DNA from: a virus | Reading direction: 5' to 3' (one strand) | Length of the DNA: 42,093 bases | IMG/VR virus record: IMGVR_UViG_3300050343_000028 | Location: 1-42,093 of that record | In this document: piece by piece, positions 1-42,093 of the stretch | How the letters are laid out: each line of letters starts with the position of its first letter | How positions within the stretch are numbered: the stretch's first letter is position 1 | Notes under the pieces: generated by a model | The model's input: the letters and a program-made list of their open reading frames with translations, nothing else | Databases searched by the model: none | What the model was told of the DNA's origin: nothing | Program-made: the position numbers and the translations under genes

Positions 1-142
1 ATTTATAAAGCTTGATAATCTTGTTATCTCTGTAAACTAGGAAGATATTTAAAGCTATTTAAGTATAATAATTATATATAATCTCTATATATATATTTAG
101 TTGCGAATTAGAATCATTATAAGGTAGGTACATATGTGCCAT

Positions 143-158
143 GGGGGGGTGGTGGGGG
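143..158 (+). other. G-rich tract beside alternating TA
   Basis: Fourteen of sixteen bases are G (runs of 7, 2 and 5), followed directly by TATATATATAAT. This stands out strongly in an AT-rich genome. It could be a packaging or replication signal or form a weak G-quadruplex; no function can be assigned. The run lengths may also be inexact if the sequence came from long reads. Confidence 0.4.
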
Positions 159-232
159 TATATATATAATGCTCATACAAAATACAGAGCTTTAGATGTA
201 AACTAGATAGCCTCGCCCTGCTGTAAAGATTC

Positions 233-280
233 GCATAAGACTTGCTATATTGCTGGACTGCCCCAGATAGACTTATATGC
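233..280 (-). ncRNA. candidate structured leader RNA
   Basis: Read on the minus strand, this segment lies just downstream of the leftward promoter at 308-335. It can fold as nested stems: 272-280 pairs with 233-239 (7 bp with a 2-base bulge), 267-270 with 245-248, and 263-266 with 253-256, closing a 6-base loop. GC content here is clearly above the flanks, as is common for structured RNA in AT-rich genomes. It does not look like a tRNA. Function unknown. Confidence 0.3.
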
Positions 281-307
281 TTCACCCCCTGGAGAGTTGA
301 TATATAT

Positions 308-335
308 ATTATACAGGTGCTTCTGCATTTGTCAA
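308..335 (-). promoter_or_regulatory. leftward sigma70-type promoter
   Basis: On the minus strand there is a perfect TTGACA (complement of 330-335), a 16-bp spacer and a perfect TATAAT (complement of 308-313). Transcription would start near 301 and run toward position 1. No leftward gene lies between here and the left edge, so the likely target is the minus-strand block starting at 41952, reached across the joined ends. Confidence 0.65.
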
Positions 336-354
336 CTCTAAATCAAAATAAATG

Positions 355-383
355 TTGTCAACTAGATGTAAACTTGTTATAAT
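355..383 (+). promoter_or_regulatory. sigma70-type promoter of terS operon
   Basis: TTGTCA at 355-360, a 17-bp spacer and TATAAT at 378-383. The terS ATG begins at 390, only 6 bases after the -10 box, so the expected start of transcription coincides with the start codon. The mRNA would be leaderless or nearly so. Confidence 0.7.
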
Positions 384-389
384 GAATAC

Positions 390-839
390 ATGAACAATAA
401 CTTTCTACCAACTAACTCAGAAAACAAACAAAGAAAACTAACAGACCAACAACAACACTTTCTAGCAGCCCTCGGTGGTGTAGCTAAAGGTAATATAAAC
501 CTAGCTCTAAAAGAAGCAGGGTATGCTGACAGTTCAAAGTCTAATGTTATAGATTCCCTAAAGGATGAAATAGTAGATGTTGCCACAAAGATTCTAGCAA
601 AGTCAGCACCAATAGCCAGTCAGAAGTTAGTGGAGATATTAGAGAGTGATGACCCTATACCACAAGTCAATGCTAAACTACAAGCAGCACAGACATTGTT
701 GGATAGAGTGGGTATTGCAAAACGAGATAAGCTTGATGTAACGCATACAGCAGCATCAGGCATATTCATTATACCTGCTAAAGAGAAATTAATAGATGCT
801 AATGCAGAGGATATTGATATAGATGATGAAGAGAAATAG
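390..839 (+). CDS. terS: terminase small subunit (TerS)
   Basis: Probable DNA-recognition subunit of the packaging terminase. The 149-residue size, first position in the operon and location before terL fit. Residues about 18-48 look like the helix-turn-helix segment seen in terminase small subunits (a run of LTDQQQ..FLAALGG, then an Ala-rich helix ending in AGYAD). The middle is helical, as expected for oligomerisation, and the C-terminus is acidic. The start is the ATG directly after the -10 box; no ribosome binding site precedes it, consistent with leaderless translation. The end overlaps the next gene by 17 bases. Confidence 0.8.
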   Translation: MNNNFLPTNSENKQRKLTDQQQHFLAALGGVAKGNINLALKEAGYADSSKSNVIDSLKDEIVDVATKILAKSAPIASQKLVEILESDDPIPQVNAKLQAAQTLLDRVGIAKRDKLDVTHTAASGIFIIPAKEKLIDANAEDIDIDDEEK

Positions 840-1092
840 TTCGACTATTCCTTTTGGTTATAGATTAGGTGAAGATAATAAAACATTAGAGATTGTTGAT
901 AAAGAAGTATCAGCATTAAAAGAAATGAAGGATGGTGTTAAGTCAGGTGCTTTTAGTTTAAGAGGAGCAGTTGAAATATTAGAACATCAAACAGGAAGAA
1001 AATTATCAGCTATGGGTTTAAAGAAAATCATAGACAAAGATAAACCAGAACCTACTATAGAATCAAAAGGGTTGTTAAGTAAGAATGACTGA
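823..1092 (+). CDS. small protein resembling a serine-recombinase 'Recombinase' domain start
   Basis: An 89-residue protein between terS and terL, overlapping both. Residues about 10-65 (IPFGYRL, an acidic stretch, then SLRGAVEIL and a final SAMGLKKII) follow the layout of the DNA-binding Recombinase domain (PF07508-like) of large serine recombinases: PxGYR, a helix, a second helix with 'SLRxIA', and a closing 'S...V..IL' helix. There is no catalytic resolvase domain, so it cannot recombine DNA by itself. It may be a domesticated DNA-binding module that helps recognise the packaging site. Function is inferred. Confidence 0.55.
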   Translation: MMKRNSSTIPFGYRLGEDNKTLEIVDKEVSALKEMKDGVKSGAFSLRGAVEILEHQTGRKLSAMGLKKIIDKDKPEPTIESKGLLSKND

Positions 1093-2683
1093 CGAGAAAC
1101 CAAAAAGACAATATAACTATAGCTATGCTCACAAAGCTAAGATGGCTTCAAGGAAAGCTGTCAAAGCTAAGGAGAAAGAAATAGCTAGATTAAAAAAGAA
1201 CTTGGAGAATAAAACAAGAAGACTCCGAGATAAGAAAGAAACATTAAAGGTCGTACAAAATGCCGAAACGAATAAAGAAAGTAAAAAAGGTTTGGTCATC
1301 GAAGAAGACAAACTTGATACCTTACCTAGTCCTGTTAAAAAACTCATTGAAGAAGAAAAAGAAAGAGTAGTATTTAAACCTAACACAGGACCTCAAACAG
1401 ATTTTCTAGCAGCCCCAGAACAAGATGTATTATATGGTGGTTCTGCTGGAGGTGGTAAATCGTATGCTATGTTAGTAGACCCATTACGATTTATGCACAT
1501 TAAAGAACATAGAGCATTACTGTTAAGAAAGTCAATGCCTGAATTAAGAGAACTAATAGATAAATCTAGAGAGTTGTACCCTAAAGCTTTTAAGGGTGCA
1601 AAGTTTAGAGAAGTTGAAAAGATATGGAGATTCCCTTCAGGAGCTTCATTGGAGTTTGGTTACCTTGATAGAGATGCTGATGTTTATAGATACCAAGGAC
1701 AATCATATACCTGGATAGGTATAGATGAGTTAACACAGTATCCAACAGAGTTCCCACTCCAATACTTGCAATCACGATTGAGAACAACAAACAATGATAT
1801 ACAATGCTACATTCGGTGTACTGCAAACCCTGGAGGAGTTGGAGGAAACTGGGTTAAGAAAAGGTATCTAGACCCAGCTCCACCAAATGAAAGTTTTACA
1901 GGTCAAGATAAGATAACAAGAAAATTTATACCAGCTAGATTAGAAGATAACCCATATCTATCTGAAGATGGTAAGTACGAGCAGATGTTACAATCATTAC
2001 CTGCTGTACAAAGAAAACAATTACTAGAAGGTAACTGGGATGTTTCCGAAGGAGCTGCCTTTACAGAATTTGATTATGATAGTCATGTCATAGAACCTTT
2101 TGATTTACCTAAACATTGGGTAAGAGTAAAAGGAATTGACTATGGTTATGCAGCAGAATCAGCAGTAGTGTGGGCAGCAGTAGACCCAAGCGATGAAACA
2201 TTAATTGTTTATAGAGAATTATATCAGAAAGGTTTAACAGGCGAAGACTTAGCTACTAGAATCTTTGAGTTTGAGAAAGAGGATAGACTATCTGTAAGTG
2301 GTGTGTTAGATGGAGCTGCGTGGGCAAGGACTGGTGCTACTGGTCCAACTGTAGGAGAAGTACTATCCAGAGCAGGACACAAGCTTAGAAGAGCTGATAA
2401 GAACAGAATACAAGGCAAGATACAAATACATGAGAGATTAAAATTAAACGACAAAGGTCGACCCAAGCTCCAGATATTTAAATCTTGCCCCAACTTAATA
2501 AGAGAAATACAATCTATACCTATTGACCCTAGTAGACCAGAGGATGTAGATACAAAAGCATCTGACCATGCTTACGATGCTCTAAGATATTTAGTTATGT
2601 CTAGACCTAGAGCAACTTCAGTATGGGAAGAAATGTCAAACAAAAAACGATGGACACCATCAGACCCAACATTTGGATATTAA
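1085..2683 (+). CDS. terL: terminase large subunit (TerL)
   Basis: Packaging motor ATPase and nuclease. A Lys/Arg/Glu-rich coiled-coil-like N-terminal extension covers residues 1-90. Walker A is at about 117-125 (GGSAGGGKS) and Walker B near 210-217 (WIGIDEL). The C-terminal nuclease has the expected three acidic residues: D352 (GIDYGY), D409 (VLDGAAW) and D494 (SDHAYDALRY). At 532 residues it is of normal length and intact. It overlaps the preceding gene by 8 bases. Confidence 0.95.
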   Translation: MTDEKPKRQYNYSYAHKAKMASRKAVKAKEKEIARLKKNLENKTRRLRDKKETLKVVQNAETNKESKKGLVIEEDKLDTLPSPVKKLIEEEKERVVFKPNTGPQTDFLAAPEQDVLYGGSAGGGKSYAMLVDPLRFMHIKEHRALLLRKSMPELRELIDKSRELYPKAFKGAKFREVEKIWRFPSGASLEFGYLDRDADVYRYQGQSYTWIGIDELTQYPTEFPLQYLQSRLRTTNNDIQCYIRCTANPGGVGGNWVKKRYLDPAPPNESFTGQDKITRKFIPARLEDNPYLSEDGKYEQMLQSLPAVQRKQLLEGNWDVSEGAAFTEFDYDSHVIEPFDLPKHWVRVKGIDYGYAAESAVVWAAVDPSDETLIVYRELYQKGLTGEDLATRIFEFEKEDRLSVSGVLDGAAWARTGATGPTVGEVLSRAGHKLRRADKNRIQGKIQIHERLKLNDKGRPKLQIFKSCPNLIREIQSIPIDPSRPEDVDTKASDHAYDALRYLVMSRPRATSVWEEMSNKKRWTPSDPTFGY

Positions 2684-2684
2684 T

Positions 2685-2882
2685 ATGAGAGATAAAATAA
2701 AAGAAAGTTTAATAGCACACGCAGAAGGACACATAAAAAAACATTCAGCTAATGTAGAGATATACTTAAATAACTCTATAGGTATTGGAGAACATTCTGA
2801 TATATTAGAAACAATTGAAAAAGAATTACAGATGATAGCTAAGTATGATGACCAACTAGAAGTATTAAGGAAGTATTTCTAA
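2685..2882 (+). CDS. hypothetical small protein
   Basis: A 65-residue, mainly helical, charged protein I do not recognise. The frame is also open from a TTG at 2673 inside the terL end, but the ATG at 2685, directly after the terL stop, is the simpler start. The stop overlaps the next start as TAATG, so it is probably translated together with its neighbours in the packaging operon. Confidence 0.6.
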   Translation: MRDKIKESLIAHAEGHIKKHSANVEIYLNNSIGIGEHSDILETIEKELQMIAKYDDQLEVLRKYF

Positions 2883-3163
2883 TGCCATTATATACTTTTA
2901 AAAATACTAAAACAAATGAAGAGTATGATGAAGTAATGAGCTATGAAGAGCTTCAAGAATATTTAAAACAAGAAGATATACATCAAGTATTTAAAATGAA
3001 TATATACAGATACTCAGATGCTGGTGGAATCAAAGACCAATTTACTGACTGGGCTAAGGATGATAAGGTAAATGGTAAAGGAGATTTTAAACCTTATGGT
3101 AAAGGTAAAAAAGGATTTAGTAAAATGAAACAACAGCAGGAGGAGAAAAAAGGTAATGGTTAA
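2882..3163 (+). CDS. small protein with degenerate FmdB/zinc-ribbon-like N-terminus
   Basis: 93 residues. The N-terminus (MPLYTFKN, then an acidic stretch and 'MSYEELQEYLKQ') resembles short phage proteins related to the FmdB zinc-ribbon family, which start MPxYxF. No cysteine is present, so no zinc site is possible. The C-terminal third is very rich in Lys and Gly. It is coupled to the upstream gene by TAATG and overlaps the next by 8 bases. The family link is an inference from pattern. Confidence 0.55.
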   Translation: MPLYTFKNTKTNEEYDEVMSYEELQEYLKQEDIHQVFKMNIYRYSDAGGIKDQFTDWAKDDKVNGKGDFKPYGKGKKGFSKMKQQQEEKKGNG

Positions 3164-3467
3164 GAAGAAGATTAAATTAAATACTAGAGCTACTAGAGAA
3201 ATAGACAAGTATCCTCTAGTTTCTGTGTACTGGCTTGACATTTGCTCCGACAGCTCATGGCAATCTATTGAAGGTTGCAAGAAAGCAAAGCTGCCTATTT
3301 GTGTTACTAAAGGTCACTTATTAACTCAAACCAAAGGAGTGACTAGAATATTTGGAGATTATTCTTTGGCTGATGAGGAGTCAGGTAAGATTGAAGAGAT
3401 TGGAAACAGCACGATTATCCCTAATAGTGTTATCGTGGAAATCAAGAAAATAGTTGACAAGAGGTAA
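3156..3467 (+). CDS. hypothetical protein
   Basis: 103 residues, with a conserved-looking central part containing four Cys (VSVYWLDICSDSSW, then GCKKAKLPICVTKG). The compact beta-type pattern resembles small uncharacterised proteins located between terL and portal in other marine phages. It is the last gene of the packaging operon. A promoter for the portal gene overlaps its 3' end. No function assigned. Confidence 0.6.
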   Translation: MVKKKIKLNTRATREIDKYPLVSVYWLDICSDSSWQSIEGCKKAKLPICVTKGHLLTQTKGVTRIFGDYSLADEESGKIEEIGNSTIIPNSVIVEIKKIVDKR

Positions 3468-3482
3468 TAATAACTGTATTAT
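3454..3482 (+). promoter_or_regulatory. sigma70-type promoter of portal gene
   Basis: TTGACA at 3454-3459, a 17-bp spacer and TATTAT at 3477-3482. The -35 box lies in the last codons of the upstream gene; the portal ATG follows at 3517. Confidence 0.65.
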
Positions 3483-3516
3483 TATATTACTGCACAAATA
3501 ATTTAAGGAATTATAT

Positions 3517-5718
3517 ATGGCTACTTACGACCAGATTAGAGAAGATTCAAATCCATCTATGGATGAAGCAAAAGAAGAAGAAGTAATTTCTAATCTTGTT
3601 GCTCAAATTAATTCTAGGTTTCAACAATGTGAAACTACTAGAGAAGATGATGAAGATAGATGGCTACAAGCTTTCCATAATTACAGAGGAAGATATTTTA
3701 AAAATGTAGCTTTCAGAGACCATGAGAAATCTAGAGTCTTTGTTAAAGTAACTAAAACAAAAGTACTAGCAGCATATGGTCAATTGATTGATGTATTGTT
3801 TGGTGCAAATAAATTTCCATTAACTATTCAAGAAACTAGAGTACCTGAAGGTATTGATGAGTATGCTCATTTAAATCCATTAAAAGAACAAATGGGTATG
3901 AATCAAAATGAAGAACCTACTCCAGGTATTGAAGGTAATATGGATTATACTCCTGGTGAACCTATCATGCAACAATCAAATGGTGGGTTAGGTTTTCCTG
4001 GTGATGGAAATGATTTAGCTCCTGGTGCAACTTTCGGTTCATTAAACAATGATGCTAACTTAGGTTCTTTAGAAAAAGAATATGAAGAAGCAGACTTAAC
4101 TTCTGGACCAGCTCCAAGTCCTGAGATGCCTCAGATTAAACCTGCACAGATTGCAGCTAGAAGATTAGAGAAATTAATCTTAGACCAAATAGAAGAATCA
4201 AATGGAAGTGTAGAATTAAGAAGTGCAATCTTTGAAGCTTGTCTACTTGGAACAGGAATTATCAAAGGACCTTTTACTTATAATAAAACTTTACATAAGT
4301 ATACTGATACTGGTAATGGTAGAGAGTATGCACCTGAAACTGTTAAAGTTCCTAAAATGGAATTTGTTAGCATATGGGATTTTTATCCAGACCCTAATGC
4401 TAGAAACATGGAAGAAGCAGAATTTGTAATTCAAAGACATAGATTAAATAGAAACCAAGTTTTAGATTTAGCTAACAGACCTTTCTTTAACAAACAAGCA
4501 ATCATGGATTGTGTAAGAATGGGTGCTAAGTATAATAAGAAATCTTGGGAAACAGATATAGATTTAGAAAAAAGTCAGTACCCTGATATTGAATCAAATA
4601 GATTTGAAGTATTAGAATACTGGGGAACAATAGATGCTATGAGTGCTAGAGAAGAAGGTCTAGAACTTGATGAGTCTATTGATGACATGGAAGAAGTTCA
4701 AGTTAATGTTTGGATGATTAGAGATAAAGTAATTCGAATTGTTCAAAATCCATTTAAACCTTTTAGAACTCCTTATCAATCTTTTGTATATGAAAAAAAT
4801 CCATATACATTTTTTGGTATTGGTGTTCCAGAAAACATGGATGATGCACAACAGATTATGAATGGTCATGCAAGAATGGCAATTGATAACTTAGCATTAG
4901 CTGGTAATTTAATATTTGATGTTGATGAATCAGCACTAGCATCTAATCAAACTATGGAAGTATTTCCTGGTAAGATTTTTAAAAGACAAGCTGGTTCTCC
5001 TGGTCAATCAATCTATGGATTAAAGTTTCCAAATACTGCTGTAGAAAATATGCAGATGTTTGATAAGTTTAGACAACTTGCAGATGAATCTACAGGATTA
5101 CCATCTTACTCACATGGACAAACAGGTGTTCAATCTATGACAAGAACAGCATCTGGTATGTCAATGCTTATGGGTGCAGCATCATTAAATATTAAAACAG
5201 TAATTAAAAATATTGATGACCAATTAATTAAACCTTTAGGTGAAGCATTGTTCCAATGGAATATGCAATTCTATGAAGGTGACTTACCAATACATGGTGA
5301 CTTAGAAATTAAAGCAACAGGTTCTTCTAGTTTGATGAAGAAAGAAGTTAGAAGTCAAAGACTAACTATGTTCTTACAAACTGTACAGAATCCTGCTATT
5401 GCTCCATTTGTAAGAATGTCAGAAGTAATAAAAGAATTAGCTCACTCTTTAGATTTAGACCCAGCAGAAATTTTAAATACTAAAGATGAAGCAGAAATCT
5501 ACGCAAAAATAATAGGACAACAAAATGCTAACAAAGGAACTAGCCCAGAAGCTCCTATCCCTGGTGAACTCGGAGCAATGGGTGGTGATGGAGGAGTACC
5601 TCCACAAACTCCAGGAGCAAACAACCCTGGAAATGGCGAAAGCCCAATCGGACCTGGTAATACACCAATGCCAGGGGAGATGGAATTTACTGGACAGACT
5701 GAAGAACCTGCCCAATAA
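3517..5718 (+). CDS. portal protein (head-tail connector)
   Basis: 733-residue portal expected to form the dodecameric ring at the packaging vertex. Supporting evidence is its size, its location between terminase and scaffold/capsid genes, an N-terminal acidic helical start, and a long central body including the 'WDFYPDPNARNMEEAEFVIQ' region common in podovirus portals. Residues about 120-210 form a Pro/Gly/Asn-rich low-complexity insertion, and the C-terminal about 50 residues are also Gly/Pro-rich and probably disordered. It is longer than T7-type portals (about 535) and closer to P22-type size. It has its own promoter at 3454. Confidence 0.88.
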   Translation: MATYDQIREDSNPSMDEAKEEEVISNLVAQINSRFQQCETTREDDEDRWLQAFHNYRGRYFKNVAFRDHEKSRVFVKVTKTKVLAAYGQLIDVLFGANKFPLTIQETRVPEGIDEYAHLNPLKEQMGMNQNEEPTPGIEGNMDYTPGEPIMQQSNGGLGFPGDGNDLAPGATFGSLNNDANLGSLEKEYEEADLTSGPAPSPEMPQIKPAQIAARRLEKLILDQIEESNGSVELRSAIFEACLLGTGIIKGPFTYNKTLHKYTDTGNGREYAPETVKVPKMEFVSIWDFYPDPNARNMEEAEFVIQRHRLNRNQVLDLANRPFFNKQAIMDCVRMGAKYNKKSWETDIDLEKSQYPDIESNRFEVLEYWGTIDAMSAREEGLELDESIDDMEEVQVNVWMIRDKVIRIVQNPFKPFRTPYQSFVYEKNPYTFFGIGVPENMDDAQQIMNGHARMAIDNLALAGNLIFDVDESALASNQTMEVFPGKIFKRQAGSPGQSIYGLKFPNTAVENMQMFDKFRQLADESTGLPSYSHGQTGVQSMTRTASGMSMLMGAASLNIKTVIKNIDDQLIKPLGEALFQWNMQFYEGDLPIHGDLEIKATGSSSLMKKEVRSQRLTMFLQTVQNPAIAPFVRMSEVIKELAHSLDLDPAEILNTKDEAEIYAKIIGQQNANKGTSPEAPIPGELGAMGGDGGVPPQTPGANNPGNGESPIGPGNTPMPGEMEFTGQTEEPAQ

Positions 5719-5748
5719 TGTAAGAGACATAGTAAAATAATATTAGTG

Positions 5749-5777
5749 TTGACTAATATAATTTATATTGCTATAAT
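5749..5777 (+). promoter_or_regulatory. sigma70-type promoter
   Basis: TTGACT at 5749-5754, a 17-bp spacer and TATAAT at 5772-5777, in the short gap after the portal gene. The next ATG (5793) is preceded by AAGGAG. Confidence 0.65.
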
Positions 5778-5792
5778 TAAGCAAGGAGTAAA

Positions 5793-6101
5793 ATGAAAAA
5801 AGTAAAAGCAATTAAAATGGCTACAGGTGGATTAATGTCAATGCCACCTTATATCGCTAAACAAGATAAAACATCTGATGGTATTACACCTTATGATGTT
5901 AATACTCCTATGTCTGCTAGAAAAGGTTTACCTTCTAGAGCATTAGACAAATCAAGAACAAGATTTAATAAAGGTGGAGAAGCTTTCCCAGATTTAAGTG
6001 GTGATGGTGAAATAACACAGGAAGATATTTTGATAGGTAAAGGTGTGATTAAAAAAGCTAAAGGTGGAATAATGCAAAGAATGAAATTTGGTAGTAGGTG
6101 A
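5793..6101 (+). CDS. small virion-associated protein with EF-hand-like loop
   Basis: 102 basic residues. Three 'x-x-G-G' motifs (ATGGL near residue 11, FNKGG near 59, AKGGI near 90) recur in other presumed virion proteins of this window. Residues about 68-79 (DLSGDGEITQED) match a calcium-binding EF-hand/dockerin loop with acidic residues at positions 1, 5, 7 and 12. Its own promoter and an AAGGAG site support expression. It sits between portal and scaffold, so a head or decoration role is likely but unproven. Confidence 0.6.
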   Translation: MKKVKAIKMATGGLMSMPPYIAKQDKTSDGITPYDVNTPMSARKGLPSRALDKSRTRFNKGGEAFPDLSGDGEITQEDILIGKGVIKKAKGGIMQRMKFGSR

Positions 6102-6123
6102 TATTATTCAAGAAAAGAATTGA

Positions 6124-6779
6124 ATGGAAATTAGAAAAATGTTAAACAACTTGAAGCAAAAAAAGATTGGTGTTAAATTAACTGCCAAACAAGAACAAGC
6201 ATTAGAAGCTTATAAAGCTAAAGATAGAAAAGTAGAAATGGCAATCGGTGGAGCAGTAACAGAAAAGTATACTAGACAAAGACCAGAGTATCAAGCATAT
6301 GCTGAAGGTGATGTTGTTGAAGATGAAATGCCTGATGAAGATATGCCACCTATGGAAGAATTAAAAGTAGAAGAAGAATCTTTATTAGAACCAATGGGTA
6401 TGGATATGAAATGCCTATGGATGATGAAGAAGATATTACTGATGAAGACTTAGAAGGTATGGATGCTATTATTGATACTTCAGCTTTATCAGATGAAGAA
6501 GAACAACTATTAGATGAAGCAGTTGAGATGCATCCAGAACTAGAAGCTATCATTCCTAAATTAGTTGCAACAGAATTTACAGAAGATGGAGAAGTAGAAG
6601 GACCAGGAACAGGAACTTCAGACTCTATCCCAGCACTTTTATCAGATGGTGAATTTGTATTTACAGCCAAGGCAGTTAAGAATATTGGTGTAGACAAATT
6701 AAGAAAGATGATGAAACAAGCAGAAGCAGATTATGATGCTGGTATTCAATCTCAAGCAGAAGAGCAAGAGATAGTATAA
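6124..6779 (+). CDS. acidic head-region protein with GEFV motif (one frameshift)
   Basis: Two overlapping frames (6124-6453 and 6411-6779) read as one protein of about 217 residues if one base is restored near 6407. The first frame gives an N-terminal part with MAIGGAV and an acidic stretch; the second continues it with acidic residues and then SDSIPALLSDGEFVFTAKAV, a 'PAxLxxGEFV' motif also seen in tape-measure and other virion proteins. No -1 slippery heptamer is visible, so a sequence error is more likely than programmed frameshifting. Probably a head or scaffold-accessory protein. Confidence 0.55.
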
Positions 6780-6787
6780 AAGAATTT

Positions 6788-6844
6788 ATAGAGAAAGGTA
6801 ACTCTATGAATAGACAAGCTACCTTATAATAATTTTATTATAAG
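6788..6844 (+). other. two hairpins upstream of scaffold gene
   Basis: The first inverted repeat pairs 6788-6793 with 6802-6807 (6 bp). The second is a perfect palindrome, 6823-6832 with 6835-6844 (10 bp, 2-base loop). Neither ends in a clear T-run, so they may be RNA processing or stabilising elements ahead of the highly expressed scaffold and capsid genes rather than a terminator. The remainder up to 6905 shows nothing else. Confidence 0.4.
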
Positions 6845-6918
6845 CCCTTGTAGTTTCGTTTTAAACAAAAACACCTGCCTTAGCTACCTTCAGTTAAGAA
6901 GCCCTAAAGGAGGATACG

Positions 6919-7848
6919 ATGAGTAACAAAAACGAAGAAGGAAGACAAGAAGCCGAAGCAAACCCTTACAACAGAAAAAAATCTTGGCATACAGAAGATT
7001 CAATGCCACAAGATAGAACTTCTGCTGATGAAGGTTTGTTTGTGCCAAACCCTGAAAGTAATCAAGGTTTATCAAATGCTACTGCCGAAGGCAACCCAGA
7101 TGATAATACTGAGAATACTGATGCAACAATGGATAAGGTTCAAGAGTCTGCATTAAATGTAGAATCTAACCCTTATACAAAAGTTGATTATAAGAAAAGA
7201 TATGACGACCTAAAACGATATTATGATAGGAAGTTAGGTGAATGGAACAGCAAGGAAAGTGACCTTAAAGTTCAACTTAAAGAGAACAGACCTGTTTACC
7301 AACCACCAAAATCGAAAGAAGAGCTTGAAGCTTTTAAAAACGATTATCCTGACATTTATGGAGTTGTGGAAACTGTATCTCACTTACAATCGCAAAATGA
7401 AGTTAAGTCGTTACAAGACGAGTTAGAAAGTTTAAAGAAAGCAAATACTACTTTGCAACAAAAGGAAGCTGCACTTGAACTTTCAAAATATCATCCTGAC
7501 TTTGAAGAAATAAAAGAGTCTGATGATTTTCATAACTGGGCAGATACTCAGCCAATGGAAATTAAAAACTGGATATATGAAAACAACTCTAATGGAGCAT
7601 TAGCTGCACGAGCAATTGACTTGTATAAGAAGGACCGAGGTCTTGGACTTGATAAAAAAACTACGAAGAAACAACCTAAGAATGAAGGTGCAGACTTGTT
7701 GGTTAAAACTAACGAACAAACTCAAGTACCTGATTCTAAAGAACCTTTCTTCAAAAGGTCTGATATTCAAAGATTATCAGATGCAGAGTTTATGAAATAT
7801 GAAAAAGATATTTTAAAAGCTCAAAGAGAAGGTAGAATTATAGATTAA
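6919..7848 (+). CDS. scaffolding protein
   Basis: 309 residues, highly charged, with a disordered N-terminal about 90 residues and a central coiled coil starting at 'DYKKRYDDLKRYYDRKL', typical of phage scaffolds that direct capsid assembly and then leave. It lies directly upstream of the major capsid gene. A strong AAAGGAGG ribosome binding site precedes the ATG. The C-terminus is Lys-rich and helical, as needed for binding the inner capsid surface. Confidence 0.85.
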   Translation: MSNKNEEGRQEAEANPYNRKKSWHTEDSMPQDRTSADEGLFVPNPESNQGLSNATAEGNPDDNTENTDATMDKVQESALNVESNPYTKVDYKKRYDDLKRYYDRKLGEWNSKESDLKVQLKENRPVYQPPKSKEELEAFKNDYPDIYGVVETVSHLQSQNEVKSLQDELESLKKANTTLQQKEAALELSKYHPDFEEIKESDDFHNWADTQPMEIKNWIYENNSNGALAARAIDLYKKDRGLGLDKKTTKKQPKNEGADLLVKTNEQTQVPDSKEPFFKRSDIQRLSDAEFMKYEKDILKAQREGRIID

Positions 7849-7893
7849 TTCTATTTTCATTTTTATCAACAACTAAACAAAGGAGTAACTACA

Positions 7894-8841
7894 ATGGCTA
7901 AATTCGCTGGTGGTTCAACATATAACTTTGGATTAGGTGTTTCAGGTCAAACTAATGGTTTTTTCATTCCTGAAATCTATTCAAAGAAAGTACAAATAGC
8001 TCTAAGAAAAGCTGCAGTAGCAGAAGCAATCTGTAACACAGACTACATGGGAGAAATCTCATCTTTCGGTGATACTGTTAACATTATCAAAGAGCCTCAA
8101 ATCGCAGTAGCAGACTACACAAGAGGTCTGGCTGTAACATCAACTGACTTAACTGACCAAGAACTTGTTCTAACTGTAGACCAAGCTAAATCTTTTTCAT
8201 TTAAGATTGATGACCTAGAGAAGAGATTCTCTCATATCAACTTCCAAGCTATAGCTTCAGACAATGCTGCTTATGCGTTAAGAGATGCAATGGATAGTAA
8301 TATCTTAGCAGCTATTAATGCTGGTGCAACTGTAACTACAGGCATGGGAACTACTTCAACTCCAATTGATATTGGATTTGGAAGTGGTGAAGTTGACCCT
8401 CTAAACCAAATGGCATTAGCTGCTAAAGAATTAGATGAAGCTAACGCACCTGAAGATGGAAGATGGTTTGTCGCTGCACCTGAATGGTACAACGCACTTT
8501 CTAACTCTTCTTCTAAACTTTTATCAGTAGACTTTAATGCTGGTCAAGGTTCAATCAGAAATGGTTTAGTAGCATCTGGATTACTTAGAGGTTTCCAAAT
8601 GTACAAATCAAACAACCTACCAACTAATGACTTATCTGGTGCTTCACCTGCTGGTTCAGCAACTGCACCTGTAGCTCTATTCGGTCACATGAGTTCAACT
8701 GCTGCTGCGTCAAGCATGAACAAAGTGGAAACTGTTAGAGACACAGGTACTTTCTCAGATATCGTTAGAGGTTTAATGGTATGGGGAAGAAAAGTATTAA
8801 GACCAGAAGTAGCTGGTAAAATTATCTACACAATAGATTAA
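7894..8841 (+). CDS. major capsid protein
   Basis: 315-residue shell protein, most likely of the HK97 fold: N-terminal segment, 'FIPEIYSKKVQIALRKAAVAEAI' helix, a long alternating beta region, and the terminal 'GRKVLRPEVAGKIIYTID' strand. It follows the scaffold gene, has a good AAAGGAG site, and is followed by a possible terminator, the usual arrangement for the most abundant phage protein. Codon use looks favoured for expression. Confidence 0.9.
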   Translation: MAKFAGGSTYNFGLGVSGQTNGFFIPEIYSKKVQIALRKAAVAEAICNTDYMGEISSFGDTVNIIKEPQIAVADYTRGLAVTSTDLTDQELVLTVDQAKSFSFKIDDLEKRFSHINFQAIASDNAAYALRDAMDSNILAAINAGATVTTGMGTTSTPIDIGFGSGEVDPLNQMALAAKELDEANAPEDGRWFVAAPEWYNALSNSSSKLLSVDFNAGQGSIRNGLVASGLLRGFQMYKSNNLPTNDLSGASPAGSATAPVALFGHMSSTAAASSMNKVETVRDTGTFSDIVRGLMVWGRKVLRPEVAGKIIYTID

Positions 8842-8857
8842 TTTTTAATACACTATT

Positions 8858-8883
8858 GGGTGGGGGTAGTAATATCCCCATCC
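8858..8883 (+). terminator. weak hairpin terminator after capsid gene
   Basis: GGGTGGGG (8858-8865) pairs with CCCCATCC (8876-8883), 8 bp including one G-U, with a 10-base loop. Only a short T-rich stretch follows (TCTTATT), so termination would be partial, lowering transcription of downstream tail genes. Confidence 0.5.
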
Positions 8884-8902
8884 TCTTATTAGGAGAATAA
8901 TT

Positions 8903-9028
8903 ATGATAGACAAAATTAAAATACAATTAAAATGTTTACTAGATGATGCTAAACACTTTTGGATGTTTCATAGAAAACTTTCATTAGGTATTATAGCAGG
9001 TCTTGTAATCTTATGGATATTAATATAG
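8903..9028 (+). CDS. small single-span membrane protein
   Basis: 41 residues with an AGGAG site. A charged N-terminal helix is followed by a hydrophobic C-terminal span (about residues 27-41: SLGIIAGLVILWILI). It would sit in the inner membrane with a cytoplasmic N-terminus. No homologue recognised. Confidence 0.5.
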   Translation: MIDKIKIQLKCLLDDAKHFWMFHRKLSLGIIAGLVILWILI

Positions 9029-9039
9029 GAGACAACAAT

Positions 9040-9183
9040 ATGCCAATGAAAAAAGCAATGCCTGGTGGAAAAATAACAAACAAAGGCAAATACAAACATG
9101 GTGGAAAAGTTCACCGAAATAAAAAAGGTCATGGTGGAGTAATGACTATAGTACTTAAAAAAGATAAAACTAAGAAAAAATAA
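9040..9183 (+). CDS. small Lys/Gly-rich basic protein
   Basis: 47 residues, about one third Lys, with repeated Gly-Gly motifs (MPGGK, KHGGK, HGGV). Similar short basic proteins sit next to capsid genes in marine phages and could bind DNA or be minor virion components. Start chosen at the first ATG after GGAGA. Function unknown. Confidence 0.5.
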   Translation: MPMKKAMPGGKITNKGKYKHGGKVHRNKKGHGGVMTIVLKKDKTKKK

Positions 9184-9185
9184 TA

Positions 9186-9458
9186 ATGGGTATAATGTCT
9201 TCACCTGCTTGGACTCGTAAAGAGGGTAAGTCTAAATCTGGAGGACTTAATGCTAAAGGTAGAGCTTCTTATAATAAAGGTCGAACTAAGACTGGTAAGA
9301 AAAGAAATCTAAAAGCACCAAGTAAGGTAGTCGGCAATAAAAGAAGAAAAAGTTTTTGTGCAAGGATGAAAGGTATGAAGAAAAAACTTACCTCTAAGAA
9401 AACTGCAAGAGACCCTAATTCAAGAATTAATAAATCACTAAGAGCATGGAACTGTTAA
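9186..9458 (+). CDS. basic protein of the 'SPAWTRKEGK' (DUF6321-like) type
   Basis: 90 residues, strongly basic. The segment SSPAWTRKEGKSKSGGLNAK and the ending 'RDPNSRINKSLRAWNC' are characteristic of a small conserved phage family that I recall as DUF6321. The name is from memory and not verified. Role unknown; nucleic-acid binding is plausible from charge. It ends just before the tail tube gene. Confidence 0.65.
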   Translation: MGIMSSPAWTRKEGKSKSGGLNAKGRASYNKGRTKTGKKRNLKAPSKVVGNKRRKSFCARMKGMKKKLTSKKTARDPNSRINKSLRAWNC

Positions 9459-10220
9459 ATGGCTAAAACTTATCTATCAATGACAAACGAACTACTGGTT
9501 GAAATTAATGAACCAGAAGTAACAACAGTATCAGGAGCATTAGGTATACAAAAGTTTGTATCTAATTGTGTTAACAGAGCTTACTTTGATATAGTAGATG
9601 CAGTAGATGAATGGTCTTGGCTAAAAACTGCAGCACCTCAAAATGATTATTATGGTAATACATTTGTTGAAACTGTAGCTGGACAAAGATGGTATCTAAT
9701 GAAAGCTGGTTCAACTGATGTTGATACAGATTATGATTCAGTTAACTGGGATGATTTTACTTTAACAACAGAAGGTGTTACAGGTAAGTCTGCTCCACAT
9801 ACAATTAATAAATTATCATTTACAACTTTATCAGCATGGAGACAAAACTATGCTGCAAATGAAGAAGCAAGTAAAGCTAACACACAAACTTATGCAACAC
9901 CAGTAAGAGTATTAAGAAGTTCAGATGGAAGAAGATTTGGATTATCTCCAATACCTGATGGTGTATATAGAATTTATTTCTTTGCTTATAATAGACCTGC
10001 TGAATTAACAAATGATACAGACAAAGTATTATTTCCTGAACAGTACAAACCAGTTTTACTAGCAAGAGCTAGATATTATATTTATCAATTTAAAGATAAT
10101 ATTGCACAATCGCAATTAGCTTTAGATGAATATAAAAAAGGATTACAAAATATGGCTGACCAATTAAACTCTCCTCAACCAGAGTATATGTCAGATGTAA
10201 GATTTACATATTTATATTAA
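9459..10220 (+). CDS. tail tubular protein A (T7 gp11-like adaptor)
   Basis: 253 residues, downstream of the capsid and directly before the large tube protein B, the standard podovirus order. The mainly helical N-terminus (LSMTNELLVEINEPEV) and the pattern 'FVSNCVNRAYFDIVDAVDEWSWL' fit the adaptor that joins portal and nozzle. It starts immediately after the upstream stop. Confidence 0.8.
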   Translation: MAKTYLSMTNELLVEINEPEVTTVSGALGIQKFVSNCVNRAYFDIVDAVDEWSWLKTAAPQNDYYGNTFVETVAGQRWYLMKAGSTDVDTDYDSVNWDDFTLTTEGVTGKSAPHTINKLSFTTLSAWRQNYAANEEASKANTQTYATPVRVLRSSDGRRFGLSPIPDGVYRIYFFAYNRPAELTNDTDKVLFPEQYKPVLLARARYYIYQFKDNIAQSQLALDEYKKGLQNMADQLNSPQPEYMSDVRFTYLY

Positions 10221-10230
10221 GGAATAAACT

Positions 10231-12033
10231 ATGCCAACTCAAGGAGCTTCTATTACAGTACAAGGTGGCTTGGATTTAATTTCAAGTTCTCATGCTTTAT
10301 TTAGAACACCTGGAGCTGCAACTAAATTACAAAATTTTGAATCATCTACAACAGGTGGTTATAGAAGAATAAGTGGTTATCAAAAACTAGGTACTACAAG
10401 TGCAGTAATTCCTTCTGGTGTATCAACAGATATTATTCATGGTATATCAGGATATGCTGATGGAGTTATAGTAGCTCAAGCCGATGATTTATATTTTAGT
10501 ACTACAGGTACTTCATATGTTAAAATAAATAAAGATACTTTTACAACAGCTACTGGAACAGTTTCAATTAGTTCAGGTTCACCAACAGTAACAGGAACTA
10601 ATACAGTATTTACTTCTGAATTTATTGTAGGTGATGATATAAAAATTGATGGTAACTTTTATAAAGTATTATCTATTACAAGCAATACTGTTTTAACATT
10701 AGATACTAATGCTAATACTGGCAGTACACAAAATGGTTTAACTTTTTATAAAGGTGGTATTATATCAAGTGCTTTAGCTTCAGCAACTACAATACCTAGA
10801 ACTAATCAAACTAATCTACAATTTACAAACTTTGAATCTTATGGACAAAATGGTACATTATATTTTGTAGATGGAAATAATCGTATTGGTGAATTTTTTA
10901 TTGATAATAATAATAAATATCACTTTGAAGAATTACATAGGTCTTCTCCAGTAGGTTGTTCATTAATTGAAAGATATGCTGAAAGAATAGTAGTATCAGG
11001 ACAAGCATCTAATCCTAGTTTAGTATATTATAGTACTAGATTAAAGCCTTATGATTTTGAAGGAGCATCTGCAGGATTTGTAGATGTAGGAGATATAGTA
11101 ACAGGTATTAAAGTATTTAGAAACAGCTTAATTATATTTTGTAAAAATAGTATATATGAGTTGACAAACCTTGATTCTACACCTATAATCAAATCAGTAA
11201 CTAAAAATATTGGTTGTATAAGTGGTAACTCAATTCAAGAGATAGGTGGAGATTTAATCTTCTTAGCACCTGATGGATTAAGAACAGTTGCTGGTACAGC
11301 TAGAATTGATGATGTCGAATTAAGTTCTATATCTAGAAAAATTTTACCTTTAGTAAATGATATAATTAATAACTTTGCTAATTACACTCTTTCTAGTATG
11401 GTAATTAGAGAAAGAAGTCAATACAGATTATTTTATTATCAATCTGGTCAAGCAGCTTCTGGACAAAAAGGAATTATAGGAACATTTAAATATAATGCAG
11501 AAGGGATTCCTTCATTTGAATGGAGTGAAACTAAAGGACTTCCTGTAAAATTTTGTACCTCAGATGTTAATAACAATGGTACAGAAACTTTATTTCATAC
11601 AGATGAAACAGGTTATGTTTATCAACATGATACTGGCAACAGTTTTGATGGTTCAAATGTTGAAGCAGAATTTCAAACACCAGATATGGACTATGGTGAT
11701 AATGGTTTAAGAAAAAGTTTATACAAAGTAAAAACTAATATTGAACCTGAAGGAACTCAAAACGATTTAAATTTAAGAATTAGATATGATTTTGAAAGTA
11801 GTGAAGTACCTCAGCCAGGAAATTTTGCTGTAGGTAATTTAAGTTCAGCTTCATTATTTGGTACTGCAGTATTTGGTACAGCAGTTTTTGGTACAACAAC
11901 ATTACCAAGTAAAAGTGTATTAGTAAATGGAAGTGGATTTTCTAATAACTTTAAATTTTTTAGTAATGATACTAATGCACCATATTCAGTAAATGGAATG
12001 TTTGTTTCATTCATAGCAGGAGGAAGAAGATAA
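10231..12033 (+). CDS. tail tubular protein B (T7 gp12-like nozzle)
   Basis: 600 residues, beta-rich, following protein A. Central motifs such as 'RYAERIVVSGQ' and 'ITGIKVFRNSLIIFCKNSIYEL' are typical of podovirus tail nozzle proteins with a beta-propeller platform. Expected to form a hexameric tube end that carries the fibres. A perfect-consensus promoter lies inside the gene at 11161. Confidence 0.82.
   Translation: MPTQGASITVQGGLDLISSSHALFRTPGAATKLQNFESSTTGGYRRISGYQKLGTTSAVIPSGVSTDIIHGISGYADGVIVAQADDLYFSTTGTSYVKINKDTFTTATGTVSISSGSPTVTGTNTVFTSEFIVGDDIKIDGNFYKVLSITSNTVLTLDTNANTGSTQNGLTFYKGGIISSALASATTIPRTNQTNLQFTNFESYGQNGTLYFVDGNNRIGEFFIDNNNKYHFEELHRSSPVGCSLIERYAERIVVSGQASNPSLVYYSTRLKPYDFEGASAGFVDVGDIVTGIKVFRNSLIIFCKNSIYELTNLDSTPIIKSVTKNIGCISGNSIQEIGGDLIFLAPDGLRTVAGTARIDDVELSSISRKILPLVNDIINNFANYTLSSMVIRERSQYRLFYYQSGQAASGQKGIIGTFKYNAEGIPSFEWSETKGLPVKFCTSDVNNNGTETLFHTDETGYVYQHDTGNSFDGSNVEAEFQTPDMDYGDNGLRKSLYKVKTNIEPEGTQNDLNLRIRYDFESSEVPQPGNFAVGNLSSASLFGTAVFGTAVFGTTTLPSKSVLVNGSGFSNNFKFFSNDTNAPYSVNGMFVSFIAGGRR
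11161..11189 (+). promoter_or_regulatory. sigma70-type promoter inside tube protein B gene
   Basis: TTGACA at 11161-11166, a 17-bp spacer and TATAAT at 11184-11189, all within coding sequence. It would give extra transcripts for the fibre genes downstream. Match is perfect, but function is unproven. Confidence 0.45.
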
Positions 12034-12036
12034 ATT

Positions 12037-13626
12037 ATGGCAGGATATACTAGACAGAGTTCATTAAATAATGGTGATACTATTACAGCAGCTTTATTTA
12101 ATAATGAATACAATCAATTACTAGCAGCATTTAATGCATCATCAGGACACAAACATGATGGTACTGCAGCAGAAGGTCCAGTCATTGCACTCATTGGAGA
12201 TGCAGGTCTTACTACTCCTTTAAATAAAATTCAAATAGATACAACTAATGATGAAATAGGTTTTCATATTGATGTATCAGGTACATCTACAGAACAATTT
12301 AAATTATTAGATGGTGCAATTGTACCTATAACAACTAATGATATTGACTTAGGTTCTAGTTCTTTACAATTTAAAGATGCTTTCTTTGATGGTACAGTTA
12401 CTTTAGATGGATTAACTATTGGTAGTGCTACAAATATTACAGATGTAGATACAGATTTAACTTCAGTATCAGCAAGTGATGATACCTTAGCTAGTGCTAA
12501 ATCAATTAAAACATATGTTGATGCTCAGGTAGCAACAATTCCTGTAGGAGATATTACTTCAGTAGTTGCTGGTACTGGTATGACTGGTGGTGGAGTATCA
12601 GGTGATGTAACATTAAATGTTATAGGTGGTACAGGTATCGATGCTAATGCAAATGATATAGCAATTGATTCTACAGTTGTAACTTTAACTGGCTCACAAG
12701 TTTTAACTGGTAAAACTATTGATGTAGATAATAATACATTATCAAATGTTGAAGTAGATAATTTAAAATCAGGAGTACTAGATACAGATTTAACTTCAGT
12801 TGCTACAGGTGATACTACACTTGCTTCAGCAAAAGCTATTAAATCTTATGTAGATACTCAAGTTGCAACAATACCTGTTGGTGATATTACTGAAGTTATT
12901 GCTGGAACAGGTTTATCTGGAGGAGCTGCAAGTGGAGCTGCAACTTTAAATATAGATACTGCAACTACAGTTGATGTATCAACAGCACAAACTTTAACAA
13001 ATAAAATTTTAACAAGTCCAGTATTAAATACTTCTATTAGTGGTACAGCATTTAAAGATGAAGATAATATGTCATCTGATTCTGCTACATCAGTTGCTTC
13101 TCAACAATCTATTAAAGCTTATGTTGATGCACAAGTTGCTACAGTTCCAACTGGAGATATTACTGAAGTTGTAGCTGGTACAGGTTTATCAGGTGGTGGT
13201 ACATCTGGTGCAGTAACTTTAAATGCAGATGTTACAGGTTCAAGTACAACTACATTTACAAATAAAACTATAGATGCAGATGGTACTGGTAACTCAATTA
13301 CAAATATTGAAGATGCTAATATTAAATCTGCTGCAGCTATTGATGCTACAAAGATAGCAGATGGTAGTGTTACAAGTACAGAGTTTCAATTTATTAATAG
13401 TTTATCATCTAATGCTCAAACACAAATAGATGCTAAACAAGCAACTATTGATTCATCTAATAGATTAAATGCTAATCTAATACATGATGGTTCAGTAGAC
13501 AATACAGAATTTGGTTTCTTAGATGGTGTAACTTCATCTATTCAAACTCAAATAAATACAGCTAACACTAATATTAGTAATAAAGCTAGTAATGGTTTTG
13601 CAGTAGCTATGGCTATTGCTCTCTAG
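12037..13626 (+). CDS. tail fibre protein with repeated trimeric segments
   Basis: 529 residues. The N-terminus (about 1-60, ending near SSGHKHDGTAAEGP) resembles the virion-attachment part of marine podovirus fibres. Three copies of a 'GDITxVxAGTGxxGG' repeat begin near residues 171, 282 and 373, each preceded by 'ASAKxIKxYVDxQVA', fitting a fibrous trimer shaft. The C-terminus has a coiled-coil-like part ending 'SNGFAVAMAIAL', similar to ends of trimeric adhesins. Intact. Confidence 0.8.
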   Translation: MAGYTRQSSLNNGDTITAALFNNEYNQLLAAFNASSGHKHDGTAAEGPVIALIGDAGLTTPLNKIQIDTTNDEIGFHIDVSGTSTEQFKLLDGAIVPITTNDIDLGSSSLQFKDAFFDGTVTLDGLTIGSATNITDVDTDLTSVSASDDTLASAKSIKTYVDAQVATIPVGDITSVVAGTGMTGGGVSGDVTLNVIGGTGIDANANDIAIDSTVVTLTGSQVLTGKTIDVDNNTLSNVEVDNLKSGVLDTDLTSVATGDTTLASAKAIKSYVDTQVATIPVGDITEVIAGTGLSGGAASGAATLNIDTATTVDVSTAQTLTNKILTSPVLNTSISGTAFKDEDNMSSDSATSVASQQSIKAYVDAQVATVPTGDITEVVAGTGLSGGGTSGAVTLNADVTGSSTTTFTNKTIDADGTGNSITNIEDANIKSAAAIDATKIADGSVTSTEFQFINSLSSNAQTQIDAKQATIDSSNRLNANLIHDGSVDNTEFGFLDGVTSSIQTQINTANTNISNKASNGFAVAMAIAL

Positions 13627-13629
13627 TTG

Positions 13630-13658
13630 TTGACAATCAGGTAAAAAAAAGGTATAAT
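13630..13658 (+). promoter_or_regulatory. sigma70-type promoter of adhesin cassette
   Basis: TTGACA at 13630-13635, a 17-bp spacer and TATAAT at 13653-13658; a perfect match. The next gene begins at 13671, so the leader would be only about 6 bases. Confidence 0.7.
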
Positions 13659-13670
13659 TAGGATAATTCT

Positions 13671-14009
13671 ATGGCACAAGATTTCGAAAGATATTTACAA
13701 CAAGACATTTCAAACAATGCAGGTTCTCCTACTGTTTTAAGAACAGCAGCAGATTCAGATGATGCTATCATAGGTATTAGATGTGCAAACACTTCTGGTA
13801 CTTCTGTGAATGTAACTGTATATGTTAAGAATGGTAGTGACACTTATCACATTATTAAAGATGCACCTATCCCTACAGGTGGTTCTTTAGAATTAATTGA
13901 TGGTGGTTCTAAGGTTGTATTACAGACTGGAGATTCAGTTGAAGCAGTAGCTTCTGCAGCTTCATCTGTTGATATAATTACAAGTGTTGTAGATACTATC
14001 TCAGCATAA
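13671..14009 (+). CDS. small beta-rich tail-associated protein
   Basis: 112 residues, beta-sandwich-like alternation (GIRCANTSGTSVNVTVYVKN, then 'GGSLELIDGGSKVVLQTGDSV'). Small proteins like this occur among fibre genes of cyanophages and pelagiphages. Its promoter is directly upstream and almost no leader exists. No enzymatic motif; probably a fibre or tail accessory protein. Confidence 0.6.
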   Translation: MAQDFERYLQQDISNNAGSPTVLRTAADSDDAIIGIRCANTSGTSVNVTVYVKNGSDTYHIIKDAPIPTGGSLELIDGGSKVVLQTGDSVEAVASAASSVDIITSVVDTISA

Positions 14010-14026
14010 TAAGGAAATAATATACT

Positions 14027-15004
14027 ATGGCATATGTTGGAAGAACTCCTGCAAACGCAGCTATTACAGCTTCAGATTTAGATAATGGTATTGTCACAGC
14101 AGACAAACTAGCTACTAATGCTGTTACTGAAGTTAAAGTAAATGCAGATGCAATAACAAATGCTAAAACAGAATTTACACCTGGACTAACTATTAAAGGA
14201 GATGGTTCAAGTGCTGATGGAAAATTAGTTCTTAACTGTTCACAAAATTCACATGGAGTTTCAATAGCTGGACCTGCACATTCTGCAGGACAAAGTTATA
14301 ATTTAGTTTTACCAACAAGTGTTGGAAGTAATGGACAAGTACTTGCTACCAATGGAAGTACAAACAATCAATTAACATGGGTTGATGCAGTAGAAGCTAA
14401 ACCTACAGTTGCAGATGTATCACAAACAATTTCTCCAGCTACATCACAAACATTTAATATTACAGGTACAGGTTTTGTATCAATACCAATAGTAGAATTT
14501 ATTAAATCAGATACAGGAGCTATAACAAGAGCTGGTGCTGTATCATTTACAAGTGCAACAGCTTTATCAGTAACAGCTACATTAGCTACTGGTGCTTATT
14601 ATGTTAGAGTAGAAAACAATGATGGTAATGCAGGTAGAAGTGCTAATGCAATTATTACTGCAAGTACAGCTCCTACATGGACAACTTCAGCAGGTTCATT
14701 AGGAAGTGCTGCTGGAGATTTTTCAGGAACAGTTGCAACAGTAGCAGCAACATCAGATTCAGCAATTACTTATTCAGAAGTTTCATCTCCTGCAGTTCTT
14801 ATAGGTTCAGGTTCAGGTCAAGCAAACTGTGCATTAAATAGTTCTACAGGTGCAATAACAACAACAGATTTCGGTGGTAGTTCAACTACTGCTACATTAT
14901 ATACATTTACACTACGAGCAACAGATGCTGAAGGACAAACAGCAGATAGAGTATTTACTTTACAATCTAGCTTCGGTGCAACAGGTGGAGGACAATTTAA
15001 CTAA
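14027..15004 (+). CDS. fibre/adhesin protein with Ig-like domains
   Basis: 325 residues. The N-terminal adaptor (MAYVGRTPANAAITASDLDN) is typical of modular marine phage fibres. Residues about 125-205 form an IPT/Ig-like domain and about 210-315 a putative Ig/cadherin-like domain (TAPTWTTSAGSLGSAAG... ending in RATDAEGQTADRVFTL). The same two-domain pattern is repeated in the gene at 17224. The stop overlaps the next start (TAATG), so the following LamG-like gene is probably co-translated. Confidence 0.7.
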   Translation: MAYVGRTPANAAITASDLDNGIVTADKLATNAVTEVKVNADAITNAKTEFTPGLTIKGDGSSADGKLVLNCSQNSHGVSIAGPAHSAGQSYNLVLPTSVGSNGQVLATNGSTNNQLTWVDAVEAKPTVADVSQTISPATSQTFNITGTGFVSIPIVEFIKSDTGAITRAGAVSFTSATALSVTATLATGAYYVRVENNDGNAGRSANAIITASTAPTWTTSAGSLGSAAGDFSGTVATVAATSDSAITYSEVSSPAVLIGSGSGQANCALNSSTGAITTTDFGGSSTTATLYTFTLRATDAEGQTADRVFTLQSSFGATGGGQFN

Positions 15005-17214
15005 TGGCTAGTACATATTTAACCAATCAACAAAGATTTACTTGGTCGCTTTGGGTAAAAAGGTCAAAGCTAGGTGTAGAACAACACATGGTAGGAAATT
15101 ACAATAGGTAATAATAGAACTCATTTATTTTTTACTAATACCGAAAAACTATATTTTTATTCTGAATTAAGTGGTTCATAATGTTATTGCTTATCAAACA
15201 AATAGATTATTTAGAGATTTAAATGCTTGGTATCATATTGTTTGTGCTGTTGATACAACTCAAGCAGGTGGAAATAGAATTAGAATTTATGTTAATGGAG
15301 AAGAAGAAACTTCTTTTGCTACAGAAACAGAGTGTAATCAAAATACAAATTTATCTATTGGAACAACACATTATATTGGAACTTATGGTGGTCTACGCAG
15401 GTAGTGCTAATTATAGTTTTGATGGTTCAATGTCTCATTTACATTTTGTAGATGGTTCACAATTAACACCATCTAGTTTTGGTTCAACAGACAGCACAAC
15501 TGGAGAATGGAAGATAAATACTTCTCCAAGTGTAACTTATGGTTCTTCTGGATATTTTATTTTAAAAGATGGTAATTCAGTAACAGACCAATCTGGTAAT
15601 TCTAATAACTTTACAGTTGGTGGTGGTACACTTACAAAAACAGAAGATTGTCCAAGCAATGTTTTTGCTACATTAAATCCTTTATGGAAAGACACAGTAT
15701 CAGCAGGTGCTATAACTTATAGTAATGGTAATACTAGTTTTCATCCTAATATAGATGGAAATAGTTTTACTAGAAGTACATTAGGTGCATCTTCTGGTAA
15801 ATATTATATTGAAATAAAAGCAACAGAAGTTAACACAGGTCAATCTACTTCAATGAATATAGTACCTTCTGATGAGTATGGTGCTTCTCACAGTAGTTCA
15901 GGTACTTATGGTTTCCAAATTCAACTAAATAGTACTAACACTCAATTAAAAAAAGAAGTTGAGGGTTCTAGTACTACGATAAATAGTAGTTTTTCATCAG
16001 GTTCTATTGCTATGATGGCAGTAGATTTAGATAATGGAAAAATGTGGATTGGATATAATGGTACTTGGTATAACAATAATAATCCATCATCTACTTTAGA
16101 TACTAATAATCCAGATATAACAGGAATTGCTACAAGTGTTGATTATTTAATTGGGTTTCGAGGATATATGCAAGGTGGTTACCCATCTGGTTATTACAAT
16201 CAAGCTAATGTTAATTTTCGGTAATGGTTACTTCGGAACAACAGCAGTATCTAGTGCAGGAACTAACGCAAGTGGAAATGGAATATTTGAATATGATGTA
16301 CCAACAGGCTACACAGCTTTATCAACAAAAGGATTAAACTTATAATGGCTTATACAACAATTAATAAATCTATCAGATTATTTTAATACTAAACTTTATA
16401 CAGGTACAAGTGCAGAAAACACACTATCAGAAACTTTAAAAAGTTTTGATTCAGATGGTTTTACAGTTGGTACTCAAGGAGATGTAAATACTAATAGTAT
16501 TAATTTTGCATCATGGAACTGGAAAGCAGGAGATAGCAACACATCTGTATCTGCTTCTAAATGGAGATATTGGTAATGGTAATCAAACTAAAGTTGCACA
16601 TGGATTAGGTGTAAAACCAGACCGAGTTATAATTAAAAGAACAGATAGTGCAGAAGACTGGGTTGTAAGAGGTGGTACTTCTCCACTTCAAAGTGATTAC
16701 TACCTTAAATTAAATACTTCAGATACTAGAATTGGAAGTGACTATGTTGGTGAAGCTCAAAATGATGATGCTACACATTTTGTAGTTGGTAATTCTGATA
16801 AAGTAAATTACCAAGGTGGAACATATATAGCTTATGTATTTGCTAATAAAACTGGTTATAGTAAATATGGATTCTATAAGGGTAATGGAGATGCAGAGGG
16901 GAACATTTACTTATACAGGATTTAAACCAACTTGGTTATTAATTAAACACGCACATGGTGGTACAGCAAGTGGAGAACATTGGAATTTACAAGATGTAAA
17001 AAGGTCAACTTATAATCCATCTATTATAGCATTGTTGCCAAGTACTGATATTGCTGATAACTCAACTACAAATAATTCTATAGATTTTTTATCTAATGGT
17101 TTTAAAATAAGAACTAATGATGGAAGAATAAATAATTCAGGTGCAGACTATCTCTACATGGCAATAGGTCAAACTTTAGTAGGTTCAAACAATGTACCAT
17201 GTACAGCAAGGTAA
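15004..17214 (+). CDS. LamG/concanavalin A-like adhesin, broken by several frameshifts
   Basis: The pieces follow the order of the marine phage LamG-type adhesin family: FTWSLWVKR at 15004-15111; a fragment from 15107; DLNAWYHIVCAVDTTQ and YVNG at 15171-15404; 'FDGSMSHLHFVDGSQLTPSSFG' onward in the frame 15390-16224; then 16215-16345, 16350-16570, 16565-16925 and about 16900-17214. At least seven indels are needed to join them into one protein of about 730 residues. It would bind host surface sugars. Sequence error is the likeliest cause; a decayed gene is the alternative. Confidence 0.6.
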
Positions 17215-17223
17215 TAAAATAAT

Positions 17224-18727
17224 ATGGCAATAATAAAAATTAGAAACACAGCATTAACATTATTAGATACTGCAAATGGTAAGATAGCAGGAGAAAATCT
17301 TGATGTATCTTTTGAAAACATAAGTGATACAGGTAATGAAGGTACTAAAGTAGCTAGTGGTACTACAGCACAACGAGGTTCTACTCCAGGTCAATGGAGA
17401 TACAATTCTACTACAGGATTTTTTGAGGGTAGAAATGCAAATGGTACATTTTCAACTCTAGTACCAGACCCAGTAAATATCAAGTGTTGATGATACAGAA
17501 ATAGATACTGCAACAGGTGGAAACCAAACTTTAGTTGTAACTGGAAGTAACTTTGTTTCTGGTGGAGTAATAAGTTTTATAGGAAATGATGGCACAACTT
17601 TTAATGCTACATCAACAACTTTTAATTCAGCGACACAAGTTACAGCAGTTGTAGCTAAATCTAGTTTTGTAAATTCTAAAGAACCTTACGATATTAAAAT
17701 AACTAATGCAGATGGAAAGGCAGGTGTATTAGAAAATGTAATTAATGTAGATAATGCACCAAACTGGTCTACTTCAGCAGGAAGTGTTGGAACTTTTGCA
17801 GAAAGTACAACTATATCTACTATTCAATTATCAGCAACAGACCCAGAGGGAGATGCTGTTACTTTTTCAGAAACGACATCAACTTTAAATGGCATAGGAT
17901 TATCTTTATCATCTTCTGGTGCAATTACTGGAACTGTTGGTGCAGTTAGTGGAAACACAACAACTGCTTTTACAGTTAGAGCAACAGCAGGAAGTAAAAC
18001 TACTGACAGAAATTTTACAATTACTATTGCTAATATAACTACAAACGCATTACTTTGGGATGCAACAAATTTAAGTGGTCATGTAAGTTCAGGTGTAAAT
18101 ATGCCTAACGCTAATGGTTCAGGATTAGTCAATTCAAGTGGTGCTACTTTAGTTCCAAACACAGCAGTTAGTTTTACAAATGTTAGAGGTTCAGCAGGAA
18201 CAATGGCACATGGTTATTTAGTGGGAGATAAAATGGATACTTGGGGTCATTACACACATAATCAAGGCAGAAATAGCAATATTGGAGATACATTTTGGTC
18301 AACAACATTAGGTGCTGGACACTCACATTCTAGAGATAGTTCATGGTTTGGAAGTCATAATGGTAATTCTTATGGTAATACTGATATGTGGTTTGCTATG
18401 GACTATGGCGACAACCCATCTTTTAAAATTACAAGATTTACTGGTTTCACAGAATGGAGAACTGGGGGTGCTGAACTAACTTTTTATGGAACAAACAATA
18501 TTTCAAGTTTAAATGGTAATAATGGTGGGTCAGACGCAGGTAGTATGACTACTACTAATCTTACTGCTTTAAAAACGAATCTTAATATTATGTCAAGTAG
18601 TTGGGATACTGGAACTTTTACCAACAACACTTTTTACAGATATTATGTATTAAGAGTACAAGTTACAGGTGGTGGTACTCACGATTGGGGTATTGAAGAA
18701 ATAAAATACTATGGCGATTACTATTAA
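17224..18727 (+). CDS. fibre/adhesin protein with Ig-like and discoidin-like domains (one frameshift)
   Basis: About 500 residues in two frames: 17224-17478 gives an adaptor and stem (MAIIKIRNTALTLLDT ...), then from about 17478 the frame continues to 18727; two missing bases in an AT repeat would restore it. After the adaptor come an IPT-like domain (GGNQTLVVTGSNF), a cadherin/Ig-like domain (DNAPNWSTSAGSVGTF, paralogous to that in the gene at 14027), and a C-terminal domain ending 'HDWGIEEIKYYGDYY' that resembles F5/8 discoidin carbohydrate-binding domains. Receptor binding is the likely role. Confidence 0.6.
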
Positions 18728-18765
18728 TGCCTAGAAAAAAGATTAAAATAAAGGAAATAAAATAA

Positions 18766-19333
18766 ATGGCTTACATAGGACAAAACTTAGATAGATTTAG
18801 TAATGTAGAAAAGCTAGATGCTATAACACCATCTACTTCTACAGGTGCTGGTCCTTATAATTTAACTAAAGGTAGTGTAGCATTTACACCATCTAGTGCA
18901 GATACAATGGTTGTATCAATTAATGGTGTTAGTTCAATATGGTAACTTTACTGTTAGTGGTTCTACAATAACTTTTAGTGGTGCATTAACTGATGCAGAT
19001 ACTTGTGATTTTATTTATCACATGGGTACAGGTTTTATTTCAACACCAGCAGATGGTACAGTAACTCCAGCAACTTTTAGTACATCTGGAGTATCAGCAG
19101 GTAATGTAATTAAAGTAAATGATGCAGGTACTGCTTGGGAATTAGGTGCTGCATCTTCAGCAGAAATTTATGGCTTTTCTAAAGATAGTAATGGTGACTT
19201 AATTGTTACTACTACTAACCAAGGACAAGACGACATATCAAATGCAACATATGCCACATTTGATGATGTTTTATTTAGTGCTTCAGGATTTACCTTTAGC
19301 ATTGTAAATGGCGAACTAATAGCTACAATTTAA
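18766..19333 (+). CDS. fibre-type protein with MAYIG adaptor (one frameshift)
   Basis: Starts at 18766 with MAYIGQNLDRFSNVEKLDAI, the short adaptor seen in other marine phage fibre proteins, followed by a beta-strand repeat region. The frame breaks near 18941 and continues in the frame ending at 19333 (YGNFTVSGSTITFSGALTDA and 'GTGFISTPADGTVTPATFST'). The joined protein is about 190 residues. It probably attaches to or decorates the tail. Confidence 0.55.
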
Positions 19334-19347
19334 TAAGGAGAAATAAA

Positions 19348-20183
19348 ATGGCTACAATTAACTTAGGCAGTATTAAGTTCAAATGGAAGGGAACTTATGC
19401 TGGAGGAACAGCTTATACAGTTGACGATGTTGTGGAATACAATGGTTCGTCATACATTTGTATATTAGCAAGTACAGGTAACCTTCCAACCAATGCGACT
19501 TACTTTGAACAAATGTCATCAAAAAGGCTACTAATGGTACTAATGGTACTGATGGAACAGATGTAGGAACAAGCACATTAACAACACAAGGCGATATACT
19601 TATATCAGAGATGGTTCTGGATCTACAAAGACTTGGTGCAGGAACAAGTGGACAATTTCTTGAAAACTTTAGGTACTGGTGCAAAATCCTACTTGGGCAG
19701 ATATTATCAAGCAGGAATAAATACAAATTAAATTTGCGTCAAGTACAAGGAACAACTCAATATACAACTAATTGCTAGTAGTAATTATACTGATGTAGGT
19801 GCAAATTATCAACTTACGATTACACCAACTTCTACAAGTAACAGAATATTACTTTATACTCAATTTGCAGACCAAGGTTCAAGTGCAGGAAGAACATACT
19901 ACAACTTTTAAGCAAAAGTGGAGACAGTTCTGACAATGGAGATGTAATTACTGCAAATGGTGGATTGGGCTAATGTTGAAAACATTATGATACAGCAGGA
20001 AATGGTTTATACTTCTGGTATGATGGATTGACAACATGGTATCCAGCAGTACAAACGCATCTAACTTACAAATTACAAGCATTTAAGTAATGCTAGAAAC
20101 AGTTAATACTCAGTGTTAAATGTCGCTGACATTCTTATTTCTTTTATGATGGCGATATGGAACTTGATGGAGGATTATTCTAA
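19348..20183 (+). CDS. fibre/adhesin protein, badly frameshifted
   Basis: A clear start after AAGGAG gives a CBM-like segment (YAGGTAYTVDDVVEYNGSSY) and a collagen-like GTNGTDGTD stretch, intact to about 19516. Beyond it, pieces in different frames match the usual continuation of such fibres (TTQGDILY, RLGAGTSGQFL, YQLTITPTSTSNRILLYTQF, GLYFWYDGLTTWYPAVQ, TYKLQAFK). I count at least six indels. The end is set by the TAATG overlap with the next gene. This is the worst stretch of the window. Confidence 0.45.
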
Positions 20184-20466
20184 TGAAATTTTATAAACAA
20201 GACGCAATAATTGAATTTATATTCTGAAACAGTTGTAAGTAATTGAACAAAACTAAATAGACTGATGTATTTACAGCTAAAGATGTAAATGGAAATGAAG
20301 TTTCTATTGACATGACATGTCTAATGTAAATACAAAAGCAACTGAATTAGAAACTGCTGATAATGATGAAGCAACAGCTAAAGCTAATTTAAAAGCTAGT
20401 GCTAAAGCAAAGTTAATTGCAGGAGAAGCATTAACTGAAGATGAAGCTAATACAATAGTTTTATAA
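20183..20466 (+). CDS. small fibre-operon protein (frameshifted)
   Basis: Begins with GGAGG and ATG at 20183 (MKFYKQDAIIEFI); several indels follow; then the readable end 'TKATELETADNDEATAKANLKASAKAKLIAGEALTEDEANTIVL' is cut here into two parts: TKATELETADNDEATAK and LIAGEALTEDEANTIVL. Short proteins ending in such a Leu/Glu-rich helix often close fibre operons in marine phages. It is followed directly by a terminator. Confidence 0.45.
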
Positions 20467-20470
20467 ACTT

Positions 20471-20498
20471 AAAGGCTAGGTAGAAATATCTAGCCTTT
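20471..20498 (+). terminator. hairpin terminator of adhesin operon
   Basis: AAAGGCTAG (20471-20479) pairs perfectly with CTAGCCTTT (20490-20498), 9 bp with a 10-base loop, followed by T and an A/T-rich run. It sits 5 bases after the last fibre gene. Confidence 0.75.
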
Positions 20499-20542
20499 TA
20501 AATAAATAGTTATGGCAAAGAAATTTAAATCTCATGTTGAAC

Positions 20543-20656
20543 ATGAACGAATACAAAAAGGAAGTTCAACAAGGAAGAAGACCAAATACAAGTACTATGA
20601 ATAAACATAAACGAAGACAAACTGGTGTAAAGATTTACAAAGGACAAGGAAGATAA
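20543..20656 (+). CDS. small basic protein
   Basis: 37 residues, very basic (MNEYKKEVQQGRRPNTS then MNKHKRRQTGVKIYKGQGR). A second frame from an ATG at 20513 (MAKKFKSHVEHERIQK) may be its true N-terminus if an indel lies near 20570. Its stop overlaps the next start as TAATG. Function unknown. Confidence 0.4.
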   Translation: MNEYKKEVQQGRRPNTSTMNKHKRRQTGVKIYKGQGR

Positions 20657-20833
20657 TGGCAAAGAAATCAGCTACAGAAGTTAAGATAGATTTTTTAGTA
20701 AGAGAAGTTAAAGAATTAAAATCTGAAACTAAATGTCTTAGAGCTGATATTAACAAAGGTAAAGGTGCTATCTGGATACTATTAATTATAGCTAGTATTA
20801 GTAGGTAGTGCATACAATTTTTTTATTAAATAA
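20656..20833 (+). CDS. small coiled-coil plus membrane-span protein (one frameshift)
   Basis: The first about 35 residues form a charged helix (FLVREVKELKSETKCLRADI), then a membrane span (GAIWILLIIASI). One extra T near 20800 breaks the frame; without it the protein continues GSAYNFFIK to a stop at 20833, about 58 residues. Its topology is like small holin- or spanin-type and tail-injection membrane proteins. No family recognised. Confidence 0.5.
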
Positions 20834-20841
20834 GGTAGACA

Positions 20842-22951
20842 ATGTTAACAAAAGTAAAAAGAATGAGATTAAATAAAATGAGACAGAAGTTTGCTGTTGG
20901 TGATGAAGCTAGAAAGTTTGAAAACATTCCTACTGCTTCTCAACCTCAACAACAAAAGTTTAGGAACAAGAGAAGAATTTGCTGATAAATATGTTACTGA
21001 ACAAATTAAATCTCCTGAATTAGCAAGTGCTGCTACTCAACAATATACTACTCAAGCTGTACAGTCTGATGAATTATTAGCTGGTACAACTATGGCTGCA
21101 CCTACAGATGTAGGTACACAAACTATTACTGGTTCAACTATTGCTACTCCTACAACTGGAGTATCTCAACAAGTAGCAACTCCTTCATCTTTAACTGCAG
21201 CTCAAATGACAGCTCAAACAGGAGCAGCTCAAGCTGGTACTGCACAAGCTGGAGCAGTAAGTACTGGGTCTCAAGTAGGTACAGTTACTGGAACTTTATC
21301 TGGTACTGCTACAGGTGCTACAGCAGCTCCAACTACTTCAGCTATAGCTCAAGCAGCTCAAGGACAATTATCTTCTGGTGCATTAGCACAAGTTGTAAGT
21401 GGTACTGCTGCTACTGTTAATGGACAGACTGCTACATTACCTGCAAATATTCAAGCAGCAGTTGCAAGTAATCCTGCACAAGTTACAGCAACTATTATGC
21501 AACAACCTACTGCAGTACAAGCACAAGTTGCTTCATTGCCTACAGATGCTTTAGTATCTACACAAATTAATACTTTGTTAGATGGTATTGACACAGGACA
21601 AATTCCTACATGGGCAAGAGGTGCTGTTGAAAATGTTGAAAAGAATTTAGCTGCTAGAGGTTTAAGTAAATCTTCTATTGGTAGAGATGCATTAGTAAAT
21701 GCTATTATACAAAATGCTTTACCTATTGCACAATCAAATGCTACTGCGTTACAACAAAGAGCATCACAAAATTTAACTAACGAACAACAAGCTGCTGTAC
21801 TAACTGCTCAACAAAGTTTTCAATCACAATTAGTTAATGCTGAAAATGATATGAAAGCAAATATGATGAATGGTCAGTTTGCACAAGAGTTAACAAAATT
21901 AAATGCAATGAATGAACAACAAGCAATTGTTGCTTCAGCTAATCAACAACAACAAGTAAGACTAGCAAACTTAGCAAACTTACAACAAGCTGGATTAACT
22001 CAAGGACAGTTAACACAGCAAATGTCTTTAGCTAATTTAAATGCTAATCAACAAACATCATTAGCAAATGCACAAACAATTGCAGGTATGGATGTTTTAA
22101 ATTTAAACAACCAACAACAAACTGCAATATCAAACTCTAATTTATTTAGAACATTTGAATTAAGTAATTTATCTAATACTCAACAAGCTACTATGCAAAA
22201 TGCTGTACAGTTAGCTACAATGGATATGGCTAATTTATCTAATGCACAACAAAAAGCTGTAGCTAATGCTCAAGCTTTCTTGCAAATGGATATGGCTAAC
22301 TTAACTAATGCTCAACAAACAGAAGTATTAAATACACAGAATAGACAACAAGCTATGTTATCTGACCAAGCTGCTGCAAATGCTGCTCAACAGTTTAATG
22401 CATCAAGTGATAATCAAACACAACAATTTGTTACATCATTAGCAACAACAATACAATCACAAAATGCTGCAAGAAATGATGCTATGACACAATACAATAT
22501 TAGTGAAGGAACTAGAATTGACGCATTGAATCAAGGTAACTCTTTAGAAGCAGAAAGATTACAAGCTACATTGAATAGTCAGATAGAACAATTTAATGAA
22601 CAACTTGATTATAATAGAAATCAATTTAATACACAAAATTCAAATTTAGCAATTGAACAATCAAATGTTACATGGAGAAGAAATTTAAATACTGCAAATA
22701 CTGCAGGAGTTAATGCTGTTAATCAAGCTAATGCTATGAACTCATTTAATTTAAGTAATCAAGGTTTATCATTTTTATGGCAAGAAATGAGAGATGCTGC
22801 TAAATGGGAATATGATTCAGCACATAATGCAGCAGAAAGACAAACTAATTTAGCTATTGCTGCATTAGGAAATGAAGCAGTTTCTGATACAGCTAAAGTA
22901 AATAATTTAAAAACTATAGGTGAGTTTGCCTATAAATTGTGGAAAGGATAA
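20842..22951 (+). CDS. Gln/Asn/Ala-rich internal virion (ejection) protein (one frameshift)
   Basis: The true start appears to be the ATG at 20842 (MLTKVKRMRLNKMRQKF); an extra A in the AAAA run near 20956 shifts it into the long frame that runs to 22951, about 702 residues. The middle is low-complexity, rich in Thr, Ala and Gln. Residues about 395-505 hold repeats of 22-23 residues of the form 'MDMANLSNAQQxAVxNAQ', a hendecad-like pattern. Position before two further ejection proteins and the helical, repeat-rich make-up suggest a T7 gp14-16-type role in building the channel for DNA entry. Confidence 0.6.
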
Positions 22952-22962
22952 AGGATAAATAA

Positions 22963-24231
22963 ATGGGAAGTGTATTCAAAAGAGTTGCAAGAGTAATAAA
23001 AAAAGTAAGAAAACCTATTAGTAAAGTAACTAAAGGTATTGCTAAAGGTATTGCTAAAGTTGCAAAATCTGTTATGAGAGGTGTCGCTAAAGTCCAAAAT
23101 AAATTAGGACCTATTGGTATGATTGCTATGTCTATGGCAATGCCTGGTATTATGTCAGGATTAGGTGGAGCATTTACTAAAATGAGTACAACATATGCAG
23201 GTAGCCCATTTGGAAATTTTTTACAAGCTGTAGGTAAAGTTGGTAGTAATATAAAAACAGGATGGACTGGATTTAAATCAGGTATTGCAAATAAAATGGG
23301 AACTATTACTAATTCAATAAAAGATACTTTTAGTAGTATGGGTAATGGAAATAATATATTTACAAAAATATCTGATGGTGCTAAAAAATTATATACTAAA
23401 GCAAAAGAATTAACTCCTAAGTTTAGAAAAGGAACAGAAGGAACAGTACAAGTTAAAGACATGGGATATGGTTTTGGTGAAACAACATCTATGACTTCTT
23501 CTCAAGCAGCTAAAGCATTAGAGTTAGGTCAAATTAGTGGTGAACAATTATCAGGACAAACACTAGGAAGTAAAGCAGGATTTTTTACAAAAGCAGGAAG
23601 TACAAAATCTGATAATTTAATTACTGATATTATTAATAGTACTTATGAAAGTAAAATTAATATATTAGATAAAGATGGTTTAAGACATTTTAATAGATGT
23701 ATTAGAAACAGCTAAAAGTGCTGGTACTTACACAAATAAAGGAGAAATATTTAATAGTATTACTCAAGGTAAAGGTATAACACCACAGTATATGGATTTT
23801 ACTGATGATGTTATTGGTTATAGTACTGATTTATCTAAAACTGGTGATTACAGATTAGTTAGGTACAGCAAGTTGATGGATTAACTGAAGGTGGTTATGT
23901 AATTTTAATGGTAATAAAACTTTTGGTAAATCTTTAGAACCAAATAAATTTACAAGTGCAATTAAAAACAATAGTAAAAAATTAATTACTTCTGCTGCTG
24001 ATACTTTATTAAAAAAGACTGATATGCCTGAAATACCTAAATATGATTTAATAATCAAGTGCTGCTGCTACAGCTAATGAAAGTAATGCACAAGCTTTAA
24101 CATCTTCTGCTGTTGTTCAAGGTTCTGAAGGAACAGAATATTTTAGAAAAGTTTATGGAGATGAAGCATGGCAAAAATTAAAGTCAACAGTTAATCACAT
24201 GGGTTATAAAGGAAGTTCCTATGGAATTTAA
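22963..24231 (+). CDS. hydrophobic internal virion protein (frameshifted in its 3' third)
   Basis: The N-terminus is basic and amphipathic (VFKRVARVIKKVRKPISKV), followed by hydrophobic Gly/Met-rich segments (GPIGMIAMSMAMPGIMSG) able to enter membranes, as expected for a gp14-like ejected protein. The frame is clean to about 23692, then needs at least three indels (near 23692, 23865-23912 and 24052) to read on through DVLETAKSAGTYTNKG and 'SAVVQGSEGTEYFRKVYGDEAWQKL' to a stop at 24231. Full length would be about 420 residues. Confidence 0.55.
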
Positions 24232-24239
24232 AGGAAAAC

Positions 24240-24413
24240 ATGAGTAAAGTAAATAAAGCAGGTAATTATACAAAACCTACAATGAGAAAAAAAATATTTC
24301 AAAGAATAAAATCACAAGCTTCTCATGGCACAGGAGCTGGGCAATGGAGTGCAAGAAAAGCACAAGCTCTAGCTAAAGCTTATAAGAAAGCAGGTGGAGG
24401 ATATAAATCATAA
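24240..24413 (+). CDS. small basic protein of the 'GQWSARKAQ' family
   Basis: 57 residues: a 'VNKAGNYTKPTMRKKIFQRI' start, then GQWSARKAQALAKAYKKAGG. This signature is common in short proteins of marine and other phages; I recall it as DUF5872-like, unverified. A GGAAA site precedes the ATG, and the stop overlaps the next start (TAATG). The charge suggests DNA contact; possibly a virion protein. Confidence 0.6.
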   Translation: MSKVNKAGNYTKPTMRKKIFQRIKSQASHGTGAGQWSARKAQALAKAYKKAGGGYKS

Positions 24414-24655
24414 TGGCACTAGCTAAGTCTCAACAAAGCTTAAAGAATTGGAGTAAGCAAAAATGGAGAACAAAGTCTGGTAAACCTTCTAGTAAAACAG
24501 GAGAAAGATATTTACCAAGTGCTGCAATAAAAGCTTTATCAGCTTCTGAGTATGCAAGAACAAGTGCAGCTAAAAGAAAAGGTAAAGCAGCAGGAAAACA
24601 ATTTGTTAAACAACCAAAGAGTATAGCAAACAAAGTAAGAAAGTATAGAACATAA
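24413..24655 (+). CDS. small basic protein ('KSQQSLKNWSKQKWRTKSGK')
   Basis: 80 residues, very basic, with the conserved phage-type segment 'LKNWSKQKWRTKSGKPSSK' followed by GERYLPSAAIKALSASEYA and a Lys/Arg-rich end. It is coupled by TAATG to both neighbours. This is the third small basic protein in the structural block (with those at 9186 and 24240). Function unknown; a packaged DNA-binding protein is possible. Confidence 0.6.
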   Translation: MALAKSQQSLKNWSKQKWRTKSGKPSSKTGERYLPSAAIKALSASEYARTSAAKRKGKAAGKQFVKQPKSIANKVRKYRT

Positions 24656-25221
24656 TGGCTGAAAAAATAAAAGAAAATCAATTTGATAAACAAGGTATTA
24701 ATCCTTTTAATGCTCCTATTCCTGGAGAATCATTAACAACATCTCCTGATATGAAAAAGAAATGGGAGAGTCCTCCTAGGTTTACTGACCCTGATGATTG
24801 TATAGAAAATATTTATCTTGAATTAACAAATGATGACTCTTTACCTGAATTAGTTAAAGTAATTAATGAAGGTATACCATTAGATGAATTAGCACAAGTT
24901 ATATTATATAAAGGATATACTGAAGGTTTATGGACTCCTGATGTTATGTTATTATTAATTGAACCAACTTTATATTTATTAATTGCTATTGCTGATTATG
25001 CAGATATAAAAGATTATGTATTATATGAAGGTGAAGAAGATGACCCAGATACAATGATAGTAGATGATAATGTTACTCCTATCAATGTAGATGAAGATGA
25101 AGAAGAGGATAGTACAGAAAAACCTAGAGTAGAAAAACCAAGTAAAGATGTTATTAGTCCTAGTCTATTATCAAGAATAGAAACTGAATTACCAAAAAAA
25201 TTAAATAAGGAGAATGAATAA
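24655..25221 (+). CDS. virion structural protein with helical membrane-like segment
   Basis: 188 residues. 'PIPGESLTTSPDMKKKWESPPRFT' at the start and 'ILYKGYTEGLWTPDVMLLLIEP' with a hydrophobic run (TLYLLIAIADYA) match a structural family known from T4-like cyanophages and pelagiphages. The last third is acidic and disordered. TAATG couplings on both sides place it in the ejection-protein operon. Exact role unknown. Confidence 0.65.
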   Translation: MAEKIKENQFDKQGINPFNAPIPGESLTTSPDMKKKWESPPRFTDPDDCIENIYLELTNDDSLPELVKVINEGIPLDELAQVILYKGYTEGLWTPDVMLLLIEPTLYLLIAIADYADIKDYVLYEGEEDDPDTMIVDDNVTPINVDEDEEEDSTEKPRVEKPSKDVISPSLLSRIETELPKKLNKENE

Positions 25222-27119
25222 TGGCACTAGATAAAACAGATGTACTAGGTTCTATTTTTACAGGATGGTGGGAAGCTGATAAAGCAGATACTGCTCAAAG
25301 ACTTAAAACTCGTGGTGAAGAATTAAGAAACAAACAAGCTATAGTTAAGCAAATGAAAACTGCAGATTATAATAAAGATATTGCAAAGTATGATGCAGAT
25401 AAAAAAGTTATTGATGGTTTAAATTCTGTAGCTGCAAATAAATCTATGTACACAGACGATTTACAATTAGGTCAAGCTGTATTAATGGCTAAACATGGAG
25501 ATAAATTTGATTCTTTTAAAAAAAGTTTAACAGGAGCAGATGGAGATTTAACTCAATTTTATAATTTTGCAAAAACTGAAGGACAAAATTTTAATACTAG
25601 TGGTACAGAAGGTACACAAATTTCTAAAAACTTTAAAGATAAAAGTGTTATTGATGCTGAGTATACTGCAGCATTAGATGAAATTGAAAAAGATACAAAA
25701 GCAGCAATTGATGCTGCAGCAGGTGATAGTAAAACTATTAATGCTATTATGAAATTAAAAAATAGATTAGTAAATAATATATCAACTGATACTAAGAATG
25801 TACAAACAATAGATTCAGTAAATGAAACTGTAAAAGCTACAGGTACTTCTGAAACAGAAACATTAAAAAAAATTGAAGAAGATATTAAACCAGAAAAAAA
25901 AAAGAAGACACAGATACTGAAACAAAAGAAATAAGTACATTGAAATCAGCAGATGTTCCTTTATTTATTCCTAACGATTACAAAGAAGATTATAAAAAGA
26001 AAATAGAAAGAAGCAAAAAAAACAGACTATTCTTCTAAAGAATATAACAAACAATTTTCTGATACAGTTTTAACTTTAATTCCAAATAAAAATTCAAAAG
26101 ATTATTTTGATATTGATCAAAATGGTACTTTGAAAGCTAAATCTTCAATTATTAATGCTGATGTTACTATTCAAAAATTATTAACTAATTCTTTAGATGA
26201 TATTACTTTAAATAATACATTTGCACAAACAGGAAAAAATACAACTGCAATTGATTTTAATGCAAATAAAAGATTTCAACTTGCTAAATCTCATGTAGAA
26301 AATTATGGTACATGGATGGCAGATGGAAAAGTATTAAGTGGTGGAAGTTTAAAAAATTTATTTAAAGAAACATCTACAGCTTTAGTTGTTCCTTCCAATT
26401 CTATTATTAATTTAAATAATAATAATTTAAAAGGATATGATGTCATTATTCCAAAAAATTTAAGAAGTGATGTAGGAAAAGTATACACAAACTTTATTAA
26501 AACAAAAGCAGAAAATAGAATGCAAAATGAAGGTGGAACTTTAGAAGAAAATATTAATTTTTTACAACGACAACTTCAAGATGATAATAATGGTAATGAA
26601 GCTTTAACTAAAGAAGCTAGAGATACTATTGCTGCAGCTTTAAAAGGTAGTGGGTATACAGTTAATAAAATAGGTACAACTTCTACTAATGAAACTAGCA
26701 AATCTACTAAATCTAAACAATCTTCTACTATGGATATTAAACAAAAAGAAATGGAAGATGCAACTATAGGTGGAGTTAGAACTGTTATGGTTGATATAAA
26801 TGGTGATGGTACTAAAACTCAAGTTCCTTTAACAAATAAAAATAAACAAATATTAAAAGCAAATAATATTTCTATACCTGATGTTAAAGAAGAATCTACA
26901 GCAGGTGATGGTTCTATTATGGAACAAGTTGCTAGTCAAACTGAAACTAAAAAAATTACACCTCAAGATGTTGGTGTAAGTGGTGGTACAAACTTCTTTG
27001 AAAATAGAGAAGATGTATTTGCTATTCTTCCAAACGATATGACTGGACAAGAAATTATGGATAAATATAATATATCTTTTCCTCTTAATAAATTTACAGT
27101 TTATAAATCAACAAAGTAA
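25221..27119 (+). CDS. internal virion protein, coiled-coil rich (frameshifted)
   Basis: The first frame (25221-25934) starts MALDKTDVLGSIFTGWWEADKA and is helical and charged. Poly-A indels near 25895 and 26015 break it; the readable continuation (DTETKEISTLKSADVPLFIP, then ITKPT-free helical sequence) reaches the clean frame 26130-27119. Joined length is about 632 residues, comparable to gp15-type ejection proteins of podoviruses. No enzyme motif seen. It precedes the giant gene at 27126. Confidence 0.55.
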
Positions 27120-27125
27120 TCTCTC

Positions 27126-30100
27126 ATGGCTGAAGAAAATCAACTAAGTCTTTCTAACTTAGAGGGTGTTACTCCTTCTACTTCTCAAGAAACTACTCAA
27201 ATAAATAATGAATTATCATTATCTAATTTAGAAGGAGTTGAAACTGATGTTGTTTCAAATGATTTAAGTTTACAAAATTTAGAAGGAGTTACTTTTACTA
27301 AAACTCCTGAACGAACACCTATCAAAGTTGAAGGAATATTACCTCAGTATACTGATGGTAGTATTGATAGAAAATTTCTTATTGATACTAGTGAACCAAC
27401 AACTAAAGAAAAAATTGCTTATGGTTTAGATAAACAAAATATGTTTTTTGGAAATGTATTTCGTGTAGCTAAAGCAGGTTTGTCTGCTGCTTTTGACCCT
27501 AATAAAGAATTTGAAGAAATAGCCTTAGAAAATGCTGCTGTTGAAAAAGCAGAATTATATAAAAGACATGAAAAATTTAAAGGTGGAAAGTATGATGATG
27601 ATATAGAAGTACTTGCTGCAGAGATGGCAACTTTTCTTGTTGACCCTTATTATCTTTTTATGTATGCTACTCCTTGGGGAAGAGCAATGTCAATGAGACA
27701 AACAGGATTTAAAGCTATGGCAAAAGTAGCTGGATTATCTGCAGGTACTGTTTCATTAGATAAATTATTTGATAACTTAGCTACAACAGGTAAAGCTAAT
27801 CCAGCAGATGTAGCTTTAGCTGGGGGAGCTGCTGGTCTATTAGGACCTGCATCTATGAAAGCTTTTCAAATTATAGGTAAGTTATTACCTAAAGCTGATA
27901 AAGGAAAAATAGCACAAATAGTAGAAGTTATTGATGGTAAAACTCAAGCACAACTTGGAGTGTCTAAAGCTGAGTATAGAACTTTACAAAAAATTGCAGG
28001 AGATAAAGAGTTCTTAAAATTAAATCAACAACTTAAAAAAACAGAAACAACTTCAAAAACTTTAATAAGTAATCAAGCTAAACAAGAAAAAGAATATCTT
28101 CAATCTGTTTTAAAAATAGATAAAGACATAGCAAAGTTAAAAGCAGATAGAAAACTTATTAAGAGTGATGTTGTTGGTTTAATAGATAAAAAGAAAGCTA
28201 CCAAAAGTATTTCTAAAAAAATTGCACAGATTAAAAAAGCTGAAGAAGCAAGAAAAAAAGCTTTTAATAAAGCACAAACTGAATTATGGAAAAAAAATTC
28301 TTTAATATCTAAAAAAGTAATAGATGAAACTGTTAAAAGAGATGTACAGTTTTTAGAAAAATTATGGAAAGAAAAAGGATTAACAGAAAAAACTGCACAA
28401 GTAGTTTTATCAGCTAGTATTAGACCTTTAATGGGAGCTGCTACTGGTTATGGTTTTGGTAAACTTTGGGGTCCAGATGATGCAAATTTAAATAATTGGA
28501 TGTTAGTCGGTGCTTCATTTGGAGGTATATCAAAAGGAATACAAGCTAGTAAAACATTACCAGGACAATCTAAAAATATGATACAAAGATTATTGTATCA
28601 AGATGCAACTAAATTTACTTTTCAAAAAGTTAGAGAATTAACATCTACTACTACTTCAACTAAGTTAGCTGCAATAGGAGGAGAAACAGAAAAGATAGGA
28701 TTACAATTATTAGAAGGAATAGATAGTTCATTTGCAAAAAATTCTGTAACACAAAGAGCAGAAAATTTGTTACAAACATGGAGATTAAGAACAGCTAATG
28801 TTAATAAACCTTATTCTTTAGATGAACAAGCTTTAGCTTTATCAGTTATAAGAGGTTCAAAAGCTAAAGTAAGTAATCGAGTAAAAACTCTTGCAAGTAA
28901 ATTAGAAAAAGAATTACAAGATTTTAAAAAATTAAGAGAAGAAGCTGGTATATTTTCTTTAAATGAAAAAACTGGGAAATTAATAGACATAAAAAATTAC
29001 TTTCCAAGAGTATATGATTTTAGTAAAATTAAAGAAGACCCTAAAAAATTTGAAAAAGTATTAATTAGTATATATAAAAGCTTAGGACAAAGTGATAAGA
29101 ATGCAAAGAGTAGTGCAATGAGTTTTGCTAAAAGTTTACAAAATGCTGATGATAGTGTTATTAATAAAGAAGCAATTAGTGATTATGTTCAAGGTATTAC
29201 TAAAAAAGTAGGAGTATTAAAAAATAATCCTTTAAGTGAACATATTACAAAAGCTAGAATACTTGAAGGACCTTATGCTAAAGTAGAAAAAGTATTAAAT
29301 GACAATGGATATTTAGTAAACAATGCTAATGATGTACTATTTAATTTATATAATCGTTCTATGAAATCAATTGCATTTGCTGAGAAGTTTGGTAATCAAG
29401 GACAAATGTTAAAACCATATTTAGATAGCATTGTTCAAAAATATAAAGATGCTGCAGGAAAACAAATAGGTATTACAAATGAAAACTGGAAAGCTAAAGC
29501 TAGAGCTGAAATAGATTTAGTAATGAATACTATTGATGGTTATTTTGGTAGGTATGGTACAAAACAACTAGGTGTTAGTAAGTCAATAGCTGGTACACTA
29601 GCAACAATATCTAATTTAAATATGCTAGATAGAGTTACTATAGCTTCACTTGGAGATGTAGTTCAACCTTTTGCTAACTCTAATAATTTATTATCTTTTA
29701 TTAAAGGAGCAACACGAACAGCATTAACAAATAGAAGAGAAACAGGTTTAGCAAAAAATTTAAATCAAAATTTAGAAAATGAAATTCGTGCATGGTTAAA
29801 AAGTACAGGTAGTAAAACAACAGATAAACTAAATAGAAGTAAATTATCTTCTACTTTAGGAGATGAAGCAGTTTTAAAATTTGATGATGCTACTCAAGCA
29901 GCTAATGTTATGGGTGAAATGGGTACTTTAAGAAAAGTAAATGAATTTGGTTTTAAAATTATGGGTTTACAATGGTTAACTGGATTAGCTAGAAGATATG
30001 CATATAATGTTGGAGCAGTTGATGCATATACAAGTGCAAGTAAATTATCTAAATTTGTAAGTGCAGGAGGTAAAATTAATTCTAGTAAGGGATTAAAATT

Positions 30101-32237
30101 AGTTAAAGATTTAAACAAATATAGTATTGATGTTCAAGATGGTTTAAAACTAGGTTCGTTTAAAAATTTTGATGATGCTATTGTAGATAAAACAAATAAA
30201 AAAATTTTAAATCAATCAGGTCTTCTTGCAGCAAATAGAGATGCATTAATACCTCAAGTACAAAATAGATTATTATTTGCTCAAAGTAGAAATCCTTGGG
30301 TTAGATTGATGGGTCAATTTACTTCTTGGGCTATGGCAAAATCAGCACAAACAAATAAAATTTTACAAAGAATTGAAAATGGAGAAGCTAAACAAATGGT
30401 AAAATTATTAGCTGCTTTACCTGTATATGGTGGTATTCAAATGTTGAGAGAATTAGCTAAGGATGGAGAAGTTATTACTGACCCTGCTTATAATGAAGAT
30501 AAGTGGTGGGCTGAATCATTAAGATTATCAGGTATGTCAGGAATACTTCCTGAATTAGTTATAGGTAGATTAACTGGACCAGGTTCAAGACAACCATGGT
30601 TTATTCCTTTTCCTGCTGCTAGTGTTGCAACTGATGTAGGATTAATAGGAAAGGATGTTTTAAAAGGAGAAACTGAAAAAGCTACAAGAAGATTTTGGGA
30701 AAAAATTGTACCTTTTCCTACTTATAGAAAATGGTTAGTAGATTTATTTAGTGGTGTAGAAAGAACAAGAACATATAATAAAAGTAATGTAGATAGTAGC
30801 AACAATGTAATTAAACCTCAAAAGTTTTCAGATGGAGGTGCTGTATTTAGAAGAAAAAAATATGCTGCAGGAGATTTAGCTTTATCTAATTTAGAAGGAG
30901 TTAATGTTTCAAAAATTAATACAAGTCAACTTACTAATAATGATAAATATATTGTTGGAGATAATTTAAATTATGATTTAAATTTTAAAGAAGAAAAAGT
31001 AATAGAAAAAAAACCTATGAATAAAAAAAAATTAACCACAGTAGCTAGTGCTGCAGTAATGGCTGCGACAGGAGCAACAGCAAACATAGATAATGAAGTA
31101 AATAACTATATTGATAAAATTAAAAAGTATGAGGGAACAGGGAAAGTTATTATCATTGATGGTAAAAAATATTTTAAAAATTATAGATTAGGAGATGAAG
31201 AATTTATTACAAGTGGTTATGGTTTTTACAATAAAGATAATAAAGAAGATGGAATGGTTTCTGAAGAACAAGCTAATAAAGATTTAAAAAATAATATTAA
31301 ATTAAAATTAATTGAAACTAAAAAAAATATTAAAAACTTTGATAACTTATCTGATAATTTAAAAAAGAATATAGTATCATCTTGGTATAGAGGTTCATTA
31401 TCAGGTAGTCCTAAAACTATTAAATTAATTAATGAAGGAAAATTTAAGGAAGCAGCAGTTGAATTTTTAAATAATGTTGAATATAAAGAAGCAGTTAAAT
31501 CAGGTTCAGGTGTTGCTAAAAGAATGGAAGATGTTGCTAATGCAATTAAAATGGAAGCACTACAAAAATTTAATATAGGTGGATTAGCTGCAAAATTAGC
31601 AACAAAAGCAATTAGTAAATATGGAGTTAAGAGAGGTGATACAGCAATATCAACTACAGTAGGTACATATAAAAAAGTTAATAAAATATTTGATGATGCT
31701 AATGTTAAAACTGTACATGATTTTGGTTCTGGTTTAGGTTTAGGTTCAAAAGAATTTACAAATAAAATTGTAACTAATCACGAACCTTTTGTTCCATTAG
31801 AAAAAATTATAAAAGTAAAAGGTAAAGTACCTGATTATAAAACAGCAGATGATGTTATATTTAAAGAAGGATTTGCATCTAAAGATGGTGTTGTTAATGC
31901 TAATGTATTAAATGTAATTGAAGACCCTATGGAAAGAAGTAATGTTGTTAGACAAATATCACAATTAATAAGTGATAAAGGTATGGCTGTTATTACAACA
32001 AGAGGTAGTGAAGTTACTAAAGCAGCCCAAACTTCTAAGAATGCTACACCATTTAATGATGGTTGGATATTTGGTAAGGGAGATAAGAAAACTTTTCAAA
32101 AAGGATATAGTCAAAAAGAATTAGAAGAATATATTAAAAGTATCTTAGGTGATAAATTTAAAGTAGAAAAAATTCCTAGTAAATATAAAATAGGAACATC
32201 AGGAGTAATTATTAAAAAAATAAAAGGAGATAAATAA
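27126..32237 (+). CDS. giant polyvalent virion protein: ejection part, lysozyme and methyltransferase-like domains
   Basis: 1703 residues, intact. Residues 6-55 hold three 'LSLxNLEGV' repeats and a fourth copy is at 1250-1259. About 130-1230 is a helical, partly coiled-coil ejection-protein body (e.g. NPWVRLMGQFTSWAMAK). A 'KFSDGG' motif (about 1233) precedes the fourth repeat. Residues 1298-1320 look like a signal peptide (MNKKKLTTVASAAVMAATGA), followed by a GH24-type lysozyme domain: E1336 (KYEG), GYG at 1364-1366 and RMEDVAN at 1466. After 'KFNIGG' (1481) comes a Rossmann-type methyltransferase-like domain with motif I DFGSGLGLG (1532-1540) and VLNVIEDP (about 1594). It probably enters the host with the DNA and cuts the wall; the target of the methyltransferase is unknown. 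Confidence 0.75.
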   Translation: MAEENQLSLSNLEGVTPSTSQETTQINNELSLSNLEGVETDVVSNDLSLQNLEGVTFTKTPERTPIKVEGILPQYTDGSIDRKFLIDTSEPTTKEKIAYGLDKQNMFFGNVFRVAKAGLSAAFDPNKEFEEIALENAAVEKAELYKRHEKFKGGKYDDDIEVLAAEMATFLVDPYYLFMYATPWGRAMSMRQTGFKAMAKVAGLSAGTVSLDKLFDNLATTGKANPADVALAGGAAGLLGPASMKAFQIIGKLLPKADKGKIAQIVEVIDGKTQAQLGVSKAEYRTLQKIAGDKEFLKLNQQLKKTETTSKTLISNQAKQEKEYLQSVLKIDKDIAKLKADRKLIKSDVVGLIDKKKATKSISKKIAQIKKAEEARKKAFNKAQTELWKKNSLISKKVIDETVKRDVQFLEKLWKEKGLTEKTAQVVLSASIRPLMGAATGYGFGKLWGPDDANLNNWMLVGASFGGISKGIQASKTLPGQSKNMIQRLLYQDATKFTFQKVRELTSTTTSTKLAAIGGETEKIGLQLLEGIDSSFAKNSVTQRAENLLQTWRLRTANVNKPYSLDEQALALSVIRGSKAKVSNRVKTLASKLEKELQDFKKLREEAGIFSLNEKTGKLIDIKNYFPRVYDFSKIKEDPKKFEKVLISIYKSLGQSDKNAKSSAMSFAKSLQNADDSVINKEAISDYVQGITKKVGVLKNNPLSEHITKARILEGPYAKVEKVLNDNGYLVNNANDVLFNLYNRSMKSIAFAEKFGNQGQMLKPYLDSIVQKYKDAAGKQIGITNENWKAKARAEIDLVMNTIDGYFGRYGTKQLGVSKSIAGTLATISNLNMLDRVTIASLGDVVQPFANSNNLLSFIKGATRTALTNRRETGLAKNLNQNLENEIRAWLKSTGSKTTDKLNRSKLSSTLGDEAVLKFDDATQAANVMGEMGTLRKVNEFGFKIMGLQWLTGLARRYAYNVGAVDAYTSASKLSKFVSAGGKINSSKGLKLVKDLNKYSIDVQDGLKLGSFKNFDDAIVDKTNKKILNQSGLLAANRDALIPQVQNRLLFAQSRNPWVRLMGQFTSWAMAKSAQTNKILQRIENGEAKQMVKLLAALPVYGGIQMLRELAKDGEVITDPAYNEDKWWAESLRLSGMSGILPELVIGRLTGPGSRQPWFIPFPAASVATDVGLIGKDVLKGETEKATRRFWEKIVPFPTYRKWLVDLFSGVERTRTYNKSNVDSSNNVIKPQKFSDGGAVFRRKKYAAGDLALSNLEGVNVSKINTSQLTNNDKYIVGDNLNYDLNFKEEKVIEKKPMNKKKLTTVASAAVMAATGATANIDNEVNNYIDKIKKYEGTGKVIIIDGKKYFKNYRLGDEEFITSGYGFYNKDNKEDGMVSEEQANKDLKNNIKLKLIETKKNIKNFDNLSDNLKKNIVSSWYRGSLSGSPKTIKLINEGKFKEAAVEFLNNVEYKEAVKSGSGVAKRMEDVANAIKMEALQKFNIGGLAAKLATKAISKYGVKRGDTAISTTVGTYKKVNKIFDDANVKTVHDFGSGLGLGSKEFTNKIVTNHEPFVPLEKIIKVKGKVPDYKTADDVIFKEGFASKDGVVNANVLNVIEDPMERSNVVRQISQLISDKGMAVITTRGSEVTKAAQTSKNATPFNDGWIFGKGDKKTFQKGYSQKELEEYIKSILGDKFKVEKIPSKYKIGTSGVIIKKIKGDK

Positions 32238-32238
32238 T

Positions 32239-32670
32239 ATGCCATTTGAAATGATAACAATGCTAGGCTCAACTGTACTCGGAGGAGTAATGAGTATATG
32301 GTCGCAAAGCATTAAAGCAAAACAAGCAGAACAAAAGATGCTTATACAAAGAGCCGAAGTACAAACTAAAGCTTTTAAAGAAGCAAGAGAATATGACAAC
32401 AAAGGTTTTCAATGGACTAGAAGAATCATAGCATTAGTTGCTGTGTTTGCTATAGTACTATTACCTAAACTAATGCCTGTACTATCACCAGATACAAGTG
32501 TGATTGTAGGTTATTTAGAATTTAAACCTTCATTCTTATTCTTACCAGAAAAAGAAATAATGAAATGGATAACACTATCATCTAATAGTCTAGTAATAAC
32601 ACCATTAGATACTAACTTAGTATCAGCTATTATAGGACTATACTTTGGTGGTTCGTTAGTTAAGAAATAA
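32239..32670 (+). CDS. membrane protein, possible holin
   Basis: 143 residues. N-terminal hydrophobic segment (about 3-20), a charged helix (about 22-55), a strong span (RIIALVAVFAIVLLPKLMPV, about 61-80) and a weaker C-terminal one. The pattern and position right after the lysozyme-bearing gene suggest a holin or related lysis protein. AAAGGAG upstream. I cannot assign a family. Confidence 0.5.
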   Translation: MPFEMITMLGSTVLGGVMSIWSQSIKAKQAEQKMLIQRAEVQTKAFKEAREYDNKGFQWTRRIIALVAVFAIVLLPKLMPVLSPDTSVIVGYLEFKPSFLFLPEKEIMKWITLSSNSLVITPLDTNLVSAIIGLYFGGSLVKK

Positions 32671-32739
32671 TATGATAACAATAACAATACTAAGCTTATT
32701 AATAGGAGTATTAATATAATTAATATATGAGGTGTCATT

Positions 32740-32817
32740 ATGAACTATTATTTTACAGGTATGTTGATTATATTACTTGTCTTAATGGCACTTTTTTTAG
32801 AACCAGGATATAGATGA
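32740..32817 (+). CDS. very small membrane peptide
   Basis: 25 residues, nearly all one hydrophobic span (YFTGMLIILLVLMALFLEP). Its TGA overlaps the next ATG (ATGA), so it is likely translated with it. A weak GAGGTG precedes the start. It could be a lysis helper; evidence is only composition and coupling. Confidence 0.35.
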   Translation: MNYYFTGMLIILLVLMALFLEPGYR

Positions 32818-32954
32818 TAGATAGATTAATATATAAATTTTGTGGTTTCTTAGATAACTCAATAGCATTTATAGAGACTGGTGTTATTAAAATGGTAGAG
32901 TGGTGTTGGCATTCTAGAGTTAAGTTATTAAATAAAAGAAGGAAAAAGAAATGA
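32814..32954 (+). CDS. small protein in lysis region
   Basis: 46 residues with a basic C-terminus (VKLLNKRRKKK). The start overlaps the upstream stop and its stop overlaps the next start (ATGA). The N-terminal half is amphipathic (LIYKFCGFLDNSIAFIETGV). Function unknown. Confidence 0.45.
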   Translation: MIDRLIYKFCGFLDNSIAFIETGVIKMVEWCWHSRVKLLNKRRKKK

Positions 32955-33106
32955 ATTTATTTAGAGACTTACAAAAAATAAAAAAAGAAAAAAGTCAGAA
33001 AGAATCTGCTATAGCACAGCTAAGAAAAAGAAGTAAAGACTCTATAGCTAGACCTAAAGCAGTAAAAAATATAACAAGTAAAGACCCTAGATTACAAGGA
33101 ATATAA
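32951..33106 (+). CDS. small basic helical protein
   Basis: 51 residues, Lys/Arg-rich helix with no hydrophobic span (MNLFRDLQKIKKEKSQKESA ... ITSKDPRLQGI). Coupled to both neighbours by overlapping stop/start codons, which supports it as a real gene. No homologue recognised; a small nucleic-acid-binding or adaptor role is possible. Confidence 0.5.
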   Translation: MNLFRDLQKIKKEKSQKESAIAQLRKRSKDSIARPKAVKNITSKDPRLQGI

Positions 33107-33471
33107 TGAAGGTTAGTGAGAAAACAAATGTAAGTATGCCTATCAAAAACATGATAGGTATTGTAGTAGCTGTAGCAATGGGGGTGTTTGCATATACAGA
33201 AGTAACTGCGAGGTTGACCAGTCTAGAAACATCCAGAGAATTATTTCAAGCAGACTTACTTAAAAAATCAGAGCAGAAACCAACAGACCAAGAACAGTTT
33301 ATGTTGATAGAAGCTTTGTTTGAAGATGTAGAAAAATTAATTAAGAACCAAGAACAAAACATGACTAATAAAGTTAATATAGAATTTCTTAAAACTCAAT
33401 TAGAAAAAGCATTAGAAGATGTCGAAGAATTAAAAGACAAAGTAAGAGCAAATGGTAATGGAGGACACTAA
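33106..33471 (+). CDS. membrane-anchored coiled-coil protein
   Basis: 121 residues: one span near the N-terminus (NMIGIVVAVAMGVFAYTEV) and a long charged coiled coil after it. The topology (anchor plus helix facing the periplasm) resembles spanin- or Rz-type lysis proteins and similar phage proteins. It ends at a GGAGG site feeding the next gene. Role inferred from topology and position only. Confidence 0.55.
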   Translation: MKVSEKTNVSMPIKNMIGIVVAVAMGVFAYTEVTARLTSLETSRELFQADLLKKSEQKPTDQEQFMLIEALFEDVEKLIKNQEQNMTNKVNIEFLKTQLEKALEDVEELKDKVRANGNGGH

Positions 33472-33683
33472 TGATTGAGATGGTAATAGCTTTATTAATG
33501 ATTGTTAATGGTGAGATAAAAGAACATAGAATACAAGAGTCTATGTCTAAATGTTTGAAAGGAAAAAGAATAGCAATGCGTAGTAATACTGGTAATAATA
33601 TAGAGTATCAATGTATCAAGTCAATGGCTGAGACAGAGATATATTTAAATCAAAAATCAATTAAAACATTAATATTAAAATAA
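33471..33683 (+). CDS. small protein with N-terminal hydrophobic segment and two Cys
   Basis: 70 residues. The N-terminal MIEMVIALLMIVNGEI could be a signal or anchor; two Cys (positions 27 and 48) might form a disulfide outside the cytoplasm. The 'SMSKCLKGKRIA' and 'YQCIKSMAETEIYL' pattern recurs in small marine phage proteins. Coupled by TAATG to both neighbours. Confidence 0.5.
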   Translation: MIEMVIALLMIVNGEIKEHRIQESMSKCLKGKRIAMRSNTGNNIEYQCIKSMAETEIYLNQKSIKTLILK

Positions 33684-33898
33684 TGAAGGTAGCTTTATTT
33701 ATGATTCTATGCTCAGGTGTAGCAAATAATTGTCTTGACCCTATAAAAATAAATACTTATAATGATTTTTATGAATGTATGGGGGCTGGTTATTTAGAAT
33801 CTTATAAAAAAAATGAAGACATTGGAGCAGCAGATGTTAACGAGTATAGAATGTATATTAAATTTATGTGTGCTGATGAAAAAGGTGAACAGGTTTAA
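33683..33898 (+). CDS. small Cys-containing exported-type protein
   Basis: 71 residues: a short hydrophobic start (MKVALFMILCSGVANNC) and later 'YNDFYECMGAGYLESYKK' and FMCADE, giving four Cys. It could be exported with disulfides and is related in pattern to the preceding gene. It is the last plus-strand gene and overlaps the end of the minus-strand block by 4 bp. Confidence 0.5.
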   Translation: MKVALFMILCSGVANNCLDPIKINTYNDFYECMGAGYLESYKKNEDIGAADVNEYRMYIKFMCADEKGEQV

Positions 33899-34152
33899 TT
33901 ATAAGAAACATCTGAAGCAATCTTTTCTAAGTCTTCAGTTAGTAAATCAAACTTAGCATTACACTCTCTTAACAATGCTTTAATAACTCCAGCATTTTCT
34001 TTTTTAAAATGAAGATGTATTTTATCTAAAGGATACTTAGATAACTCAGTTATAAATTGTCCTTGATTATTAATAATTAATTTGAAGCCCATAAGGTGTG
34101 CTTCTTTTCTTCTAACTCTTTTCTTTTGTTTAAGTTTTCGATTGGTTTTCAT
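33895..34152 (-). CDS. hypothetical basic protein
   Basis: 85 residues with a very basic N-terminus (KLKQKKRVRRKEAH) and an alpha/beta rest. It overlaps the upstream gene by 23 bases and is the last gene of the minus block, meeting the plus block tail-to-tail. An internal ATG (at about residue 21) would drop the basic part. No function assigned. Confidence 0.5.
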   Translation of the reverse strand: MKTNRKLKQKKRVRRKEAHLMGFKLIINNQGQFITELSKYPLDKIHLHFKKENAGVIKALLRECNAKFDLLTEDLEKIASDVSYN

Positions 34153-34462
34153 GCTTCTCTTTCAGTAAGTCAACAAGAAAATCATCATCATTCTTCTCGC
34201 TTCTAAGTTTAGTCATAGGTTTAGTACCTTCTTTATAAGTTTCAATAGTTCTAATTCTAACAGGATTAGTCATGAATACAGGAAACTTAGGATTGTCTAA
34301 AGACTTTACCATAAAGAAACCATCTTCAGCAACACCAAATGTTTCTACTCTTTTGATGTCTATATCATCTGAGCCAATTAAACATACTCTTAAATTATAT
34401 ACATCTTTTTTTTCAGGTGGTTTAATATTCTTACCATTTAATCCTACAATATTATTTGTCAT
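34130..34462 (-). CDS. hypothetical protein
   Basis: 110 residues, mainly beta in the centre (VYNLRVCLIGSDDIDIKRVE) with a charged helical C-terminus. Overlaps neighbours on both sides (23 and 11 bases), so it is part of the minus-strand operon. I do not recognise a family. Confidence 0.55.
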   Translation of the reverse strand: MTNNIVGLNGKNIKPPEKKDVYNLRVCLIGSDDIDIKRVETFGVAEDGFFMVKSLDNPKFPVFMTNPVRIRTIETYKEGTKPMTKLRSEKNDDDFLVDLLKEKHENQSKT

Positions 34463-34760
34463 TTTCGTATGTCCTATCTACAGCATGAATATCTTCTATA
34501 ACAACAGGGGATACTTCTCCTTGTTGTCCATCATCATCAGCTAAACTATCTATACTTTCAGTATACATTTCATTTAACTTATTATTGTTTCTTGTTATCT
34601 TTAATTTAAGATGGTCTTTTAATGCATCAATCTTAACATGAAGTATTTTATCTAAGTGTGGATTAATACCATACATAGGTAAATCATTTAATGCTGAGAT
34701 AATTCTGCGAAAACCTCTTGCTCTTTTTTCTAATTGTGTTATCTGTGATTCATTAGTCAT
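34452..34760 (-). CDS. hypothetical helical protein
   Basis: 102 residues, helical (ITQLEKRARGFRRIISALN, then KIDALKDHLKLKITRNNNKL) with an acidic tail. Overlaps neighbours by 8 and 11 bases. No conserved domain recognised; a coiled-coil partner role is possible. Confidence 0.5.
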   Translation of the reverse strand: MTNESQITQLEKRARGFRRIISALNDLPMYGINPHLDKILHVKIDALKDHLKLKITRNNNKLNEMYTESIDSLADDDGQQGEVSPVVIEDIHAVDRTYENDK

Positions 34761-34992
34761 AGTCTCTCTCCAATATCATTTCTAAATAGTGAATTGCTTT
34801 TTCTATATCTTTTTGTTTTCCTTTTTTAGAGTGTCTACAAATATATTTAATTGCATTACCTTCTGCAAATAATAATTGATTCTCATTTATAAAATGAGCA
34901 GGTTGAATTTTCATACCTTTATAGTGGTCGCCATCAACTTGCTTATTTAAACTGTCATATGCAACACCTTTAAACATTTCTTTACTTGGCAT
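34753..34992 (-). CDS. DUF3310-like protein
   Basis: 79 residues. The pattern GDHYKGMKIQPAHFI ... EGNAIKYICRHSKKGKQKDIEKA ... YLEMILE is the DUF3310 (SaV-like) signature, common in phages near nucleotide-metabolism genes and sometimes annotated as nucleotide-kinase related. Biochemistry is not established. The start overlaps the upstream stop (TAATG). Confidence 0.8.
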   Translation of the reverse strand: MPSKEMFKGVAYDSLNKQVDGDHYKGMKIQPAHFINENQLLFAEGNAIKYICRHSKKGKQKDIEKAIHYLEMILERDYD

Positions 34993-35288
34993 TATATTAT
35001 ATTATCCTGTCTTCTTAATTGTTTTTCTGTTGGTTGTAACATAGCATTTAAATCATCTATTGTCAACTCTGAATTTCTTTTTAGTTTCTTTACTATCCAT
35101 TTGTAAGACCAAGGTTGTAATCTAAATTGTTGTTGACTATCATAGTAATGAGTTTGATTAGGAATAAAATCAAATACATTTTTATAATTAATCTTACTAG
35201 CTTCTTCTTTAGACAACAAAGACTGTAGCCATTCAACAAGTATGTATCTTGCTTTTCGTCTTATAGGTTTCATTTTTTTACTATTCAT
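34992..35288 (-). CDS. hypothetical protein
   Basis: 98 residues from the ATG at 35288, which has GGAAAG upstream and overlaps the stop of the zinc-ribbon gene. The frame is open upstream to 35324, giving up to 110 residues. It contains a Trp-rich part (PWSYKWIVKKLKR) and a Gln/Arg-rich end. Function unknown; basic, so nucleic-acid binding is possible. Confidence 0.5.
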   Translation of the reverse strand: MNSKKMKPIRRKARYILVEWLQSLLSKEEASKINYKNVFDFIPNQTHYYDSQQQFRLQPWSYKWIVKKLKRNSELTIDDLNAMLQPTEKQLRRQDNII

Positions 35289-35439
35289 TTTCTTTCTTTC
35301 CATGACAAACTTCATATGAAGCATTACAATTTTTACAACTGTAATTACTTACAAATAAATATTCATCATTGTCATATACATCTTCAGCATCAAAATCATT
35401 ACCCCAAAGTACATCACCATTACAAATAAAACACTTCAT
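35281..35439 (-). CDS. small zinc-ribbon protein
   Basis: 52 residues. Cys pairs CFIC (3-6) and CKNC (35-38) frame an acidic linker, the usual layout of a two-pair zinc ribbon; a further Cys at 45 follows. Start ATG at 35439 overlaps the speD stop (TAATG). Small zinc ribbons like this occur in early regions of marine phages and may bind nucleic acid or a host protein. Confidence 0.65.
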   Translation of the reverse strand: MKCFICNGDVLWGNDFDAEDVYDNDEYLFVSNYSCKNCNASYEVCHGKKENE

Positions 35440-35813
35440 TATTTTACCTCTATAAAATTAGTTTCTCTATCGAAGTATTTATACTCAACAGTTATAGGTT
35501 TAAACTCTTCTAAACAATCTATAACATCTGCTTTCTTAAATTCTTTACATGAATAAACATCTAATTGAATTAACGCAGGTTGTTGTTCATCCCAAGTATG
35601 AATACTAATATGTGATGTATCTATAATAGCAACACCACTTAATCCTTTGTTTCCTTTCTTAGAAACTTGTGAAGAATAAGGACCTGCAAGTATATTCATA
35701 TCAATTGTTTTAATTAATTTTCTCATCCAAGAAATAGTTTCTTCTTCATTCTTAGGTGGGTTTTGTACCTCTGCTCTAATTAGTAGGTGCTTGTGTTTCA
35801 GTTCTTTTTCCAT
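35439..35813 (-). CDS. speD: S-adenosylmethionine decarboxylase (SpeD family)
   Basis: 124 residues, full length for the prokaryotic single-gene type. The processing and active site are recognisable: T66-S67-H68 followed by ISIHTW (H72) and the later C89 (DVYSCKEF). S67 is expected to become the pyruvoyl group by self-cleavage. It makes decarboxylated AdoMet for spermidine synthesis; no spermidine synthase gene is seen here, so the host must supply it, or the enzyme has shifted to decarboxylate arginine or ornithine as some SpeD homologues do. The start overlaps the upstream nuclease by 38 bases. Confidence 0.85.
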   Translation of the reverse strand: MEKELKHKHLLIRAEVQNPPKNEEETISWMRKLIKTIDMNILAGPYSSQVSKKGNKGLSGVAIIDTSHISIHTWDEQQPALIQLDVYSCKEFKKADVIDCLEEFKPITVEYKYFDRETNFIEVK

Positions 35814-36729
35814 AGTTTTTTAATTGTTCCTTATATTGATTTGTAATTTCATCTACATTAGGTTCTTTAACAACCTCAGCTAACATAACATTCTTATTAG
35901 AATATTTAAATACTCTTAAACCTTTACCATCATTAGCATCAGAATGACACTCCCATTTGTGAGGACAAAACATACAACCAGTAGCTAAAGTTTTGTTACC
36001 ATTCTTCTCTGTCTTAAACTCATAACATTTTTCTGGTGGTGTATCTTTCTCTAAAGATTCTCTTAGGTTTTTAATCAAAGACTTAACATTAGGTTTAGCC
36101 ATATCATCTGGTTTGTAAAAACAAATATCACCAGAAGATTTATCAACAACAAGAAAGCCACCTGCTTTTGTATCGCAACCTTCTTCATATGCTGCTAACT
36201 GTGCATGATAACCAAATGGGTCATCACCTACTATCTCACCTGACTGAAACTTTTTAAAACTAAAAGGTGAAGCTGACTTAACATCACATACCTCACCATC
36301 AATAATACTATCTATATGTCCTGATACTCCTGACACTTCAACTTTTCTTTGTTGGTCTTTTATCTTATGTCCTGCAAGTTCAGCTAAGTATAGTACTAAG
36401 TGTTCAATGATATGACCATATAAAAATTTTAAATTTAATCCTGTGTCTTCATCTTTTCTATCTTTAGGACTATGTTTATCATACCATAATTGTCTTGCAG
36501 GTTTACCAATAGAAGACATTCTAAGTTTGCCTTCATACTTTTCTGCTTTTACTTGAGAAGTATTCCAAGCTAGAATAGCTTCTTTAATATTATTAAGAAA
36601 AACATTTAAGTTTTCCTCTGTCATGTTGGCAGGTTTACCAGTAGAGATATCAGAAATCAATTGCTTGATGTCTGTTGCTATCGTACTAATGTGTTTCTGA
36701 CCAGTTGTTTCCGATTTTATATTCGCCAT
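35776..36729 (-). CDS. Cas4/RecB-like PD-(D/E)XK exonuclease
   Basis: 317 residues. The nuclease core has H138-I-D140, then D149-V-K151 (the D-x-K motif) and YHAQLAAY (174-181), matching the RecB/Cas4 group. The C-terminal C252xxC255x5C261 with C235 upstream could hold an iron-sulfur cluster, but the N-terminal Cys found in typical Cas4 is absent. It lies next to polymerase and primase-helicase, where T7-like phages keep their exonuclease, so it probably degrades host DNA or trims replication products. It overlaps the polymerase end by 44 bases. Confidence 0.8.
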   Translation of the reverse strand: MANIKSETTGQKHISTIATDIKQLISDISTGKPANMTEENLNVFLNNIKEAILAWNTSQVKAEKYEGKLRMSSIGKPARQLWYDKHSPKDRKDEDTGLNLKFLYGHIIEHLVLYLAELAGHKIKDQQRKVEVSGVSGHIDSIIDGEVCDVKSASPFSFKKFQSGEIVGDDPFGYHAQLAAYEEGCDTKAGGFLVVDKSSGDICFYKPDDMAKPNVKSLIKNLRESLEKDTPPEKCYEFKTEKNGNKTLATGCMFCPHKWECHSDANDGKGLRVFKYSNKNVMLAEVVKEPNVDEITNQYKEQLKNYGKRTETQAPTN

Positions 36730-38368
36730 TTAGTGGACACCTTACATTTAATTGTTTACCTGCATCTATAATTGATTGTACTGCTAACCTTCCAAACTCT
36801 TCGGCTCTACTTTCTTCAACCTCGTATTGAAATTCATCATGTACATTTACAACTGGAAATGCTTTGATTTGTTTTCTTATAACATATTCCTCTAGCAATG
36901 TCAACGCATACTTCATAACAATAGCACCTGCTCCTTGTAATAAAGTATTCAATGCTGCGTGAGGATGTCTTATTATTATTTTTCTTTGGTCGAGTCCTCT
37001 GACCCATCTTCGTTGAGCCACTCGTTCCACTTTTTCTCGTAAGCTTCTAAGACTTGGTGTTGCTCTAAGAAATTTTTCTTTAGCTCTTTCGCCATCTCTT
37101 TCCGAACCTCCAATGATACTTCCGATTTTTTTTGAACCTGCTCCATAGATAAATGCGTAGATAAAAGTCTTCGCCTTATCTCTTGATTCCAAACCAGCAG
37201 CAGCTTGATTTGCTCTGTGTATATCTCCATTAACGACTTCATGTGTGTACCTTTCATCATTCATGTAGTGTGCTAACATTCTTAACTCAAGTCCAGAAGC
37301 ATCAACACCTACTAATTTATAACCTTTGTTTACTGTCCATAATGCCCTACATTCTTTACCATAAGGAGAGTACACAGCAGGAATCTGAGCCATGTTGGGC
37401 GACTGGTGGCTCATCCTCCCTGTAATTGTACCATTGGTTATTACTTTACCATGTACTCTACCATCTTCCTTAATGCCTTCAATCCAAGAATTAACTTGAG
37501 CAATTCTTTTCTGTAGCATTAAGAATCTGTTTATTAATTTAGCTTCAGGTATATTATGTATTTCAGATAATACTTTCTCATCAACAATCACATGACCCTT
37601 ATCTGTTTTCTTCTTAGGTTTCCACCCAAGTAACATTAGTCGTTCAGCAATCTGTTGTCTTGAACCTAAATTAAATTCTTTGTATTTAACTTTAGTAAAG
37701 GGAACACCCTTCACATAACCTCTTGCTTTGTTATTAGACTTAGGTATAAACTCTTCTTCTATTTTCATTGGAGGAAAAGTTTGTCTTACCTTAGTAGTTA
37801 AGTCATTCATATCTTCTTGAAACTTAGATTGTAATTCATATGCTTCAACAACATTAATTTTAAATCCTCGTTCATGTTGTTTCTGAATTATTTGTGCAAC
37901 CTTATGTTCAAGTTCAACTGATTGACCAAAGTCTGTTGTCTTCTTAATTAAAAATTTATAAAGTCTTTCAGTTAGTTCAACATCATTTCTACAATAGGTT
38001 AACATATCTTCAGAGAAATAATCAAACTGTTCAAAGTGTATTTTGTTTTGACCTAACTTAGTACCCCAGTTTCTTAATGAGTGTCCACCTTCTATCATAG
38101 GATTTAATAATCTAGATAAAACTAAAGTGTCAGTTACTTTGCAATTAGCAAATACATCATAACCAAAAATTGTATTGACGACTGGTATATCAAATCCAAT
38201 TATATTATGACCTATTACTTCTTCAGTTTGTTTTATTAGTTCAGCAAACCTATGCAATCTATCTTCTTTAAACTGATAATAAGTATCGCCATGCTTACAA
38301 ACAATACACCATATCTTATCAGCAGTCATGGTTGTTTCTATATCAAATACAACTTTATTAAAAGTCAT
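36686..38368 (-). CDS. family A DNA polymerase (T7-like)
   Basis: 560 residues. The 3'-5' exonuclease starts with FDIETT (8-13). The polymerase domain has motif A VDASGLELR (D356), motif B RDKAKTFIYAFIYG and motif C HDE (510-512). The position equivalent to E. coli Pol I 762 is Tyr (Y404), as in T7, a state linked in earlier work with virulent phages. It is shorter than T7 polymerase (704) but all catalytic motifs are present. It overlaps the primase-helicase gene by 11 bases. Confidence 0.93.
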   Translation of the reverse strand: MTFNKVVFDIETTMTADKIWCIVCKHGDTYYQFKEDRLHRFAELIKQTEEVIGHNIIGFDIPVVNTIFGYDVFANCKVTDTLVLSRLLNPMIEGGHSLRNWGTKLGQNKIHFEQFDYFSEDMLTYCRNDVELTERLYKFLIKKTTDFGQSVELEHKVAQIIQKQHERGFKINVVEAYELQSKFQEDMNDLTTKVRQTFPPMKIEEEFIPKSNNKARGYVKGVPFTKVKYKEFNLGSRQQIAERLMLLGWKPKKKTDKGHVIVDEKVLSEIHNIPEAKLINRFLMLQKRIAQVNSWIEGIKEDGRVHGKVITNGTITGRMSHQSPNMAQIPAVYSPYGKECRALWTVNKGYKLVGVDASGLELRMLAHYMNDERYTHEVVNGDIHRANQAAAGLESRDKAKTFIYAFIYGAGSKKIGSIIGGSERDGERAKEKFLRATPSLRSLREKVERVAQRRWVRGLDQRKIIIRHPHAALNTLLQGAGAIVMKYALTLLEEYVIRKQIKAFPVVNVHDEFQYEVEESRAEEFGRLAVQSIIDAGKQLNVRCPLNGEYKIGNNWSETH

Positions 38369-39998
38369 CAGACTTTACCTCATTAAGTCTACCAGTATCT
38401 ATATCATATTTTAAATCACAACAAGGACCAGTAATACCAGAGAATCTATTCTTTAATACTCTTATCCTAGTGGTGTTCCTAACATCAGGGTCATCGTTCT
38501 GTGCGTCTCTCTCAAGCCCAATAACCATGTCACTTAGCTGACCTATACTAGCCGAACCTCTAAGTTGTGATAGTGAAGTTGATGCTCCCTCTTCATGACC
38601 TTTACCTTCAGGTCTTCTAAGGTGTGATACAACTATCATAGATACTCCTGTCTCTTGAACAAGTGTTCTAAGTCTAGTCATGATTTCATCCAATGCTCTT
38701 CTCTCATCACCATGTTGTTGGTCAGATACAATAATACTTATATGGTCAATGACTACATACTTACAATCTAAACCTTTAGCTAAGAACCTAACTCTTGAAA
38801 CAATATTATCAATAGAGTTAGAACCAAAGTGGTCAAACATAAATACTCTACCAGTACCTACTGTTGCATCAAAGTATGTTTTCATTTCTTCTTTACTTAC
38901 ATGAACATCTGGTAAGTGTAGTCTTTGATTAGCTTCAACACTCATCAAACCTTTTGAAGTTATAACTGGTGTTTCTTCTAACATTAACAAACCTATATTA
39001 TCTTCTGTTGATTTTATAATGTGATGTACTACTTCTCTCATTACTTGTGTCTTACCTAGTCCAGACCCTGCTGTAAATGTAACTAACTCTGAAGGTCGTA
39101 GACCATAAGTAATTTTATTCAAACCCTCGAAAGGATATTGAACAAATGATTTAGTGATTGGTTTTAATACATCATCTAATAATGTATTAGCATTTATAAT
39201 TCCATCTGGTGCAAATACTTTAGCATCCCAAAATGTTTTATTATATATTTGTATTTTGTTTTGTGTTAAACAATCTGAAGCATCTTTAAATCCTTCAGGT
39301 AAATTCATTATCTTACATTTACCTGGTGAAAATAATTCTGCTACTTTCATTGAGCCTTCTCTACCATGCTCATCGTTATCAAAATTTAAAATGATATTAT
39401 CAAAATTATTTTCTAACCATTCTAAACTTGCTTTAATATCTTTAACTGCTGAAGTAATTCCATTCTTAATACTTACAACTGGTGTATGATATGTACCTTT
39501 TAACATCATCTGATAAGCTGATAAGCAATCTAACTCACCCTCTGTTATGATACAGTATTTATTTTTAGAGAATAGATGTTGACCAAACAATCCAGAATCT
39601 TTTGTATTACCTTGAATACTAAATTCTTTTAGCTTAGTGTATCTAGTTTTAGTTGCTATCTTTGAGCCTTGTGTATCGTGATATGGGTAGTAATGATTAG
39701 TGATAGTACCCATGTTATCCATCTTAACTGTGACACCAAACTTTTTACAGGTGTCTTCAGAAATATTTCTATCTATAATTTCTGCATAGTTAGATTCTTT
39801 CATGAAGTCTTTTACTTCATATTCGTTTTTACTTTTAGGTGTTGTTGGTTGTAGTTCCATATCATATTCCTTTATAAATTCTTGACATGAAAAACAATAA
39901 GCTGAGTTGTCTGCGTTAACAGATACTGCGTCACTACTAGAACATAGTGGACAGGGTAAGTGATATTTTACAAAACCTTTTTTATTTATTTCTTCCAT
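38358..39998 (-). CDS. primase-helicase (T7 gp4-like)
   Basis: 546 residues. N-terminal zinc site C16/C19/C35/C38, TOPRIM-type primase with E153 (TEGELD) and NFDNDEHG (205-212), and a DnaB/RecA-like helicase with Walker A AGSGLGKT (310-317) and a later 'KYVVIDHISII' strand and VSHLRRP. It would unwind the fork and make primers for the polymerase encoded next. The start follows AAGGG. It is separated from SSB by a terminator-like hairpin. Confidence 0.92.
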   Translation of the reverse strand: MEEINKKGFVKYHLPCPLCSSSDAVSVNADNSAYCFSCQEFIKEYDMELQPTTPKSKNEYEVKDFMKESNYAEIIDRNISEDTCKKFGVTVKMDNMGTITNHYYPYHDTQGSKIATKTRYTKLKEFSIQGNTKDSGLFGQHLFSKNKYCIITEGELDCLSAYQMMLKGTYHTPVVSIKNGITSAVKDIKASLEWLENNFDNIILNFDNDEHGREGSMKVAELFSPGKCKIMNLPEGFKDASDCLTQNKIQIYNKTFWDAKVFAPDGIINANTLLDDVLKPITKSFVQYPFEGLNKITYGLRPSELVTFTAGSGLGKTQVMREVVHHIIKSTEDNIGLLMLEETPVITSKGLMSVEANQRLHLPDVHVSKEEMKTYFDATVGTGRVFMFDHFGSNSIDNIVSRVRFLAKGLDCKYVVIDHISIIVSDQQHGDERRALDEIMTRLRTLVQETGVSMIVVSHLRRPEGKGHEEGASTSLSQLRGSASIGQLSDMVIGLERDAQNDDPDVRNTTRIRVLKNRFSGITGPCCDLKYDIDTGRLNEVKSDDF

Positions 39999-40028
39999 TG
40001 TCGCCCTTAGTTAATTTTAATTGAGTCC

Positions 40029-40060
40029 AAAAAAAAGGAGTGGCAATTTCTCGCCACCCC
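40029..40060 (-). terminator. terminator/attenuator between ssb and primase-helicase
   Basis: In minus-strand RNA: a GGTGGC-type arm, loop, GCCACTCC arm and a run of eight U (complement of A at 40029-40036). The core stem is GTGGC/GCCAC (40040-40044 with 40053-40057), extended by 2 bp across one mismatch. A second hairpin (40076-40082 with 40089-40095) lies upstream. It would lower expression of the replicative genes relative to SSB. Confidence 0.7.
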
Positions 40061-40106
40061 CTCGGAGTAAGAAAAAATGAAAATTAAATTTCATTTCAAC
40101 AGTTGG

Positions 40107-40135
40107 ATAGTACTAAAAATCATCCTTGATGTCAA
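40107..40135 (-). promoter_or_regulatory. possible leftward promoter at end of ssb gene
   Basis: On the minus strand: perfect TTGACA (complement of 40130-40135), a 17-bp spacer and TACTAT (complement of 40107-40112, 4 of 6 matches). It would start near 40100, ahead of the hairpins at 40095-40029. Weaker than the other promoters. Confidence 0.35.
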
Positions 40136-40625
40136 CACCACTTGAAGAAGTTTCGACTGCATCAAAGTCTTCCCTAGGTGTGTACTCTACTAAGTCAATT
40201 ACTTGTACTGCTTGTAAGTCTAAACCCATTCCCTTCTTACCTTTGAAGTTCCATTCGTATGGTTTGTACATTACTTTAACTTTACTTCCATTACCTACTA
40301 TTTTATCTAGTGGGTTCTTAGCACCATCAACTAATTGTGGTTGAGTATTCTTATCACCATTAGCTTTCTGTACTTTTCTTTTGAACCTTACTATATTTGG
40401 AATAGTCTTTTCATCAATAGTAGTTTCACCAAGCGATATGCCTTGGCTCTTTAATTCATCTGCTGACTTATCATCAACTGCTAAATCAATTCTCCACATA
40501 GGTTCAAACTTTTCGTTTGGTCGTGTCAGAGAAGCCCAGTAAGCTGTGCCTTCAATTATTGCCCATATGTATTTTCCTTTATTGTTATTGTTAATTATTA
40601 TTTTACTTCTATCAAATTTCATCAT
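40113..40625 (-). CDS. single-stranded DNA-binding protein (T7 gp2.5-like)
   Basis: 170 residues from the ATG pair at 40625, directly after an AAGG; an in-frame TTG at 40658 is less likely. The OB-fold-type central part (WASLTRPNEKFEPMWRIDLA) and the short acidic C-terminal tail ending DDF match T7 gp2.5-like SSBs, whose tail binds polymerase and helicase. It overlaps the upstream gene by 14 bases. Confidence 0.82.
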   Translation of the reverse strand: MMKFDRSKIIINNNNKGKYIWAIIEGTAYWASLTRPNEKFEPMWRIDLAVDDKSADELKSQGISLGETTIDEKTIPNIVRFKRKVQKANGDKNTQPQLVDGAKNPLDKIVGNGSKVKVMYKPYEWNFKGKKGMGLDLQAVQVIDLVEYTPREDFDAVETSSSGVDIKDDF

Positions 40626-40899
40626 CCTTGTCAACACTTGGCTCATCTTTTTTTTCAAGTATTTCTTCTATCTTTTTGTCGATGTTTAATTTAATAGTTT
40701 GTTTCTTGTTCAGCTTTTCCTGAAGTTCACCTATCTTAGAACCCATAGATTGAATATCAGAATTAGCCTGTTCTAATTGTATTAGAATCTTTTTAATCTT
40801 ACTATCTTTCTGTATGATAGTCTCATTTAATTCTTGCTTTTCTTTTGTTAAGTCAGCTATCGTAGATTTATATTCTGTTAATAAAGCTTTCTCAGTCAT
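40612..40899 (-). CDS. coiled-coil protein
   Basis: 95 residues if it starts at the ATG at 40899 after the upstream stop (or 101 from 40917). Almost all one long heptad-type helix (STIADLTKEKQELNETIIQ, then ILIQLEQANSDIQSMGSKI), followed by an acidic tail. It overlaps the SSB gene by 14 bases. Perhaps a partner of the replication proteins; no family recognised. Confidence 0.6.
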   Translation of the reverse strand: MTEKALLTEYKSTIADLTKEKQELNETIIQKDSKIKKILIQLEQANSDIQSMGSKIGELQEKLNKKQTIKLNIDKKIEEILEKKDEPSVDKDDEI

Positions 40900-40901
40900 A
40901 T

Positions 40902-41288
40902 TTATATTGAATAACATCCTTCATTAAATAATTCTACTATTGGAATTACTACACATTTAGATGCTCTATAATCTCCTATGTTTTTAGTGTGTGTCTTTTT
41001 ATATTTCTTAACTATCTTCTTTAGTCTTGATACTCTGAAGACTAACATACAATGTTCTTTGCCACTAAGTTCTAAGATATGAAACCACCATTTAGATTCT
41101 GTCTTATCTATACCTGAAGGTTTATCTCTGTACTCATACTCAATAGCAATATTGCCTGTCTTTCTCCACCAACTCCTTTCAGTTTTAATTTCAACTTTAC
41201 TTCCTTTAAGTAAGTCGGCTACTCTCTTCTCTCTTATTTGTCCATACTCTAAGTCTAAATCAAACTTAGTATTCTTTCCTGTTGCCAT
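40902..41288 (-). CDS. predicted PD-(D/E)XK endonuclease
   Basis: 128 residues. The motif E33-I-K35 (VEIKTE) followed by GNIAIEYE (E50) and the basic middle part 'RSWWRKTGNIA' fit small phage endonucleases of the restriction fold. I recall a marine phage family with the same 'VEIKTER...GNIAIEY' layout. It could be the Holliday-junction or host-DNA nuclease of this phage (T7 gp3 role). It abuts both neighbours. Confidence 0.65.
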   Translation of the reverse strand: MATGKNTKFDLDLEYGQIREKRVADLLKGSKVEIKTERSWWRKTGNIAIEYEYRDKPSGIDKTESKWWFHILELSGKEHCMLVFRVSRLKKIVKKYKKTHTKNIGDYRASKCVVIPIVELFNEGCYSI

Positions 41289-41647
41289 TAGTATTTTTCC
41301 TGTTGATGAAAGCTACAAATATAATGAGTTAAAAACTTATGAATATTTTTATTCTTAAAAAGTTTCTTAGCATTAGCCTTGTGTAATTGTTTAAACTTTC
41401 TGATTATAAATGTTGGTTCTAAATTTGCGTAATCGCATATCTCACAAAAGTGTGAGTCGGTTTTTGAAAACCAAGCCTTAGCTTCTTTGATGATTTGTAT
41501 TCTACTATTTCCCCATGCATGAATATCTATATCTAATGCATCCATGATTGCTCTAACAATAACACTTCTATATAATAATACTTCAGGAGTTATTGCCCTA
41601 CCTTCGCCTTCACCTATGTTGTGAGTTGTGCTATTGTTCAATATCAT
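41288..41647 (-). CDS. HTH-like early protein
   Basis: 119 residues. The central part 'IIKEAKAWFSKTDSHFCEICDYANLEPTFIIRKF' (cut here as AKAWFSKTDSHF and CDYANLEPTFII) resembles short phage and prophage proteins with an 'R.AR.WL...F..VC..AGL.P' helix-turn-helix pattern. The C-terminus is basic. As an early small DNA-binding candidate it might act on the repeats near 31-374; this is conjecture. Confidence 0.5.
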   Translation of the reverse strand: MILNNSTTHNIGEGEGRAITPEVLLYRSVIVRAIMDALDIDIHAWGNSRIQIIKEAKAWFSKTDSHFCEICDYANLEPTFIIRKFKQLHKANAKKLFKNKNIHKFLTHYICSFHQQEKY

Positions 41648-41685
41648 ATTTCATTTTATCAAACACCTTTTCTAATAAAGACTTT

Positions 41686-41952
41686 TTATTCTGCTTTATA
41701 ATCTTCGAATGAAACTGTTTTGTTCTTAGACTTTTCGCTATCGGATTTTTTGATTTTAGTTTTAAATGTTTCTTCATCAATCTCTTCTACTGTATGTCTG
41801 CTATGTTTCACTTCCTTACTAATTATATTTGAATATGGACTCCAATTTATTTTCTCTTTAACTTGTGCTAATGTAGTACCTGAATTATAATAATCTTCAA
41901 CGCATACATCTACATTGACCCATGTTTTTTTTAAGAAAAATTTATTGCTCAT
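41686..41952 (-). CDS. hypothetical early protein
   Basis: 88 residues, first gene of the minus block, with AGGACA upstream. An N-terminal compact part (WVNVDVCVEDYYNSGTTLAQ) is followed by a Lys/Glu-rich tail. First early genes often inhibit host functions, but no motif supports a specific role here. Confidence 0.55.
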   Translation of the reverse strand: MSNKFFLKKTWVNVDVCVEDYYNSGTTLAQVKEKINWSPYSNIISKEVKHSRHTVEEIDEETFKTKIKKSDSEKSKNKTVSFEDYKAE

Positions 41953-41995
41953 ATTGGTTTGTCCTGTCTGTTAAGTTATGTTGGATAAAAGATTT

Positions 41996-42014
41996 TGTCT
42001 TTGTTTTAAAGACA
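41996..42014 (-). other. hairpin in early mRNA leader
   Basis: TGTCTTT (41996-42002) pairs with AAAGACA (42008-42014), 7 bp with a 5-base loop, between the promoter at 42023-42051 and the first early gene. A 5' stem of this kind may protect the mRNA. Confidence 0.5.
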
Positions 42015-42022
42015 GTATCTCT

Positions 42023-42051
42023 ATTATACATTATAACTTTTGTCTTAGCAA
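42023..42051 (-). promoter_or_regulatory. leftward early promoter
   Basis: On the minus strand: TTGCTA (complement of 42046-42051, 4 of 6), a 17-bp spacer and a perfect TATAAT (complement of 42023-42028). Transcription would begin near 42016 and read the gene at 41952. Confidence 0.5.
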
Positions 42052-42093
42052 CCTCTCTAAAAAATAAATATTATGTAATAATATCAGTAGTTT

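Follow-up and report, generated by a model that had tools for sequence, protein, structure and literature searches.

A methyltransferase domain borne as an optional cassette on a predicted virion protein of an HTVC103P-type marine podovirus

To our knowledge, only a few injected phage effectors are known so far, mostly from model phages. Among the described systems closest to the locus analysed here are the polyvalent phage proteins with lysozyme and methylase domains, which include DarB, the virion DNA methylase of phage P1 (Iyer et al., 2017; PMC5512222). These are large multidomain proteins encoded in a late or structural context, uniting lysozyme and effector enzymes and proposed to enter the cell with the DNA, and their methylases are DNA adenine methylases of the DarB type (PMC5512222). 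In phage T4, ten N-terminal residues of the internal protein IPIII suffice for head targeting, and the protease gp21 cleaves after the sequence L/I-X-E (PMC9026906). The HTVC103P-type phages possess HMO-2011-type morphogenesis genes, with group III genomes of 30.8-34.0% GC (PMC8528129). In the open-access literature we found neither virion proteomics of HTVC103P-type phages, or of any carrier of the methyltransferase treated below, nor a paper on a virion lysozyme-methyltransferase fusion.

The stretch of DNA analysed (the window; all 42,093 nucleotides of IMG/VR virus record IMGVR_UViG_3300050343_000028) has a GC content of 31.8% and encodes an SU10-type portal, a phage capsid protein and a terminase large subunit. 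Judged by gene order and sequence, the window phage is a relative of HTVC103P type; HTVC103P was isolated on a SAR11 strain, and the window phage is probably a marine podovirus with SAR11 as its host. The open reading frame P0001 (27126..32237, + strand) runs from the ATG at 27126 to the stop codon at 32237 with zero internal stops and encodes a multidomain protein of 1703 amino acids, composed of a body, a muralytic domain and a methyltransferase; the unbroken frame and the residues E1336, GYG (1364-1366) and DFGSGLGLG (at 1532), all reported in an earlier note made from the sequence, were recovered at those positions. Its full-length relatives, HTVC103P gp52 (67% identity) and HTVC104P gp54, share with it the body, the methyltransferase (61-62% over the domain) and the gene position, but have a body-methyltransferase-muralytic order and another hydrolase, and are annotated as hypothetical proteins. 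The best explanation is that P0001 is the last large protein of the late operon of an HTVC103P-type marine podovirus. The next gene (32239..32670, +; phrog_38283) encodes a 143-aa protein with hydrophobic stretches and follows the tail of the protein on methyltransferase-plus as well as methyltransferase-minus contigs.

The reading that we favour, and regard as reasonably probable, is that P0001 would be taken up into the virion, in the head or close to the portal, and exit with the DNA, that the hydrolase of its tail would open the cell wall, and that the methyltransferase, whether it stays fused or forms a chain of its own, would reach the cytoplasm and at the start of infection methylate a host or defence component, namely RNA, a protein, a small molecule or a modified DNA backbone, rather than a DNA base. 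The exchangeable enzymes would be joined to the tail through KFxxGG linkers. Packaging, injection, catalysis, target and timing are those that we infer as most likely, with the tail entering or touching the cell together with the DNA.

The C-terminal region (31584..32234, +, with motif I at 31719-31745), in which the earlier note had recognised a SAM-binding motif, is confidently predicted to adopt a class I SAM methyltransferase fold of the Rossmann type. AlphaFold2, supplied with a 39-sequence alignment of the domain (residues about 1490-1703), returned a model with pLDDT 90 and pTM 0.86, for which Foldseek found 707 PDB chains at E <= 0.001. The best 50 of these 707 are all methyltransferases or structural-genomics proteins of methyltransferase fold; the top matches within them are an uncharacterised methyltransferase, Trm9, glycine sarcosine N-methyltransferase, METTL6 and the peptide N-methyltransferase CypM. 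Methyltransferases of tRNA, small molecules and peptide N-termini are the closest solved folds among these 50. At the sequence level, residues 1481-1703 gave no credible match in PDB and a weak match to Methyltransf_23 in Pfam. Motif I is present in 39 of 39 family members, the D-G-G, E-P, N..V.NV and FQKG motifs are near-invariant (38-39 of 39), and the invariant columns include T26, T31, Y35, D52, G54, G56, E73, P74, R124, R146 and Q178-K179-G180. The domain is under purifying selection (median dN/dS of 0.25 in 43 close pairs).

By sequence comparison, the closest named family is TIGR04096, the Dnd-associated putative methyltransferase, which is matched by 36 of the 39 diverse phage members (best E 1.1e-10). 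The window domain matches it with E 5e-10 and 38.7 bits, well short of the curated threshold of 150 bits, and is best described as homologous to TIGR04096 and not as a member. Cellular relatives matching TIGR04096 share the TFQKG motif with the phage proteins. The phage domain corresponds to part of the 478-aa model, and in the phage genomes covered the neighbours of the methyltransferase genes are phage late genes, with no dnd gene seen among them. PADLOC assigned no dnd model to the domain; its mad2 model (MADS system) did not match the window domain and weakly matched 11 of the 39 members. A scan of 84,980 genomes returned six loci, half of which are phage-like contigs in metagenome bins and the other half distant relatives, and cellular members may be missed in this count because the scan used one narrow pattern; a cellular origin of the family, which was also considered, is not supported by these loci.

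These data bear directly on the idea, put forward in the earlier note, that the enzyme modifies incoming DNA. Protection of the phage DNA through base methylation would have a precedent in the virion-borne methylase DarB of phage P1 (PMC5512222), the nearest named family is associated with DNA phosphorothioation, and there are the weak mad2 matches; we nevertheless judge it unlikely, because neither [DNS]PP[YFW] nor PCQ, sought as motifs of DNA amino- and C5-methyltransferases, occurs in any of the 39 members and the nearest solved folds, among the best 50 of 707, are those of tRNA, small-molecule and peptide methyltransferases. Nor was a DNA-binding or SWI2/SNF2 partner domain seen in the tail. 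In the favoured reading a host or defence component may be the target, and the kinship with TIGR04096 leaves room for one possibly linked to phosphorothioate defence, as the family name suggests; the distant tie to the Dnd-associated methyltransferase, itself named only as putative, could help to explain both enzymes.

The comparison with polyvalent effector proteins drawn in the earlier note is apt in concept, since a muralytic domain and a methyltransferase, two different effector-type domains, lie on the one protein. By this analogy P0001 may conceptually be considered a polyvalent virion protein, with a type of methyltransferase that differs from the DarB-type DNA adenine methylases; a TIGR04096-like methyltransferase was not found in the text of PMC5512222.

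The lysozyme (31083..31565, +; residues about 1320-1480), which the earlier note had called GH24-like, is divergent, and its assignment holds through its relatives. The window copy matches PF00959 with E 0.03 and 15.1 bits, below the gathering score of 22.3 bits, whereas that of locus L010, about 49% identical to it, passes Pfam (E 2.9e-7), and relatives about 48-55% identical to the window lysozyme form one family with it. In addition, over its C-terminal 80 residues the window lysozyme shares ~45% identity with the lysozyme domain (IPR023347) found at the N-terminus of Vibrio N4-like virion RNA polymerases, and Vibrio phage proteins, one of them from a zobellvirus, match its C-terminal half at 64-70% identity. 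P0001 thus resembles the Vibrio N4-like protein (Schitoviridae) in having a related lysozyme domain on a giant protein annotated as virion-borne, but there the injected activity is an RNA polymerase instead of a methyltransferase. The catalytic Glu (E1336) and TSGYG are kept in close relatives, L043 having TSGFG, and the placement of the catalytic Asp in the window lysozyme is uncertain. Right before the lysozyme, and hence mid-protein, the translation contains a signal-peptide-like hydrophobic segment, MNKKKLTTVASAAVMAATGATA (31017..31082, +), which was likewise observed in L168 and L169; in L162, a different sequence of similar character precedes a glucosaminidase-like module.

The body (27306..30818, +) is putatively of the ejection type, that is, an internal virion part, an assignment that follows from gene position and helical character. 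It is conserved in 16 aligned relatives, and its AlphaFold model is mostly helical, with a pLDDT of 54 that makes it too poor for a fold search; homology to T7 gp16-like proteins was sought and zero matches were obtained in PHROGs or in a PDB sequence search. Upstream of it, the N-terminus carries three LSLSNLEGV repeats (27144..27290, +). Copies of this nine-residue element (LxLSNLEGV) start in the window at 27144, 27213 and 27264, and a fourth, ahead of the lysozyme, at 30876; the repeats are also present in L001, L043, L022, L051 and L040, with three copies at most in the N-terminus. They may possibly represent a docking peptide. In HTVC103P, L043 and L040, the late copy stays right before the lysozyme module despite the opposite module order.

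Short glycine linkers separate the modules: KFSDGG (30822..30839, +) lies between the body and the muralytic module, and KFNIGG (31566..31583, +) forms the 5' boundary of the methyltransferase cassette, where blocks of identity to several relatives start (31564-31622) and where L168 and L169 have an empty site. The pattern KFxxGG or KMxxGG recurs at domain borders of these virion proteins in many loci. FxxGG occurs at 2.5 times expectation in methyltransferase-bearing ORFs vs 0.69 times in other ORFs, counts that are not independent because the methyltransferase-bearing ORFs are partly homologous. Two small portal-adjacent proteins of the window (5793-6101 and 6124-6453) also contain KFxxGG/KMxxGG. 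An internal translation start at the linker, with a Shine-Dalgarno sequence formed by the GG codons, was considered and rejected, these codons being mostly GGTGGT; the linker nucleotides are GGTGGT or GGTGGA, and the methyltransferase linker of the window therefore contains no GGAGG internal ribosome site.

The methyltransferase is an optional part of the protein, absent from L168, L169 and L163. The DNA of L168 is 92.8% identical to the window over 30440-31568 and 89.8% over 32217-32677, and the two matching blocks are adjacent in L168, rejoining just before the stop codon, so that this contig lacks the methyltransferase segment and no other part of the region. L169 shows the same empty site with flanks of 83% and 90% identity. 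The segment absent from both is exactly 31569-32216, and the ends of the cassette lie within A-rich sequence. Identity to the window rises abruptly at 31564-31572 in L014, L016, L022 and L025, at 31617-31622 in L015, L019 and L023, and at 31149, inside the lysozyme, in L008-L012. In L010, the methyltransferase is 98% identical in amino acids (dS 0.09) and the body 43% (dS 0.73); in L043, the body is 72% identical and the methyltransferase, which here precedes a lysozyme of the same family as that of the window in reversed module order, about 61%. These contrasts between methyltransferase and body show recent module exchange. Naturally occurring sister genomes that have or lack the cassette are a ready comparison for finding the target of the methyltransferase.

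The sharp shifts in identity to single relatives near 31.15 and 31.57 kb could also arise if the window had been misassembled from two phages, with the junction near the lysozyme. This is highly improbable: L168 backs the join of body and lysozyme at 93% identity, the lysozyme-methyltransferase order is found in L008, L009, L010 and L012 from separate samples, and the isolates HTVC103P and HTVC104P carry the body plus the methyltransferase as well. The clean loss of the domain, which leaves its neighbours undisturbed, and its position between other domains in the middle of the protein in some phages would be compatible with a non-catalytic SAM-binding or structural virion module. Such a role seems decidedly improbable to us, as the SAM-site and other motifs are near-invariant from podoviruses to T4-like phages, and the optional presence of the domain speaks against an essential structural function.

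A search with the body that was blind to the methyltransferase yielded 80 loci, 62 of them non-redundant with a complete tail. The methyltransferase was found in the tail or in the next ORF in about a quarter of these (15/62), on either side of the hydrolase depending on the tail, and in this body-based sample the fused form is commoner than the separate one. Pfam, applied to 50 tails, detected glucosaminidase in 25, Phage_lysozyme in 11, Phage_lysozyme2 in three and Pesticin in two; 11 of the 62 tails are shorter than 100 residues, too short for an enzyme. As most tails are muralytic and 15 of 62 loci have the methyltransferase, the hydrolase is the usual function and the methyltransferase an accessory one, and the tail would be a docking site for exchangeable enzymes. 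Stop codons split the methyltransferase from the body in L014 and L019, and the lysozyme-methyltransferase part in L009, so the methyltransferase may work as a separate protein.

The same methyltransferase domain, at roughly 30-60% identity, was found in otherwise unrelated phages. In Roseobacter phage CRP-3 it lies inside a large protein encoded between the portal and coat genes, beside a PF07486 cell-wall hydrolase and DUF7178; Myrna gp97 and its counterpart in Phabba carry it two genes upstream of the major head protein; other podovirus contigs have it as a small ORF that separates terL from portal, Microcystis phage MJing1 as a small ORF within the late genes, and phage LS06-2018-MD07 as part of a giant multidomain protein. 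Among the neighbours of methyltransferase genes in phages other than the HTVC103P type, 17 of 55 match portal proteins in PHROGs, and others match the terminase large subunit and major head proteins; in the neighbour-distance analysis the label 'HTVC103P-body' is unreliable because its query included the methyltransferase, and the distances alone were used. In the T4-like contigs L100 and L101 (181 and 259 kb), a gp21-like protease is followed in order by scaffold, capsid, three genes, the methyltransferase and a kinase-like protein, where protease, scaffold and kinase were named from translations and PHROGs matched the major head protein and the head maturation protease. The methyltransferase of both contigs starts with MKIQELFE|S, which fits the L/I-X-E rule of gp21, as in T4 internal head proteins, whose short N-terminus ends in L-x-E (PMC9026906); unlike these, P0001 is without a targeting N-terminus and the window phage is not T4-like. 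Capsid-targeting-like N-termini were counted in 10 of 33 proteins of three T4-like loci vs 0.33 expected and in 0 of 78 from other phages, the pattern having been defined post hoc.

The methyltransferase might instead be made late and act in the infected cell or at lysis, its fusion to a virion protein being incidental. The separate ORFs of L014 and L019, the separate lysozyme plus methyltransferase of L009, and the genes that come next (a small gene with hydrophobic stretches in the window, an amidase by reading in L014) are in line with late action; it is nonetheless unlikely in our view, considering the repeated independent siting by portal, terminase and capsid genes, the capsid-targeting-like start in the T4-like contigs, the prevalence of the fused form in the body-based sample and the linker of the window without a GGAGG site. 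Delivery with the virion is supported, at the level of sequence context, by the muralytic tails, the kinship with the lysozyme of virion RNA polymerases, the portal and capsid neighbourhoods and the N-termini of the T4-like members; the last, downstream of a capsid gene, give independent support for packaging and injection. Because the same family adjoins head or portal genes of many unrelated phages, the methyltransferase is likely to be an injected weapon against the host, and its conservation there, together with its clean swapping in pelagiphages, suggests a shared step early in infection. Extending this, we tentatively suggest, at somewhat less than even confidence, that the family is largely phage-specific and virion-delivered, that it has spread as a cassette among marine podoviruses, mycobacteriophages and T4-like jumbo phages, and that it may methylate a host or defence component, possibly phosphorothioate-linked, in the first minutes of infection.

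Several further observations concern the genes around these methyltransferases. In L100/L101 the kinase-like protein, so named by reading (6546-7160), starts with MKIQELLNE directly after the methyltransferase, and the pair may be a small group of injected effectors. The 374-kb contig L103 contains (4382-11772) a series of small genes whose N-termini resemble T4 capsid-targeting sequences, lying around a methyltransferase-bearing protein; by reading, the series includes proteins of Dps-like and deaminase-like type, and a nucleotidyltransferase-like gene sits immediately upstream of it. A toxin-activating lysine-acyltransferase is annotated among the late genes of a pelagiphage (HTVC115P, L003 2542-2991). 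Finally, the window encodes an S-adenosylmethionine decarboxylase (35439-35813, - strand; PF02675, E 3e-16) that would use the same SAM pool as the methyltransferase of P0001; the annotations of HTVC103P, HTVC104P and HTVC115P include this gene as well.
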